Assembly (NCBI RefSeq): GCF_004348115.1
Contig: NZ_QPFB01000001.1
Coordinates: 535,978-599,977, forward strand
Source: Stenotrophomonas sp. ATCM1_4
GTDB taxonomy: Bacteria > Pseudomonadota > Gammaproteobacteria > Xanthomonadales > Xanthomonadaceae
Length of the DNA stretch: 64,000 nucleotides
Direction: 5' to 3'
The notes beneath the pieces are model-generated. The model was not told where the DNA came from, made no database searches, and worked only from the letters and a program-made list of their open reading frames with translations. Positions 1 to 64,000 of the stretch are shown in pieces. The position numbers were made by a program, and so were the translations under genes. The first letter of the stretch is position 1; each line of letters begins with the position of its first letter.

Positions 1-102
1 CGCCTGCGCGCGCTGTTCCGGCGTGGCCACCCGCCGCAGGAACCGGCTGTAGGTGTCCTGGGTGGTGATGGTGTGGTCGAAATCGAACAGGGCCAGTTGC
101 AT
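1..102 (-). CDS. HAD-superfamily (subclass IB) phosphatase, N-terminal part only
   Basis: Only the first 34 codons lie in the window; the gene runs off the left edge. The protein begins MQLALFDFDHTITTQDTYSR. DFDHT is HAD motif I (DxDxT), in which the first Asp is the catalytic nucleophile of phosphoserine-phosphatase-like enzymes. An early motif I followed by TxxDTYxxF is typical of the HAD-IB family. The start is supported by a GGAG ribosome-binding site 6 nt upstream. The substrate cannot be told from this fragment. It lies 50 bp downstream of metG on the same strand and could be cotranscribed with it. Confidence 0.75.
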   Translation of the reverse strand, partial: MQLALFDFDHTITTQDTYSRFLRRVATPEQRAQA

Positions 103-152
103 GGTCCGCTCCGGTCGGGAAGGGCGCACCGCAGGGGCGCGCCCCGGGTCCA

Positions 153-2231
153 TCAACGCACCGGCATGCCCGGCAATGCACCTGCGTCGGCATCGAGCAG
201 CGCCAGGGCGCCGCCGTCGAAGCCGGCCGACAGGATCATGCCTTCGCTCAGGCCGAAGCGCATCTTGCGCGGGGCCAGGTTGGCGATGAACACCACGTTG
301 CGGCCGACCAGCGTTTCCGGCTCGGCGTAGCTGCCGCGGATGCCGGAGAAGATCTGGCGCTGGCCGAGGTCACCGGCGTCCAGCAGGAAGCGCAGCAGCT
401 TGTCCGAGCCCTCGACGAAGCCGCATTCGATGACCTTGCCGATGCGCAGATCGAGCTTGGCGAAATCGTCGATGCCGATGTAGGCGGCCGCCTCGCCATC
501 AGCCTTGGGCGCGGCCTTGGCTTCCACCTTGGCGGGCTTCTCGGCCTTGGCCGGCTTGGCCTCGGCGGCGGGCTGGGAGGTCAGGGTGTCCTTGGAGGCA
601 TCGGTCATTGCGTCGATCATCTTGGGGTCGATACGGGTGAACAGCGCCACGTAGGGCGCGATGGTGTGGGCGGTGAGCGGGGCGGCGATATCGCCCCAGC
701 CGGTCATCGGTGCATTGAGGAAGCCCTCGGCCTGCAGGGCGGTGGCCGGCAGCACCGGCTTGAGCGCGGCGACCAGCACGCGGAACAGGTTCAGGCCCTG
801 GGTGCAGACCGCCTGCAGTTCGGCGTCGGCACCTTCCTGCTTGGCGATCACCCACGGCTTGGTGTCGTCGATGTACTTGTTGGCTTCATCGGCCAGCGCC
901 ATGGTCAGGCGGATCGCCGCGGCCGGGTCGTTGCGCTCGTACGCCTCGCGTACCGGGGCCAGCGCGGCCACGAAGCGGTCGTACTGGGCCGGGTCGGGCA
1001 GTGCGTCGGCAAGCCGGCCGTCGAAGCGCTTGGAGATGAAACCGGCGCAGCGGCTGGCCAGGTTGACGAACTTGCCGACCAGGTCGGCATTCACGCGGGC
1101 GGTGAAGTCGGCCAGGTTCAGGTCCAGGTCGTCCACGCCGCCGGAGGACTTGGCGGCGAAGTAGTAGCGCAGCGCTTCCGGCGCCAGCCCCGCGTCCAGG
1201 TAGGTGCGGGCCATCACGAAGGTGCCGCGCGACTTGCTCATCTTGGCGCCGTCCACGGTCAGGTAGCCATTGACATGCAGGCGGGTCGGCGCGCGCAGTC
1301 CGGTGCCGTGCAGCACCGACGGCCAGAACAGGCCGTGGAAGTTGACGATGTCCTTGCCGATGAAGTGGTGCAGCTCGGTGCTGCTGCCGGCGGCCAGCAC
1401 GGCGTCGAAGTCGTCACCGGTCTTCGCGCACAGGTTCTTGAAGCTGGACAGGTATCCGATCGGCGCGTCCAGCCACACGTAGAAGTACTTGCCCGGTGCA
1501 CCGGGGATCTCGAACCCGAAGTAGGGCGCGTCGCGGGAGATGTCCCAGGCGCGCAGGCCGCCCTCGGCGTCCAGCCACTCGGACAGCTTGGCCTTCACGC
1601 CCGGCAGGGCGACGTCACCGGCCAGCCACTGGCGCAGGAAGTCCTGGAAGCGGCCCACTTCGAAGAAGTAATGCTCCGAATCGCGGATTTCCGGGGTAGC
1701 GCCGGACACCACCGACTTGGGGTCGATCAGGTCGGTGGGGCCGTAGGTGGCACCGCAGACCTCGCAGTTGTCGCCGTACTGGTCCGGGGACTTGCACTTC
1801 GGGCAGGTGCCCTTGATGTAGCGGTCCGGCAGGAACATGCCCTTGGCCGGGTCATAGAACTGGGCCACCGAGCGACGGCTGATGTGGCCGGCGGCGTCGA
1901 GCCGGGTGTACAGCGCCTCGGTCAGCTCGCGGTTGGCGGCCGAGTTGGTCGAGTCGTAGTGATCGAAATCCACGCCGAAGGCAGCGAAGTCGCGCTCATG
2001 GCCGGCCTGGATGTTGGCGATGAAGGTTTCCGGGCTCACCCCGGCCTTCTCGGCGGCCAGCATGATCGGCGTGCCATGGGTGTCGTCGGCGCAGACGTAC
2101 CAGACCTTCTCGCCCATCAAGCGGCGGGCGCGCACCCAGATATCGGCCTGGATGTAGCCGACCAGGTGGCCCAGGTGGAGCGGGCCGTTGGCATAGGGCA
2201 GGGCATTGGTGACGAGCGCGGTACGGGTCAT
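153..2231 (-). CDS. metG: Methionine--tRNA ligase
   Basis: Cytoplasmic class I aminoacyl-tRNA synthetase that charges tRNA-Met, including the initiator. The 692-aa product has the HIGH-type motif (PLHLGH) near residue 20, a zinc-binding knuckle with paired cysteines (CPKCKSPDQYGDNCEVCG) near 145-165, the KMSKS loop (AKMSKSRGTF) near 335, and an anticodon-binding helical domain. An Ala/Lys/Pro-rich linker leads to a C-terminal EMAP/Trbp-like tRNA-binding domain (about residues 590-692) that mediates dimerisation. This is the long MetG form, like E. coli (677 aa). Two ATG codons lie just upstream (2240 and 2237); I chose MTRTALVTNALPYANG because it matches the family N-terminus. No strong Shine-Dalgarno is visible. 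Confidence 0.97.
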   Translation of the reverse strand: MTRTALVTNALPYANGPLHLGHLVGYIQADIWVRARRLMGEKVWYVCADDTHGTPIMLAAEKAGVSPETFIANIQAGHERDFAAFGVDFDHYDSTNSAANRELTEALYTRLDAAGHISRRSVAQFYDPAKGMFLPDRYIKGTCPKCKSPDQYGDNCEVCGATYGPTDLIDPKSVVSGATPEIRDSEHYFFEVGRFQDFLRQWLAGDVALPGVKAKLSEWLDAEGGLRAWDISRDAPYFGFEIPGAPGKYFYVWLDAPIGYLSSFKNLCAKTGDDFDAVLAAGSSTELHHFIGKDIVNFHGLFWPSVLHGTGLRAPTRLHVNGYLTVDGAKMSKSRGTFVMARTYLDAGLAPEALRYYFAAKSSGGVDDLDLNLADFTARVNADLVGKFVNLASRCAGFISKRFDGRLADALPDPAQYDRFVAALAPVREAYERNDPAAAIRLTMALADEANKYIDDTKPWVIAKQEGADAELQAVCTQGLNLFRVLVAALKPVLPATALQAEGFLNAPMTGWGDIAAPLTAHTIAPYVALFTRIDPKMIDAMTDASKDTLTSQPAAEAKPAKAEKPAKVEAKAAPKADGEAAAYIGIDDFAKLDLRIGKVIECGFVEGSDKLLRFLLDAGDLGQRQIFSGIRGSYAEPETLVGRNVVFIANLAPRKMRFGLSEGMILSAGFDGGALALLDADAGALPGMPVR

Positions 2232-2273
2232 GGCCATCATTTGGTGCAGGGGAACGCGGGATTATCGCATGTC

Positions 2274-2311
2274 GGAAAACAGCCAGCCCCGGGAAGGCCC
2301 GGGGCTGGCTG
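2274..2311 (-). terminator. Rho-independent terminator of the DUF2147 gene
   Basis: A perfect 14-bp stem (2280-2293 with 2298-2311, loop AAGG) is followed on the minus strand by TTTT. It lies downstream of the DUF2147 gene and upstream of metG, so it should separate the two transcripts. Confidence 0.75.
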
Positions 2312-2318
2312 TGTTTCC

Positions 2319-2367
2319 TTCTCCCAGCGGGAGAAGGTGCCCCGAAGGGGCGGATGAGGATGAGGGA
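2319..2367. repeat. Dispersed double-hairpin repeat, copy 1
   Basis: Two small palindromes in tandem, TTCTCCC-AGC-GGGAGAA and GCCCC-GAA-GGGGC, then GGATGAGGATGAGGG. A close copy with the same order and spacing lies at 49806-49855 after pyrG. The repeat is intergenic and non-coding. A further hairpin (CCCTCTCCC-GAT-GGGAGAGGG) follows at about 2393-2414. Confidence 0.65.
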
Positions 2368-2426
2368 TGGGCGGACGCACCCGCTCCCCAACCCCTCTCC
2401 CGATGGGAGAGGGGCTTCGAAGCGGA

Positions 2427-2873
2427 TTACTGGTCGCGCAGCCAGGTCTGCGAGCGGCAGATGAAGGCGATGCAGCCGGACACTTCCAGCTTGCTGCCGT
2501 TCTCGATCAGGGCGACCTTGGAGCTGTAGGTCTTGCCCTTGGCCGGGTCCAGGATGGTGCCGTTGGCCCACTTGTTGGTGCCGTCCGGGCGCAGGTTCCA
2601 GAGGATGGTCATGCCCTGGATCGGCTTGTCCTTGTTGGTGCCTTCGCACTTGCTGCAGACCGGGTTCGGGCCCTGGGCGGACTGCAGCACCTGCAGCACG
2701 CGGCCGCTCAGGGTGCCGTTGGCGGCCTGGGTGATCTCGACGATGGACTTCACCCGGCCGGTTTCGTCGTCGATGGTCCGCCAGCGGCCGGCGGCACTGT
2801 CCGAGGCGCTTGCGGAGAAGCCGGCGGCCAGCAGCGGCAGGACCAGCAACAGGGTTTTGAAGGTGGTGCGCAT
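2427..2873 (-). CDS. DUF2147-family exported protein
   Basis: A 148-aa protein with a signal peptide (MRTTFKTLLLVLPLLAAGF, cleavage after ASA), so probably periplasmic. The mature part has the DUF2147 pattern: GRWRTIDDETGRVKSIVEI at the N-terminus, a central CSKCEG pair, then MTILWNL and W-NGTILDPxxGKTY, ending with a G-C-x-C region (VSGCIAFICRSQTW). Four cysteines suggest disulfides. The molecular function of the family is unknown. The start at the signal peptide fits the family; an upstream in-frame extension would add 42 poor-looking residues. It follows the permease/peptidase gene after 122 bp and has its own terminator. Confidence 0.85.
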   Translation of the reverse strand: MRTTFKTLLLVLPLLAAGFSASASDSAAGRWRTIDDETGRVKSIVEITQAANGTLSGRVLQVLQSAQGPNPVCSKCEGTNKDKPIQGMTILWNLRPDGTNKWANGTILDPAKGKTYSSKVALIENGSKLEVSGCIAFICRSQTWLRDQ

Positions 2874-2995
2874 GTATCCCCTCCCAGGGTGTGTTTCGGC
2901 TTCCGGCGGCGCCGGTACGGTGCCGAATGTACCCGCATTCGCCGCCGTACGGAATCCGCAGCGCAGCAGATCACGCGGCGCTGCGGGCTCTTGTC

Positions 2996-5900
2996 TCATT
3001 GCAGGCTGATCCGCTTCCGGTTGTCGGCCGAAACCCGGTCGATCAGCTTGTTGTAGGGGTCAAACCCGGCTTCGTCCGGCTTCTGGTCCACGGTCACGGT
3101 CAGGGTCGGATTGCCGGCGGTGATGTGGTGGCGCTGCAGGTACAGCACCTTCTCGTCGTGTTCCTTGCCCGAGGCGCCGCTGGCGAACACGCCGACCTCG
3201 ATCCAGTCGTCCAGCGTGCCGGCCGTTTCCTTGCCCAAGCCATCGGCGTAGCGCTTGTCGGCGTGCAGCTGCAGGGTCACGTCGTAGCGCCCGTCGGCGC
3301 GCTTGCTCGCGGTGGCCTCGACCACCCGGTTGTCGTAGAAGCTGATCTTCTCGAACAGGTCGGTGATCAATGCCTGCTGCTCCGGCCTGGCCTCGGCACG
3401 GATGAATTCCAGCAGTTCGGCCGAGGTCGTGTACGGCGGTTGCTGGAAGGCCTTGGCCTCCAGGAAGCGGTGCAGTGCGCGGTTCAATGCTTCCTCGCCC
3501 ATTTCCTCGCGCAGGCGGTAGAACACCACCGAACCCTTGCGATAGTGGATGTACTGCTGGTTCTCCACCCGGTACAGCGGCAGTTCCTCCACGTCCTCGC
3601 CACCGCGGCCGGACAGGTAGCGGTCCAGCTCGGTCTTCAGGAACTGGCGCATGTGCGCGCGGCCATACTCCTTCTCCATCACCATCAGAGCTGAGTACTG
3701 TGCAAGTGATTCGGTAAGCATGGTCGCGCCCTGCACGTTGGCGCTGATTACCTGGTGCGCCCACCATTGATGTGCTGCCTCATGCGCAGTGATGTAGAAG
3801 ACATAGTCGATGTTGTCGGGATCACGCAGGTCGGCGATGAATCCCACGGCTTCGGAGTAGGGGACCGTATTGGCGAAGGCTTGCGCGAAGCTTCCCACGT
3901 AGTTTGGGAACTCGATGACGCGGAACTGCTTGTGCTGGTACGGGCTGAAGTTGGCCTCGTAGTAGGCCAGCGACTTCTGCACGCCCTCGATCATCCGGTC
4001 CACGTTGTAGGGATGCTCGGGGTCGTAGTAGATCTCGATCGGGATGTCCTTGTAGGCCGCCTTCCGCACCGCCCAGCGTGCCGACAGGTAGGCGTAGAAG
4101 TTCAGCATCGGCCGGTCCATGGCGTAGTCGAAGCAGCGCCTGCCGTCGCGGGTGTATTCCTTCTGCAGGTAGCCCGGGGCCAGCGCGATCTGGTCCGGCG
4201 CGGTGCAGACGGTGCTGCGGAAGTCCAGCCAGTCGGCGTCGTTGGAAATGTAGGTGTTGACGCGCGCGGCTTCGTCCTCCAGCTTGGGCATGCGCGTGGG
4301 CTCGCCCAGGCCACGCTTGCGACGCTCGTTGCGGTCATCGATCTCGGCGCCGGCGTTGTAGCCGAAGCCCGGCAGGATGCCGCTGTTGAAGAAGCTGCCG
4401 TTGTCGACGATCCGGGTCTGGGCCTGGCCGGCGGGGATGCCGTCCGGGTGGATGTCGACGGTGAAGCGGATGTCGCGTTCCTCGCCGGGTTGCATCGGCG
4501 TATCCAGCGTGTAGATGCGATAGCCGACGTCGGCGTCATTCTTGTCCAGCCTGGCGGCGCCCAGGTCCAGTGCGGTCAGCGTCTTGTCGTCGGCGATGGA
4601 AATGTGCAGCTGCGGGATCGCCACGGCGTGCGTGTTGCGCACGCGGTAGTGGCCATCGATGCGCACCGACTGGGTTTCCGGGTGCAGGTCGACGGTGTTG
4701 TCCACGGCGATGATGCGTGGCTGCGGCAGGTCCTTGAACTGGCGGTAGGTCTTCTCGTAGTACGCCAGGCGGTCCAGTTCGGCATCGGGCGAGAGGTACT
4801 CGTTGCGGATGTTGGTGTTCCAGTACAGCCAGCCGCCGCAGCCGACGAAGGCCACCACGGCCAGGGCCAGTGCAACCCCCAGGCCGCCGTGCAGGCGCTG
4901 GCGTGCCAACCGCAGGCGGGTGCGCAGGCCGCCGTCCACGCCACGCACCCACAGGGCCGCGCACAGCAGCAACAGCACCCCCAGGAACAGGGCCCAATAG
5001 CCCTGGAAGGCGAACTGCGCGGTCAGGAAGTGGCCGTAGCCGTTCATGTCCGAATAGGGCGCATTCGGCGCGCTGGCGTAGTTGTAGATGTCCTGCGCGT
5101 AGTCCAGCAGCCCCAGCACCGATTGCCCGATCAGCACCAGGATCAGCAGTGCATAACCGAGGAACTTGTTGTTGCTCAGGACCTGCAGCACCAGCGCCAG
5201 CCCGCCCATCAGCACGAACACGGTGGAGTTCAGCAGCAGGGTCTTCACGTACAGCAGCGGTTCGATGTGGGTGTAACCCTTGGACAGCTGCACCAGGACC
5301 GAGGCCGCGCCGCCAATGGCCTGGAAGCTCAGCACCACGGCCACCAGCGCCAGGAACTTGCCCGCCAGCGGCACCCAGTTCGGGACCGGTGTGGCATCGG
5401 TGATGCCGGCGATGCGCGCGGTGCGTTCCTTCCATACCAGCTCGCCGGCGTAGAACAGCACGATCAGCACCAGCAGCCAGCTGTAGCTGCCCTGCAGTGC
5501 CTCCAGCATCTGCGAGGTGACCGGCCAGGTCGGCGTGCCGTACATGTTCTGGCGGAACAGCGACGACGGGATGAAGTTGGCCAGGCCCAGCAACAGCAGC
5601 ACGATGAAGGGAATGCTGCGGAAGATGCCGAAGGTGTCGAAGCGGACCTGGCGCAGCAGCTGGCGCAGGTGGGTGGCGGTGGCGAACGTCGGCGTCACCC
5701 GCGGCGCGGTGGCGGCCGGGCGTGCAACTGCTGCCGGCGCGGTGTCCTGCCTGCCGCGCTGGCGGCGGCTGGCGCGGCCGGTGCCGGCACGCCGGGTGCG
5801 GAACAGGGCGAAGGTGGCGGCAAACAATGCGGCACTGATCGCCAACCACAACAGGCGGTTCTGCAGCAGGAATCCGGCCAGCGCCGGCACGGCGGTGTTG

Positions 5901-6583
5901 CGTTCCTCGGCCGACCAGTAGCGCGTGGCGAGGTTGATCGCGCGGATGCCCAGTGGGTCGAGCAGGGCGGAGATCTGCTGGTTGTCGATGTCGGCCAGGA
6001 TCACGCGGCTGACGCCATACAGCACGAAGAACACGATCACGCCGATGTACACCCACAGGATGCTGCGGGTGGTGGCCGCCAGCAGCGACAGCAGCGCGGT
6101 GGTGAACAGCACGTTGGGCAGCACCATCACCACGAATGCCCACAGGTAGGGCTGCAGTGACACCGGGCCGAGCCGCGCGGCGTCGATCCACGGCATGAAC
6201 TGCGCGATGAACAGGCCGGCGGCGACGATGACGTACATCACCAGGCAGGCCAGCAGCGCCGCGCCGAGGCGGCCGAGCAGGTAGTCGCGGCGCTTGATCG
6301 GGCTGGAGAACACCAGCTCGGCCGTGCCCAACTCGAAGTCACGCAGCAGCGCGTTGCTGACGAACAAGGTGGTGACCAGCAGGCCGAGCAGGGTGAAGGC
6401 GGTCATCAGCGAGCTGATCACCGACGGCGCATTGCGATGCACGTTGCCGATGCCGCCGCCGATCTGGACCGCATCGCTGGAGGCCGCGGCGAAGGCCATC
6501 AGCGCCAGGAACAGCGCCAGCAGCCACAACAGCGGGGAACGGAGCTGCTCGCGCAGCTCGAAGCGCAGGAAGTTCAGGGTCAT
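2996..6583 (-). CDS. ABC-2-type permease fused to an M1-family metallopeptidase domain
   Basis: A 1195-aa inner-membrane protein. The N-terminal half resembles ABC-2 permeases: MTLNFLRFELREQLRSPLLW, many hydrophobic segments to about residue 575, and a basic linker near 270-300 (RRAGTGRASRRQRGRQ). After the last membrane segment (GCGGWLYWNTNIRNEYLSP) comes a soluble half with an M1 aminopeptidase fold. Its zinc site is HEAAHQWWAHQ at about residues 932-942, with a downstream Glu in TESLAQYSALM. The start has GGAG upstream. Its partner ATPase ends 12 bp upstream, so the two form an ABC transporter operon. The substrate is unknown. The fusion occurs in other proteobacteria and Bacteroidetes. 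The side of the membrane on which the peptidase works is inferred, not shown. Confidence 0.9.
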   Translation of the reverse strand: MTLNFLRFELREQLRSPLLWLLALFLALMAFAAASSDAVQIGGGIGNVHRNAPSVISSLMTAFTLLGLLVTTLFVSNALLRDFELGTAELVFSSPIKRRDYLLGRLGAALLACLVMYVIVAAGLFIAQFMPWIDAARLGPVSLQPYLWAFVVMVLPNVLFTTALLSLLAATTRSILWVYIGVIVFFVLYGVSRVILADIDNQQISALLDPLGIRAINLATRYWSAEERNTAVPALAGFLLQNRLLWLAISAALFAATFALFRTRRAGTGRASRRQRGRQDTAPAAVARPAATAPRVTPTFATATHLRQLLRQVRFDTFGIFRSIPFIVLLLLGLANFIPSSLFRQNMYGTPTWPVTSQMLEALQGSYSWLLVLIVLFYAGELVWKERTARIAGITDATPVPNWVPLAGKFLALVAVVLSFQAIGGAASVLVQLSKGYTHIEPLLYVKTLLLNSTVFVLMGGLALVLQVLSNNKFLGYALLILVLIGQSVLGLLDYAQDIYNYASAPNAPYSDMNGYGHFLTAQFAFQGYWALFLGVLLLLCAALWVRGVDGGLRTRLRLARQRLHGGLGVALALAVVAFVGCGGWLYWNTNIRNEYLSPDAELDRLAYYEKTYRQFKDLPQPRIIAVDNTVDLHPETQSVRIDGHYRVRNTHAVAIPQLHISIADDKTLTALDLGAARLDKNDADVGYRIYTLDTPMQPGEERDIRFTVDIHPDGIPAGQAQTRIVDNGSFFNSGILPGFGYNAGAEIDDRNERRKRGLGEPTRMPKLEDEAARVNTYISNDADWLDFRSTVCTAPDQIALAPGYLQKEYTRDGRRCFDYAMDRPMLNFYAYLSARWAVRKAAYKDIPIEIYYDPEHPYNVDRMIEGVQKSLAYYEANFSPYQHKQFRVIEFPNYVGSFAQAFANTVPYSEAVGFIADLRDPDNIDYVFYITAHEAAHQWWAHQVISANVQGATMLTESLAQYSALMVMEKEYGRAHMRQFLKTELDRYLSGRGGEDVEELPLYRVENQQYIHYRKGSVVFYRLREEMGEEALNRALHRFLEAKAFQQPPYTTSAELLEFIRAEARPEQQALITDLFEKISFYDNRVVEATASKRADGRYDVTLQLHADKRYADGLGKETAGTLDDWIEVGVFASGASGKEHDEKVLYLQRHHITAGNPTLTVTVDQKPDEAGFDPYNKLIDRVSADNRKRISLQ

Positions 6584-6595
6584 GGGCCGTCTCCG

Positions 6596-7489
6596 TCAGG
6601 CGGCCTGCGCCTGCAGGCGCAGGCGCTGGAAGTAGACGTCCTCAAGCCCGGGCTCGACGGGCACGAAGCCCTGGTCCGGCTGGGTGGCGCTGAACACGTG
6701 GATCACCGGGTGGCCACCCACCAGGCGCGTGGACAGCACGGTGAAACGGGATTCGTAGTCGGCCAGCTCGGCCTTGCCGACCTGCTTGCGCCAGACCTGG
6801 GCCTGCAGCGCGCCGATCGCATCGACCGGTCGGCCGGTCAGCAGTACCTGGCCCTTGTTCATGATGGCCATGTTCGGGCACAGGTCGGTCACGTCCTCGA
6901 CGATGTGCGTGGACAGGATCACCACCACGTTCTCGCCGATCTCGGCCAGCAGGTTGAGGAAACGGTTGCGCTCCTCCGGGTCCAGGCCGGCGGTGGGTTC
7001 ATCGACGATCACCAGCTGCGGGTCGCCGAGCAGTGCCTGGGCGATGCCGAAGCGCTGGCGCATGCCGCCGGAGTAGGTGCCGAGCTTGCGCTTGCGCGCG
7101 TCCCACAGGTTGACCTGCTGGAGCAGGCCCTCGACCACTTCCTTGCGTTGCCTGCGCGCGGTCAGGCCCTTGAGCACGGCGAAATGATCCAGCAGGTCGA
7201 GCGCGCTGACCTTGGGGTAGACACCGAAGTCCTGCGGCAGGTAACCCAGCCGGCGGCGCAGCGCGTCCTTGTCCTTGAGCACGTCGATCCGGGTGCCATC
7301 GGCGGTGGTCAGCGTGGCGCTGCCGCTGTCGACCTCCTGCAGGGTGGACAACGTACGCATCAACGACGACTTGCCGGCGCCGTTGGGGCCGAGCAGGCCG
7401 AACATGCCGCGCGGGATGTCCAGGTCGATGTTCTTCAGTGCATGGACGCCATTGGCGTAGGTTTTCGACAAACCGCGGATCTGCAGCAT
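6596..7489 (-). CDS. ABC transporter ATP-binding protein (partner of the permease/peptidase)
   Basis: A 297-aa cytoplasmic nucleotide-binding subunit that should power the adjacent permease. It has Walker A GPNGAGKSS (about residue 35), the Q-loop region YLPQDFGVYP, the signature YSGGMRQRFG, Walker B LVIVDEPTAGLDP and the H-loop ILSTHIVEDV. The arrangement and the 70-residue C-terminal extension match the CcmA/YhaQ-like exporter ATPases. The start MLQIRGLSKTYANG was preferred over an in-frame extension 11 codons longer because the family begins just before the ABC motif. It is the first gene of a two- or three-gene minus-strand operon. Confidence 0.93.
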   Translation of the reverse strand: MLQIRGLSKTYANGVHALKNIDLDIPRGMFGLLGPNGAGKSSLMRTLSTLQEVDSGSATLTTADGTRIDVLKDKDALRRRLGYLPQDFGVYPKVSALDLLDHFAVLKGLTARRQRKEVVEGLLQQVNLWDARKRKLGTYSGGMRQRFGIAQALLGDPQLVIVDEPTAGLDPEERNRFLNLLAEIGENVVVILSTHIVEDVTDLCPNMAIMNKGQVLLTGRPVDAIGALQAQVWRKQVGKAELADYESRFTVLSTRLVGGHPVIHVFSATQPDQGFVPVEPGLEDVYFQRLRLQAQAA

Positions 7490-7713
7490 GGACCAGGCCC
7501 CTGTATGGACGGATGAGGACACTTTCCGTTTGCCGTCGGGCAGACGGCAATGCGCCGGAAGTCACTAGGTCAACAGGACGCGCCGTCGCGGCGGATGTGA
7601 CCACGGCCAATGACACAGGGATGCGCGCGCTCAGGGGCGGCGCCGACGGCAGGAGCCGCCCCGGCCGCGAGCAGGGGGCATCTGTTCGTAGCGACGCCCG
7701 CCAACCCGGACGC

Positions 7714-8064
7714 TCAAACGTCCTCGGCGTCTTCCGTGCTCTGCCGCAGGCGCCCGATCTGGGCGGCGGCCGGGCCGGTGAAGGACACCAGCTGGCCGCC
7801 GCGCAGCACCATGCGCCCGGTGTGGCGATCAATGCCGTCGTAGGAATAGTCGAAGCGGAAGCTGCGCTCGAAGCCGATCCAGCCATTGGGCAGGCGGCAG
7901 GGGCGCATGCCGGTGGCATGCACGCTCTGGTCCAGCCATTGCACGTCGGCGGCGCGGCAGGCATTGCGGCCCAGTTCGGTGGCGCGGTCGGCGGCGGCGC
8001 GGGAACGGTCCCAGAACGCGAAACCGATCGCGCCGACGATCATCAGGATGAGCAGGGTAGGCAT
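7714..8064 (-). CDS. DUF3301-family membrane-anchored protein
   Basis: A 116-aa protein with one N-terminal transmembrane helix (MPTLLILMIVGAIGFAFW) and a soluble domain with conserved Arg/Cys/Trp positions (GRNACRAADVQWLDQSV, CRLPNGWIGFERSFRFDYSYDG) ending in an acidic tail. This pattern matches DUF3301, a family of unknown function common in gammaproteobacteria. The 225 bp between it and the ABC ATPase start hold no gene and only a degenerate copy of the GC-rich REP-like motif (around 7651-7675). It follows the DUF2272 gene after 46 bp on the same strand. Confidence 0.8.
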   Translation of the reverse strand: MPTLLILMIVGAIGFAFWDRSRAAADRATELGRNACRAADVQWLDQSVHATGMRPCRLPNGWIGFERSFRFDYSYDGIDRHTGRMVLRGGQLVSFTGPAAAQIGRLRQSTEDAEDV

Positions 8065-8110
8065 GCCGACACTTTAGGCGATTCGCCGTGCCCGGCGCAG
8101 CCCGGCCCGG

Positions 8111-9094
8111 TCAACGCGTTGGTGGCGCCGGGACCGGTTCATCCGGTGGCGGTGGCAGCGGCGCATTGCCGTCGAACACCGGCGTCGGGCCCTGCATCGG
8201 CACGTTGGCGGTGAGCTTCAACAGGGCCGCCCAGTCCTGGCGGTTGAGGTTGCATTCTTCTTCATGGCCCGGCGAGCAGCCCGCTTCGACGACCGCGTCC
8301 GCGGCGGCCTGTGACGGCTTGGGCAGCTCGATCATGCCGGTGCGATCCAGGGTGAGCTTGCGCATTGCCACGGTGTTGGCGACGTTGCCACCGACCAGGT
8401 ACAGCGTGCGGTCACCGCCGACATTGGCGCCGATCACCACCTCGCAATGGGACTTCCAGTTGCCGGCACGGCCGCTGCCCAGCGCCTGTATCAGCCCCGC
8501 ATGGTTCAGTGACGTGCTGCGATCGCGCAGGAAGCACAGCATGTCGCCGGGGGCGGGCTTCTCGTTGGCCGGGTCGGCCAACCGGTACGGCGAGGCGTTG
8601 GCGCCTCCCTGGTAGGCCGCGCGGATGTAGTCGATGTGGCGCGGTGAACGGTTGAAGCCGGGCACGCCCGCACGCGTCATTACCCAGGAGATGAAGGCCG
8701 CCGACCACGGGTTGTCGATCAGGAAAGCGCGGCAGTCGCTGTCGGTATAGCGGTTGCCGGCCGGCTGCATGCAGCTGGTGGCACCGGGGATGGCCCCCAT
8801 CGGCGACAGCGTCCCGCTCTCGCGCCAGTAGCCGGCCACGCGCTGCCAGGCGATCAGGCCGTTGTCGGCCAGGTGCTCGGCTTCGGCCTCGGTGACCCCG
8901 AGGCTGGCGATGCGGCCATCGCGGTCGATGAAGGGGCGGTACCAGAGCCGGTGCTCGTCGCAGGCCGCGCGCACCACCGCCTTGGCGGTTTCGCTCACGC
9001 CGAAGCGGGGCGGGATGTCACAGGCCTCCACCGCGTGCGCGGCGAAGGCGGGGGCAAGCAGGGCAACGCTGCACAGCAGGTACCGGTAGACCAC
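8111..9094 (-). CDS. DUF2272-domain exported protein
   Basis: A 327-aa protein with a signal peptide (VYRYLLCSVALLAPAFAAHA). The mature part holds a DUF2272 region, related in layout to NlpC/P60- or CHAP-like hydrolases: NPWSAAFISWVMTRAGVPGF, then GDMLCF and NHAGLIQ. Several cysteines are present, and it ends in a Pro-rich tail (PLPPPPDEPVPAPPTR). It is probably periplasmic and possibly acts on the cell wall, but the family is not characterised. I chose the GTG start at 9094 because GGAG lies 6 nt upstream and the signal peptide begins there; the longer frame to 9235 adds 47 residues without signal character. Confidence 0.8.
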   Translation of the reverse strand: MVYRYLLCSVALLAPAFAAHAVEACDIPPRFGVSETAKAVVRAACDEHRLWYRPFIDRDGRIASLGVTEAEAEHLADNGLIAWQRVAGYWRESGTLSPMGAIPGATSCMQPAGNRYTDSDCRAFLIDNPWSAAFISWVMTRAGVPGFNRSPRHIDYIRAAYQGGANASPYRLADPANEKPAPGDMLCFLRDRSTSLNHAGLIQALGSGRAGNWKSHCEVVIGANVGGDRTLYLVGGNVANTVAMRKLTLDRTGMIELPKPSQAAADAVVEAGCSPGHEEECNLNRQDWAALLKLTANVPMQGPTPVFDGNAPLPPPPDEPVPAPPTR

Positions 9095-9156
9095 ATCGAA
9101 CTCCGTGGGGGTGGAGGAAGCCAGTGTTGCAGGCGAGGCCGTGTGGGCGGCGTGAG

Positions 9157-10014
9157 TCAGGCCGGCGGCGGGCCGAGCTTCAACGACAGGTCGATCGCCT
9201 GCACATGCTTGGTCAACCCGCCGATGGAGATGCAATCCACGCCATCTTCGGCAATGGAACGCAGCACGGACAGGTCGACGCTGCCGGACACCTCCAGCGG
9301 GATGCGGCCGGCGGCGATGCGCACCGCCTCGCGGCGCATGGCCGGGCTGAAGTCATCGATGAGGATGCGTTCGCAGCCGGCGGCCAAGGCCTGCTCCAGC
9401 TGCTGCAGGTCCTCCACCTCCACCACCAGCGGCAGCGTGGGTTGCTGCGCCCGGGCGGCGCGCACCGCCGCGCCCAGCGAGCCGGCGGCGCGGATGTGGT
9501 TTTCCTTGAGCATCACCGTGTCGAACAGGCCGATGCGGTGGTTGTCGCCACCGCCGCAGCGCACTGCGTACTTCTGCGCCAGGCGCAGCCCGGGCAGGGT
9601 CTTGCGGGTGTCGAGGATGCGCGCGCCGGTGCCGGCTACCGCTTCGACGTGGCGGGCGGTGATCGTGGCGGTCCCGGACAGCGTCTGCAGGAAGTTGAGC
9701 GAGGTGCGCTCGGCGCTGACCAGGCTGCGGCTGCGGCCTTCCAGCGTGGCCAGCACGGTGCCGGCGCTGACCCGGTCGCCTTCCAGTACCCGCCAGTGGA
9801 TCTTCACCTCCGGGTCGAGCGCGCGATGGGTGGCGTCGAACCAGGGGCGGCCGGCGATCACCGCGTCCTGCTTGCACAGCAGGTAGGCGATGTCGGCGCT
9901 GTCGGGGAGCAGGGCGGCGGTGACGTCGCCACTGCCGATGTCCTCGGCCAGGGCGCGGGCGACATCGGCGTCGATCTGTTCCTGCGGCGGGGCAAGCGGC
10001 GGGTGCGGCAGCAT
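9157..10014 (-). CDS. nadC: Nicotinate-nucleotide pyrophosphorylase (carboxylating)
   Basis: Quinolinate phosphoribosyltransferase of de novo NAD synthesis: quinolinate plus PRPP gives nicotinate mononucleotide, CO2 and PPi. The 285-aa product has the type II PRTase layout: N-terminal sandwich domain (EDIGSGDVTAALLP), RTSLNFLQTLSGTAT, the active-site DTRKTLPGLRLAQKYAV and GGGDNHRIGLFD, KENHI, and the C-terminal barrel strands ILIDDF, LEVSGSV and ISIGGLT. The ATG at 10014 overlaps the TAA of the upstream Trm112-like gene by one base, so the two are probably translationally coupled. Much longer upstream in-frame codons belong to other genes. Confidence 0.96.
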   Translation of the reverse strand: MLPHPPLAPPQEQIDADVARALAEDIGSGDVTAALLPDSADIAYLLCKQDAVIAGRPWFDATHRALDPEVKIHWRVLEGDRVSAGTVLATLEGRSRSLVSAERTSLNFLQTLSGTATITARHVEAVAGTGARILDTRKTLPGLRLAQKYAVRCGGGDNHRIGLFDTVMLKENHIRAAGSLGAAVRAARAQQPTLPLVVEVEDLQQLEQALAAGCERILIDDFSPAMRREAVRIAAGRIPLEVSGSVDLSVLRSIAEDGVDCISIGGLTKHVQAIDLSLKLGPPPA

Positions 10015-10283
10015 TACTTGGCCGGGAAGTCGGTGATCTGGGCGGTGGCGATGGCCTCGTCGGCCAGCAGCACCGGGATGCCGTCCTCCACCCGGAACAC
10101 CTGCTTGCGGTCGCGGGTGACCAGTGCCTCGCGCAGCGGCTGGGCCTGGGCGCTGCCATCGGCCCGGGTGACGCCGCCGGCGCCGATCGCGCGGTTCAGG
10201 GCATCCAGGCCGGCGCTTTCCAGCTGGGCCAGCGGCTGGCGGGTGTCGGGGGAGACGAGCAGGTCGAGCAGTTTGCGGTCCAT
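10014..10283 (-). CDS. Trm112-family (UPF0434/YcaR-like) protein
   Basis: An 89-aa protein beginning MDRKLLDLLVSPDTRQPL and containing the family core EDGIPVLLADEAI. The usual members carry a zinc-ribbon Cys pair (CPxCKGPL). Here the first half reads SPDTRQPL, with no cysteine, so metal binding is not supported. Its role is unknown; relatives of Trm112 activate methyltransferases. It is divergent from purE (59 bp between starts) and overlaps nadC by one base. Confidence 0.8.
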   Translation of the reverse strand: MDRKLLDLLVSPDTRQPLAQLESAGLDALNRAIGAGGVTRADGSAQAQPLREALVTRDRKQVFRVEDGIPVLLADEAIATAQITDFPAK

Positions 10284-10342
10284 CAGGTCGTGGTCTTGCG
10301 GGGAAGACGGCTAGAATACGTCTTTGCAGCAGGTGACGGCCA

Positions 10343-10846
10343 ATGACCCCCAACCCCTCCGAGCCGCTTGTCGGCATCGTCATGGGTTCCCGTTCCGACT
10401 GGGAAACCATGCAGCACGCAGCCCAGAAGCTTGATGCCCTGGGTGTTCCGTATGAAGTGAAGGTTGTTTCGGCGCATCGCACGCCGGATGTCCTGTTCAG
10501 CTATGCCGAACAGGCCGGAGCGCGCGGCCTGCGCGCGATCATCGCCGGTGCCGGTGGCGCGGCCCACCTGCCGGGCATGCTCGCCGCCAAGACCGCCGTG
10601 CCGGTGCTTGGCGTGCCGGTGCAGTCCAAGGCGCTGAACGGCATGGACTCGTTGCTGTCGATCGTGCAGATGCCGGCCGGCATCCCGGTGGCGACCTTCG
10701 CCATCGGTAATGCGGGGGCGTCCAATGCGGCGCTGTTCGCCGCGGCCATGCTGGCCCCGGCACAGCCGCAGATCGGCGCGGCGCTGGACGCGTTCCGCGA
10801 GCGCCAGACCCACGACGTGATGGCCGCGGACGATCCGCGTCGATGA
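10343..10846 (+). CDS. purE: 5-(carboxyamino)imidazole ribonucleotide mutase
   Basis: Converts N5-CAIR to CAIR in de novo purine synthesis, acting after PurK. The 167-aa class I PurE has the substrate-binding loop [14 protein letters not shown] at the N-terminus, [20 protein letters not shown] and VPVLGVPV. All are hallmark motifs, and E. coli PurE is 169 aa. It starts 59 bp from the divergent Trm112-like gene. Its stop overlaps the purK start (ATGA), giving a purEK operon. A TAGAAT hexamer at about 10311-10316 could be a -10 element, but I see no good -35. Confidence 0.97.
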
Positions 10847-12003
10847 TCACGGTCGGCATTCTGGGGGGCGGGCAGCTGGCCCGCATGATGGTGCTGGAAG
10901 CTGCGCCGCTGGGCATCCGCTTCGTGGTGTTCGACCCGGCCACCGATGCCTGCGCCGGTCAGGTGGCGCCGCTGCAGGTCGGTGCGTTCGATGACCTGGC
11001 CGCGCTGGAGGAATTTGCCGGCCGCGTGGACGTGGTCACCTTCGATTTCGAGAACGTGCCTGCCGCAAGCGCGCGCTGGTTGGCCGAGCGCAAGCCGGTG
11101 TTCCCCAACCCCGCCGCGCTGGCGGTGGCGCAGGACCGGCTGAGCGAGAAGACCCTGTTCCAGGAACTGGGCATCCCGCTGCCGCCGTTTGCCGACATCG
11201 GTAGCCGTGAGCAACTGGCGGCCAAGGTCACCGAGTTCGGCCTGCCATGCATCCTCAAGACCCGCCGCCTGGGCTACGACGGCAAGGGTCAGTTCCGCCT
11301 GCGCAGCGAGGCGGACATCGATGCCGCCTGGCAGGCGCTGGGCGCGCAGGCGGACAAGACCGGCCTGATCCTGGAAGGCTTCGTCGCCTTCGATCGCGAG
11401 GTCAGCGTGGTGGCGGTGCGCGGCCGCGACGGCGAATTCCGTGCCTGGCCGTTGACCGGCAACTGGCATGTGGATGGCGTGCTGTCGGCCAGCCTGGCGC
11501 CGGCCACCGTGTCCGCGGCCCAGCAACAGACAGCGATCAGCTATGCGCGCCGTGTCGCCGAGCGGCTGGACTATGTCGGCGTGTTCGCGCTGGAACTGTT
11601 CTGTCGTGGCGAGGAGCTGCTGGCCAACGAGATGGCCCCGCGCGTGCACAACTCCGGCCACTGGACCAGCGATGGCGCAGAGACCTCGCAGTTCCAGAAC
11701 CATGTCCGGGCCGTGCTCGGCCTGCCGCTGGGCGATACCCGGGTGCTGGGCCATGCCTGCATGCTCAACTGGATCGGCCAGATGCCCGACCCGGCGCCGG
11801 TGCTGGCCGAGCCCGCCGGGCACTGGCATGACTACGGCAAGCAGCCGCGCGACGGTCGCAAGGTCGGCCACGCCAACCTGCGCGAGGATTCGACCGCGGC
11901 GCTGGCCGGTGCGCTGGAGCGCGTCGGGGCCGCATTGGGCCGGCAGGCACAGGTGGCACCGGTGGTCCAGTCCCTCCGGGACGGCGGCGTAACGCCGGCG
12001 TAA
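10843..12003 (+). CDS. purK: 5-(carboxyamino)imidazole ribonucleotide synthase
   Basis: ATP-grasp enzyme that carboxylates AIR to N5-CAIR using ATP and bicarbonate; PurE is the next step. The 386-aa protein has the N-terminal [15 protein letters not shown] nucleotide fold, DFENVP, the ATP-grasp region [12 protein letters not shown], the metal-binding [26 protein letters not shown], and the C-terminal domain. It overlaps purE by 4 nt and should depend on translational coupling. Confidence 0.97.
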
Positions 12004-12018
12004 GCCGGGCGGGCGTAA

Positions 12019-12046
12019 GGTTCTCCGGGTCCATCCCCGGAGAACC
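12019..12046 (+). promoter_or_regulatory. 5'-UTR hairpin covering the ribosome-binding site of the AhpD-like gene
   Basis: GGTTCTCCGGG (12019-12029) pairs perfectly with CCCGGAGAACC (12036-12046), an 11-bp stem with a 6-nt loop. The Shine-Dalgarno GGAGAA (12039-12044) lies wholly in the 3' arm, and the ATG at 12050 follows 3 nt after the stem. In RNA this would hide the ribosome-binding site. A stem followed by no T-run is not a purK terminator. Confidence 0.6.
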
Positions 12047-12049
12047 ACC

Positions 12050-12388
12050 ATGCTCGACTGGAATGCGTACCGCCGTGAACTGAAGGGCCGTATCGGCGAA
12101 TTGGGCAAGCTTTCGCCCGACACCCTCAAGGGCTACCTGACCCTCAGTGGTGCCGGTGCCCAGACCAACCACCTCGACGGCAAGACCCGCGAACTGATCG
12201 CGCTGGCCGTGGCCGTCACCACCCGCTGCGACGGCTGCATCACCACGCACGTGGATGCCGCCCTGAAGCAGGGCGCCAGCCGTGAGGAGATCGCCGAGGC
12301 GCTGGGTGTGGCGGTGGCCCTCAACGCCGGCGCGGCGATGGTCTATTCGGCCCGCGTCCTGGATGCGGTCGCCGCCCACGACACCTGA
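12050..12388 (+). CDS. Carboxymuconolactone decarboxylase / AhpD-like protein
   Basis: A 112-aa all-helical protein of the CMD/AhpD-like family. The redox motif is RCDGCITTH, a CxxC followed by a His four residues later, as in AhpD-type alkylhydroperoxidases; decarboxylase members lack the CxxC. It therefore probably has thiol-dependent peroxidase or reductase activity rather than aromatic-ring decarboxylation. The conserved flanks (LDGKTRELIALAVAVTT, EALGVAVALNAGAAMVYSARVLDA) fit the family. It lies 46 bp after purK, with its own RBS inside a hairpin. Confidence 0.88.
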   Translation: MLDWNAYRRELKGRIGELGKLSPDTLKGYLTLSGAGAQTNHLDGKTRELIALAVAVTTRCDGCITTHVDAALKQGASREEIAEALGVAVALNAGAAMVYSARVLDAVAAHDT

Positions 12389-12395
12389 CCTCGGC

Positions 12396-12420
12396 AGGAG
12401 CAGCCTCGGCCGCGAAGCCG
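12396..12420 (+). repeat. REP-like element, copy A
   Basis: AGGAGCAGCCTCGGCCGCGA followed by AGCCG; one mismatch from the copies at 41402 and 54903. It lies just after the AhpD-like gene, between convergent genes, and pairs in inverted orientation with copy B at 12518. Confidence 0.65.
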
Positions 12421-12517
12421 GCGCGCCCCAAGGCTGCCACAGGCACGGATCGACCTCTCCGGATCGTGGACGGCCTCCGCGGCGAGCCTGATCGTGGGGG
12501 CTCGGCCACTACAGGCC

Positions 12518-12536
12518 TCGTGGCCGAGGCCGCTCC
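12518..12536 (-). repeat. REP-like element, copy B (inverted)
   Basis: Reverse complement reads GGAGCGGCCTCGGCCACGA, the same repeat as copy A in opposite orientation. Together they flank 97 bp of GC-rich, palindrome-rich, non-coding DNA between the AhpD-like gene and sodB. Confidence 0.6.
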
Positions 12537-12545
12537 AACCGGTGA

Positions 12546-13124
12546 TCAGCGCAGCTGGCTGGCCGCGAAGTCCCAGTTCACCAGCTTCCAGAACGCCTGC
12601 AGGTAGCGCAGGCGGTCGTTCTGGTAATCGGTGTAATACGCGTGTTCCCACAGGTCGCAGACCAGCAGCGGGGTGCTGTCGCCGGTCAACGGGGTATTGG
12701 CGTTGCGGGTGGTGACGACCGCCAACCGGCCATCGGCATGCTGCACCAGCCAGGCCCAGCCCGAGCCGAACACCGCCATTGCCGCACGGTTGAACTCTTC
12801 CCGCAGCTTCTGCACGTCGCCGAACTGGCGGTTGATGCGGTCGGCGAGCACCCCGTGCGGTTCCTCGCCGGCCCGGGGGTGCAGGCACTGCCAGTGGAAG
12901 CCGTGGTTCCAGGCCTGTGCCGCCGCCTCGAACAGCGCCCCCTGGCTGTTGCGGACGATCTCCTCCAGCGGCATCTCGTCCATCTCGGTGCCGGCGATGC
13001 GGGCATTGACCGCATCCACGTAGGCCTGGTGGTGGCGGCCATGGTGCAGTTCCAGTGTCTGCGCCGAAATGTGCGGTTGCAGCGCGGTGCGGGAGTAGGG
13101 CAGGTCAGGCAGTTGGACGGGCAT
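12546..13124 (-). CDS. sodB: Superoxide dismutase (Fe/Mn family)
   Basis: Cytoplasmic enzyme that disproportionates superoxide to H2O2 and O2. The 192-aa product has all four metal ligands: His in TLELHHGRHHQAYVD, His in AWNHGFHWQCL, and Asp/His in LLVCDLWEHAYYTDYQ. The length matches SodB (193 aa). SGWAWLV and TTRNANTP resemble Fe-type enzymes, but metal choice cannot be settled by eye, so sodB is the best-fit name. It is divergent from grxD, with 118 bp between starts, and convergent with the AhpD-like gene, another likely oxidative-stress gene. Confidence 0.95.
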   Translation of the reverse strand: MPVQLPDLPYSRTALQPHISAQTLELHHGRHHQAYVDAVNARIAGTEMDEMPLEEIVRNSQGALFEAAAQAWNHGFHWQCLHPRAGEEPHGVLADRINRQFGDVQKLREEFNRAAMAVFGSGWAWLVQHADGRLAVVTTRNANTPLTGDSTPLLVCDLWEHAYYTDYQNDRLRYLQAFWKLVNWDFAASQLR

Positions 13125-13242
13125 GGAATATTTCTTTTCAGGGCAAAGGCGCCGGGAATGCGTCGGCTCGGCTTACAATCCGTGGCCACGGGAAAGTCTA
13201 TCCGACCAGGACGGGCCGTTCTTTCGCAGCAGGAGAATTCGA

Positions 13243-13563
13243 ATGCCGGTGATGGAGCAAATCCAGGCAGAGGTGGAGCAGCATCCCCTCGTCCTGTTCA
13301 TGAAAGGTACGCCGCAGTACCCGATGTGCGGCTTTTCCAGCCGCGCCGTGCAGGCGCTGATGGCCGCCGGTGCCGCGCACCTGCGCACGGTCAATGTGCT
13401 GGAGTTCCCCGAAGTGCGGGCCAACCTGCCGCGCTTCTCGAACCTTCCGACCTTTCCGCAGTTCTTCATCCACGGTGAGCTGATCGGCGGCTGCGACATC
13501 ATCCTGGAGCTGCTCGAATCCGGCGAGCTCAAGCGCATCGTCGCCGAGGCGGGCCAGGCGTGA
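13243..13563 (+). CDS. grxD: Monothiol glutaredoxin, Grx4 type
   Basis: A 106-aa CGFS-type glutaredoxin that binds and passes on [2Fe-2S] clusters, usually with BolA proteins. The active site is MCGFSSRAVQAL, preceded by LFMKGTPQYP. The glutathione-binding parts TFPQFFIHGELIGGCDI are present. The ATG at 13243 has AGGAG at 13231-13235. A TACAAT at 13174-13179 may be its -10 element. Its TGA overlaps the GTG start of the SDR gene. Confidence 0.96.
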   Translation: MPVMEQIQAEVEQHPLVLFMKGTPQYPMCGFSSRAVQALMAAGAAHLRTVNVLEFPEVRANLPRFSNLPTFPQFFIHGELIGGCDIILELLESGELKRIVAEAGQA

Positions 13564-14303
13564 GTGCCCAGCCGGAAGGTTGGGCGCAAACGGACCTGGC
13601 GGGGCGGGTCGTGCTGGTTTCCGGCGCGGCCGGTGGCCTAGGCGCGGCGGCCGCCAAGGCGTGCGCCACGGCCGGCGCCACGGTGGTGCTGCTCGGCCGC
13701 AAGTTGCCCAAGCTCAACCGTGTATACGACGCGGTGGCCCAATTGGGGCCGGAGCCGCTGCTCTACCCGCTGGACCTGGAAGGGGCGACCCCGGACGACT
13801 TCGCGGTACTGGCCGAGCGGCTGGCCACGGAGCTGGGAGGCCTGGACGGGCTGCTGCACTGCGCGGCGGACTTCCCGGGGCTGACCCCGTTCGACCTGGC
13901 CAGCCCGGCGGCGTTCTCGCGCGCCATCCACGTCAACCTGACCGCACGTGCCTGGCTCACCCAGGCCTGCCTGCCGCTGCTGCGCCAGCGTGACGACGCG
14001 GCGGTGGTGTTCAGCCTGGATGATCCGGCGCGGGTAGGGCAGGCATTCTGGGGCGGCTACGGCGTGGCCCAGTACGGCCTGCGTGGCCTGATCGACACGC
14101 TGCACCACGAGCTGCGCAATGGCCCGGTGCGTATCAGTGGCGTGCAGCCCGGGCCGATGCGGACCGCGCTGCGCGCGCGGGCCTTTATCCATGGCGAGGA
14201 CACCGCCGCGCAGGATCCTTCGGCCTATGCCGTGGCCTGCGTCACGTTGCTATCGGCCGCCGGTTCGGCCTGGCGCGGGCAGGTGCTGGACGCGGCCGGG
14301 TGA
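13560..14303 (+). CDS. Short-chain dehydrogenase/reductase (YciK-like)
   Basis: A 247-aa NAD(P)-dependent SDR. The cofactor motif is SGAAGGLGAAAAKACA (TGxxxGxG type). The usual NNAG is replaced by LLHCAADF, and the catalytic Tyr region is GGYGVAQYGLRGL, with Gln where classical enzymes have Lys after Tyr-x3. Classical SDRs use Tyr-x3-Lys, so activity may be altered; YciK-like proteins share such deviations. The GTG start overlaps the grxD stop, and its own stop overlaps the marC start, giving a coupled three-gene operon. The substrate is unknown. Confidence 0.87.
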   Translation: MSAQPEGWAQTDLAGRVVLVSGAAGGLGAAAAKACATAGATVVLLGRKLPKLNRVYDAVAQLGPEPLLYPLDLEGATPDDFAVLAERLATELGGLDGLLHCAADFPGLTPFDLASPAAFSRAIHVNLTARAWLTQACLPLLRQRDDAAVVFSLDDPARVGQAFWGGYGVAQYGLRGLIDTLHHELRNGPVRISGVQPGPMRTALRARAFIHGEDTAAQDPSAYAVACVTLLSAAGSAWRGQVLDAAG

Positions 14304-14893
14304 CCATCCTCTCGGCGGCCCTGCTGCTGTTCCTGATCCTGGACCCGCTGGGCAACATCCCGGTATTCCTGAGCCTGCTCAAGCCCCTGGCCCCGCGTCG
14401 CCAGCGCATCGTGCTGGTGCGCGAGCTGCTGATCGCCTTGGCCGTGCTGATGGCCTTCCTGTGGGGCGGCAAGTACGCGCTGGAACTGATGCACCTGCGC
14501 CAGGAATCGGTGGCCATCGCCGGTGGCATCGTGCTGTTCCTGATCGGCATCCGCATGATCTTCCCCAAGCCGGAAGGGCTGATGGGGGCGGTGCCGGACG
14601 GCGAGCCGTTCATCGTGCCGATGGCGATCCCGCTGGTGGCCGGCCCCTCGGGCATGGCGGCGGTGATGCTGATGGGCAGCAACGAGCCCGACCGGCTGGG
14701 TGACTGGAGCCTGGCCCTGCTGCTGGCCTGGGGCGCGACCGCCGCCATCCTGATGTCGGCCACCCTGCTGTACAAACTGCTGGGTGCCCGCGCGCTGACC
14801 GCCCTGGAGCGGCTGATGGGCATGCTGCTGGTCGCTATTTCCGTGCAAATGCTGCTCGATGGCCTGGCGACCTACCTCGGGTCACTCCAATAA
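14300..14893 (+). CDS. MarC-family integral membrane protein (YhgN-like)
   Basis: A 197-aa protein with about six transmembrane helices. The N-terminal LLLFLILDPLGNIPVFLSLL and the mid-chain PLVAGPSGMAAVMLM are the two MarC repeats. MarC was once linked to multidrug resistance but that was withdrawn, and the transport substrate is unknown. The GTG start overlaps the upstream stop by 4 nt (GTGA). It is the last gene of the grxD-SDR-marC unit; a weak hairpin follows it. Confidence 0.9.
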   Translation: MTILSAALLLFLILDPLGNIPVFLSLLKPLAPRRQRIVLVRELLIALAVLMAFLWGGKYALELMHLRQESVAIAGGIVLFLIGIRMIFPKPEGLMGAVPDGEPFIVPMAIPLVAGPSGMAAVMLMGSNEPDRLGDWSLALLLAWGATAAILMSATLLYKLLGARALTALERLMGMLLVAISVQMLLDGLATYLGSLQ

Positions 14894-14914
14894 CCGATTG
14901 ATTTGTCGGTTTTT
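14892..14914 (+). terminator. Weak terminator after marC
   Basis: AACCGA (14892-14897) pairs with TCGGTT (14906-14911), followed by a short T-run. The stem is only 6 bp, so termination may be partial. Confidence 0.4.
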
Positions 14915-14936
14915 GTCCGATTGCGTCGCCTTTGAA

Positions 14937-14988
14937 CTGTCTTATTGCAGTCATAAACAGTCATTACCGTGTTAACCTTATCTTAACC
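14937..14988 (+). promoter_or_regulatory. Pho-box-like direct repeats in the TonB-receptor leader
   Basis: Three 7-mers lie in tandem: CTGTCTT (14937), CAGTCAT (14948) and CAGTCAT (14958), with 4- and 3-nt spacers. The first pair keeps the 7+4+7 layout of a PhoB box and matches 14 of 18 positions of the E. coli consensus by hand count. Two TTAACC hexamers follow at 14972 and 14983, one helical turn apart. The receptor start lies about 120 bp downstream. PhoB control is inferred. Confidence 0.4.
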
Positions 14989-15111
14989 GTTGCGGCTGAA
15001 ACCGCTCCGGAAGGGACCCCCAGATTCAAGCCGATCAGGCGCCCGGTTGACCCCGGGGCTGATGGATCGCGTTTTTTTTCAATCGCCAACTCGTTTCGAG
15101 GCTACCTACCC

Positions 15112-18100
15112 ATGAATCATCCTCGCATCCGGATGTCCAAGCTCACCCTTGGCCTCATTGCCGCCCTCGCGGCTGCTCCGGCTTTCGCCCAGAACACCTC
15201 CGCCGGTATCGGCGGCCAGGTCACCAACAACGGCGGCCAGCCAGTGGCAGGTGCGGAAGTCACCATCACCCACGTCGAGTCGGGCACGGTCAGCCGTGCG
15301 ACCACCGACGCGGCTGGTCGCTACAATGCCCGCGGTCTGCGCGTGGGTGGTCCGTACACCATCACCATCACCAAGTCCGGTGAAGGCACCAAGACCGAAG
15401 AAGGTGTCTACCTGAGCCTGAGCCAGACCAATACCGTCAATGGAACGCTGGCAGGCGACCTCGCCGCCACCACTCTGGAAGCCGTGCAGGTCATGGCCGT
15501 TGCCGGTGGTTCGGATGTGTTCAGCGCCAACAAGATGGGTGCTGGTACCTCGGTGTCGCAGCAGCAGATCGAAGCGCTTCCGTCGATCAACCGCAACATT
15601 CAGGACTATGTCCGCCTGGATCCGCGCATCAGCCAGAGCGACAAGTCGCGTGGCGAGCTGACCGTCGGTGGTCAGAACCCGCGCTTCAATGCGATCCGCA
15701 TTGATGGCATCAACACCAGCGACACTTTCGGCCTGGAATCCAACGGCTTCCCGACCATGCGTCAGCCGGTCTCGATGGATGCCATCGAAGCCATCAACAT
15801 TGACGTGTCCAACTACGACACCACCATCACCGGCGCTACCGGCGCTGTGGTGGATGCCGTGACCAAGTCCGGTACCAACGAATTCCACGGTTCGGTCTAC
15901 GGCACCTACCGCGACAAGGACATGGTGGGTGATCACCCGGTCACCGATGCCAAATTCACGGGCTTCGAGGACGAGAAGACCTGGGGCGCCACCTTCGGCG
16001 GCCCGATCATCAAGGACAAGCTGTTCTTCTTCGCCAACTACGAGAAGTACGAGCGCAGCCGCGCCGCCCAGTCCTACGGTCCGCGGGGCTCCAACGCCAC
16101 CAACGTCGTTGACATCGATCCGGCGTTCATCGCCGAAGCGCAGAAGATCGCCAAGGAAGTGTACGGCGTTGACATCGGCACCCTGGACGCACCTGCTGAA
16201 ACCAAGCAGGAAGTGGAAGAGTACGCCGTCAAGCTGGACTGGAACATCAACGAAGACCACCGTGTCTCGGCACGTTTCTCCAAGCTCGAACAAGTTGATC
16301 CGAATCTGGTCGGCAGCAGCCGGTCCACCAGCTACGGTGGTCACAACATGTCCGTCGCCGGTCCGGCGCTGGGCCTGAGCAGCCGCTGGTACGACATCAA
16401 CAAGGAAGTGAAGACCAGCGTCATCCAGCTGTTCAGCGACTGGAACGAGAACTTCTCCACTGAGTTCAAGGTCGGCCGCCGTACCTATGACTCGTTGAGC
16501 AACGTCTACTCCAAGCTGCCGCAGATCATCATCGGTGGCGGCGCTGGCAACTCTGCTGTTCGCCCGCCGTACCTGAATGCCGGCGCTGACGAGTTCCGTC
16601 ACGGCAACGACATCAGCACCAAGACCACCAATGCCTACGGCGCTGCCAACTGGTACCTGGGTGATCACACCCTGAAGTTCGGTTTCGATTGGGAATCCAA
16701 CGAAATCTACAACCTGTACGCGCAGAACATCTGGGGCACCTACGGCTTCGCCAATCTGGACGATTTCCGCAACGGCCACTACTGGGTGTATGACCTGAAT
16801 GGGCCGGTGCCGGGCAAGGGTATGGACTCGGTGGCGATGCAGTACAAGCACCGCAATACCGGCCTGTTCGTGCAGGACACCTGGGCGGTGAATTACAACC
16901 TGAACCTGATGTTCGGCCTGCGCGTCGACATTCCGGATCTGGATGACGTGCCGGTTCACAACCTGCTGGTGCAGGAGATCTATGGTTATGACAACCGTCA
17001 GACCCTGGACAAGGCGCTGGTGCAGCCGCGCTTCGGCTTCAACTACACCTTCGACAGCGAACGTCCGACGCAGCTGCGTGGCGGCCTGGGCCTGTTCCAG
17101 GGGGCAGCGGCCAACGTGTGGGTGGGCAACTCCTACCAGAACAGCGGTTTCGGCCTGATCGGCTATAACCAGCGCATCACCGCCAACATGAGTCAGGCTG
17201 AGCGCGAAGCGATCTGGGCAAACCTGCCGGTCTCGCTTGACCCGAACAACCCGACCGTGCCGTCGCCGGCTAACGGCTACACGATGATGGTCAACCTGAT
17301 GGAGAAGGGCATCCGCCAGCCGTCGGTGTGGAAGGCCAACCTGGCGTTCGATCACGAACTGCCGTGGTACGGCATCGTGGGTTCGGTTGAGCTGCTGTAC
17401 ACCAAGGTCAAGGACGCCATCGCGTTCGAGCGCCTGGACCTGGGCAACGTCAATGCCGTGCGCGGCCAGGACGGCCGTGACATGTACTGGAGCAACGCCT
17501 ATACCCGTACCGGCGTGCGTGCTGGCAGCAGCACCAACGTGGGTGCCATTGCCGACACGATCCCGGGCTACGAGAACGTGACCGGCTGGCACAACGACGG
17601 TGTGATCCTGCTGAAGAACACCGACAAGGGCCGCAGCACCCAGTTCACCGCCAGCCTGAGCAAGCCGCTGACTGATACCTGGGGCTGGTCGCTGGGTTAT
17701 ACCTACACCGACGCCACCGAAGTCAGCCCGCTGACCTCTTCGCGTGCCATCTCCAACTGGAACAACATCGCCGGCGTGAATCCGAACGATGTGGTCGCTT
17801 CGACCTCCAACTACGAGATCAAGAACCGCTTTACCGGCAGCCTGCAGTTCCGCAAGGCGTTCTTCGGTGACAACTACACCACCTTCTCGATGTTCTACGA
17901 AGGTCGCTCGGGTCTGCCGTATAGCTGGCGCTTCCTGAACGATGTCAACGGTGACGGCTACAACAACGACCTGTTCTACGTGCCGGCTGGCCGTGGCGAC
18001 GTCAAGTTCACTGGCGGCGCAGCGATGGAAGATGCCTTCTTCGCCTGGTTGGACGCGCAGGAAGGCCTGGCCGGCTACCGCGGCAGCATTGCTCCGCGCA

Positions 18101-18411
18101 ACAGCCAGCGTAACGCCTGGGTCAACACCTTCGACGTGCGTATCAGCCAGGAGCTGCCGACCTTCTTCAAGGGTCACAAGGCCGAGATCTGGCTGGACAT
18201 CATGAACGTTGGCAACCTGCTGAATAAGAACTGGGGGCAGATCAGCTACGCCTCGCCGTTCAGCGATCGCGGCGCCGTGGAAGCGGCGGGCATCGACCCG
18301 GCAACCGGCAAGTACATCTACAACTTCGACGCAAGCAAGGTCACCAAGGTCAACCTGACCGATTGGGAATCGCGCTGGTCGCTGCAGGTGGGCTTCCGCT
18401 ACAAGTTCTGA
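15112..18411 (+). CDS. TonB-dependent receptor of the Oar type
   Basis: A 1099-aa outer-membrane protein. After the signal peptide (SKLTLGLIAALAAAPAFAQ) comes a carboxypeptidase-regulatory-like beta domain (about residues 30-105: GGQVTNNGGQPVAGAEVTI, TTDAAGRYNARGLRVGGPY). A plug domain follows (IEALPSINRNIQDYVRLDPR, TVGGQNPRFNAIRIDGINTS, TGAVVDAVTKSGTNEFHGS). The rest is a long beta-barrel ending in Phe (LQVGFRYKF), the usual BAM signal. LEAVQVMA near residue 127 may be a TonB box. The layout matches Oar/OmpA-related receptors, abundant in Xanthomonadaceae; the ligand is unknown. The start is the ATG directly before the signal peptide. The gene is monocistronic, with a strong terminator after it. 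Confidence 0.93.
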   Translation: MNHPRIRMSKLTLGLIAALAAAPAFAQNTSAGIGGQVTNNGGQPVAGAEVTITHVESGTVSRATTDAAGRYNARGLRVGGPYTITITKSGEGTKTEEGVYLSLSQTNTVNGTLAGDLAATTLEAVQVMAVAGGSDVFSANKMGAGTSVSQQQIEALPSINRNIQDYVRLDPRISQSDKSRGELTVGGQNPRFNAIRIDGINTSDTFGLESNGFPTMRQPVSMDAIEAINIDVSNYDTTITGATGAVVDAVTKSGTNEFHGSVYGTYRDKDMVGDHPVTDAKFTGFEDEKTWGATFGGPIIKDKLFFFANYEKYERSRAAQSYGPRGSNATNVVDIDPAFIAEAQKIAKEVYGVDIGTLDAPAETKQEVEEYAVKLDWNINEDHRVSARFSKLEQVDPNLVGSSRSTSYGGHNMSVAGPALGLSSRWYDINKEVKTSVIQLFSDWNENFSTEFKVGRRTYDSLSNVYSKLPQIIIGGGAGNSAVRPPYLNAGADEFRHGNDISTKTTNAYGAANWYLGDHTLKFGFDWESNEIYNLYAQNIWGTYGFANLDDFRNGHYWVYDLNGPVPGKGMDSVAMQYKHRNTGLFVQDTWAVNYNLNLMFGLRVDIPDLDDVPVHNLLVQEIYGYDNRQTLDKALVQPRFGFNYTFDSERPTQLRGGLGLFQGAAANVWVGNSYQNSGFGLIGYNQRITANMSQAEREAIWANLPVSLDPNNPTVPSPANGYTMMVNLMEKGIRQPSVWKANLAFDHELPWYGIVGSVELLYTKVKDAIAFERLDLGNVNAVRGQDGRDMYWSNAYTRTGVRAGSSTNVGAIADTIPGYENVTGWHNDGVILLKNTDKGRSTQFTASLSKPLTDTWGWSLGYTYTDATEVSPLTSSRAISNWNNIAGVNPNDVVASTSNYEIKNRFTGSLQFRKAFFGDNYTTFSMFYEGRSGLPYSWRFLNDVNGDGYNNDLFYVPAGRGDVKFTGGAAMEDAFFAWLDAQEGLAGYRGSIAPRNSQRNAWVNTFDVRISQELPTFFKGHKAEIWLDIMNVGNLLNKNWGQISYASPFSDRGAVEAAGIDPATGKYIYNFDASKVTKVNLTDWESRWSLQVGFRYKF

Positions 18412-18437
18412 TCGGTTGATTGATCGGATGTAAACCG

Positions 18438-18472
18438 AAAACGGCCGGGGCAACCCGGCCGTTTTCCTTTTC
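18438..18472 (+). terminator. Terminator of the TonB receptor gene
   Basis: A 12-bp stem, AAAACGGCCGGG (18438-18449) with CCCGGCCGTTTT (18454-18465), loop GCAA, followed by CCTTTTC. This is a classic Rho-independent terminator 26 bp after the stop. Confidence 0.85.
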
Positions 18473-18516
18473 ATGGGGGCAGCGCTAAAGTCGATCGCCA
18501 ATGAGAAGGAGCAGCA

Positions 18517-19911
18517 GTGGAAATGACCAAGAGTGAAGGGGCAGCGAGGGCGCTGCCGGTACAGGACGCGCGCATCTACCCGCGTGGCGGGCTGGACGTG
18601 CTGTCGCGGACCGAGGTGGCGCGCCTGCGCGATGCCTCCAGCGGCGGCATGCACGAGCTGCTGCGCCGCTGCGCGCTGGCAGTACTCACCAGCGGCAGCG
18701 CTTCGGACGACCCGCGCGCCGCGCGCGACCTGTACCCGGACTTCGACATCCAGGTGACCCAGCAGGACCGTGGCGTCCGCATCGACCTGAGCAACGCGCC
18801 GGCGGCGGCCTTCGTCGACGGGGAGATCATCCGCGGCATCGCCGAGCTGCTGTTCTCGGTGGTGCGCGACCTGGCCTACATGGCCATCGAGCTGGGGCCG
18901 GAGTACGCCTCGGACCTGGAGACCACCGACGGCATCACCAACGCGGTGTTCGGCGTGCTGCGCAATGCGCGCATCCTGCAGCCGAGCGAGCCCAACCTGG
19001 TGGTCTGCTGGGGCGGCCATTCGATCTCCCGCGACGAGTACATCTACACCAAGCAGGTCGGCTACGAGCTGGGCCTGCGCGGGCTGGATATCTGCACCGG
19101 CTGCGGACCGGGCGCGATGAAGGGGCCGATGAAGGGCGCCACCATCGCCCATGCCAAGCAGCGTCGTACCAACACCCGCTACATCGGCATCACCGAGCCG
19201 GGCATCATCGCCGCCGAGTCGCCGAACCCGATCGTGAACCACCTGGTGATCATGCCGGACATCGAGAAGCGCCTGGAGGCGTTCGTCCGGCTGGGGCACG
19301 GCATCATCGTGTTCCCGGGCGGCGTGGGCACCGCCGAGGAGATCCTGTACCTGCTGGGCATCCTGCTGCGCGAGGAGAACGCCGAGCTGCCGTTCCCGTT
19401 GATCCTCAGTGGCCCGGCCATCGCGGCGCCGTACTTCGAGCAGATCGACCGCTTCATCCGCCTGACCCTGGGCGATCGCGCCGCCGAGCGCTACGAGATC
19501 ATCGTCGGCGACCCGGTCGCGGTGGCGCGCAAGATGTCGCAGGGGATCAAGCGGGTGCGCGAGTTCCGCCTGGCGCACCGCGATTCGTTCTTCTACAACT
19601 GGCAGGTCGACATCCCACTGGCCTACCAGCAGCCGTTCGTACCCACCCACGAGGCCATGGCCGCGCTGGACCTGCACAGGGGCCGGCCGGCGCCGGACCT
19701 GGCCGCCGACCTGCGACGCGCGTTCTCCGGCATCGTGGCCGGCAACGTGAAGGAGGAAAGCATGCGCCGCATCGAGGACTTCGGCCCATTCAGGATTCAC
19801 GGCGACCCGGAGATGATGCAGGCGCTGGATGCGCTGCTGCGGGCCTTCGTGGAGCAGCGCCGCATGAAGATCTCCGGTGACTACCGACCGTGCTACCAGG
19901 TGGTGGCCTGA
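18517..19911 (+). CDS. ppnN: Pyrimidine/purine nucleotide 5'-monophosphate nucleosidase (LOG family)
   Basis: A 464-aa homologue of E. coli PpnN/YgdH (454 aa), a cytoplasmic enzyme that cleaves nucleoside monophosphates to base plus ribose-5-phosphate and is stimulated by (p)ppGpp. The central LOG (Rossmann-like) domain has CTGCGPGAMKGPMKGA and the PGGxGTxxE motif (FPGGVGTAEEILYLLG). N- and C-terminal extensions correspond to the flanking PpnN domains. The GTG at 18517 has AAGGAG 5 nt upstream; an ATG 6 nt later is less well spaced. It is convergent with the histidine-kinase gene, with only 6 bp between stops. Confidence 0.93.
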   Translation: MEMTKSEGAARALPVQDARIYPRGGLDVLSRTEVARLRDASSGGMHELLRRCALAVLTSGSASDDPRAARDLYPDFDIQVTQQDRGVRIDLSNAPAAAFVDGEIIRGIAELLFSVVRDLAYMAIELGPEYASDLETTDGITNAVFGVLRNARILQPSEPNLVVCWGGHSISRDEYIYTKQVGYELGLRGLDICTGCGPGAMKGPMKGATIAHAKQRRTNTRYIGITEPGIIAAESPNPIVNHLVIMPDIEKRLEAFVRLGHGIIVFPGGVGTAEEILYLLGILLREENAELPFPLILSGPAIAAPYFEQIDRFIRLTLGDRAAERYEIIVGDPVAVARKMSQGIKRVREFRLAHRDSFFYNWQVDIPLAYQQPFVPTHEAMAALDLHRGRPAPDLAADLRRAFSGIVAGNVKEESMRRIEDFGPFRIHGDPEMMQALDALLRAFVEQRRMKISGDYRPCYQVVA

Positions 19912-19917
19912 GTCGAC

Positions 19918-20982
19918 TCAGGTCGGCAGCGTGACCAGGGTGATGTGGCGGCCGTTCTCGATGCGCGTCGCCACGTCGCCCAGTCCGCCGGTCAGGGCCT
20001 GGATGCGAGCCCGCGAGGACTCCAGTCCGAGCTTGTGGCCCGCGCGTGCCGCAGTGCTGCCGGCGGGCGGCAGGTCGTTCTCGATCAGGATGCTCAGCAT
20101 GTCCCTGGCCACGTCCAGGCGGACGTGGATGTCGCCTCCGGACGGGGAGGGCTCGACGCCATGGCGTATCGCGTTCTCGATCAGGGGCTGGATCGACAGC
20201 GTGGGAACCGCGCGACCCGGCAGCGGATCGGGGAGATCCCAGTGGATGCGCATGCGGTCACCGAAGCGCAGCCCCTCGATCTCGGCGTAGCGCCGGGACA
20301 GTGCGATTTCCTCGCTGAGCGGGATGGCCCGGGGGCCGGCCAGGGCCGCGCGGAACAAGTCGGCCAGGTCCAGCAGCAGCCGTTCGGCGTCTTCCGGGCG
20401 CTGGTGGACAAGTGCCGCGCCCGTGTTGAGCGTGTTGAACAGGAAGTGGGGGCGGATGCGGGCCTGCAGCGCTTCCAGTTCAGCCTGTTTGGCGCGGACC
20501 GCGAGTTGGCGCAGTCGCCAATGGCTGTGGAAGGCGACGAGTGCCAGCAGACCCACCAGCAGGGCCAGGGTGGTGAGTTTCACGGCAAAAACAGGCCAGC
20601 CTTCGGCCGGTACCAGCCAGGTGTCGTGCAGTACCGCCCATGCCAATGCGGTAACCAGCCATGTGCTGCATAGCAGGGCTGCCAGGGCGACCGCCGCGAT
20701 CCGTGTCGGGCTGACGCGGAGCAGGTGGCGCCTTGCCAGGTACAACATCGCCAGAGAGGCGAGGGCGACCCACTGAATGGTGAACGAAGCCAGCCCGAAA
20801 TAGGTCAGCAGGTCCACCCGTGCGCTCTGCGACAGGGTCAGCAGGGCGGCCAGCGCCTCGCCGGTCAGCATGATCCGGATGATGGTCTGGGCCTGCGAAA
20901 GGGGGTCCAGCGGGTTCAGTGCTGCCTGAGGGGATGCGGGCATGCCGTGCCAGATTCCAGGAGGGGCGGTGGGGGTTGCCAT
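19918..20982 (-). CDS. LytS/AlgZ(FimS)-type sensor histidine kinase
   Basis: A 354-aa protein with four predicted transmembrane helices (about 33-52, 62-83, 95-116, 130-151), then a short coiled linker and a His_kinase domain (PF06580 type). The phospho-acceptor motif RPHFLFNTLN has His at residue 179. The ATPase part has the N-box PLIENAIRHGVEP and a G-box (GHKLGLESSRARI). These kinases normally partner LytTR response regulators, and FimS/AlgR controls minor pilin operons in Pseudomonas aeruginosa. No regulator gene flanks this one. It is divergent from fimT, with 88 bp between starts. The start is uncertain; Met14 is an alternative. Confidence 0.88.
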   Translation of the reverse strand: MATPTAPPGIWHGMPASPQAALNPLDPLSQAQTIIRIMLTGEALAALLTLSQSARVDLLTYFGLASFTIQWVALASLAMLYLARRHLLRVSPTRIAAVALAALLCSTWLVTALAWAVLHDTWLVPAEGWPVFAVKLTTLALLVGLLALVAFHSHWRLRQLAVRAKQAELEALQARIRPHFLFNTLNTGAALVHQRPEDAERLLLDLADLFRAALAGPRAIPLSEEIALSRRYAEIEGLRFGDRMRIHWDLPDPLPGRAVPTLSIQPLIENAIRHGVEPSPSGGDIHVRLDVARDMLSILIENDLPPAGSTAARAGHKLGLESSRARIQALTGGLGDVATRIENGRHITLVTLPT

Positions 20983-21070
20983 TCATGCGATGGATCGGCC
21001 CGTTCGTCCCCCAGCCATTGAAGCGGGGCGTGGCCGGTCATTAGAGTAAGTCGTCCAAATGGGGAAGGAT

Positions 21071-21601
21071 ATGCCCAGCAATCTTCGAGCTACCGGTCGA
21101 AGGCCCCTGCGCCTGCGCGCGCGGGGCTTCAGCCTGGTCGAGTTGATCGTCACCGTGGCCATTGCCGCGATCCTGGCGGCCATCGCGGTGCCGTCATTTC
21201 GTTCGGTGATCAACGCCAACCGTCTGACCTCCCAGTCCAATGATCTGGTGGCCTCGCTGCAGTTGGCCCGCAGTGAAGCCATCAAGCGCAATGCCCAGGT
21301 TTCGGTATGTGGCAGCGCCGATGGTGCGACATGTGGCGGAGGCTGGGAAAGTTGGCTGACCGTGATCGAGTCCGACAGCACCGTGCTGCACGTGGGTACC
21401 TCAAAGGCGCCAGTCGAGGTCAGTTCCGATGTGGCCCGGTTCACCTTCCGTCCCGATGGCCTGTCCAGCACGGCCGTCAACAGTGCCGTCACCTTCTGTA
21501 TTCCGACCGGTAGCCCGGCGGACAACCAACGTACCGTCACCCTGACATCGGCCGCACGCGTCAACAGCAGCCGGGTCGATGGTGGCGGCGCATGTCCTTG
21601 A
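21071..21601 (+). CDS. fimT: FimT/FimU-type (GspH family) minor pilin
   Basis: A 176-aa type IV pilus minor pilin and first gene of the pilin operon. The prepilin site is RG-FSLVELIVTVAIAAILAAI, with cleavage after Gly and Glu at +5. The C-terminal part is a GspH-like globular domain with four cysteines (VCGSADGATCGGGW, FCIPTG, GGGACP). I chose the ATG at 21071 because GGGGAAGGA lies just upstream; an ATG at 21059 would place that sequence inside the gene. The gene is processed by PilD, which is not in the window. Confidence 0.88.
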   Translation: MPSNLRATGRRPLRLRARGFSLVELIVTVAIAAILAAIAVPSFRSVINANRLTSQSNDLVASLQLARSEAIKRNAQVSVCGSADGATCGGGWESWLTVIESDSTVLHVGTSKAPVEVSSDVARFTFRPDGLSSTAVNSAVTFCIPTGSPADNQRTVTLTSAARVNSSRVDGGGACP

Positions 21602-21617
21602 GACGGGAGCTCCACAG

Positions 21618-22133
21618 ATGAGAACCGCAGCAATCCCCGGGCGGATTGGCTCTTCGAAGCGTCGGCAGGCGGGCGTGAGCCTTATCGAGGTAATGGTTTC
21701 GGTCCTGGTGCTGGGCGTGGCCCTGCTGGGCATCGCTGCCATGCAGGCCACCGCATTGCGGAACGGGCAGAGTTCGCTGGAGCGCAGCCAGGTCGTCGCC
21801 TATTCCTACTCGGTCATCGATGCAATGCGGGCCAACCGGCAGGAGGCCTTGGCCGGCGCATACAACACCGGCGGCATGGAGTGCTCGGTGCCCGACGGCG
21901 GGACCCTGGCGCAGAACGATGTGAGTCGCTGGATCGAATCGCTGAAGAACGGCATGGCCGGTTCCGACGACGACGAGTCCGTCTGCGGGCAGATCGCCTG
22001 TGCGGCCGAGGTATGCACGGTCACCGTGCAATGGGATGACACCCGCGGCAGCAAGGGTAATGCGGCGGCTGACAACGCCGACAACGTGGAGGGGGGCGCC
22101 GAGCGCCAGGTGCAGACGGTGGTCAGGCTATGA
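21618..22133 (+). CDS. pilV: Type IV pilus minor pilin PilV
   Basis: A 171-aa minor pilin. The prepilin motif is QAG-VSLIEVMVSVLVLGVALLGIA, Glu at +5. The next segment AMQATALRNGQSSLERSQVVAYSYSVIDAMRANR is typical of PilV proteins. The start has GGGAGC upstream. The 3' end (TGA) overlaps pilW by 4 nt. With PilW, PilX and PilY1 it should form the priming complex at the pilus tip. Confidence 0.9.
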   Translation: MRTAAIPGRIGSSKRRQAGVSLIEVMVSVLVLGVALLGIAAMQATALRNGQSSLERSQVVAYSYSVIDAMRANRQEALAGAYNTGGMECSVPDGGTLAQNDVSRWIESLKNGMAGSDDDESVCGQIACAAEVCTVTVQWDDTRGSKGNAAADNADNVEGGAERQVQTVVRL

Positions 22134-23074
22134 GTGGCATACGTGCAATGAAGAAGATGCAGTCGCGGTCGGGGATGGCCGGCATGACGCTGATCGAGCT
22201 GATGATCTCGCTGATCATCGGCCTGGTCGTGCTCGGTGCGGTGGCAATGATCTTCCTCTCCAGCCAGCAGGCGTATCGGACCACCGATGGGCTGGGCAAG
22301 GTGCAGGAGAACATGCAGTTCGGATTCGAGATGATGGCCCGGGACATCCGCGAGGCCGGCGGCAACCCGTGCGACATCGATCTGCCGGTCGCCAATGTGG
22401 CTGACCTCGGCGGGACGAACTGGTGGAGCACCTGGTCGCAGCCGGTGCGTGGCTACGACAATGGTTCGCTGTCCGGCTCCACCGCCGGGACCGACGCGCT
22501 GCAGCTGCTGCTCGTCGGCTCGGATATCGCCAATGTAAGCGCACATGCGGGCACGACCTTCACCGTCGACAACGGCAGCAGGTTTGCGGCCAATGACGTG
22601 CTGATGGTCTGCGACACCAAGCAGCTGGCGGTGTTCCGGGCGGGTGCGACCAGCGCGACCAGCGTCAGCCATTCGAACGGTGGCAACTGCAGCAACAGCC
22701 TCAATGTGCTGCCTGCGCCGTGCAACGCGTCCGCACCTGCGTATATCTACCCGCGCAATTCCGTGATCAGCAGGCTCAATGGCGTGCGCTGGTTCGTGGC
22801 TGACAACGGTCGCGGTGGCCGTTCGTTGTTCCGCGTGCTCAATGGAGCTGCCCGCGAGGAAATGGTTGAAGGTGTCAACGACATGCAGTTGGCGTTTCTG
22901 CAGGATCCGGCGACGACCGACTACGTCGGCGCCGGCGCGGTGGCGGGTTGGCAGGACGTGACGTCGATACGGATCACTTTCACCGTCAACAGCGACAGCG
23001 CGGTGGGGACGGGCAACACGCCGTTGTCGCGCCAGCTTGAGTACGTGGTCACCCTGAGGAGTCGTGCGCAATGA
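22130..23074 (+). CDS. pilW: Type IV pilus minor pilin PilW
   Basis: A 314-aa minor pilin. The prepilin motif is GMAG-MTLIELMISLIIGLVVLGAV with Glu at +5, followed by FLSSQQAYRTTDGLGKVQENMQFGFEMMARDIREAG, a characteristic PilW helix. The globular part has several cysteines. The gene overlaps both pilV and pilX by 4 nt (ATGA), so stoichiometric coupled translation is likely. Confidence 0.92.
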   Translation: MSGIRAMKKMQSRSGMAGMTLIELMISLIIGLVVLGAVAMIFLSSQQAYRTTDGLGKVQENMQFGFEMMARDIREAGGNPCDIDLPVANVADLGGTNWWSTWSQPVRGYDNGSLSGSTAGTDALQLLLVGSDIANVSAHAGTTFTVDNGSRFAANDVLMVCDTKQLAVFRAGATSATSVSHSNGGNCSNSLNVLPAPCNASAPAYIYPRNSVISRLNGVRWFVADNGRGGRSLFRVLNGAAREEMVEGVNDMQLAFLQDPATTDYVGAGAVAGWQDVTSIRITFTVNSDSAVGTGNTPLSRQLEYVVTLRSRAQ

Positions 23075-23634
23075 ACATCAACAAGCGCGTGCGCGGGTAC
23101 GCGGTGCGGCAGGGGGGGGCAAGCCTGCTGGTGGTCCTGATCATCCTGATCGTCATCACCCTGATCGGGCTGGCGAGCATCCGCGGCACGCTGCTGCGCG
23201 AGCGTATGAGCGGCAACATGTATGACCGCAGCCTGGCCTTCCAGTCCGCCGAATCGGCATTGCGCGAGGCGGAGGTCGCCGTCCGGGCGGCGGTTGTGGC
23301 GGGGAGCACGATCGGCGTGGACTGCAGCAATCCGGCCACGGCGTGCCCCATTCCGCCGGCCAACACCTACAGCGGCGGCGGGGCGGGCTGGATCAACGGT
23401 ACGGCCACGCAGACGCTGGCGGCGGGGCGCCCGCAGTACTACGTCCAATACCTCGGCCAACGCGAAAGCACGGACGAGCTGCAGCAGAACCAGAGCGCCA
23501 ACGCCAACCAGTACGGTGGCGGTGGTGGCGTGACGCTCGAGTCGTTCTACCGCATCGTCGCCCGTAGCCATGATCCGGCCGCCGTCACGGATCGCGCGGT
23601 TGTGGTCCTGCAATCCAACATCACGGTCAAGTAA
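23071..23634 (+). CDS. pilX: Type IV pilus minor pilin PilX
   Basis: A 187-aa minor pilin. The N-terminus QGG-ASLLVVLIILIVITLIGLASI lacks the usual Glu at +5 (Val instead), as do PilX proteins of other bacteria; GspK in type II secretion shares this and acts as a tip protein. ERMSGNMYDRSLAFQSAESALREAE is the PilX signature. A Gly-rich run (QYGGGGG) lies near the C-terminus. It overlaps pilW by 4 nt; pilY1 follows after 29 bp. Confidence 0.92.
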   Translation: MNINKRVRGYAVRQGGASLLVVLIILIVITLIGLASIRGTLLRERMSGNMYDRSLAFQSAESALREAEVAVRAAVVAGSTIGVDCSNPATACPIPPANTYSGGGAGWINGTATQTLAAGRPQYYVQYLGQRESTDELQQNQSANANQYGGGGGVTLESFYRIVARSHDPAAVTDRAVVVLQSNITVK

Positions 23635-23663
23635 GTACCGTCGTCCTGGGACTCTGAAAGATC

Positions 23664-26600
23664 ATGAAAACGACATCCATCGAAACAATCGTCCAGCCGC
23701 GTTCGTTGAGCAGTCGATTTGGCGCTTTCGCCATCGGCCTGTTCGCCGCCTTGTGCTCGGCCCAGGCGCCGGCCGTGGAGATCGCCCAGTCACCGATGTA
23801 CGTGGGCAGCGACGTGCCAGGCAACCTGGTGCTGGTGCCGTCGGTGGAATATCCAACCCTGATCAGCCAGGCGAACATCGGCAACTACGACACGTCGCGC
23901 CGGTATTCGGGTTACTTCGATCCGGCCAAGTGCTATCTGTACAACTACAGTGCCACCGAGACGGACCGCTACTTCTATCCTGTCGGTGCGGCGGTTTCGT
24001 TCAATTGCGCCACTGCAAAGCAGTGGAGCGGCAATTACATGAACTGGGCGGCCACCCAGACCATCGACCCGTTCCGCTCCGGGCTTACCGGTGGGTACCG
24101 CGTGGTGGATACCCCGACCACGACGGTTCTGGAGAAGGCGCGCCACCACGGCTCGGGTCTGTATCCGGACCGCACCATCCCCGCGTCGTCCACCAATGCC
24201 ACCCTGGTCAACAACCTGACCGGTGCGCAGTGGAACAGCCTGAAGATCCGCATCGCAGGGCTGGGCAACAAGATGCGCTTCACTTCCAGCGGCGATCTCG
24301 GTGCCACGCCGGTGCCCTACAACCCGGCGGTGCATACCCTCACCACGGGCAAGAACGGTGATGCCGGCACCGTCTATGAAGTCAGTGTGCGTGTGAAGGT
24401 CTGCGATGCGAGTGCGGGGTTGGAGAGTAATTGCGTCCAGTATTCGCAGGGCTGGAAGCCTGAAGGCCTGATCCAGGAGTATTCCAAGCGCATCCGGTAC
24501 AGCATCTTCGGCTTCCTCAACGAGTCGGGGAACACCCGGAATGGCGGCGTGATGCGTGCACGCCAGAAGTTCGTCGGCCCCAACAGCTACTACCCGGAAG
24601 TCGGCACGCTGGTGAACGCGAACGCGGAATGGGATTCCACCACGGGCGTGCTGCGCCGTAATCCCGACCCGGACGATGCAAGTGCCACCGCAACCACCGG
24701 CATCCAGGACAGCGGTGTCATCAATTACCTGAACAAGTTCGGCCAGATGACGACCGCTGCACCGAAGAGCAATGACCCGGTGAGCGAGCTGTACTACGCG
24801 GCGCTGCGCTACTTCCGTGGGCAGGGCAACATCGATGCCTATACCCGGAACATCAACTACACCTATGCCGACGGTTTCCCGGTCATCACCGATTGGGACG
24901 ATCCGATCCGGTACTCCTGCCAGGTGAACGCGGCGTTGGGCATCGGCGACGTGAACACCCACGAAGACCGCGATATTCCCAATACGCCGGACAAGGACTA
25001 CGACCTGGCGGTCAAGTACACGCAGAAGATCTTTGACCTGGAAGGTATTACCACCAAGGCCAATGCCTCCAGTTTCAGTGGTCGTGGCAACTCGGCCTTC
25101 ATCGCGGGCCTGGCGTACTACGCCAATACGAACGACATCCGTCCGGATGACCTGGCCAAGCCCAACACCACCGGGAAGCAGACGCTCTCGACCTATTGGG
25201 TGGACGTGCGCGAGAACCAGATCCTGGAGCCGAAGACCGCCAACCAGTACTGGCTCACCGCCAAGTACGGTGGCTTCGACGTGCCACTGGGTTTCGATCC
25301 GCTGACGACCAAGGCGTTGCAGGAGTCGTGGTGGCATACGAATACCGACTACCTGACCAGTGGTTCAGGTGGCGGCGTGACGAGCACCGTCAACAGCTAC
25401 CCGCGCCCGGACAACTTCTACGTGGCCAGCGAGGCCGACAAGATGGTGGCCAGCCTGCGCCAGGCCTTCGAGTCGATCGCCAAGAAGGCGGAGGGCTCGG
25501 CGAGCTCGTTCGCCAGCAACTCGACGAAGCTGGATGCCGGTGCACGCACGTTCCAGGCGCAGTTCGTCACCGGCCAGAATCGTGAGTGGGCGGGGCGCCT
25601 GTATGCCTATGACGTCAATGCCACCACCGGTGCACTGACGCAGGCCTGGTCCGCCGCTGACCAGTTCCCGGTCTGGGGGCCGACCAACGCCACCACCAAC
25701 GCGCGCAAGATCTTCTACAACAATGGGGGATCGCTTGCCGCGTTCCAGGGTTCCGTCAACGGCCTGTCCGCGGCGGTGGTGAACTATCTGCGCGGTGATC
25801 GTTCCGGTGAGAAGAGCAACGGCGGGACTTTCCGTAACCGCCTGAGCCTGCTGGGCGACATCGTGAATTCGCAGCCGGTGTATGTGGGCGCGCCCAACAG
25901 CCGTCTGTACATGAAGAGCACCTTTACCGGTTCCAGCAACTACGCATCGTTTGCTTCCGTCCAGGCCACGCGTACTCCGGTGGTGTATGTGGGTGCCAAC
26001 GACGGCATGCTGCATGCGTTCAATGCGAGCAGTGGCAAGGAACTGTTTGCATTCGTTCCCACCGAGGGCATGGCCAAGCTCAGTGGTGCGTTGAAGTACA
26101 CCGACCCGGCCTACGAGCATACCTATACGGTTGACGGTGCCATGACCGCGGCGGACTGGTATGACGGTGCGAACTGGCGTACCGCGCTGGTCGGCACCAT
26201 GGGGCGTGGCGGCAAGACCGTCTTCGCGCTGGACGTGACCAACCCGGCATCGCCCACCCTGATGTGGGAAGTGAACGATGTAGCGTTGGGCAACAACCTG
26301 GGCCAGCCGATCGTTTCGCAGGTGGCTGACGGACAGTGGAAGGTGTTGCTGGGCAACGGCCCGAACAGCAGTGACGGGATCGCCAAGCTGGTGGTGATCA
26401 ACATGTCCAACGGGAGCATGTCCACCATTTCCACGGCGACTGGCAGCGACAATGGCCTGTCCGGCATCAACGCCTGGTCCGCTGCAGGCAACGGCCTGGT
26501 CGATACCGTGTATGCCGGTGACCTCAAGGGCAACATGTGGCGCTTCAAGCTGTCGACGGGAACCGCCAGCCTGTTGTTTGCGGCAGGGGCCACCAAGCCC

Positions 26601-27260
26601 ATCACGGCGGCCCCGTTGGTCGCGGTGAACCCCAAGACCCTGCAGACCTGGGTGTTCTACGGTACGGGGCGTTACCTGAATTCGGCGGACCGCGCGAACA
26701 AGAACGTGCAGACCTGGTATGGCCTGATCGACAAGGGTTCGACCATTTCCGGGGCGGGCGGCCTGAAGCAGGTGAGCGTCCTCAACGAAGGCAAGGTCGG
26801 CGGCTACGACGTGCGTGTCATCGAGCGCGTGGCCACGACGGGTGAGGACGGCTGGTACATGAACCTGCTTCCGTCCTCGGGTACTGCGGCAGGTGAGCGC
26901 ATGGTGGTGCCGAACTTCTTCCAGGGCCTGACCCTGATCGGCACCACGCGCATCCCGGATTCAGCGGATGTGTGCAGCCCGACCGGCAAGGGCTATACGA
27001 TGGCGATCGATCCGTTCACGGGTGGGCGCCTGTCCGGCGGCTTCTTCGATGCCAACGGCGATGGCGTGATCGACAGCAAGGACTCGCTGGATGGCGTGCC
27101 GGTATCGGGCATCGGTTACGGCAGCAGCCCGAACAATCCGATCTTCATCGGTGACAACATGTATACCAGTCTTGACGATGGCACCTACGACAAGACCAAG
27201 ACCAATACCAACAACGGCAACATCAAGCGCGTTTCCTGGCGCGAACTGATCGGGAACTAA
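23664..27260 (+). CDS. pilY1: Type IV pilus tip-associated adhesin PilY1
   Basis: A 1198-aa exported protein with a signal peptide (FGAFAIGLFAALCSAQAPAVE). The N-terminal half corresponds to the VWA-like region of PilY1 but lacks a D-x-S-x-S motif. The C-terminal half is a beta-propeller (PVVYVGANDGMLHAFNASSG, GKTVFALDVTNPASPTLMWE, YAGDLKGNMWRFKL). A calcium-loop-like DANGDGVID sits at residues 1129-1137, similar to the site that controls pilus extension and retraction in P. aeruginosa PilY1. Its length matches PilY1 proteins (about 1100-1200 aa). It is the largest gene of the operon; pilE follows after 13 bp. Confidence 0.94.
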   Translation: MKTTSIETIVQPRSLSSRFGAFAIGLFAALCSAQAPAVEIAQSPMYVGSDVPGNLVLVPSVEYPTLISQANIGNYDTSRRYSGYFDPAKCYLYNYSATETDRYFYPVGAAVSFNCATAKQWSGNYMNWAATQTIDPFRSGLTGGYRVVDTPTTTVLEKARHHGSGLYPDRTIPASSTNATLVNNLTGAQWNSLKIRIAGLGNKMRFTSSGDLGATPVPYNPAVHTLTTGKNGDAGTVYEVSVRVKVCDASAGLESNCVQYSQGWKPEGLIQEYSKRIRYSIFGFLNESGNTRNGGVMRARQKFVGPNSYYPEVGTLVNANAEWDSTTGVLRRNPDPDDASATATTGIQDSGVINYLNKFGQMTTAAPKSNDPVSELYYAALRYFRGQGNIDAYTRNINYTYADGFPVITDWDDPIRYSCQVNAALGIGDVNTHEDRDIPNTPDKDYDLAVKYTQKIFDLEGITTKANASSFSGRGNSAFIAGLAYYANTNDIRPDDLAKPNTTGKQTLSTYWVDVRENQILEPKTANQYWLTAKYGGFDVPLGFDPLTTKALQESWWHTNTDYLTSGSGGGVTSTVNSYPRPDNFYVASEADKMVASLRQAFESIAKKAEGSASSFASNSTKLDAGARTFQAQFVTGQNREWAGRLYAYDVNATTGALTQAWSAADQFPVWGPTNATTNARKIFYNNGGSLAAFQGSVNGLSAAVVNYLRGDRSGEKSNGGTFRNRLSLLGDIVNSQPVYVGAPNSRLYMKSTFTGSSNYASFASVQATRTPVVYVGANDGMLHAFNASSGKELFAFVPTEGMAKLSGALKYTDPAYEHTYTVDGAMTAADWYDGANWRTALVGTMGRGGKTVFALDVTNPASPTLMWEVNDVALGNNLGQPIVSQVADGQWKVLLGNGPNSSDGIAKLVVINMSNGSMSTISTATGSDNGLSGINAWSAAGNGLVDTVYAGDLKGNMWRFKLSTGTASLLFAAGATKPITAAPLVAVNPKTLQTWVFYGTGRYLNSADRANKNVQTWYGLIDKGSTISGAGGLKQVSVLNEGKVGGYDVRVIERVATTGEDGWYMNLLPSSGTAAGERMVVPNFFQGLTLIGTTRIPDSADVCSPTGKGYTMAIDPFTGGRLSGGFFDANGDGVIDSKDSLDGVPVSGIGYGSSPNNPIFIGDNMYTSLDDGTYDKTKTNTNNGNIKRVSWRELIGN

Positions 27261-27273
27261 GGGAGTGAACAAG

Positions 27274-27705
27274 ATGGTTCGTGCACAACGGGGGGCGGTG
27301 CTTGCAGGTAGGGGCCGGGCGGCGGGTTTCACGCTGGTCGAGTTGATGATCGTGGTCGCGGTGATCGCGATCCTGTCAGCCATCGTCTATCCCAACTACC
27401 GGGAGTACGTGGTCAAGGCGCGTCGTACGGCCGTGGCAGGCTGCCTGCAGCAGCATGCGCAGACGATGGAGCGTTACTACACAACCAATCTGACGTATGT
27501 CGGTGCACCGGCTCCGCGTTGTGACGCGGACTTGGCGGCGTTCTACCAGGTAGGCTTCCAGGGAGGGGATCCGACCGCGCGTGCCTACATCCTGCAGGCG
27601 GTGCCGACGTCGAGCCAGAAGGATCCCAAGTGCGGGACGTTGACGGTCAATGCGCAAGGGGTGCGCACGAAGAGCGGAACGGCGACAGTTGCTGATTGCT
27701 GGTGA
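27274..27705 (+). CDS. pilE: Type IV pilin PilE
   Basis: A 143-aa pilin. The prepilin motif is AAG-FTLVELMIVVAVIAILSAIVYPNYREYV, Glu at +5. The C-terminal globular domain has cysteines for the pilin disulfide (PRCDAD, DPKCGTL, VADCW). I chose the ATG at 27274, 8 nt after GGGAG; a GTG at 27265 is also in frame. PilE proteins after PilY1 act as minor pilins in Pseudomonas. It ends the operon, with a strong terminator right after. Confidence 0.92.
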   Translation: MVRAQRGAVLAGRGRAAGFTLVELMIVVAVIAILSAIVYPNYREYVVKARRTAVAGCLQQHAQTMERYYTTNLTYVGAPAPRCDADLAAFYQVGFQGGDPTARAYILQAVPTSSQKDPKCGTLTVNAQGVRTKSGTATVADCW

Positions 27706-27729
27706 TGCGCCGCACGATTCCCCAAAAAG

Positions 27730-27754
27730 CCCGCCGGAACCGGCGGGTTTTTTT
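27730..27754 (+). terminator. Terminator of the pilin operon
   Basis: CCCGCCGG (27730-27737) pairs with CCGGCGGG (27740-27747), loop AA, followed by seven T residues. Confidence 0.85.
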
Positions 27755-27814
27755 GTTGCAGGAAACGGTGCCCTTGCGTCGGGAAGCATGGCGTCCATTT
27801 CTCGCAGACGCAGG

Positions 27815-27854
27815 AACGATAAAGCCCGCTTTGCGGCGGGCTTTATCGTTTTCT
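27815..27854. terminator. Bidirectional terminator between pilE and tRNA-Asn
   Basis: A perfect 15-bp stem, AACGATAAAGCCCGC (27815-27829) with its complement (27836-27850), loop TTTGCG, followed by TTCTT on the plus strand. Facing the minus-strand tRNA-Asn, it can also end that transcript, though its T-run in that direction is short. Confidence 0.7.
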
Positions 27855-27859
27855 TGATC

Positions 27860-27936
27860 TGGCGCCCGAAGTTGGACTCGAACCAACGACCCCCTGATTA
27901 ACAGTCAAGTGCTCTAACCGGCTGAGCTATTCGGGC
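27860..27936 (-). tRNA. tRNA-Asn (GTT)
   Basis: A 77-nt tRNA including an encoded CCA. Acceptor stem GCCCGAA/TTCGGGC, D-arm AGCTCAGCCGGTTAGAGC, anticodon loop CTGTTAA with anticodon GTT, and T-arm GGTTCGAGTCC are all intact. It reads toward pilE. Nothing nearby suggests an integrated element. Confidence 0.96.
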
Positions 27937-27983
27937 GGGGACGCGCATTCTACTCAGCACGGCCCGGCCGCGCAACTCCCCGT

Positions 27984-28535
27984 TCAGGGCGGGCAGGTTG
28001 CTCCCTCGATGATCCGTCCATTGCGGACGCGCCCACTGTTGTTGACGACCACCTGCCTGAGCAGCTGGCCTGTGGTGGTGCAGATCGAAAGGGTCAGGTT
28101 GGAGCCCGCATTGCGGCCGTCGGGGAGGTAGCGGACCCGACTCCGACCAGCGCTGCTCCTCAGGTTCAGGGTTGCTGGCGCGGGCTGTCTGCCAGTCCGG
28201 ATGATGTCGGTGGGAAGGTCAGGCTGCCGGTTGCCGTCAGGATCGGTGAAGACCAGCCAGATCTCCGCCCAGTTTCGGGTTGTCGTGCACTGCTTCCCGT
28301 TCACGGAGGGGCATAGCAGGGTGGGTTTGCGCTGCCAGATCGCAGTCTGGCGGGCCAGATGCAGATGCCCCACCAGGGCATTCTGCAACGCCGTTGCCCG
28401 GGAATGACGAAGTTGCCCGCTCATTGCCGGCGCGGCGAGCGCTGCCAACAAGGAGGCCACGACAATGCATGCGAGTGTTTCGATCTGGGAAAAGCCCCTG
28501 CTGGCGGGGTGGCTGACACGTTGTTGACCCATCAT
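27984..28535 (-). CDS. Orphan GspH/FimT-family pseudopilin
   Basis: A 183-aa protein with a prepilin motif [24 protein letters not shown], Glu at +5, then a GspH-like globular domain with three or four cysteines ([29 protein letters not shown]). It is a second FimT-like protein, distinct in sequence from the one at 21071, and stands alone on the other side of tRNA-Asn. It may serve type IV pili or type II secretion. The start (ATG at 28535 or 28532) is uncertain. It is divergent from uvrB, 158 bp between starts. Confidence 0.8.
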
Positions 28536-28693
28536 GGGGCGGGGCTTCCGTGCTGATCGGGTCGTCCCATGCTGCATGGGTGTGCGTGTGCCGGGACTCG
28601 GGGGAGCTGGCCCCTGAACTTGAGGTTAGTCCCTGCCGGGTCGTCATCACGGCGCTCGCTATACTGGGCAGTCCACGCAGGCAAGGCCTCCCG

Positions 28694-30709
<2,016 letters not shown>

Positions 30710-30742
30710 GGTGGCCAGCGTGAAGATTTTTGCAGAAAACGG

Positions 30743-30771
30743 TTGTCCAACCGGGCCGGGTTGGTTAAGAT
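30743..30771 (+). promoter_or_regulatory. Sigma-70-like promoter of tRNA-Val copy 1
   Basis: TTGTCC (30743-30748) and TAAGAT (30766-30771) are separated by 17 bp, each matching 4 of 6 consensus bases. The tRNA begins 35 bp after the -10 element. Confidence 0.5.
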
Positions 30772-30805
30772 ACGCGCCCTCGCAACGGTGAATTGTTGCA
30801 GCGAC

Positions 30806-30880
30806 GGGCGGTTAGCTCAGCGGTAGAGCACTACCTTGACATGGTAGGGGTCACAGGTTCGAACCCTGTACCGCCCACCA
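30806..30880 (+). tRNA. tRNA-Val (GAC), copy 1
   Basis: A 75-nt tRNA with encoded CCA. Acceptor GGGCGGT/ACCGCCC, D-arm AGCTCAGCGGTAGAGC, anticodon stem CTACC/GGTAG around TTGACAT (anticodon GAC), and T-arm GGTTCGAACCC. Identical to copy 2. Confidence 0.96.
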
Positions 30881-30909
30881 CTCCCCGGAATCGGGTCGAG
30901 TGGACATCC

Positions 30910-30940
30910 AAAAAGGCCGGCCATCGGGTCGGCTTTTTTG
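30910..30940 (+). terminator. Terminator after tRNA-Val copy 1
   Basis: An imperfect GC-rich stem (AAAGGCCGGCC with GGGTCGGCTTT) is followed by a run of T residues at 30934-30939. It suggests that the two tRNA-Val genes are separate transcripts or that copy 2 relies on readthrough. Confidence 0.6.
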
Positions 30941-30996
30941 TTGAAGCAGTACCCCGGTGCGGGCAGCACCACCGCAATGCACGCGTGTTGCGAAAG

Positions 30997-31071
30997 GGGC
31001 GGTTAGCTCAGCGGTAGAGCACTACCTTGACATGGTAGGGGTCACAGGTTCGAACCCTGTACCGCCCACCA
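30997..31071 (+). tRNA. tRNA-Val (GAC), copy 2
   Basis: A 75-nt tRNA identical to copy 1, 116 bp downstream. The CTCCCCG after the CCA is also shared, so the pair looks like a recent duplication or is kept by gene conversion. Confidence 0.96.
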
Positions 31072-31096
31072 CTCCCCGCAGCGGGGGTGGAAACAG

Positions 31097-31123
31097 AAAA
31101 GCCGGCCTTGGGCCGGCTTTTTC
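31097..31123. terminator. Bidirectional terminator between tRNA-Val and ccoG
   Basis: AAAAGCCGGCC (31097-31107) pairs with GGCCGGCTTTT (31111-31121), loop TTG. T-runs exist in both directions, so it can end both the tRNA and the minus-strand ccoG transcripts. Confidence 0.75.
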
Positions 31124-31151
31124 GTGTCTGCCCTCCAGGAGGGGGTGAACC

Positions 31152-32216
31152 TCAGTACGGCGCCCCGGCGGTAACGATGGTCAGTACCAGTGCCACCAGC
31201 ATGGCGGCCGTGAACAGCAGGGGTTTGACGCGCAGCGCGGGCGGGGGCTGCCTGCCGTCCGGCTCCGGCTCCGGCGCCATGCGTCGGATCAGACCTTCGG
31301 GGAAATGCTGGAGCACCATCGCCTCGTCGCAGGCGTCTTCGCAGGCGCCGCATTCGATGCAATGGCTGGAATGGCCATTGCGGATATCCAGCCGGATCGG
31401 GCACGCCTGCAGGCAGGCCCCGCAATCGGTGCAGTCGCCCAGGTGCTCGGGGTTGAACTTGGGCAAGGCGCCGGCAATGGCCGGATGGGCGGCACGAAAC
31501 ACGTAGTCGTTGGCGGTCACCGGGTCGAGCAGCCCGCGCGAGCGATGCAGCACGCTCGGGCCGCCGTGTGGGCGTGGGCCGCGCGGCTCGCCGCGCGCGG
31601 CGATGTAGCGGACGGTGGGCGTGCGTGCATCGGTGATCAGGTGCTGCACGCGGCTGTAGGGGCACAGGTGGCTGCAAACCTGTTCATGCAGGTAGACCAC
31701 GTTGGCCCAGGTGGCCAATGCGTAGAAGACGATCCAGAAGCCTTCCCACATGCCCAGCGAAAAATGCGTCAGGTCATGGATCAGGCCGCCGATGGGGCTG
31801 AAGTAGCCGACGAAGCTGATGCCGGTCCACAGGGCGATGGCGGCCCACAGCACATGCCGCAGCGCCGGCCCGAAGCGGGCGGCCGGGCCATCGAAGGCGG
31901 TGAGCTGGTCGAGCGTGCGAAATACCCGGGTCAGCACGGTCTGCGGACAGACATGGCTGCACCACAGCCGGCCGCACATCACCGTGACCAGGCACAGCAA
32001 TGCGGCGGCCGCGGTGACCAGCCAGAACAGGGGCAGGGCGTTCTCCGGCTGCAGGCTGTACCCGAACAGATGGAACCGCCGCGCCGACAGGTCCAGCAGC
32101 AGGATCGGCTGGCCGTCCAGCCGCAGCCACGGCAGCAGGTAGAACGCGGCCAGCAGCGCCAGCGCGACGGCCGTGCGCAGCGCGGTGCGGGCGCGCTTGC
32201 CTTGCGACAGGCTCAT
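31152..32216 (-). CDS. ccoG: CcoG/RdxA/FixG-type iron-sulfur protein, short form
   Basis: A 354-aa inner-membrane ferredoxin-like protein. The family helps copper delivery to cbb3-type oxidase by reducing Cu(II). It has several transmembrane helices, CGRLWCSHVCPQ and CSHLCPYSRVQH pairs, and two 4Fe-4S motifs, CTDCGACLQACPI and CIECGACEDACDE. Typical CcoG proteins are near 470 aa with a periplasmic Ig-like C-terminal domain. This one stops after its last membrane helix (LLFTAAMLVALVLTIVTAGAPY). A terminator follows at once, so there is no split downstream part. It overlaps the upstream small-membrane-protein gene by 4 nt. Confidence 0.85.
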   Translation of the reverse strand: MSLSQGKRARTALRTAVALALLAAFYLLPWLRLDGQPILLLDLSARRFHLFGYSLQPENALPLFWLVTAAAALLCLVTVMCGRLWCSHVCPQTVLTRVFRTLDQLTAFDGPAARFGPALRHVLWAAIALWTGISFVGYFSPIGGLIHDLTHFSLGMWEGFWIVFYALATWANVVYLHEQVCSHLCPYSRVQHLITDARTPTVRYIAARGEPRGPRPHGGPSVLHRSRGLLDPVTANDYVFRAAHPAIAGALPKFNPEHLGDCTDCGACLQACPIRLDIRNGHSSHCIECGACEDACDEAMVLQHFPEGLIRRMAPEPEPDGRQPPPALRVKPLLFTAAMLVALVLTIVTAGAPY

Positions 32217-32503
32217 TCGAAGGCGCTTCCGTCGTCGGCATCCCTGCGCGGGCGCAGCAACAACGCGGTGACGGCGCTGGCCGAGGCGGTGGCCAGCCAC
32301 AGCAGCAGGAAGCCGATGGTGTAGCCCAGTTCGCGGCTGATGCCGTGCTGCGGCAGGCTGATGGCGGCCAGTTTGAGGGGGTCTACCACCGAGAAGAACA
32401 GCGCAGCGGCGACCACGGCGGCGAAGAAGCTGGGCCAGAGCACCGCGCCAAGTTGCTGTGCGGCAGGGCGTAATGAAGGCGGCGCAGGGTCGATGTCGTT
32501 CAT
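32213..32503 (-). CDS. Small two-helix membrane protein upstream of ccoG
   Basis: A 96-aa hypothetical protein with two hydrophobic helices (VLWPSFFAAVVAAALFFSVV and TIGFLLLWLATASASAVTAL), a Pro-rich N-terminus and a charged C-terminus. I do not recognise its family; it does not look like CcoH or CcoS. Its stop overlaps the ccoG start (ATGA), so the two are coupled. It is the first gene downstream of the FNR-type boxes, which suggests a role in cbb3 oxidase assembly or low-oxygen respiration. Confidence 0.75.
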   Translation of the reverse strand: MNDIDPAPPSLRPAAQQLGAVLWPSFFAAVVAAALFFSVVDPLKLAAISLPQHGISRELGYTIGFLLLWLATASASAVTALLLRPRRDADDGSAFE

Positions 32504-32617
32504 GGGTTCCGGAGAGAGGAGCGGGGCCGGTGCCGCGCGCCCGTGGGGGAGGCGGGTACGCGATGGATGGGCGCAATGACGAGGACCGCAGCCTAGAAGG
32601 CGATCGCGCCGAAGGCC

Positions 32618-32631
32618 TTGATCTGGATCAA
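32618..32631. promoter_or_regulatory. FNR/Anr box 1 (perfect)
   Basis: TTGATCTGGATCAA is an exact match to the FNR/Anr consensus TTGAT-N4-ATCAA. It lies between the divergent ccoG operon and hemN, 69 bp before the hemN ATG and 115 bp before the other start. Confidence 0.8.
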
Positions 32632-32650
32632 GCCATGGGCCGCGGCCGGA

Positions 32651-32664
32651 TTGATCTGGCTCAA
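32651..32664. promoter_or_regulatory. FNR/Anr box 2 (one mismatch)
   Basis: TTGATCTGGCTCAA differs from the FNR consensus at one position (C for A in the second half-site). It shares the N4 spacer CTGG with box 1 and ends 35 bp before the hemN ATG. Confidence 0.65.
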
Positions 32665-32699
32665 GGCGCGGCCAGCCCGGCTGGCAGATCCTAGGCGCC

Positions 32700-34109
32700 A
32701 TGGACACGAATCCCGTACTGCTGAACCCGCTGGGCTGGACCTTCGACCCGGAACTGCTGCGCCGGCATGATCGTCCTGGGCCGCGCTACACCTCCTATCC
32801 CACGGCGCCGCACTTCCATGACGGCTACGGCCAATCGCAGCTGCAGGCCGCCATCGCACGCAGCAACACCTCGGCGCGGCCGCTCTCGCTCTACGTGCAT
32901 GTCCCGTACTGCACCAGCCCCTGCTTCTACTGCGGCTGCAACCGGGTGATCAGCCGTGACCGCAGCAAGGGCGAGCACTACGTGGACCAGGTGCTGCGCG
33001 AGGCGGACCGCGCCGCGCCGTTGTTCGACCCGGCCCGCGAAGTCATCCAGCTGCACCTCGGCGGCGGAACGCCCAACTTCCTGGAGCCGGCGCAGCTGCA
33101 GCGGTTGCTGGAAGGGCTAGGAAAACGCTTTCGTTTCAGCCCGCGCGCCGAGCGTGATTTCTCCATCGAACTGGACCCCCGTTCGGTCAGCGTGGCCGAT
33201 ATCGCCGGACTGGCGGCGCTGGGCTTCAACCGCGCCAGTCTTGGCGTGCAGGACTTCGATCCGGACGTGCAGCACGCCATCAACCGCGTGCAGGGCGTCG
33301 ATGACACGATGGCCATCCTCCAGGCCTGCCGCGACAGCGGCATGCGCTCGGTCAACGTGGACCTGATCTACGGCCTGCCGAAGCAGACGCTGGCCGGTTT
33401 CGGGCGCACGCTCGACACCGTGATGGCCGTGCGTCCGGATCGCCTGGCGATCTATGGCTACGCGCACCTGCCGCACATGTTCAAGGCGCAGCGCCAGATC
33501 CTCGATGCCGACCTCCCCGATCCGGACCAGAAGCTGGCCCTGCTGGGATTGGCGGTGGAACGGCTGTCGGCGGCAGGCTACCAGTACATCGGCATGGATC
33601 ATTTCGCCCTGCCGGAAGAGGATCTCGCGCGCGCCCAGCGGGCGGGCAGCCTGCATCGCAATTTCATGGGCTACACCACGCACGCCGACACCGACCTGCT
33701 GGGGCTCGGGGTGAGCGCCATCAGCCGCATCGACAACAGCTACAGCCAGAACCCGCGTGATCTCAAGGACTGGGAGGCGCGCCTGGAAGCGGGAGGCTTG
33801 CCGGTCTGGCGTGGCCTGGAACTGGATGCAGATGATGTGCTGCGCGCGGCGCTGATCCAGGAGCTGATGTGCCATGGCCGGGTGGACGGACGTGCATTGG
33901 GCCGTCGCCATGGCGTGGACTTTGACCGCTACTTCGCCGACGAGCTGCAGGCGCTGCGCCGCCTGGAGCAGGACGGGCTGGCCAGCTGCCGGGATGGCGT
34001 GGTGGCCGCCACGCGCCAGGGGCGCCCCCTGCTGCGCCTGATCGCGATGTGCTTTGACCGTTACCTGAAGGCGCCCCAGCAACCGGCCCGCTATTCACGC
34101 GCGATCTGA
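32700..34109 (+). CDS. hemN: Oxygen-independent coproporphyrinogen III oxidase
   Basis: Radical-SAM enzyme that decarboxylates coproporphyrinogen III to protoporphyrinogen IX without O2, for haem synthesis under low oxygen. The 469-aa product has GPRYTSYPTAPHF near the N-terminus, the 4Fe-4S motif VPYCTSPCFYCGCNR (CxxxCxxC), GGGTPNFL, SVNVDLIYGLPKQT, and the HemN C-terminal domain. Its length matches HemN (457 aa in E. coli), and the N-terminal extension separates it from HemW. Two FNR boxes lie upstream; Anr control of hemN is established in Pseudomonas. The Shine-Dalgarno is weak. Confidence 0.96.
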   Translation: MDTNPVLLNPLGWTFDPELLRRHDRPGPRYTSYPTAPHFHDGYGQSQLQAAIARSNTSARPLSLYVHVPYCTSPCFYCGCNRVISRDRSKGEHYVDQVLREADRAAPLFDPAREVIQLHLGGGTPNFLEPAQLQRLLEGLGKRFRFSPRAERDFSIELDPRSVSVADIAGLAALGFNRASLGVQDFDPDVQHAINRVQGVDDTMAILQACRDSGMRSVNVDLIYGLPKQTLAGFGRTLDTVMAVRPDRLAIYGYAHLPHMFKAQRQILDADLPDPDQKLALLGLAVERLSAAGYQYIGMDHFALPEEDLARAQRAGSLHRNFMGYTTHADTDLLGLGVSAISRIDNSYSQNPRDLKDWEARLEAGGLPVWRGLELDADDVLRAALIQELMCHGRVDGRALGRRHGVDFDRYFADELQALRRLEQDGLASCRDGVVAATRQGRPLLRLIAMCFDRYLKAPQQPARYSRAI

Positions 34110-34129
34110 TGCCGGCGCCGCCCGCCACG

Positions 34130-34156
34130 CCGGCCGCAATTCACAATTGCGGCCGG
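34130..34156. other. Perfect hairpin between hemN and tRNA-Leu
   Basis: CCGGCCGCAATT (34130-34141) pairs with AATTGCGGCCGG (34145-34156), loop CAC. No T-run follows on either side, so it is not a standard terminator. It may block readthrough from hemN or stabilise its 3' end. The tRNA begins 21 bp later, so the tRNA promoter must overlap it. Confidence 0.55.
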
Positions 34157-34176
34157 ATCAGGCACGCTATCGCGAT

Positions 34177-34263
34177 GCCCGGGTGGCGAAACTGGTAGAC
34201 GCAAGGGACTTAAAATCCCTCAGCTGAAAGGCTATGCGGGTTCGATCCCCGCCCCGGGCACCA
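34177..34263 (+). tRNA. tRNA-Leu (TAA)
   Basis: An 87-nt class II tRNA with encoded CCA. Acceptor GCCCGGG/CCCGGGC, D-arm TGGCGAAACTGGTAGACGCA, anticodon loop with TAA, a long variable arm (CAGCTGAAAGGCTATG), and T-arm GGGTTCGATCCCC. The next gene starts 22 bp after the CCA. Confidence 0.96.
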
Positions 34264-34285
34264 CCTTCGTATTGTCAGGAGCGGC

Positions 34286-35575
34286 ATGAGCGCCCGGATT
34301 ACTGCTGCGGCCGAGCCGCGGATCGCCATCATTGGCCTGGGGTACGTGGGCCTGCCGCTGGCGGTGGAGTTCGGCAAGACGCTGGATGTGCTGGGCTACG
34401 ACATCGATGCCGCACGCGTGGCCGAGCTGCAGGCCGGGCACGATCACACGCTGGAACTGGAAGACGATGAACTGGCCGCGGGCGTGCATGCCCGCTACAC
34501 GGCCGACGCCGCCGCGCTGGCACCACGCAACGTCTACATCGTCACCGTGCCCACGCCCATCGACGCCTACGAGCAGCCTGACCTGGAGCCGATGCGGCGC
34601 GCCAGCGCGTTGATCGCCGGCGTGCTCAAGCGCGGTGACCTGGTGATCTACGAGTCCACCGTGTACCCGGGGACCACCGAGGAAGTCTGCGTGCCACTGC
34701 TGGAGCAGGGTTCGGGGCTGCGTTTCAACGAGGACTTCTACTGCGGCTACAGTCCCGAGCGGATCAACCCGGGCGACCGCCAGCGGCGTCTGCCGGACAT
34801 CCGCAAGATCACCGCCGGTTCCACCCGTGAAGCGGCCGACGTGGTCGATTCGCTGTACCGGCGGATCATCACCGCCGGTACCTGGCCGGCGCCGTCGATC
34901 CGCGTGGCCGAGGCGGCCAAGGTGGTGGAGAACATCCAGCGTGACGTGAACATCGCGCTGGTCAACGAACTGGCGCTGATCTTCGACAAGCTGGAGATCG
35001 ACACCCTCGATGTCCTCGAGGCGGCGGGCACCAAGTGGAACTTCCTGCCGTTCCGCCCCGGCATGGTCGGCGGACATTGCATCGGCGTGGACCCGTACTA
35101 CCTGCTGCACAAGTCCGAGAGCGTGGGTTACCACCCGGACCTGATCCATACCGCGCGCCAGGTCAACAACCGCGTGGTGGCGCACGTGGTCACGCGGGTG
35201 CGGTTGCTGCTCGAAGGCAAGGGCAAGGCATTGTCCGGTGTGCGCGTGCTGGTGCTTGGCGTCACCTTCAAGGAGGACTGTCCGGACCTGCGCAACAGTC
35301 GCGCGCTGGACCTGGTGCAGATGCTGTCCGCGGCGGGTGCTTCGGTCGATGCCTTCGACCCATGGGCGGATCCGCGCGGCGCGCACGACATGGGCGGGGT
35401 GACGCTGGCCGATGAACCCGCGGCCGGCGCATATGACGCGGTGGTGCTGGCGGTGGCGCACCGGCAGTTCCGTGAACTGGATGTCGACGCCATCCGTGCC
35501 TTGGGTGTGCCGGACGTGGTGGTCTACGACGTGAAATCGGCCTGGCCCCGGCAGGCAGTGGACGACCGGTTGTAG
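34286..35575 (+). CDS. Nucleotide-sugar dehydrogenase (TviB/WbpO-like)
   Basis: A 429-aa NAD-dependent UDP-sugar 6-dehydrogenase, closest in pattern to TviB/WbpO enzymes that oxidise UDP-GlcNAc or UDP-GalNAc to uronates for O-antigen or capsule. It has the Rossmann motif IAIIGLGYVGLPLA, VPTPID, YESTVYPGTTEE, GYSPERINPGD, and the catalytic Cys in GMVGGHCIGVDPYYL. The C-terminal domain has GVTFKEDCPDLRNS. It starts 22 bp after tRNA-Leu with AGGAG and no obvious promoter, and no other sugar genes are close. The exact substrate is inferred. Confidence 0.9.
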   Translation: MSARITAAAEPRIAIIGLGYVGLPLAVEFGKTLDVLGYDIDAARVAELQAGHDHTLELEDDELAAGVHARYTADAAALAPRNVYIVTVPTPIDAYEQPDLEPMRRASALIAGVLKRGDLVIYESTVYPGTTEEVCVPLLEQGSGLRFNEDFYCGYSPERINPGDRQRRLPDIRKITAGSTREAADVVDSLYRRIITAGTWPAPSIRVAEAAKVVENIQRDVNIALVNELALIFDKLEIDTLDVLEAAGTKWNFLPFRPGMVGGHCIGVDPYYLLHKSESVGYHPDLIHTARQVNNRVVAHVVTRVRLLLEGKGKALSGVRVLVLGVTFKEDCPDLRNSRALDLVQMLSAAGASVDAFDPWADPRGAHDMGGVTLADEPAAGAYDAVVLAVAHRQFRELDVDAIRALGVPDVVVYDVKSAWPRQAVDDRL

Positions 35576-35605
35576 AATCCGCCATCCCCGACCGCGAGGA
35601 CGGTA

Positions 35606-37228
35606 ATGCATCGTTATCTGGTTTATGTGCTGGCACTGATCCTGTTGCCGGTATCGCTGGCCCTGGCAAGCCAGTGGCCTGCCTGGTACTGGGGCGTGGC
35701 CCTGTTTGGCCTGATGTCGGTGCTCGGCACCTGGGATGTGCTGCAGCGCCGCAGTGTCCTGCGGCGCAACTATCCGGTGCTGGCGCATTTCCGCTATGGC
35801 TTCGAGTCGATCGGACCGGAGATCCGCCAGTACTTCGTGCAGAGCGACCTGGAGGACGTGCCGTTCTCGCGCCAGCAGCGCCAGTTGATCTACCAGCGTT
35901 CACGCAACGAGATGGACGTGGTGCCGTTCGGCACGCTGCGCAGTGCCTACGCGGTGGATTACGAATGGATCAACCATTCACTGTCGCCGACCAGTATCCC
36001 GCACCACGATTTCCGCGTGGTCATCGGCGCCGATTGCGCCAAGCCGTATTCGGCGAGCGTGTTCAACATCTCGGCGATGAGTTTCGGCTCGCTGTCGGCC
36101 AACGCGATCCGCGCGCTCAACAAGGGCGCGCAGCTGGGCAACTTCTACCACGACACCGGCGAAGGCTCGATCTCGCCCTACCACCGCGAACAGGGCGGCG
36201 ACCTGGTATGGGAGCTGGGCTCGGGGTACTTCGGCTGCCGTGACGAGAATGGCCGCTTCAGCGAGGAGCGCTTCATCGAGAACGCCCGGCTTGAGCAGGT
36301 CAAGATGATCGAGATCAAGCTCTCGCAGGGCGCCAAGCCAGGCCATGGTGGCGTGCTGCCAGCGGCCAAGGTCAGTGCCGAGATCTCGCAGACGCGTGGC
36401 GTGCCGATGGGCGTGGACTGCGTGTCGCCATCCAAGCATTCGGCGTTCTCCACGCCGGTCGAGCTGCTGCAGTTCGTGGCGCGGCTGCGCGAGCTGTCCG
36501 GCGGCAAGCCGGTGGGCTTCAAGCTGGCCATCGGCCATCCGTGGGAATGGTTCGGCATCGCCAAGGCCATGCAGGAAACCGGGTTGCTGCCAGACTACAT
36601 CGTCGTCGACGGCGCCGAAGGCGGCACCGGTGCGGCGCCGGCCGAGTTCATCGACCACGTCGGCGTGCCGATGAACGAAGCCCTGATCCTGGTGCACAAC
36701 ACGCTGGTGGGCCTGAACCTGCGCGACCGCGTGCGCCTGGGCGCTGCCGGCAAGGTGACCAGCGCGTTCGAGATCGCGCGCACCATCGCGCTGGGTGCGG
36801 ACTGGTGCAACGCCGGGCGTGGCTTCATGTTCGCGTTGGGCTGCATCCAGTCGCTGAGTTGCCACAACGACAAGTGCCCGACCGGCATCGCCACCCAGGA
36901 TCCCAGCCGCTGGCGGCACCTGGAGCCGGTGGACAAGGCGCAACGCGTGTTCCGTTACCACGAGAACACCCTGCGCGCGCTGCGCGACCTGTTGGGCGCG
37001 GCCGGATTGAACGATCCGTCCGAGCTGGGCCCGGAGCACATCCTGCGCCGCGTGTCGCCGGTGGAGATCCGTTCGCTTTCCAGCCTGTACCGCTATCTGC
37101 CCCCGGGTGAACTGCTGAACAAGGTGCCGGAGCATGTCGTGTTCCGCGACTACTGGGCCGATGCACGCAGCGATTCGTTCAACCCGCCCTCGCGCATCGC
37201 CGCGCTGCGCGCAAGCAAGGAACGCTGA
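35606..37228 (+). CDS. FMN-binding glutamate-synthase-family membrane protein
   Basis: A 540-aa protein with two N-terminal hydrophobic helices (YLVYVLALILLPVSLALAS and WYWGVALFGLMSVLG), followed by the FMN-binding (beta/alpha)8 domain of glutamate synthase. Seen are ISAMSFGSLSANAIRALNKG, GEGSISPYHREQGGD, KPGHGGVLPAAKVS, GFKLAIGHP and VVDGAEGGTGAAP. The cysteines of the GltB 3Fe-4S cluster are kept (LGCIQSLSCHNDKCPTGIA). It lacks the glutaminase and GXGXG domains of GltB, so it is not a full glutamate synthase; its natural reaction is unknown. The RBS is GAGG. It is followed by strong palindromes. Confidence 0.9.
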   Translation: MHRYLVYVLALILLPVSLALASQWPAWYWGVALFGLMSVLGTWDVLQRRSVLRRNYPVLAHFRYGFESIGPEIRQYFVQSDLEDVPFSRQQRQLIYQRSRNEMDVVPFGTLRSAYAVDYEWINHSLSPTSIPHHDFRVVIGADCAKPYSASVFNISAMSFGSLSANAIRALNKGAQLGNFYHDTGEGSISPYHREQGGDLVWELGSGYFGCRDENGRFSEERFIENARLEQVKMIEIKLSQGAKPGHGGVLPAAKVSAEISQTRGVPMGVDCVSPSKHSAFSTPVELLQFVARLRELSGGKPVGFKLAIGHPWEWFGIAKAMQETGLLPDYIVVDGAEGGTGAAPAEFIDHVGVPMNEALILVHNTLVGLNLRDRVRLGAAGKVTSAFEIARTIALGADWCNAGRGFMFALGCIQSLSCHNDKCPTGIATQDPSRWRHLEPVDKAQRVFRYHENTLRALRDLLGAAGLNDPSELGPEHILRRVSPVEIRSLSSLYRYLPPGELLNKVPEHVVFRDYWADARSDSFNPPSRIAALRASKER

Positions 37229-37231
37229 CCC

Positions 37232-37318
37232 CGGCAGCGCGGAGCCATGCTCCGCTGCGGTACTACCGGGAGAGCATCGTCGCGCATGGCTCGGCGCGCT
37301 CGCGACGATGTGCTCCCG
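37232..37318. repeat. Palindromic intergenic element
   Basis: Two hairpins occur in tandem. The first pairs GGAGC (37241-37245) with GCTCC (37249-37253) inside an imperfect GCAGC/GCTGC stem. The second has 19-nt arms (about 37266-37284 and 37301-37319) that match at 17 positions around CATGGCTCGGCGCGCT. On the minus strand GTAG begins the first palindrome, reminiscent of GTAG-type Stenotrophomonas REPs. The element lies between convergent genes, without T-runs. Confidence 0.6.
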
Positions 37319-37349
37319 GCAGGCCGGGATGGCGTCCGCGTATTGCGCT

Positions 37350-38588
37350 TTACCGCTGCGCCAACCAGGTGATCGCGCCTTCGGCAGCGCGCAGCCCGCT
37401 CGCGTAGCAGGCGGTGAGCAGGTAGCCGCCGGTCGGGGCTTCCCAGTCCAGCATCTCGCCGGCGCAGAACACGCCGGGCAGGGCGGTCAGCATCAGCCCG
37501 TCGTCCATGGCTTCCAGGCGTACACCGCCTGCCGTGCTGATGGTCTCTGCCATCGGGCGCGGGCGCAGCAGGCGCAGCGGCAGGCGCTTGAGCGTACGCG
37601 CCACCGCGTGCAGGTCATTGCCGGCGTCCTTGCCCAGCACTTCGAACAGCAGCCCCGCCTTGACCGCATCCAGACCCGCCGCACGGCGCAGGTGCTCGCC
37701 GAAGCTGCGGCCCTTGCGCGGCCGGCCGAGGTCGGCGAGCAGGCGTGCTTCCTCGCGGCCCGGGACCAGGTCCAGTTCCAGCTGCGCCCGGCCCTGCCGG
37801 TTGAGCGTCTCGCGCAGGTCGGCTGCCAGTGCATAGATCAGGCTGCCTTCAATGCCGTACTCGCTGATCACGCACTCGCCCTGAAGCTGCTGCGGCTGGC
37901 CCTGCAGGTCCGGCCAATGCGCGATCACCGGCTTGAGCGGTGCACCGGCATGGCGCTGCCGGAAATGCACGCTCCAGTCGATGTCGAAACCGCAATTGGC
38001 CGATTGCAGCGGTGCCACGGCCACGCCGTGCTGCTGCAGCACCGCCGTCCAACCGCCATCGGAGCCGAGCTGCGGCCAGCTGCCGCCGCCCAGCGCCAGG
38101 ACGGTGGCATCGGCGTGCACGCCGATCTCGCCGTCCTCATTGCGCAGACGCAGGCTGCCGTCGCCATTCCAGCCCAGCCAGTGGTGCTGGACATGGAAGC
38201 GCACCCCCTGTTCCTTCAGGCGGCGCACCCAGCCCCGCAGCAATGGCGCGGCCTTGCGGTCCACCGGGAACACGCGCCCGGAACTGCCTACATAGGTATC
38301 CACGCCGAGGCCCTGCGCCCAATGGCGCAGGGCCTCGGCATCGAAGCCGTCCAGCCAGCGGCCAACCTGCGCCTGCCGTTCGCGATAGCGGCTGTCGAAC
38401 AGCGGGCGCGGGTCGGAATGGGTGAGGTTGAGCCCCCCCTTGCCGGCGATCAGGAACTTGCGTCCCGGCGAGCCCTTGGTCTCGTACAGGTCTACCTGCA
38501 GGCCGGCGGCGCGCAGCCGCTCGGCGGCGAACAGCCCGGCCGGGCCGCCGCCGATCACCACGGCGTGTTTTTCAGCGGGGCTGGACAT
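37350..38588 (-). CDS. BaiN/HI0933-family flavoprotein oxidoreductase
   Basis: A 412-aa FAD-dependent protein of the HI0933/YhiN-like family. The FAD-binding motif is HAVVIGGGPAGLFAAERLR, followed by KFLIAGKGGLNLTHS, which is diagnostic of the family. VLALGGGSWPQLGSDGG and the C-terminal FCAGEMLDWEAPTGGYLL complete the flavin site. Its substrate is unknown; related BaiN acts on bile-acid steroids in gut clostridia and need not apply here. The start ATG overlaps the FKBP lipoprotein gene by 17 nt, so it is probably its operon partner. Confidence 0.9.
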   Translation of the reverse strand: MSSPAEKHAVVIGGGPAGLFAAERLRAAGLQVDLYETKGSPGRKFLIAGKGGLNLTHSDPRPLFDSRYRERQAQVGRWLDGFDAEALRHWAQGLGVDTYVGSSGRVFPVDRKAAPLLRGWVRRLKEQGVRFHVQHHWLGWNGDGSLRLRNEDGEIGVHADATVLALGGGSWPQLGSDGGWTAVLQQHGVAVAPLQSANCGFDIDWSVHFRQRHAGAPLKPVIAHWPDLQGQPQQLQGECVISEYGIEGSLIYALAADLRETLNRQGRAQLELDLVPGREEARLLADLGRPRKGRSFGEHLRRAAGLDAVKAGLLFEVLGKDAGNDLHAVARTLKRLPLRLLRPRPMAETISTAGGVRLEAMDDGLMLTALPGVFCAGEMLDWEAPTGGYLLTACYASGLRAAEGAITWLAQR

Positions 38589-39003
38589 CAATTAGTTCAA
38601 CATCAAAGACCAGCGAGGAGCCGGCCGGGATCGGCCCGGTGCGACGGTTGCCGTAGCCATACTCGGCCGGGATCATCAGCGTGCGCTTGCCGCCGACCTT
38701 CATGCCGGCAACGCCTTCATCCCAGCCGCGGATGACCTGCTTCTCGCCCAGGTTGAAGGCGAACGGTTCGCCGCGGTCGAGCGAGCTGTCGAACTTCTCG
38801 CCATGCTTGTCGGCGGTGCGTTCGTCGTACAGCCACCCGGTGTAATGCACGGTGACCTTGGTGCCGGGCACCGCTTCGGCACCGGTACCCGGCTGGGTGT
38901 CGATGCGCTCGAACGTGGCGATGCTGCCCCCTGGTGGCGGCTCCGGAGGCGTGCAGCCAGCGGCGAGCAGGGACAGCAGAAGCGGGATGAACAGACGGCG
39001 CAT
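38572..39003 (-). CDS. FKBP-type peptidyl-prolyl isomerase lipoprotein
   Basis: A 143-aa protein with a lipobox (LLLSLLAAGC, Cys the lipidated residue), so probably anchored in the envelope and facing the periplasm. The mature part is one FKBP domain: VTVHYTGWLYD, KFDSSLDRGEPFAFNLG, VIRGWDEGVAGMKVGGKRTLMIP, YGYGNR, GSSLVFDVELI. These are the active-site and FK506-binding core positions. It would help fold exported proteins. The start was placed at the signal peptide, 14 codons inside a longer frame. Its 3' end overlaps the flavoprotein gene. Confidence 0.93.
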   Translation of the reverse strand: MRRLFIPLLLSLLAAGCTPPEPPPGGSIATFERIDTQPGTGAEAVPGTKVTVHYTGWLYDERTADKHGEKFDSSLDRGEPFAFNLGEKQVIRGWDEGVAGMKVGGKRTLMIPAEYGYGNRRTGPIPAGSSLVFDVELIDVQPR

Positions 39004-39064
39004 GACGGGCTCCGGCGGAAAGGGCGTGCAAGGGTAGCGCATCACTGCCGGGTATCATGGCGCG

Positions 39065-39430
39065 ATGGCCAAACTGCTACTCAATCTGCGCAATGTCGGT
39101 CAGGACGAACGCCAGGAAGTCGGCGAGCTGCTCGACCGCAACGGCATCGCCTGGTACCGCACCGAACCCAGCCCGTGGGGGATCTCGCATGGCGGCATCT
39201 GGCTGCGCGAGAACGACGACCATCCGCGTGCCAAGGCGTTGATGGCCGACTACCAGGCCGAGCGCTCGCGACGGGTGCGCGGCGAGCGTGAGGCAGCGCT
39301 GCGCGATGGCACCGCTGAAACCTTTGGCTCCCTGTTCAGGCAGCGCCCGCTGTACGTGATCCTGGTGCTGCTGGGCATGCTGGCGGCCGCTGCGCTGGTG
39401 CTGCTGCCATTCATGCTGCTACGCGGCTGA
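39065..39430 (+). CDS. DUF6164-family protein
   Basis: A 121-aa protein with an N-terminal soluble domain (MAKLLLNLRNVGQDERQEVGE, YRTEPSPWGISHGGIWL), a charged middle (AERSRRVRGEREAAL) and one C-terminal transmembrane helix (YVILVLLGMLAAAALVLLPFML). The pattern fits the DUF6164 family, found mainly in Xanthomonadaceae and of unknown function. It is divergent from the FKBP gene (61 bp between starts); TrhO follows after 26 bp. Confidence 0.8.
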   Translation: MAKLLLNLRNVGQDERQEVGELLDRNGIAWYRTEPSPWGISHGGIWLRENDDHPRAKALMADYQAERSRRVRGEREAALRDGTAETFGSLFRQRPLYVILVLLGMLAAAALVLLPFMLLRG

Positions 39431-39456
39431 ACCCGGCCGGCCGTTACAATACGGCT

Positions 39457-40212
39457 ATGATCGTCAATACCGCCGCCTACCATTTCGTTGCCCTGGCCGA
39501 TGCCGAGGCGTTGACCGCCACCCTGCTCGAGCGCGCCGAGGCGCTGGCGCTGCGCGGCACCATCCTGGTGGCGAAAGAGGGCATCAACCTGTTCCTGGCC
39601 GGCAGCGGCGAAGGCATCGATGCGTTCTATGCGCAGCTCACCGCCGAACCGCGTTTCGCCGGCATGCGGGTGAAGTACAGCTACAGCCAGATGCAGCCGT
39701 TCGCGCGGCTCAAGGCCAAGGTCAAGCCGGAGATCATCAGCTTCCGCCGCGACGACGGACAGCCGCTGGACTACCCGCGCGCGCCGAGCGTGGCCCCGGT
39801 CACGCTGCAGCGCTGGCTGCGGCAGGGCCATGACGATGATGGCAAGCGCGTGGTGATGCTCGATACCCGCAACGAGCAGGAGTTCGCGCACGGCACGTTC
39901 GCCGGCGCGCTGACCCTGCCGATCGCCAAGTTCACCGACCTGCCGGCCGCCCTGGCGCCGCACCGCGATGCACTGTCCGACGCCACCGTGGTCAGCTTCT
40001 GCACCGGTGGTATCCGCTGCGAGAAGGCCGCGCTGTGGATGCAGAACGACGGCATGCACAACGTGCTGCAGCTCGATGGCGGCATCCTGGGCTATTTCGA
40101 GGAAGTGGGTGGCGAAGGCTACGACGGCCGCTGCTTCGTGTTCGACGAACGCGTGGCGCTGGACCCGCAGCTGCAGCCGCTGGTCGACCACGACGCCGGC
40201 CAGGCCGCCTGA
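39457..40212 (+). CDS. trhO: tRNA uridine(34) hydroxylase (rhodanese family)
   Basis: A 251-aa protein of the TrhO/YceA (UPF0176) family, which makes 5-hydroxyuridine at position 34 of tRNAs in an oxygen-dependent way. It has an acylphosphatase-like N-terminal domain (GTILVAKEGINLFLAG) and a rhodanese domain (residues about 110-215, VVMLDTRNEQEFAHGTF) with active-site Cys in SFCTGGIRCEKAA. E. coli TrhO is 350 aa; this shorter form lacks its C-terminal Cys-rich region, as other Xanthomonadaceae members appear to. It is probably cotranscribed with the DUF6164 gene. Confidence 0.88.
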   Translation: MIVNTAAYHFVALADAEALTATLLERAEALALRGTILVAKEGINLFLAGSGEGIDAFYAQLTAEPRFAGMRVKYSYSQMQPFARLKAKVKPEIISFRRDDGQPLDYPRAPSVAPVTLQRWLRQGHDDDGKRVVMLDTRNEQEFAHGTFAGALTLPIAKFTDLPAALAPHRDALSDATVVSFCTGGIRCEKAALWMQNDGMHNVLQLDGGILGYFEEVGGEGYDGRCFVFDERVALDPQLQPLVDHDAGQAA

Positions 40213-40400
40213 GACGTCCTGGCGGCCGTTGGCCGGTAGCGGCGCGGCGAGGCCGGCTCCGGGCAGGCGCATTTCCCTGCGGGCGTACACCTGAAGCGGC
40301 AGGGCAGGGGAGTTCTGCGGAAAACAGCGTTCAGGCTTCGCCTGTTCCTTAATCGATCCAGCTCCCCCATGTTGCGTGCATCGTCTTTGGAAGCCGCACC

Positions 40401-41393
40401 ATGATCCCCCTTTCCATCCTTGATCTCGCGCCGGTCTGCGAAGGCGCCGGCCCGCGCCAGGCCTTCGCCAACATGCTCGACCTGGCCCAGCACGCCGAGC
40501 GCTGGGGCTATCGCCGTTACTGGCTGGCCGAGCACCACAACATGCCGGGCATCGCCAGCGCGGCGACCTCGGTGCTGATCGGTCATGTGGCCGGTGGGAC
40601 CTCGACCATCCGTGTCGGCGCCGGCGGCATCATGCTGCCCAACCACTCCCCGCTGCAGGTGGCCGAGCAATTCGGCACGCTGGCGTCGTTGTATCCCGGC
40701 CGCATCGATCTGGGACTGGGCCGTGCACCGGGCACCGACCATGCCACCGCGCGGGCGCTGCGCCGTTACTTCGACAGCGCCGACCAGTTCCCGCAGGATG
40801 TCACCGAGCTGCTGCATTACTTCGAGCCGGCCGAGCCGGGGCAGAGCGTACGCGCGGTACCGGGCGCGGGCGTCGAGGTGCCGGTGTGGCTGCTGGGTTC
40901 CAGCCTGTTCAGTGCGCGCCTGTCGGCGGTCATGGGCCTGTCGTTTGCCTTTGCCTCACACTTCGCGCCGGACGCCATGGACGAGGCGGTGGCAATCTAT
41001 CGCCGCGAGTTCCGCCCGTCCGCACGCCTGTCGCAGCCCTACGTGATCCTCGCCTTGAACGTGGTTGCCAGCGCGTCGGAGGCGGAGTCACGCCGGCTGT
41101 TCACCACCCAGCAGCAGAGTTTCGTCAACCTGCGTCGCGGTCGCCCGGGCCTGATTCCGCCACCACTGGACGACATCGAGGCGTTCTGGGAGCCGCACGA
41201 GAAGTCGGGCGTGGAGCGGGCGTTGGCCTGCACCGTGCTGGGTGATCCGGCGCAGGTGGCCGAAGGGCTCAAGGCCTTCGCCGAGCGGCATCGCCCGGAC
41301 GAGATGCTGGTGACCGCCAACATCTTCGAGCACCGCGCGCGGCTGCGTTCGTTCGAGCTGGCGATGCAGGCCTGGACCGAAGTCAATCGTTGA
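40401..41393 (+). CDS. LLM-class flavin-dependent oxidoreductase (YhbW-like)
   Basis: A 330-aa luciferase-like monooxygenase fold protein. The N-terminus [19 protein letters not shown] and [18 protein letters not shown], then [39 protein letters not shown], are typical of the YhbW subgroup. It probably uses FMNH2 and O2, with an unknown substrate. The 188 bp upstream contains no gene; I see no clear promoter there. A REP-like element follows the stop. Confidence 0.92.
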
Positions 41394-41401
41394 CGCAGCG
41401 C

Positions 41402-41428
41402 AGGAGCGGCCTCGGCCGCGAAGCCGAT
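41402..41428 (+). repeat. REP-like element, copy C
   Basis: AGGAGCGGCCTCGGCCGCGA then AGCCGAT, between convergent genes. It shares 23 to 24 nt with copy D at 54903. The core GCGGC-CTCG-GCCGC folds back on itself. Confidence 0.7.
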
Positions 41429-41457
41429 AAACCCCTACAGGTGCTGCAGCAGGGCGC

Positions 41458-42117
41458 TCAGCCGCCGGTCCAGCGCTGGAACAGCTCCAGCACGCCGCTC
41501 ACCAGTTGCCCGGACCCCATGCCGAAGAACACGCCGCCGGCAATGGCGGCGATCCAGTTGAACAGCATCAACGCGCCGTCGCGCTCGATCAGTGCCAGCG
41601 CGAACAACAGCAGCTGGAAGCCGAACAGATAGTTGGTGAAGGGGATCGGCAGGCTCAGCAGGATGCCGGTCAGGATCAACAGCAGGCCCGTCAGGATCCG
41701 TGCCGGCAGCGGGTCGATCAGCAGCGGCAGGCGGGGCTTGAGCATCCGGTCCAGGCGCTGCAGCGGGCGGCTGATCCGGTTGAGGAACTTGTGCATCGTG
41801 CCGCGCCTGGGACCGCGCCGGGCGATGAAGCCCGGCAGCCAGGGGCGCGACAGGCCGATGATCAACTGCAACCCGATCAGCAGCACCAGCGGGCCGCTGA
41901 CCGCGCCGCCAATGCCCGGGATCGGGATGAAGGCGGGCAGGATGGCGATGAACAGGAACATGCCGAAGGCGCTCTGTTCCAATCCGTGCAGCACCTGCCC
42001 CAGCGACAGCTGCTCGGCCGGGTCACCCTTCTCGAACATCCCCAGCAGGGTGCGGATGCCCTCGTTCTGGTAGGCGTTGTCCAGTGCCGGGTCGTCCTGC
42101 TCAGCCGGTGGTGTCAT
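41458..42117 (-). CDS. ExoD-family exopolysaccharide-synthesis-related membrane protein
   Basis: A 219-aa protein with about five hydrophobic helices, matching the ExoD pattern: LSLGQVLHGLEQSAFGMFLFIAILPAFIPIPGIG, and a later LTGLLLILTGILLSLPIPFTN. ExoD was named from a rhizobial exopolysaccharide mutant, but its biochemical role is unknown. The start at 42117 has GGAAG 9 nt upstream; an ATG at 42123 is possible. It overlaps the 3' end of the CNNM gene and is probably cotranscribed with it. Confidence 0.88.
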   Translation of the reverse strand: MTPPAEQDDPALDNAYQNEGIRTLLGMFEKGDPAEQLSLGQVLHGLEQSAFGMFLFIAILPAFIPIPGIGGAVSGPLVLLIGLQLIIGLSRPWLPGFIARRGPRRGTMHKFLNRISRPLQRLDRMLKPRLPLLIDPLPARILTGLLLILTGILLSLPIPFTNYLFGFQLLLFALALIERDGALMLFNWIAAIAGGVFFGMGSGQLVSGVLELFQRWTGG

Positions 42118-43411
42118 CGGCATCTTCTTCCGGCAGGCGGTGCAGCAGCAGCTTGTCGATGCGGGCGCCGTCCAGGTCGACGATCTCGATGCGCCAGCCG
42201 GCCCAGTCGAAGAACTCGCCGGCGTGGGGGATGCGGCCGAAATAGTGCATGCACATGCCGGCCAGGGTGTAGTAGTCGCCATCCTCGGCGTCGGGCAGGC
42301 TGGCGCCGTCCATCAGCTCCTGCAGGTCGTCCACCGGCAGCGAGCCGTCGACCAGCAGCGAGCCATCGGCGCGGGTCACCACCAGCGCGTCGTCGTCGGT
42401 GTTCTCGGCCGCCTGCAGGCGGCCGACCACGGCGCCCATCAGGTCGGAAATGGTCACCAGGCCCTGGATTTCGCCGTACTCGTCGACGACCAGCGCCATT
42501 GACTGGTGTTCCTCGCGGAAGATTTCCAGCAGCTTCATCGCATGCGTGGATTCGGACACGTACAGCGTTTCGCGCAGGTTCTCGAACAGCGAGCCGTTGC
42601 CGCCGTCCAGGCGGGTCACCAGCGACTTCACCTCGAGGATGCCGGCGATGTCCTGGTCGTGGCCACGGTAGACGGGGTAGCGCGAGAACGCATGGTCGCG
42701 CATCGCCTGCAGGTTCTTCTCCGGTGCAGCGGTGGTGTCCAGCCAGGCAATGCGGTTGCGCGGGGTCATCAGGCTGTCGGCGGTGCGGTCGCCCAGGCGC
42801 ATCACGCGGTTCATCATGTCGCGCTCATGGGTGTCGATCACGCCGGCCTCGTGGCTCTCGGCCACCAGCATGCGGATCTCCTCTTCCGTGACCGACGCCG
42901 ACTCGGTCTTGCCCAGGCCGAGCACGCGCAGCACCAGTTGGGTGGAACGCGACAGCAGCCACACGCCGGGAGCGGCAATGCGGGCCAGCCAGCTCATCGG
43001 CACCGCAACGAAGCCGGCGATGTTCTCCGAGCGGGTCAGGGCGAGGCGTTTGGGGACCAGTTCGCCGAAAATCAGCGTCAGATAGGTGATCAGGGCAACG
43101 GCCAGCGCCTTGCCGGTGAAATCGGAATAGGCAAAGCCCGGGGCCAGCTCATGCAGCCAGCCGGCGATCATCAGGCCGATCGATTCACCGCCGTAGACAC
43201 CGGTGAGGATGCCGATCAGGGTGATGCCGATCTGCACCGTGGACAGGAAATTCTCTGGTTTTTCAGAGAGTTCCAGTGCGCGCTGGGCGCGCTTGCTGGT
43301 GGCGGCCTGCTGCTTGAGGCGGCTCTTGCGCGAGGTCATGACCGACATTTCGGACATGGCGAAGAACCCGTTCACAAGAATCAGGGCAAGTACGATGATC
43401 AGTTCAAACAC
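42101..43411 (-). CDS. CNNM/CorC-family membrane protein with CBS domains
   Basis: A 436-aa protein of the CNNM (DUF21)-CBS-CorC type, often annotated hemolysin-related; family members act in Mg2+ or Co2+ transport. It has an N-terminal DUF21 membrane domain (FELIIVLALILVNGFFAMSEMSVMTSRKSRLK, to about 190), two CBS repeats (SLMTPRNRIAWLDTT to near 330), and a C-terminal CorC_HlyC domain with GDYYTLAGMCMHYFGRIP. The ORF starts MFELIIV. It is followed by exoD with a short overlap. Confidence 0.92.
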   Translation of the reverse strand: MFELIIVLALILVNGFFAMSEMSVMTSRKSRLKQQAATSKRAQRALELSEKPENFLSTVQIGITLIGILTGVYGGESIGLMIAGWLHELAPGFAYSDFTGKALAVALITYLTLIFGELVPKRLALTRSENIAGFVAVPMSWLARIAAPGVWLLSRSTQLVLRVLGLGKTESASVTEEEIRMLVAESHEAGVIDTHERDMMNRVMRLGDRTADSLMTPRNRIAWLDTTAAPEKNLQAMRDHAFSRYPVYRGHDQDIAGILEVKSLVTRLDGGNGSLFENLRETLYVSESTHAMKLLEIFREEHQSMALVVDEYGEIQGLVTISDLMGAVVGRLQAAENTDDDALVVTRADGSLLVDGSLPVDDLQELMDGASLPDAEDGDYYTLAGMCMHYFGRIPHAGEFFDWAGWRIEIVDLDGARIDKLLLHRLPEEDADDTTG

Positions 43412-43686
43412 GGGCGTCTCCCCGGGTTGGTGGCAGGGAGGGCGGGTGCATGCGATGGCGGCGGGCGCTCAGGAGCGGGATCCGGCGCGGCGGCGGGGGA
43501 TAAGGGTCGTCGTCCATAGGGTGCGCCGTGAAGGCGCTGGCGAATAGTAGCAAACCGGGCCCCTTTCGCGGCAACGCCGTGTTCACATTTCTCGTTCAGG
43601 TGGGACGCGGGAATACCCTGATTGCCATCTAGTCGTCATAATTCGCCCCCGGTGCCGTCCCTCCCGCGACGGCGAATAGGTTCCCC
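43412..43686. other. Divergent intergenic region of the CNNM and DUF47-pit genes
   Basis: 275 bp with no coding content. A GC-rich half lies next to the CNNM gene; an AT-richer half (CGTCATAATTCG near 43633) lies before DUF47 and could hold its promoter, but no well-spaced -35/-10 pair is clear and no Pho box was found. Confidence 0.4.
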
Positions 43687-44313
43687 ATGTTTTCGTTGCA
43701 GACCATCTTTGGCTCCGGCAAGCAGTTCTACACCTACCTCGACGAGGCCGCGCAGGCCGCCTATGACAGCGCCAAGGCGCTGCACGGGATGATGCGCGAA
43801 GCCGATCGTCAGCCGGCATTGGATGCCTTCAAGCTCGCCCGTCTGCGCGAGCGCGCCGCCTCGGACAAGATCAGCCAGGCGCTGGTGGACAGCTTCATGA
43901 CCCCGATCGAGCGCGAGGACATCGAAGCGCTGGGTTCGGCGCTGTACAAGATTCCCAAGCAGATCGAGAAGTTCGCCGATCGCTATTCGCTGGCCGTGCA
44001 GCACCTGGACCAGATCGACTTCGCGCCGCGCGCGGCGATGCTGGAGCAGGCGGCCGGGGTGGTGGTGGAAATGGTCAACGACCTGCGCCACATGAACCTG
44101 GACCGCATGACCGCGCTCAACGAGAAGCTGCGTGCGCTGGAGAACGAAGCCGATCGCCTGATGCTGGAGTTGTACCGCGACATCTACTCCGGTCGCCTGG
44201 ACAACCTGCAGATGTTCCTGCTGAAGGAATTCTTCGAGATCCTGGAAAAGGCCATCGACCGTTGCCGCGAGGCCGGTGTGGTGGTTTACCAGATCGTGCT
44301 GAAAAACAGCTGA
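43687..44313 (+). CDS. DUF47 (PhoU-like) protein partnered with Pit
   Basis: A 208-aa all-helical, cytoplasmic protein. It begins MFSLQTIFGSGKQFYTYLDEAAQAA and contains FADRYSLAVQHL and LRALENEADRLMLELYRDIYSGRLDNLQMFLLKEFFEILEKAIDRCREAG, which fit the DUF47/PitA-accessory family. These proteins are encoded next to Pit transporters and are thought to regulate them. It precedes pit by 13 bp. Confidence 0.92.
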   Translation: MFSLQTIFGSGKQFYTYLDEAAQAAYDSAKALHGMMREADRQPALDAFKLARLRERAASDKISQALVDSFMTPIEREDIEALGSALYKIPKQIEKFADRYSLAVQHLDQIDFAPRAAMLEQAAGVVVEMVNDLRHMNLDRMTALNEKLRALENEADRLMLELYRDIYSGRLDNLQMFLLKEFFEILEKAIDRCREAGVVVYQIVLKNS

Positions 44314-44326
44314 CGGGGGCGGGTAG

Positions 44327-45448
44327 ATGCTCACCCTCGTACTGGTGGTGATCCTGGCAGCGCTCGTCTTCGAGTTCATCAACGGCTTCCACGACACCGC
44401 CAACTCCATCGCCACCGTGGTGGCGACCAAGGTGCTCTCGCCCGGCTGGGCGGTGATGCTGGCTGCAGGCATGAACCTGATCGGTGCGCTGACCGGCACC
44501 GCGGTGGCGCTGACCATCGCCAACGGCCTGCTCAATACCGACGTGGTCGACGTGACCCCGCAGGTGATCCTGTGCGCGCTGCTCGGCGGCATCGTCTGGA
44601 ACCTGATCACCTGGTGGAAAGGCCTGCCGTCCTCGTCCTCGCACGCGCTGATCGGCGGTCTGTGCGGTGCCGGCCTGGCGGCCGCGCACAACAACTGGGA
44701 CGCGTTGATCTGGTCCAAGAACGTCGGCGACTGGGCGCAGAACAAGGGCCTGTTGTGGAAGGTGTTCGTGCCGATGATCACCTCGCCGGTGGCGGGCTTC
44801 CTGCTCGGCATCGTGGTGATGTGCCTGCTGTGGGCGATCATCGCCGGCATGGCGCGCGCCGGTGGCGTGCTTGGCCGCCTGGCCCGTCCGCGCTGGGTCA
44901 ATGCCTTCTTCGGCAAGGCGCAGATCGTCTCGGCGGCCTACATGGGCTTCGCCCACGGCCACAACGATGCGCAGAAGACCATGGGCATCATCGCCATGAC
45001 CCTGATCGGTGCCGAAGCGACCGGCGCGCTGAACGACCTGCCGTCCTGGCTGGCCTTCATGCACCCGGACGCGCATGCCGGTGACGGCATCGCGATGTGG
45101 ATCGTGCTGACCTGTGCGGTGGTGATGGCTGCCGGCACCGCCTCCGGCGGCTGGAAGATCATCAAGACGCTGGGCCACAAGATGGTCAAGCTGCACCCGA
45201 TCCACGGCTTCGCCGCGGAGACCAGCTCGGCGACGATCCTGACCCTGGCTGCCCACTTCGGCATGCCGGTCTCGACCACGCACAGCATCTCCACCGCGAT
45301 CATGGGTGTGGGCTTCGCCAAGAACCCGAAGTCGCTGCGCATCGGCGTGATCGAGCGCATCATCTGGGCCTGGATCCTGACCATCCCGGCCGCCGGTGGC
45401 TGTGCCTATCTGATCCTCAAGCTGTTCGCGTTGATCGGCTGGAATTGA
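44327..45448 (+). CDS. pit: Low-affinity inorganic phosphate transporter Pit
   Basis: A 373-aa inner-membrane Pi symporter with about ten helices. The two PiT signatures are LVFEFINGFHDTANSIATVVATK and the C-terminal GAEATGAL/FAAETSSATILTLAAHFGMPVSTTHSIST repeat; GFAHGHNDAQKTMGII is the mid-chain PiT motif. It transports metal-phosphate complexes with protons. It forms an operon with DUF47, and a terminator follows. Confidence 0.95.
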   Translation: MLTLVLVVILAALVFEFINGFHDTANSIATVVATKVLSPGWAVMLAAGMNLIGALTGTAVALTIANGLLNTDVVDVTPQVILCALLGGIVWNLITWWKGLPSSSSHALIGGLCGAGLAAAHNNWDALIWSKNVGDWAQNKGLLWKVFVPMITSPVAGFLLGIVVMCLLWAIIAGMARAGGVLGRLARPRWVNAFFGKAQIVSAAYMGFAHGHNDAQKTMGIIAMTLIGAEATGALNDLPSWLAFMHPDAHAGDGIAMWIVLTCAVVMAAGTASGGWKIIKTLGHKMVKLHPIHGFAAETSSATILTLAAHFGMPVSTTHSISTAIMGVGFAKNPKSLRIGVIERIIWAWILTIPAAGGCAYLILKLFALIGWN

Positions 45449-45475
45449 TCGGTCGTTGATCGACGAAGAAGTGCG

Positions 45476-45506
45476 AAGGCCCGCCAGGAATGGCGGGCCT
45501 TTCTGC
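45476..45506 (+). terminator. Terminator of the DUF47-pit operon
   Basis: AAGGCCCGCCA (45476-45486) pairs with TGGCGGGCCTT (45491-45501), loop GGAA, then TTCT. A further hairpin (45538-45556, CCCTTGGC/GCCAAGGG) follows. Confidence 0.75.
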
Positions 45507-45633
45507 TTCCGGCATTTGCTCCGGATCCCGGCGCCTTCCCTTGGCGAAGCCAAGGGGAGGGAATGAGGCTTGCCTGGCAAGCTCGCAGCGGAATGTGGGG
45601 TCGCGCCGCCGGCGGGCGGCTGGAACGGCCAAC

Positions 45634-45660
45634 AAAAAGCCCGCCATGGTGGCGGGCTTC
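45634..45660 (-). terminator. Terminator of parE
   Basis: GCCCGCCA (45639-45646) pairs with TGGCGGGC (45650-45657), loop TGG. On the minus strand it is followed by TTTTT. It lies 45 bp after the parE stop. Confidence 0.75.
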
Positions 45661-45704
45661 GCAGGCCGGGATGCAATCCCGGCGCTCTTGGATGAAAACG
45701 GCGA

Positions 45705-47594
45705 TCAGACTTCCAGCGAGGCCAGGTCGCCCTTGCTCTCCAACCAACCCTTTCTATCCGCCGCGCGCTTCTTGGCCAGCAGCATGTCCATCAACGAGCG
45801 GGTCGCTTCGCTGTCGTCCACGGTCAGCTGCACCAGCCGGCGGGTATCGGGGTGGATGGTGGATTCGCGCAGCTGCGAGGGGTTCATCTCGCCCAGGCCC
45901 TTGAAGCGGGTCACGCTGACCTGGCCCCTGATCTTCTCGCGCTCGATCTTGTCCAGCATCGCGCGCTTTTCTTCCTCGTCCAGCGCGTAGAACACCTGCT
46001 TGCCCACGTCCACGCGGAACAGCGGCGGCATCGCCACGAACACATGGCCGGCATCGACCAGGGCCGGGAAGTGCTTCAGGAACAGCGCTGCCAGCAGGGT
46101 CGCGATGTGCAGGCCGTCGGAGTCGGCGTCGGCCAGGATCACCACCTTGCCGTAACGCAGGCCAGTGAGGTCATCCTTGCCCGGGTCGCAGCCGATGGCG
46201 ATGGCCAGGTTGTGCACTTCCTCGGAAGCCAGCACGCTGCCGGAGGCGACTTCCCAAGTGTTCAGGATCTTGCCGCGCAGCGGCAGGATGGCCTGGAAGT
46301 CCTTGTCGCGGGCCTGCTTGGCGCTGCCGCCGGCCGAGTCACCTTCCACCAGGAACAGCTCGGTGCGCGACAGGTCCTGGCTGATGCAGTCGGCCAGCTT
46401 GCCGGGCAGGGCGGGGCCCTGGGTGACCTTCTTGCGGGTGACCAGCTTTTCGGTCTTCAGCCGCGCGCTGGCGCGCTCGATCGCGATCTGGGCGATCTTC
46501 TCGCCCAGCTCCACGTTCTGGTTGAGCAGCAGGCTGAAGGCGTCATGCGAGGCGCCCTCGACGAAGCCGGCGGCCTGGCGCGAGGACAGGCGCTCCTTGG
46601 TCTGGCCGCTGAACTGCGGGTCGGTCATCTTCAGCGACAGCACGAACGACACACGGTCCCAGACGTCTTCCGGGGCCAGCTTGACGCCGCGCGGCAGCAG
46701 GTTGCGGAAGTCGCAGAACTCGCGCAGCGCCTCGGTCAGGCCGGTGCGCAGGCCGTTGGCGTGGGTGCCGTGCTGGGCGGTCGGAATCAGGTTGACGTAG
46801 CTCTCCTGGACCAGCTCGCCTTCCGGCAGCCAGGCCACGGCCCAGTCGACCACTTCGGTTTCCTTCTTCAGGCTGCCGGTGAACAGCTCGGCCGGCAGCA
46901 TCTCGCGCTCGCCCAGCTCGGCCTTCAGGTAGTCGCGCAGGCCATCCTCGTAATACCAGGTGTCGACTTCGCCGGTGGCTTCGTCGGTCAGCTTGACGGT
47001 CAGGCCCGGGCACAGCACGGCCTTGGCGCGCAGCAGGTGGCGCAATGCACGCACGTTGAACTTGGGGGTGTCGAAGTACTTCGGGTCCGGCCAGAAGCGC
47101 AGGCGGGTACCGGTGTTCTTCTTGCCGACGCTGCCGACCACTTCCAGCGGACTGGCGCGGTCGCCGTCGCGGAAGGTGATGCGGTGCTCGCTGCCTTCGC
47201 GGCGGATGTGGATCTCCACCAGGTTGGAGAGCGCATTGACCACCGACACGCCGACGCCGTGCAGGCCGCCGGAGAAGGTGTAGTTGCGGTTGCTGAACTT
47301 GCCGCCGGCATGCAGGCGGGTCAGGATCAGCTCCACGCCCGGGATCTTCTCTTCCGGATGGATGTCCACCGGCATGCCGCGGCCGTCGTCGCTGACCTCG
47401 CAGCTGCCGTCCTTGAACAGGGTGACTTCCACCGTCTTCGCGTGGCCGGCCAGGGCTTCGTCGACCGAGTTGTCGATGACTTCCTGCGCCAGATGGTTCG
47501 GGCGCGCGGTGTCGGTGTACATGCCGGGGCGGCGTTTGACCGGGTCCAGGCCGGAGAGGACTTCGATGTCGGCGGCGTTATAGCGGGCGTTCAT
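45705..47594 (-). CDS. parE: DNA topoisomerase IV subunit B
   Basis: ATPase subunit of topoisomerase IV, which decatenates daughter chromosomes; partner ParC is not in the window. The 629-aa product (E. coli ParE 630) has the GHKL ATPase motifs EVIDNSVDEALAGHA, DDGRGMPVDIHPEE and GLHGVGVSVVNALS, and the TOPRIM region LVEGDSAGGSAKQARD with ILADADSDGLHIATL. KGLGEMNPSQL near the C-terminus separates ParE-type from GyrB-type: no GyrB insert is present. I placed the start at MNARYNAADIEVLSGL. Confidence 0.97.
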   Translation of the reverse strand: MNARYNAADIEVLSGLDPVKRRPGMYTDTARPNHLAQEVIDNSVDEALAGHAKTVEVTLFKDGSCEVSDDGRGMPVDIHPEEKIPGVELILTRLHAGGKFSNRNYTFSGGLHGVGVSVVNALSNLVEIHIRREGSEHRITFRDGDRASPLEVVGSVGKKNTGTRLRFWPDPKYFDTPKFNVRALRHLLRAKAVLCPGLTVKLTDEATGEVDTWYYEDGLRDYLKAELGEREMLPAELFTGSLKKETEVVDWAVAWLPEGELVQESYVNLIPTAQHGTHANGLRTGLTEALREFCDFRNLLPRGVKLAPEDVWDRVSFVLSLKMTDPQFSGQTKERLSSRQAAGFVEGASHDAFSLLLNQNVELGEKIAQIAIERASARLKTEKLVTRKKVTQGPALPGKLADCISQDLSRTELFLVEGDSAGGSAKQARDKDFQAILPLRGKILNTWEVASGSVLASEEVHNLAIAIGCDPGKDDLTGLRYGKVVILADADSDGLHIATLLAALFLKHFPALVDAGHVFVAMPPLFRVDVGKQVFYALDEEEKRAMLDKIEREKIRGQVSVTRFKGLGEMNPSQLRESTIHPDTRRLVQLTVDDSEATRSLMDMLLAKKRAADRKGWLESKGDLASLEV

Positions 47595-47752
47595 GTATCT
47601 CGATAAGGCGCAAAGCGACGTGCGAGTTTGCGGTCTGCCGGCGATTTTTGCACGCAGGGCATTCAGGGGCGGGCGAGCCGGATCGGGGTATCCTATGCCC
47701 GGTCCAAGAAGAGCCCGGTCCCGTCGGACGGGGTGTTCCCAGGAGGAATCGG

Positions 47753-48004
47753 ATGAAATCGTCGAAAATGCTGGCTCTGGCTGCTGTTGCTGCCGTAGTG
47801 GTGGCGGTTCCCTTCGTGATGGCGCAGGACGCCGGCAAGCCGAAGGCGGGCGAGACCGCCCAGAAGGCGCCGGAAGACAAGGCCCAGAGCGAGGCCGAGC
47901 AGAAGGCCAAGCGCCGTGCCGCCGCTGCCGCCCAGGACAGGGCGCAGGGCGACCAGTCGGCGCCGCGTGAAGAAGAGGAAGAGGAAGCCCGTCGCCGTCG
48001 CTGA
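47753..48004 (+). CDS. Small exported polyampholyte of unknown function
   Basis: An 83-aa protein. The signal peptide is clear (KMLALAAVAAVVVAVPFVMA, then QDAG). The mature part (about 59 aa) is almost only Ala, Gln, Glu, Asp, Lys and Arg, with no aromatic or cysteine residue. It ends in a block of six Glu followed by ARRRR. It should be intrinsically disordered, possibly a periplasmic chaperone-like or histone-like factor, but I do not recognise a family. It has a strong RBS (AGGAGGA at 47742), is divergent from parE, and has its own terminator, so it looks like a real, well-expressed single gene. Confidence 0.75.
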   Translation: MKSSKMLALAAVAAVVVAVPFVMAQDAGKPKAGETAQKAPEDKAQSEAEQKAKRRAAAAAQDRAQGDQSAPREEEEEEARRRR

Positions 48005-48025
48005 CGCGTTTCCCGCTGGATGACA

Positions 48026-48059
48026 GACGCCCCGGCGCAGGCCGGGGCGTCTTTTTTTT
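48026..48059 (+). terminator. Terminator of the small polyampholyte gene
   Basis: GACGCCCCGGC (48026-48036) pairs with GCCGGGGCGTC (48041-48051), loop GCAG, followed by eight T residues. Confidence 0.9.
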
Positions 48060-48130
48060 GATCTCGCCGCATCCTGCGCTTGGGTGTTTGGGCGACAACC
48101 TTTAAACTAGGGCTTTCCGGGAGGCAGTGA

Positions 48131-49798
<1,668 letters not shown>

Positions 49799-49805
49799 GG
49801 TTCGT

Positions 49806-49855
49806 CCCTCTCCCGGCGGGAGAGGGCGCCCCGCAAGGGGCGGATGAGGGCAGGG
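49806..49855. repeat. Dispersed double-hairpin repeat, copy 2
   Basis: CCTCTCCC-GGC-GGGAGAGG followed by GCCCC-GCAA-GGGGC and GGATGAGGG, matching the order at 2319-2367. It lies just after pyrG and before kdsA. Confidence 0.65.
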
Positions 49856-49944
49856 ACAGTGGTCGGCTTGATTTCACTGCGTCCTGCCCTTATTCCAGCT
49901 TCGTTCCCGACGGGGGCGAGGTTCCACCATCACGAGGTGATTGA

Positions 49945-50778
49945 ATGAAGCTCTGTGGATTTGAAGTAGGTCTGGACCAGCCGCTGTTCCTGATCGCAGG
50001 ACCCTGCGTGATCGAGTCGATGCAGCTGCAGCTGGATACCGCCGGCAAGCTCAAGGAAATCACCCAGAAGCTGGGGATGAACTTCATCTTCAAGTCCAGC
50101 TTCGACAAGGCCAACCGTACCTCCGGCACCAGCTTCCGTGGCCCGGGCCTGGAAGAAGGCCTGAAGGTGCTGGCCGAAGTGAAGAAGCAGATCGGCGTGC
50201 CGGTGCTGACCGACGTGCACGAATACACCCCGATGGACGAAGTGGCCTCGGTGGTGGACGTGCTGCAGACCCCGGCGTTCCTGGTGCGCCAGACCGACTT
50301 CATCAGGAAGGTCTGCTCGGCCGGGCGCCCGGTCAACATCAAGAAGGGCCAGTTCCTGTCGCCGTGGGACATGAAGCCGGTCGTGGAGAAGGCCAAGTCC
50401 ACCGGCAACAACGACATCATGGTCTGCGAGCGCGGCGCCAGCTTCGGCTACAACAACCTGGTCAGCGACATGCGCTCGCTGGCGGTGATGCGCGACACGC
50501 AGTGCCCGGTGGTGTTCGACGCCACCCACTCGGTGCAGTTGCCGGGCGGGCAGGGCAGCAGCTCCGGCGGCCAGCGCGAGTTCGTGCCGGTGCTGGCACG
50601 TGCCGCGGTTGCGGTGGGCGTGGCCGGCCTGTTCGCCGAGACCCATCCCGATCCGTCCAAGGCTTTGTCCGACGGCCCCAACGCCTGGCCGCTGGACAAG
50701 ATGGAGGCGCTGCTGGAAACCCTGCTGGCGCTGGATTCGATCACCAAGAAGAACGGTTTCCTCGAATCCACCGTCTGA
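49945..50778 (+). CDS. kdsA: 3-deoxy-8-phosphooctulonate synthase
   Basis: Condenses arabinose-5-phosphate with PEP to Kdo-8-phosphate, the precursor of the Kdo sugar that links LPS core to lipid A. The 277-aa product has [12 protein letters not shown] near the N-terminus, [13 protein letters not shown], the active-site [33 protein letters not shown] and [14 protein letters not shown]. coli KdsA is 284 aa. The start has GAGGTG upstream. It sits between pyrG and eno, a conserved grouping in proteobacteria. Confidence 0.97.
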
Positions 50779-50781
50779 TAG

Positions 50782-52248
<1,467 letters not shown>

Positions 52249-52253
52249 CGCTG

Positions 52254-52616
52254 ATGCGCAACTGGCGCTGGCTGCTGCTGGTGCTCGCGGTACTGCTGGG
52301 TTTGCTGCAGTACCGCTTCTGGTTCGGCCCGGGCAATTCGGGTGAAGTAATGATGCTCGAAGCCCAGGTCGCCAACCAGAAGCGGGACAACGACGGCCTG
52401 CAGCAGCGCAACGATGCGCTTGCTGCCGAGGTCAAGGACCTGAAGGAAGGCGAGGCGGCCATCGAAGAGCGCGCGCGTAGCGAGCTGGGCATGATCAAGC
52501 CCGGCGAGAAGTTCTACCGCGTGGTGGAGGACGCCCCCGTGGCCGCGCCGGTCGCACCGGCTGCGCCGCCCCCGGCGGCGACCGCGGTCGAGCATGGAAC
52601 GGAGCCGGTGCCATGA
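52254..52616 (+). CDS. ftsB: Cell division protein FtsB
   Basis: A 120-aa bitopic divisome protein that joins FtsL and FtsQ at the septum. It has a short cytoplasmic N-terminus, one membrane helix ([22 protein letters not shown]) and a periplasmic coiled coil ([46 protein letters not shown]). The C-terminal tail is Ala/Pro-rich and slightly longer than in E. coli (103 aa). It overlaps ispD by 4 nt (ATGA). The eno-ftsB-ispD order is conserved in gammaproteobacteria. Confidence 0.94.
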
Positions 52617-53311
52617 TGACCCAGGTCTGGGCGGTGGTTCCGGCAGCCGGCCGTGGCACCCGCTTCGGCGGCCCGGTGCCCAAGCAGTACCTGCTGGCCG
52701 ACGGCGAGCCGTTGTTGGCGCATACGCTGCATGCCCTGCTGTCCCATCCCGGGGTGGCCGGGGTGATGGTGGCCATTGCCGAGAACGATGTCGATTGGCC
52801 GGGCTGGACCTCCTTTGCCGACAAACCGGTGCTCACCTGCGTCGGCGGCGATACCCGCGCCGCGTCGGTGCTGGCGGGGCTGCAGGCCTTGCCGGACAGC
52901 GTGCGCGCCGATGACTTCGTGCTGGTGCATGACGCCGCGCGTCCCAACCTGGACGCGGTGGATCTGACCCGCCTGCTGGAAGTCGGCCGTGCCGATCCGG
53001 TGGGTGCCATCCTCGCCGCACCGGTGCGCGACACCCTCAAGCGGGCCGGCGACGATGGCGGCATCGACCGTACCGAGCCGCGCGAACGCCTGTGGCGCGC
53101 GCTGACCCCGCAGTTGTTCCGACGCCACCAGTTGAGCCGGGCGTTGATCGACGCCGCCACTGCCGGCATCGACGTCACCGATGAGGCGATGGCGATGGAA
53201 CGGCAGGGTGTGCGTCCGTTGCTGGTGGAAGGGGCCGAGGGCAACTTCAAGGTCACCACGCCGGCCGATCTGGCCCGCTTCGAGTTCGAGCTGTCGCGTC
53301 GCGGCAGCTGA
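52613..53311 (+). CDS. ispD: 2-C-methyl-D-erythritol 4-phosphate cytidylyltransferase
   Basis: Third enzyme of the MEP isoprenoid pathway: MEP plus CTP gives CDP-ME and PPi. The 232-aa product has the nucleotide-binding [21 protein letters not shown] (AAGxGxRxG and PKQY), LVHDAARPN, and a C-terminal [10 protein letters not shown]. coli IspD is 236 aa. The start is either the ATG at 52613 or the next codon (52616); both overlap the ftsB stop. Confidence 0.96.
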
Positions 53312-53362
53312 TATCCCCGCTCGGCGCGCTGCGCCGGCACAGTTCTGACGTACGGTATTGCC

Positions 53363-53863
53363 ATGAATGCTTCCACTCCGTTTCCGCCCATCCGCATTGG
53401 ACAGGGCTACGACGTCCATGCCTTCGGCCAAGGCGACCACATCATGCTGGGCGGCGTGCGCGTGCCGCACCGTTGCGGCGTGCTCGCCCACAGCGATGGC
53501 GACGTGATCCTGCACGCGCTGTGCGATGCCATGCTGGGCGCGCTGGCGCTGGGCGATATCGGCGTGCACTTCCCGCCGTCGGATGACCGTTGGAAGGGCG
53601 CGGACAGCAGCCGCTTCGTCAGCCACTGCAATGCGCTGCTGGCCGAACGTGGCTGGCAGGTCGGCAACGCCGACATCACCGTGATCTGCGAACGGCCCAA
53701 GGTCGGGCCGCATGCGCTGGCCATGCGCGAGATGGTGGCGCAGCTGCTGGGCATCACGCTGGACCGGGTCAGCATCAAGGCCACCACCAGCGAGAAGCTG
53801 GGCTTCACTGGTCGTGAGGAAGGCATCGCCGCGCAGGCGACGGTGCTGTTGGTGGCGCTGTGA
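53363..53863 (+). CDS. ispF: 2-C-methyl-D-erythritol 2,4-cyclodiphosphate synthase
   Basis: Fifth enzyme of the MEP pathway, cyclising CDP-ME 2-phosphate with loss of CMP. The 166-aa product has the zinc ligands in GYDVHAFG and [50 protein letters not shown], and [23 protein letters not shown]. coli IspF is 159 aa. It follows ispD by 51 bp and overlaps the truD start by 4 nt (GTGA). Confidence 0.97.
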
Positions 53864-54894
53864 CCGCGCTGCCGCTGGCGTTCGGTGCGCCGCTGTTGAC
53901 GGCCTCGATCCGCAGCACGCCGGAGGATTTCCAGGTGGACGAGCTGCCGGCGTTCGAAGCCACCGGCGAGGGGGAACACCTGCTGCTCGACATCCGCAAG
54001 CGCGGCGCCAATACCGTTGCCGTCGCCAAGCAGCTGGCGCAGTGGGCCGGCCTGCCGGAAATGGCGGTCAGCTATGCCGGGCAGAAGGATCGCCACGCGG
54101 TGACCACGCAGCGCTTCAGCGTGCACCTGCCCAAGCGGGTCGCCCCCGATCTGGCGGCATTGGCGTCCGACGACGTGCAGGTGTTGGCCTCGACCTGGCA
54201 CAACCGCAAGCTGCAGCGCGGCGCGTTGGCGGGCAACCGGTTCAAGCTGGTGCTGCGTGACCTGCAGGGTGATGCGGCGGCCATCGATGAGCGCCTGCGA
54301 CTGATCGCCGCACGTGGCTTGCCCAACTGGTTCGGTGAACAGCGCTTCGGTCGCGATGGCGGCAACGTGCCGGCCGCGCTGCAGATGTTTGCCGGACGTC
54401 GCGTGCGCAAGGACCAGCGTTCGATGCTGCTGTCGGCCGCGCGCTCGGCCTTGTTCAACCGCGTCCTGGCCGCGCGCGTGGAGCAGGGTAACTGGGACAC
54501 GCCGTTGGACGGTGAGGTATGGATGCTGGACGGCAGCCGCTCGGTGTTCGGCCCGGAACCGATGAGTGATGTATTGGCCGAGCGCCTGGCGCGTTTCGAT
54601 ATCCATCCCAGCGCGCCGCTGTGGGGCGTCGGCGAGCTGCGTTCCACCGATGCCGCGCGTGCCCTGGAAGAACAGGCGCTGTCCGACGACCAGGCGCTGG
54701 CATTGCGGGCCGGGCTTGAAGAAGCCGGCTTGAAACAGGAACGTCGTGCCCTGCGCTTGCGTCCGGCATTGATGCAGCACCAGTGGCTGGCCGCGGACGT
54801 GCTCGAACTGTCGTTCGCGCTGCCGCCGGGCTGCTACGCCACAGCGGTGCTGCACGAACTGGGCCAGACCAACGACGCCAGCCGCGCGGAATAA
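53860..54894 (+). CDS. truD: tRNA pseudouridine(13) synthase
   Basis: Makes pseudouridine at position 13 of tRNA-Glu. The 344-aa product has [11 protein letters not shown], the catalytic Asp in [18 protein letters not shown] (GQKDR), [16 protein letters not shown], and [15 protein letters not shown] (the NYFGxQRFG motif, with Trp for Tyr). The C-terminal half holds the TRUD insertion domain. E. coli TruD is 349 aa. It begins with GTG overlapping the ispF stop, so it is coupled to the isp genes. A REP-like element follows. Confidence 0.95.
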
Positions 54895-54902
54895 CCCCGC
54901 CG

Positions 54903-54931
54903 GTAGCAGCGGCCTCGGCCGCGAAGCCGAT
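54903..54931 (+). repeat. REP-like element, copy D
   Basis: GTAGCAGCGGCCTCGGCCGC then GAAGCCGAT, between convergent truD and smrA. It shares a 23 to 24-nt identical stretch with copy C at 41402. Confidence 0.7.
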
Positions 54932-54963
54932 GAAAGCGCCGTCGCTCGGATTGCCGGTACCTG

Positions 54964-55503
54964 TCAGCGATGGGCCAACAACACCAACACCGCCCCGGTG
55001 CCGCCCTGTGCCGCCGGGGCGGAATGGAAGGCCAGCACGTCGTTGCGCTGGCGCAGCAGGCGGTCCACCAGGTTCTTCAGCACCGGCGCGCCGCCATCGG
55101 CCTGAAGGCCCTTGCCGTGGATGATGCGCACGCAGCCGTGTTCATGGTCGCGCGCTTCGCCCAGGAACTGACGCAACAACCCTTCGGCCTGGGCGGCAGT
55201 GGCTCCGTGCAGGTCCAGTTCGTCCTGCACCGAGTACTGGCCGCGCTTGAGTCGCTGGAACATCCGCGCCGGCAGGTTGTCACGCCGGTAGCTGGCGGTG
55301 TCGCCGGCTTCCAGGGGCGCGCTGGAGCGCAGCAGCCGGGCGAACTCGCCCAACGCCTCCGATTCATCCTGTTCAGCCATGCGTGCGCGCGGCTTCGGGC
55401 GCGGCTTGCCGGTGGCCGGTGTCTCCACTGGCCGCATCGGCGTCACTTCGCCGATGGCCGAGCGGAACAGGGCGCTGTCATCTTCATCTTCGGGGTACGA
55501 CAT
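54964..55503 (-). CDS. smrA: Smr-domain protein SmrA
   Basis: A 179-aa protein with a C-terminal Smr domain (ELDLHGATAAQAEGLLRQFL, HGCVRIIHGKGLQADG), which carries the LDLHG and HGKG motifs of endonuclease-like or ribosome-collision-sensing Smr proteins. The N-terminal half is charged and low complexity (PRPKPRARMAEQDESE). The start was placed at MSYPEDEDD, 20 codons inside a longer frame. The precise nucleic-acid target is unknown. It is divergent from surE, 170 bp between starts. Confidence 0.9.
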   Translation of the reverse strand: MSYPEDEDDSALFRSAIGEVTPMRPVETPATGKPRPKPRARMAEQDESEALGEFARLLRSSAPLEAGDTASYRRDNLPARMFQRLKRGQYSVQDELDLHGATAAQAEGLLRQFLGEARDHEHGCVRIIHGKGLQADGGAPVLKNLVDRLLRQRNDVLAFHSAPAAQGGTGAVLVLLAHR

Positions 55504-55673
55504 GCGCACAGCGTAACCTGCGGCATGTATCCGGCAAATGGCAGGGTAAGTGGCCGGGCGCATTCCGGTATCATGGCCCTTCAGGTCGGCCAGCCTGGCG
55601 CCAGGCGCAGGATGGTCCGGCGGTTGCGGCGCGCAGGGGGCGCCGCGTGTTGATCCAGTGATCCAGGTCTTTA

Positions 55674-56453
55674 ATGCGCGTACTTGTAAGCAATGACGAC
55701 GGTGTGGACGCCCCCGGCATCAAGATGCTCGCCGAGGAGCTCCGCAATGCAGGGCATGAAGTCACCGTGGTGGCCCCGGACCGTGACCGTTCCGGCGCCT
55801 CCAACTCGCTCACCCTCGACCAGCCGGTACGGCTGCGTCGCATCGACCATTACACCTGCGCGGTGGCCGGCACGCCGACCGACTGCGTCCACCTTGCGCT
55901 GACCGGCATGCTCGAATACGAGCCGGACATCGTCGTGTCGGGCATCAACAATGCCGCCAACCTCGGCGACGACGTGATCTATTCCGGGACCGTGTCCGCG
56001 GCGATGGAGGGGCGCTTCCTCGGCCTGCCGTCGGTGGCCGTCTCGCTGGTCACCCACAAGCACGAGGCCAAGCACTTCCGCAGCGCGGCACGTGCGGCGG
56101 TGGAGATCGTGGCGCGGTTGATCGCTGATCCATTGCCGGCCGACACCATCCTCAACGTCAACGTGCCGGACCTGGCCTGGGAAGATATCCGTGGCTTCGA
56201 GGTCACTCGCTTGGGCAACCGCCATCGTGCCGAGGCCTGCGTGCCGGCGACCGACCCGCGCGGCAACACCGTGTACTGGATCGGCCCGGCGGGCAGCGAG
56301 CAGGATGCCGGGCCCGGCACCGATTTCCACGCCGTGCGCACCGGGCATATCTCGATCACCCCGATCCAGGTGGACCTGACCCGCTACGAGGCACTGGAGA
56401 AGGTCGCCGGCTGGGTGGGCGGGCTCACCGAATCGCTGGGGAAGGCGGAATGA
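55674..56453 (+). CDS. surE: 5'-nucleotidase SurE
   Basis: Metal-dependent nucleotidase active on nucleoside monophosphates, linked to stationary-phase survival. The 259-aa product has the SurE signature [23 protein letters not shown] (Asp-Asp metal ligands), [27 protein letters not shown], and [28 protein letters not shown]. coli SurE is 253 aa. It overlaps pcm by 4 nt, the conserved surE-pcm pairing. Confidence 0.97.
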
Positions 56454-57127
56454 CCCCGCGCCTGCGCCTGCAGCCGGAGGCAGTCGGGATCGGCATGACC
56501 TCCCAGCGCGTGCGCGACCGCCTGGTCGACCGCCTGCGCGAAGCCGGCATCGTCAACGAAGCTGCCCTCAACGCGGTGCGCGTCGTGCCCCGTCATCTGT
56601 TCATCGATGAAGCGCTGGCCTCACGCGCCTATGAGGACACCGCACTGCCGATCGGCCATGGCCAGACCATCTCCCAGCCCTGGGTCGTGGCGCGCATGAC
56701 CGAGGCGGTGCTGGCGGTGGAGCCCAGGACCGTTCTGGAGGTCGGCACCGGTTCGGGTTACCAGGCCGCCATCCTGGCCGCGCTGGGGCTGGAGGTGTTC
56801 ACCGTGGAGCGTATTGGCGACCTGCTGCGGCAGGCCCGCAAGCGCTTCCGCCAGCTGGGCATGAACGTGCGCAGCAAGCATGATGACGGCCGTATCGGGT
56901 GGCCCGAGCATGGTCCGTATGACGCCATCGTGGTGACCGCCGCCGCGCCGGCGCTGGTGGACGCGCTGATCGACCAGTTGGCCGTGGGTGGCCGGTTGGT
57001 CGCGCCGGTGGGCGGTGCGGGCGGACAGGTGTTGTTGCAGTTGACCCGGCAGGCCGATGGCACCATCGCCCAGGAAGAACTGGCGCCGGTGAGCTTCGTG
57101 CCCCTGCTGTCGGGCATGTTGGATTGA
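56450..57127 (+). CDS. pcm: Protein-L-isoaspartate O-methyltransferase
   Basis: SAM-dependent repair enzyme that methylates isoaspartate in aged proteins. The 225-aa product has the PCMT motifs: [37 protein letters not shown] (SAM site), [42 protein letters not shown]. It has an N-terminal extension relative to E. coli Pcm (208 aa). The start overlaps surE (ATGA). Confidence 0.96.
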
Positions 57128-57146
57128 ACCGGGAACAAGGACTGCA

Positions 57147-57761
57147 ATGAAGATCTTCGGGCCGTTGTACGACCGCGCGATGCGCTGGGCCAACCACGAG
57201 CGCGCGCCGACCTACCTGACGGTGCTCAGCTTCGTCGAGGCGATCATCTTCCCGGTGATGCCGGAGGTGATGCTGATGCCGATGTGCGTGGCGCAGCCGC
57301 GCAAGGGCTGGTGGTTCGCCACGCTGAGCCTGATCGGCTCGATGGCCGGTGCCCTGGTCGGTTACGCGCTGGGCCATTACGCCTTCGAGGTGCTCAAGCC
57401 GGTCTTCGAGTGGATGGGCATGCTGCCGGCGATCGAGTCGGGCATCGCCACGCTGCAGGAAAAGATGATCGAATCGCCATGGGCGGTGTTCACTTTCCTG
57501 GTGCTGGGTGGTTTCATGCCCATTCCGATGAAGGTCTTCACATGGGCCTCGGGTATCGTGGGCGTACCGCTGCCGCAGTACGTGTTGAGCATGCTGGTCG
57601 GGCGCGGCAAGCGCGTGTACCTGTTGGCGGCGGTAATCCGCTTCGGTGGCGCGCGCGCGGTCGAGGCGCTGCGTCGTTGGATCGAACCATTGGGCTGGAT
57701 TGCCACCGTGCTGGTGGTGGGCCTGGTGGGCTGGCTGGTCTGGAGAGCGAAATTCGCATGA
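57147..57761 (+). CDS. YqaA-family (VTT/DedA-like) membrane protein
   Basis: A 204-aa inner-membrane protein with several helices. VLSFVEAIIFPVMPEVMLMPMCVAQPRKGWWFATLSLIGSMAGALVGYALGHYAF resembles the VTT/SNARE-associated domain of YqaA and DedA proteins, which act in lipid or ion homeostasis. A second stretch, FLVLGGFMPIPMKVFTWASGIVGVPL, is the other reentrant part. It follows pcm by 19 bp and overlaps nlpD by 4 nt. Confidence 0.92.
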   Translation: MKIFGPLYDRAMRWANHERAPTYLTVLSFVEAIIFPVMPEVMLMPMCVAQPRKGWWFATLSLIGSMAGALVGYALGHYAFEVLKPVFEWMGMLPAIESGIATLQEKMIESPWAVFTFLVLGGFMPIPMKVFTWASGIVGVPLPQYVLSMLVGRGKRVYLLAAVIRFGGARAVEALRRWIEPLGWIATVLVVGLVGWLVWRAKFA

Positions 57762-58540
57762 ATGCAAAGAAGTTGGGCAAGGGGATCCGCGGTGCGGCGG
57801 CAGTGGCGATGGTCATCGCGCTGGCGGCCTGCGGTACGGCCACGGTGGTCAAGAAGCCGGCAGGTGGCTCGTCCGCGGGCGCCGCGTCGACCACGCCGCG
57901 TACCTCGGTGCCGCGGCCGGGACAGACGGTGACGGTACGCCGCGGCGATACGTTGTTCGGCCTGGCCCGCATCAACAACATCACCCCGAGTGACCTGGCT
58001 GCGTGGAACGGCCTGTCCAATCCCAACACGATCTACCCCGGGCAGACCCTGAAGCTGTATCCGCAGGGCAGCGGCACCGCCGCCACGCGGCCGTCCGGCA
58101 GCGGTTCGGCCACGACCACGACGCGCCCGCCGACCCCGACGGCGCCGGTCACGGCGCCGGTCAACAGCGGCATCAGCTGGCGTTGGCCGGCCGACGGCGC
58201 GCTGGTCGGGCGTTTCGTGGCCGGCGAGACCACCAAGCAGGGCGTTGATATCGCCGGTTCCAGCGGGCAGGCCGTGCGTGCGGCCGGTCCGGGCGTGGTG
58301 GTGTACTCCGGCGCCGGGCTGGTCGGTTACGGCGAGCTGATCATCATCAAGCACAACGACCAGTGGCTGTCGGCTTATGGTCACAACCGCAAGCGCCTGG
58401 TCAACGAAGGGCAGAGCGTGAAGGCCGGCGACCAGATCGCCGAGATGGGCCGCACCGGCACCTCGCGCGACATGCTGCACTTCGAAATCCGCTACAACGG
58501 CAAGCCGGTCGACCCGCTGCAGTACCTGCCCAGCCGCTGA
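57758..58540 (+). CDS. nlpD: NlpD-like LysM/M23 lipoprotein
   Basis: A 260-aa lipoprotein (AAVAMVIALAACG lipobox) with a LysM peptidoglycan-binding domain (TVRRGDTLFGLARINNITPSDLAAWN) and a C-terminal M23/LytM domain. The LytM domain (WRWPADGALVGRFVAGETTKQGVDIAG, LLHFEIRYNGKPVDPLQYL) lacks several zinc ligands (for example GxHxxxD becomes GVDIAG). As in E. coli NlpD, it is likely catalytically inactive and activates the amidase AmiC during daughter-cell separation. E. coli NlpD is longer (379 aa). It overlaps yqaA. rpoS, which follows nlpD in many relatives, is absent here. Confidence 0.92.
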   Translation: MNAKKLGKGIRGAAAVAMVIALAACGTATVVKKPAGGSSAGAASTTPRTSVPRPGQTVTVRRGDTLFGLARINNITPSDLAAWNGLSNPNTIYPGQTLKLYPQGSGTAATRPSGSGSATTTTRPPTPTAPVTAPVNSGISWRWPADGALVGRFVAGETTKQGVDIAGSSGQAVRAAGPGVVVYSGAGLVGYGELIIIKHNDQWLSAYGHNRKRLVNEGQSVKAGDQIAEMGRTGTSRDMLHFEIRYNGKPVDPLQYLPSR

Positions 58541-58606
58541 TGCATCGCCGTCGGCCGGGATGAAGTGCAGAACGCTCCCGGCTGTTTGGTATCGACGCGA
58601 TCAAAC

Positions 58607-58637
58607 AAAAAGCCCGATGCGATGCATCGGGCTTTTT
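58607..58637. terminator. Bidirectional terminator of nlpD and the Mth938-like gene
   Basis: A perfect 14-bp stem, AAAAAGCCCGATGC (58607-58620) with GCATCGGGCTTTTT (58624-58637), loop GAT. A-run and T-run on opposite sides serve both strands. Confidence 0.85.
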
Positions 58638-58670
58638 GCGTTGGGCGAGCGCTGGGCGATGGGCGAACGC

Positions 58671-59051
58671 TCAGGCGGCGGGTTCCAGGATGAACGCGAC
58701 CACGACCTTGCGGTTCTCGCCGGCCAGCACATTGAAGGTGCGGGCGGCGGAGGCATTGTTCATCACCTCGATGCCGATGCCGCGGGTCAGGCAAGCCGCC
58801 ATCACCGCCGGGGCGGGGAACACTTGCTTCTCGCCGGTGGCCAGGATCACCAGCTCCGGGTCCTGCGCCAGCGCGGCATCCAGGTGCTCGGGCGTCAGTG
58901 TTCTGGCGGAGGTGACCGGCCAGTTCTCGATCAGCTGGTTGGGGGCCAGCACGAAGCTGTGCTGCAGGGTCTGGTCGTTTACCCGGGCCTGGTGGCCATC
59001 GGCCGATCGCAGGGAGTAGGTGTAGTCCGGCAGTTCACGGCTGAGCAACAT
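58671..59051 (-). CDS. Mth938-like (DUF498) domain protein
   Basis: A 126-aa cytoplasmic protein. ELVILATGEKQVFPAPAVMAACLTRGIGIEVMNNASAARTFNVLAGENRKVVVAFIL fits the Mth938/NDUFAF3 family, which includes complex I assembly factors in mitochondria. The bacterial role is unknown. It follows the YhbY-like gene by 18 bp on the same strand and shares the bidirectional terminator with nlpD. Confidence 0.86.
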   Translation of the reverse strand: MLLSRELPDYTYSLRSADGHQARVNDQTLQHSFVLAPNQLIENWPVTSARTLTPEHLDAALAQDPELVILATGEKQVFPAPAVMAACLTRGIGIEVMNNASAARTFNVLAGENRKVVVAFILEPAA

Positions 59052-59069
59052 GTGGGCAATCCTCGGCGG

Positions 59070-59375
59070 TCAGCCGCGGGGCAGCACGATCTGGCGCTTT
59101 TCCTTGGCCGGGCGGTACAGCACGGCGACGAAGCCGATGCGCTGCACCAGCGCGCTGCCGCTGGCCTGGACCAGTTCGGCGACGATGGCTTCACGGGCTT
59201 CGCGGTCCTCGGCGCCCACCTTTACCTTGATCAGCTCGTGGCGTTCCAGCACTTCGTCCAGCTCCGCCAGGAAGGCGGGAGTAACCCCCTTGCCGCCGAT
59301 CTGCAGTAGTGCTTTCAGATCGTGCGCCACGCCGCGCAGGAATCGGTTTTGGGCCGGGGTCAGGACAATGGACAT
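59070..59375 (-). CDS. yhbY: YhbY-type RNA-binding CRM-domain protein
   Basis: A 101-aa ribosome-associated protein. It begins MSIVLTPAQNRFLRGVAHDLKALLQIG and has the CRM signature IGGKGVTPAFLAELDEVLERHELIKVKVG. YhbY binds pre-50S particles. The start was placed at MSIVLTPAQ, after which the family begins, rather than at the longer frame. It is divergent from rlmE (64 bp between starts), the same pairing as in E. coli. Confidence 0.92.
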   Translation of the reverse strand: MSIVLTPAQNRFLRGVAHDLKALLQIGGKGVTPAFLAELDEVLERHELIKVKVGAEDREAREAIVAELVQASGSALVQRIGFVAVLYRPAKEKRQIVLPRG

Positions 59376-59439
59376 GCAGGAATACGGGTTATCAAGGGGG
59401 TTCAGGGTATCATGACCACCCCTGTAAGCCCCATTCTCG

Positions 59440-60072
59440 ATGCCTTCCCATAGCAAGAGCAGCCAGCGCTGGCTGAAAGAACACTTTTCCGATCCCTTTG
59501 TGAAAAAGGCACAAAAGGAGGGGATGCGCTCGCGTGCGGCCTACAAGCTGGAAGAGCTGCTGGAGCGCGACCGCCTGCTCAAGCCGAACATGGTGGTGGT
59601 CGACCTCGGTGCCGCCCCGGGTGGTTGGTCTCAGCAGGTGCGGAGACAGATGGGCGACACCGGCCGGGTCCTGGCCCTGGACATCCTGGAGATGCCGCCG
59701 CTGGCCGGGGTTGAGTTCCTTCACGGTGACTTCAGGGAAGAAACCGTCCTATCCCAGTTTGAAGCCATGCTGGGGAATCAGCCGGTAGACCTTGTGCTGT
59801 CGGATATGGCCCCCAATAAGAGTGGCATGGATGCGGTCGACCAGCCGCGGATGATGCACCTGGCCGAGTTGGCGATGGATTTCGCCGACAACCACCTCAA
59901 GCGGGGTGGGGCGTTCCTGATCAAGCTGTTCCAGGGCGTTGGCTTTGATGACTACGTGCGCGAGATGCGCCGGCGTTATGACAAGGTGTCCATCCGCAAG
60001 CCGGAGGCCTCGCGCAAGCGTTCGCCCGAGGTGTATGCCCTGGGCCAAGGCAAGCGCAAGCAGATCAAGTAA
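59440..60072 (+). CDS. rlmE: 23S rRNA (uridine(2552)-2'-O)-methyltransferase
   Basis: SAM-dependent enzyme (RrmJ/FtsJ) that methylates U2552 in the A-loop of 23S rRNA late in 50S assembly. The 210-aa product has RSRAAYKLEELLERDRLLK, SAM site VVDLGAAPGGWSQ, DILEM, HGDFR and VLSDMAPNKSGMDAVDQPRM, with the catalytic Lys/Asp/Lys pattern (AAYK, DMAP, FLIKLFQG). It is the same length as E. coli RlmE (209). ftsH follows. Confidence 0.97.
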   Translation: MPSHSKSSQRWLKEHFSDPFVKKAQKEGMRSRAAYKLEELLERDRLLKPNMVVVDLGAAPGGWSQQVRRQMGDTGRVLALDILEMPPLAGVEFLHGDFREETVLSQFEAMLGNQPVDLVLSDMAPNKSGMDAVDQPRMMHLAELAMDFADNHLKRGGAFLIKLFQGVGFDDYVREMRRRYDKVSIRKPEASRKRSPEVYALGQGKRKQIK

Positions 60073-60125
60073 GCTCAACCATACGACCGCGTTAAGAAAT
60101 TAGAGGGACATCGGAGCCGATGAGG

Positions 60126-62054
60126 ATGAACGACCTGACCAAGAACCTCCTGCTTTGGGTGGTTGTCGCCGTCGTGCTGATGGTGGTGTTCCAGAGCTTC
60201 GCCCCGCGCGGCGGAGCCGTTGCTGCAGGCGATGCGCGCAATTACACGCAGTTCCTGCAGGAAGTGGACTCGGGCCGGATCAAGTCGGTCGAGTACACCG
60301 ACAAGACCACGCTCACCACCAACCACCTGCGTTTCAAGCGCTCCGACGGCTCGGAGGGCCAGCTGTTCGCACCGGCCGACCCGAAGCTGCTGGACCAGCT
60401 GTATTCCAAGAACGTCGAAGTGGCACGCCAGGAGCCGGCCACCGGCCCGGGCTTCTGGGGTCTGGTGCTGCAGTTCCTGCCGGTGCTGCTGTTGATCGGC
60501 TTCTGGATCTTCATGATGCGCCAGATGCAGGGCGGTGGCGGTGGTGCCAAGGGCGCGATGTCCTTCGGCAAGTCGCGCGCCAAGCTGCAGGGCGAGGACC
60601 AGATCAAGGTCACCTTCGCCGACGTCGCCGGTTGCGACGAGGCCAAGGAGGAAGTCGGCGAGCTGGTCGAGTTCCTGCGTGACCCGACCAAGTTCACCAA
60701 GCTGGGCGGCAAGATCCCGCGCGGCGTGCTGATGGTGGGCCCGCCGGGTACCGGCAAGACGCTGCTGGCCAAGGCCATCGCCGGCGAGGCCAAGGTGCCG
60801 TTCTTCGCGATCTCCGGTTCGGACTTCGTCGAGATGTTCGTTGGCGTCGGCGCCAGCCGCGTGCGTGACATGTTCGAGCAGGCCAAGAAGCATGCGCCGT
60901 GCATCATCTTCATCGACGAAATCGATGCCGTCGGCCGCCATCGCGGCTCCGGTATGGGCGGTGGCCACGATGAGCGCGAGCAGACCCTGAACCAGATGCT
61001 GGTCGAGATGGACGGCTTCGAGGGCGGTGAGGGTGTGATCGTGATCGCCGCCACCAACCGTCCGGACGTGCTGGACAAGGCGCTGCTGCGCCCGGGCCGC
61101 TTCGATCGCCAGGTCATGGTTGGCCTGCCCGACATCAAAGGCCGCGAGCAGATCCTGCGCGTGCACCTGCGCAAGGTGCCGGCCGCCGATGACGTGCGTC
61201 CGGAAGTGCTGGCACGGGGTACCCCGGGCTTCTCCGGTGCGGACCTGGCCAACCTGATCAATGAAGGCGCCCTGTTTGCGGCTCGTCGCAACAAGCAGGA
61301 AGTCGACATGAAGGACTTCGAGGACGCCAAGGACAAGATCTACATGGGTCCGGAGCGTCGCAGCATGGTCATGCGCGAGGATGAGCGTCGCAACACCGCT
61401 TATCACGAGTCCGGCCACGCCGTGGTGGCGATGTCGCTGCCCAAGGCCGACCCGGTCCACAAGGTGACGATCATGCCGCGCGGCTGGGCATTGGGCGTGA
61501 CCTGGCAGCTGCCGGAGCACGACCACATCAGCAAGTACAAGGACCGCATGCTGGAAGAGCTGGCGATCCTGTTTGGTGGCCGCATTGCCGAGGAGATCTT
61601 CGTCGGCCAGATGTCCACCGGCGCGTCCAACGACTTCGAGCGTGCGACCAAGCTGGCCCGCGGCATGGTCACCAAGTACGGCATGTCCGATGTGCTGGGC
61701 ACCATGGTCTACGCCGATGACGAAGGCGGCTATGGCATGCACAACAAGACCATTTCCGAGGCCACTCAGCAGAAGGTGGACGCGGAGATCCGTCGCATCC
61801 TCGACGAGCAGTACGCCGTTGCCTACAAGATCCTGGAAGAAAAGCGCGACGTGGTCGAGGCCATGACCGCGGCGCTGCTGGAATGGGAAACCATCGACGC
61901 CGAGCAGGTGAAGGCGCTGATGGAAGGCCGCGAGCCGTCGCCGCCGGCCGGTTGGGTGGCCAAGGGTGGCAACAACGACCGCACCGGTGACGGCAAGGGC
62001 GGCGACGACCAGCGCCCGGTGACGCCGATCACCGACCCGGCCGGCCAGCACTGA
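60126..62054 (+). CDS. ftsH: ATP-dependent zinc metalloprotease FtsH
   Basis: Membrane-anchored AAA+ protease that degrades misfolded membrane proteins and regulators such as LpxC. From the N-terminus: helix [18 protein letters not shown], periplasmic domain, second helix ([22 protein letters not shown]), AAA domain with [18 protein letters not shown] and Walker [13 protein letters not shown], pore loop [19 protein letters not shown], protease motif [11 protein letters not shown] (HEXXH). Its length is close to E. coli FtsH (644). I chose the ATG at 60126 because GGAG lies 9 nt upstream; an ATG at 60120 has GGAG only 3 nt away. It is in the yhbY-rlmE-ftsH-folP order of E. coli. Confidence 0.97.
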
Positions 62055-62164
62055 CCGTCCAGCGATGAGCGTGACGAAACGGGCCGGCCTTCCGGCCCGT
62101 TTCCGTTTGCGGCCGCCCCGCGCTGGGCGAGAATAGGCGCGACTCCTGTTATCCCGGTACCGAC

Positions 62165-62350
62165 ATGAACACCCCCAAGCCGCAGCAGCCACCACCGCTC
62201 AACATGCCGGAAATGGTCATCGCGACCGTGGCCGGCGTTGCCTTCGGGGTGAAGACCGGCAACTACCTGACCGGCATCTTCGTCGGCGTGGTGCTGGGCG
62301 TGGTGTTGAGCCTGATCGGCAACAGGATCCGTTCGAGGAACAAGCGCTGA
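62165..62350 (+). CDS. Small membrane protein upstream of folP
   Basis: A 61-aa hypothetical protein with a Pro-rich N-terminus (NTPKPQQPPPLNMPEM), a glycine-rich hydrophobic region (MVIATVAGVAFGVKTGNYLTGIFVGVVLGVVLSLIG) that can form one or two helices, and a basic tail (NRIRSRNKR). I do not recognise a family. Its stop overlaps the folP start by 1 nt, suggesting coupled translation. Upstream, 62080-62110 contains a GC hairpin after ftsH. Confidence 0.7.
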   Translation: MNTPKPQQPPPLNMPEMVIATVAGVAFGVKTGNYLTGIFVGVVLGVVLSLIGNRIRSRNKR

Positions 62351-63246
62351 TGTTCGATATCGCCCCCATGCTCGATTGCGCCGGCCGCAAGCTGCGGTTG
62401 GACCGCCCGCAGGTGATGGGCATCGTCAACGTCACCCCGGATTCGTTCTCTGATGGCGGCCAGCACTTCAGCGTGGACGCCGCGGTCGAACACGCGCTGG
62501 CGCTGGTGGAGCAGGGTGCGGACCTGCTCGATATCGGGGGAGAGTCGACCCGCCCGGGTGCCACGCCGGTATCGGTGCAGGAGGAAATCGATCGCGTCGC
62601 GCCGGTGATCGCCGCGCTGTACGAACGTACCGGGGTGCCGCTGAGCGTGGATACCTTCAAGCCGGAGGTGATGCGGGCGGCGCTGGCGGTCGGTGCCGGG
62701 ATGGTCAATGACGTGCAGGCGCTGCAGCAGCCCAGGGCGATGGATGCAGTGGCCGGCGCCGGCGCAGCGGTGGTGCTGATGCATGCGGTGGGTGGGCCGT
62801 ACGCGGCGGGGCAGGCGCAGGCCTATGACGACATCGCCGGTGACGTCCAGCGCTTCCTTGCCGAGCGCGTGTTCGCCGCGGAGATGGCGGGGGTTGCCCG
62901 TAACCGGCTGGTGGTCGATCCGGGCTATGGCTTCAACAAGGACACCGCGCAGAATTTCGCGCTGCTGGCGGCCCAGGAACGCCTGCTGACGCTCGGCGTG
63001 CCGGTGCTGGCAGGCTTCTCGCGCAAGCGCTGCATCGGCGATGTGACCGGGCGTGCGCTGGCGGCCGAGCGGGTTGCCGGTTCGTTGGCGGCGCACCTGC
63101 TGGCGGTCCAGCGCGGCGCAAAGATCGTGCGCGTGCATGACGTCGCCGCGACCGTGGATGCATTGAAAGTACTGGCTGCAGTCGATGCGGTGCCGGTGTC
63201 GCGAGCCGACACGCCGGCGATGCCGCGTTGGCCGGACGAGGATTGA
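62350..63246 (+). CDS. folP: Dihydropteroate synthase
   Basis: Joins 4-aminobenzoate to dihydropterin pyrophosphate in folate synthesis; it is the target of sulfonamides. The 298-aa product has [80 protein letters not shown] and IVRVHDVA. It is somewhat longer than E. coli FolP (282). The start overlaps the small membrane protein gene. miaA begins at its stop. Confidence 0.96.
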
Positions 63247-64000
63247 TGGCCGTCGACCAGCGGCCCTTGGCCATCGCCCTGATGGGCCCGACCGCCTCTG
63301 GCAAGACCGCGGCGGCGATCGCCCTGGCCAAGGCGAATGGCGGCGAGATCGTCAGCGTCGACTCGGCGCTGGTCTACCGTGGCCTGGAGATCGGCGCAGC
63401 CAAGCCGGATGCCGCAGAGCAGGCGGGCATTCCCCATCACCTGCTGGACCTGCGCGATCCGTGGCAGACGTACTCGGCGGCGGAGTTCGCCGCCGATGCC
63501 GCGGCCGCGGTGCGTGACATTGTCGCGCGCGGCAAGCTGCCGATCCTCGCCGGTGGAACGGGGTTGTACTTCCGGGCGTTGCTGCAGGGGTTGTCGCCGA
63601 TGCCCGAGGCGGATCCGGCCATGCGCGCGCAGATCACCGCCGAGGCCGGGGAAGCGGGGTGGGCAGCCTTGCACGCGCAACTGGCGGGGATCGACCCGGT
63701 GGCCGCGCGACGCATCCATGCCACCGACCCGCAGCGCATCCAGCGGGCACTGGAGGTCTATCGCCTGACCGGCAAGCCGATCAGCTACTGGCAGGCCCAG
63801 CCCGGCATCGCCCGCTTGCCGGTGCGGGTGCTCAAGCTGGTGCTGTCACCGGCGGACCGCTCGGTGCTGCACCAACGCATCGAGCAGCGCTTCGACCTGA
63901 TGCTCCAGCACGGTTTCCTTGACGAGGTGCGTGGGCTGCGGGCCTTGCCACAGATGGCGCAGGTGCCCTTGCCGCTGGACCTGCCGGCCATTCGCGCGGT
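63246..64000 (+). CDS. miaA: tRNA dimethylallyltransferase, 3'-truncated by the window edge
   Basis: Transfers dimethylallyl from DMAPP to A37 of tRNAs reading UNN codons. About 251 residues are visible of the usual 310 or so. Motifs: P-loop [57 protein letters not shown], and [23 protein letters not shown]. The ATG overlaps the folP stop by 1 nt (TGATG). The lack of a stop codon before 64000 shows that it continues beyond the window; hfq usually follows. Confidence 0.95.

Follow-up and report, generated by a model that had tools for sequence, protein, structure and literature searches.

Two FNR-type boxes between divergent genes

Two FNR-type boxes stand close together between divergent genes in the window (the whole 64-kb stretch of Stenotrophomonas DNA analysed here), which raises the question of whether they act jointly or whether each serves a promoter of its own. 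The first-pass annotation had named both options. It had described an exact site at 32618 and a one-base-off site at 32651 with centres 33 bp apart, and our scan found precisely this arrangement (centres at 32624.5 and 32657.5). It had also described FNR-type boxes between divergent genes, given as hemN and a ccoG unit. The divergent arrangement and the hemN assignment both hold, but ccoG is not the gene that adjoins the boxes on the left. That gene is a small ORF of 96 aa, which runs from 32503 down to 32213 and overlaps the ccoG-like gene (32216 down to 31152) by 4 nt. The features are listed below; the promoter elements, transcription starts and box roles are predictions.

Box 1: 32618..32631, strand not applicable; exact FNR-type palindrome TTGATCTGGATCAA, 0 mismatches to TTGAT-N4-ATCAA; predicted class II activator site (-41.5) of the leftward small ORF-ccoG promoter
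Box 2: 32651..32664, strand not applicable; FNR-type site TTGATCTGGCTCAA, 1 mismatch to TTGAT-N4-ATCAA; predicted class II activator site (-41.5/-42.5) of the hemN promoter
hemN: 32700..34109, + strand; oxygen-independent coproporphyrinogen III oxidase, 469 aa; TIGR00538 537 bits, above cut-off
Small ORF: 32213..32503, - strand; 96 aa, membrane-protein-like; no Pfam or NCBIfam match; homologue directly before ccoG in the cbb3 operons of relatives
Short CcoG-like protein: 31152..32216, - strand; 354 aa; TIGR02745 245 bits, below the cut-off of 316.7
Predicted -10 element TAGGCT of the leftward promoter: 32590..32595, - strand; 22 bp from box 1
Predicted -10 element GATCCT of the hemN promoter: 32687..32692, + strand; 22 bp from box 2
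Predicted leftward transcription start: near 32583, - strand; leader of ~80 nt
Predicted hemN transcription start: 32699..32700, + strand; at the A of the ATG or 1 nt before it, from class II geometry and the box-to-ATG distance

Five FNR-type sites with at most one mismatch occur in the window against 0.39 expected, and none of 100 shuffles reached five. The genome-wide motif scan proposed by the first-pass annotation returned nine exact TTGAT-N4-ATCAA sites across the 4.19-Mb genome.

Each box keeps its own -10 element

We carried out the comparison with Xanthomonas and other Stenotrophomonas that had been suggested for this region. The loci came from the window's own genus, Stenotrophomonas (g1, 91 genomes, including Stenotrophomonas humi), from g7, to which the named Xanthomonas loci L024-L026 were assigned by similarity, and from the related genus g29. 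Each box keeps its own -10 element, and in most loci the two boxes flank a globin gene. On the leftward side, 62 of 63 loci from these three groups (window included) have a TAnnnT hexamer exactly 22 bp from the upstream box, and none of the 63 has one at any other gap between 14 and 30 bp. Similarly, on the hemN side the genus-averaged fraction of loci with xAxxxT at gap 22 is 0.95, and other gaps give 0-0.05. With a gap of 22 bp, the centres of box and -10 element are 32 bp apart on both sides, which is the class II position. In the window, box 1 has an xAxxxT-type hexamer on its left only (TAGGCT), the gap-22 hexamer to its right being ATCTGG, and the hemN element GATCCT matches the consensus at only 3 of 6 bases. 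Because this geometry is conserved in relatives, the assignment of one box to each promoter is supported, as one of the two earlier options had it.

The nine exact sites of the genome, sorted as intergenic or in-ORF by ORF reading, show the same element: all five intergenic sites (L011, L012, L013, L017 and L018) have xAxxxT at gap 22 on at least one side, and none of the four within long ORFs does.

The 33-bp spacing probably follows from a missing globin gene

In 44 of 50 readable Stenotrophomonas loci and in all 10 g7 loci, a truncated globin of 145 aa, which we take to be of group III, is encoded between the boxes in the same orientation as hemN, and the boxes in these 54 loci are 470-604 bp apart. 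The globin of G195 matched PF01152 (Bac_globin) with 30.2 bits against a cut-off of 21. It was not found in the 3 g29 stretches or in the 22 stretches of other genera. Within Stenotrophomonas, the gene is present in 85 of the 91 genomes and missing in the window genome (G000) and in G029, G211, G212, G215 and G264. When the 91 genomes were searched for close box pairs (gap 10-40 bp, strict half-sites), such pairs appeared in eight, and the six that adjoin hemN are exactly those of the six globin-less genomes, with spacings of 33, 35, 45, 31, 43 and 31 bp in the order just given. The G212 pair is identical to that of the named Stenotrophomonas humi locus L022. The 33-bp spacing is secondary and probably results from the missing globin gene.

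The other two close pairs, L059 (G240) and L062 (G274), have no hemN nearby. Globin matches with an internal stop codon were seen in G198, G199, G242, G245, G246 and G270, and could reflect either decay or a frame-end effect. At L092 (G270) and L094 (G210), the small ORF-ccoG unit, the globin and an exact box occur, but the stretch retrieved shows no hemN beyond the globin.

In a 45-row tree of CcoG, the small ORF and the HemN N-terminus (35 of the 91 genus genomes), the globin-less genomes form two lineages, G000/G029/G212/G264 and G211/G215, each with support of 100/99 or better, and a single clade of six is rejected (p-AU 0.003). Because the six fall in two lineages, the globin gene was probably lost twice, leaving both boxes intact each time. 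A 23-row tree (13 of the 91 genus genomes, support 100/99) had hinted at a single loss, which the 45-row tree rejects. A 63-row tree of the HemN N-terminus did not uphold a single loss either: it gives three changes, with one clade of six not rejected (p 0.21). The promoter geometry is independent of the number of losses, so our confidence in the main explanation is the same for one loss or several. On its globin side box 1 also has xAxxxT, at gap 22 in 27 of the 54 loci and at gap 21 in 14, so it may have acted in both directions, including on the divergent globin gene in relatives.

The hemN start codon lies at a fixed distance from box 2

We gathered 88 Xanthomonadaceae loci: 41 from the 154 hemN-positive genomes of the family, 4 close-pair loci, 40 globin-containing stretches of the genus and 3 named Xanthomonas loci. 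Three lacked a hemN start (L092, L094 and L102) and were left out, and the remaining 85 span 21 genera, with 50 from Stenotrophomonas, 10 from g7 and 25 from 19 other genera, so that 60 of the 85 come from two genera. With up to two mismatches allowed and the in-frame ATG closest to 42 bp chosen, the distance from the centre of box 2 to the A of the hemN ATG is 41.5 bp in 60 loci, 42.5 bp in 23 and 43.5 bp in 2, that is, in all 85. A blind rule, taking the best box and the most upstream in-frame ATG, still placed 68 of the 85 at this distance, and none of 4250 mononucleotide shuffles of the upstream DNA reproduced it. A single in-frame ATG precedes the conserved RYTSYP motif in 61 loci. An SD-like match before hemN reaches 4 nt in 4 loci and 3 nt in 37, and is absent from 44, as counted without a control set.

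The -10 element ends 6-7 nt before the ATG, so transcription would be expected to begin with the ATG itself or with the base that precedes it. Because the distance from box 2 to the ATG is constant at 41.5-43.5 bp, we predict that the hemN mRNA is leaderless.

We also drew a comparison set from other gammaproteobacterial families, taking one genome per family for 40 of 82 hemN-positive genomes. With at most one mismatch, none of the 40 has an ATG at 41-44 bp from a box. With up to two mismatches, 12 of the 40 have a box no more than 120 bp from a possible start, mostly at 60-70 bp; an ATG at 43.5 bp occurs in one (L149), and L162 has a TTG at 42.5 bp. L149 (G412) has a two-mismatch box, and the leaderless geometry may extend beyond the Xanthomonadaceae.

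The leftward unit matches the tail of a cbb3 operon

The CcoG-like protein gives no full-length match over the cut-off to TIGR02745, its best stretch ending at model position 219 of 435, and a domain scan of its 354 aa found no match to the FixG C-terminal (Ig-like) domain. A genome-wide profile search returned no CcoN over the cut-off in the window genome, and the earlier label of cbb3-oxidase assembly is therefore misleading. No ccoN is listed for any of the 9 Stenotrophomonas and 7 g7 genomes listed with a ccoG-like gene, and it is missing in 86 of the 91 Stenotrophomonas genomes. In G028, ccoN, ccoO, ccoQ, ccoP, the small ORF and ccoG run divergently from hemN (ccoO, ccoQ and ccoP being identified by eye), and G162 and G123 share this order for hemN, ccoN, the small ORF and ccoG. 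Judged by gene order, the window's small ORF-ccoG unit matches the tail of such an operon (ccoNOQP-small ORF-ccoG), with the front genes absent. The unit may have arisen by duplication instead of operon decay, because five of the 91 Stenotrophomonas genomes carry ccoN with ccoO and its own small ORF and ccoG at another locus, plus a separate short-ccoG unit. G198, G199 and G241 keep the hemN-linked unit in addition to the separate ccoN operon. In G210 and G270, which also have such an operon, the small ORF-ccoG unit adjoins the globin, with no hemN in the stretch.

G199 has two CcoG forms (L163 and L168), one of 516 aa in the ccoN operon and one of 370 aa adjoining hemN. The small ORF (32213-32503, - strand) resembles a two-helix membrane protein and is perhaps an undescribed protein of cbb3 operons. 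CcoG is a cupric reductase, and short homologues without the Ig-like domain occur in species without cbb3 oxidase, according to the available text of PMC7558416.

One FNR-like regulator and the main low-oxygen regulon

Eight proteins of the genome match the Crp-type helix-turn-helix, and only L001 and L002 also carry a cNMP-type domain. Five of the others are of Rrf2, GntR or AsnC type, and the eighth, L005, is below the cut-off and outside that scan. L002 scores as CRP (319 bits, over cut-off). The first-pass annotation had presupposed an FNR homologue in the genome, and L001, encoded ~170 kb from the boxes, is FNR-like, though it misses both NCBIfam cut-offs (FnrL 159 bits, cut-off 300; Fnr 112 bits, cut-off 228). 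Its ORF matches PF13545 and PF00027 over cut-off and aligns with solved FNR structures. The recognition helix reads METVSR against VETISR of FNR, with E-x-x-S-R retained, and the candidate ligands for the [4Fe-4S] cluster, for which FNR proteins use four cysteines, comprise an N-terminal C-X2-C-X7-C and an aligned central VC, the third N-terminal Cys lying two residues further than in FNR. This displacement presumably fits FnrL-type proteins. On these features, L001 appears to be the one FNR-like (FnrL/FNR-like) regulator of the genome, beside a CRP type.

Other intergenic exact boxes precede the genes for haemerythrin, cydA (cytochrome bd) and ompW, and a further one lies ~330 bp upstream of a lytic transglycosylase gene. 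Because exact boxes also precede cydA, haemerythrin and ompW, the boxes at hemN would belong to the main low-oxygen regulon and not, as had been suggested, to a separate branch of it. The box before the haemerythrin gene (L011; G000:C1:525382, ~10.6 kb left of the window) is identical to box 1, TTGATCTGGATCAA, with TAGAGT 22 bp away; an SD-like stretch noted by eye would make this gene a leader-bearing contrast to hemN.

Alternative explanations

Joint action of the two boxes would mean that FNR dimers cooperate on one helix face at a spacing that is itself functional; besides its class II site at -41.5, each promoter would then have a second FNR bound at about -74.5. Each box does lie at about -72 to -87 of the opposite promoter in the six close-pair genomes, and the effects of a second FNR in E. 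coli make mutual influence physically plausible: an additional upstream FNR permits activation at many positions and represses strongly at -85 to -95, as described in the available text of PMC11264516. The window's second box, at -74.5, falls outside this zone, and those of G211 (-86.5) and G215 (-84.5) are at its edge. The appearance of close pairs in two lineages can also be read as selection for them. However, the six spacings (31, 31, 33, 35, 43 and 45 bp) are not tied to whole turns, and in the 54 globin-containing loci each box still has its own -10 element across 470-604 bp. We therefore consider joint action improbable, and helical-phase cooperation across about three turns is disfavoured as the cause of the 33 bp.

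It is about equally doubtful that hemN has a normal leader, whether through a promoter further upstream, which in relatives would be that of the globin, or through a start codon further downstream. The weak -10 element of hemN fits this, and in relatives transcription of the globin gene, which is upstream on the same strand, could read through. In the window, however, ATCTGG, to the right of box 1, is not an xAxxxT hexamer, and the box-to-ATG distance is fixed while the box-to-box distance varies; the single in-frame ATG before RYTSYP at 61 of 85 loci and the scarcity of 4-nt SD-like matches (4 of 85, without a control set) also argue against a downstream start or a leader. The half-site TTGAT is common to FNR, ANR and DNR-type regulators, and with the sub-threshold match of L005 this leaves some room for another CRP/FNR regulator (Clp or DNR-like) at the boxes. 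We regard this as very unlikely, given that only L001 and L002 have a cNMP-type domain, that five other candidates are of Rrf2, GntR and AsnC type, and that L002 scores as CRP, for which the expected site is TGTGA-N6-TCACA. Chance resemblance could be argued from the four of nine exact genome sites that are inside long ORFs. Its probability is negligible: it is refuted by the conservation of both boxes at fixed geometry, and the strongest argument against it is that relatives carry both boxes, each at a constant distance from a -10-like hexamer.

A probable compact divergent control region

We consider it probable, with good confidence, that two class II promoters of the FNR regulon, each independent of the other, stand back to back here in one compact, divergent control region. 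A fall in oxygen would lead the FnrL-like regulator to bind both boxes. At box 1, polymerase would be recruited leftward (-10 TAGGCT, start near 32583) to transcribe the small membrane-protein gene and the short ccoG; at box 2, it would be recruited rightward (-10 GATCCT, start 32699-32700) to transcribe hemN, whose mRNA would begin at the ATG or one base earlier. In relatives, box 1 probably also drives the divergent truncated-globin gene between the boxes. The missing globin gene would have left the boxes 33 bp apart in the window, and likewise close together in the second Stenotrophomonas lineage. The left-hand unit would be the tail of a cbb3 operon, under an FNR promoter of the same geometry.

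More tentatively, and with rather less than even confidence, we propose that a leaderless, FNR-driven hemN, with its FNR site ~42 bp from the start codon, is a feature of the whole family, and that it stands beside an independent, FNR-controlled unit of small protein and short CcoG, which has persisted after loss of the cbb3 oxidase and whose copper reduction now benefits other haem-copper oxidases or low-oxygen copper tolerance.

The region offers a sharp test case of a regulator site fixed to a start codon, and not to a leader, across a bacterial family. It would also be a divergent control region that kept its geometry amid gene loss, with an oxidase operon of which only the tail is present and a globin gene probably lost twice. 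In addition, the orphan short CcoG is a candidate low-oxygen gene in a genome with no detected cbb3 oxidase.

Comparison with known systems

Among the papers listed by a literature search, none was seen to deal with this hemN/ccoG promoter region. We compared it with related systems. As in other gammaproteobacteria with FNR/ANR-controlled hemN, an FNR-type box stands upstream of the gene (12 of 40 families). In those families the box-to-start distance is mostly 60-70 bp, which leaves room for a leader (L149 and L162 are exceptions), whereas in the Xanthomonadaceae it is 41.5-43.5 bp. The class II promoters of E. coli FNR similarly have a site at -41.5, and the tandem-FNR promoters among them (yfiD and engineered melR) a second FNR site upstream, as far as the available text of PMC11264516 describes them. 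In contrast, the window's second site would belong to the divergent promoter, and gene loss would account for the close pair.

The hemN/ccoNOQP-small ORF-ccoG region of a related genus (G028, G162 and G123) has the same boxes, gap-22 -10 elements, small ORF and ccoG. There the oxidase genes are present and the boxes are 69-174 bp apart, whereas in the window the oxidase genes are absent. Finally, the short CcoG is, like CcoG and short homologues such as YccM, an iron-sulphur membrane protein by similarity, and like YccM in the available text of PMC7558416 it is a short form found without a detected cbb3 oxidase. Unlike these, the window's gene is near hemN under a predicted FNR-type promoter and scores below the TIGR02745 cut-off.
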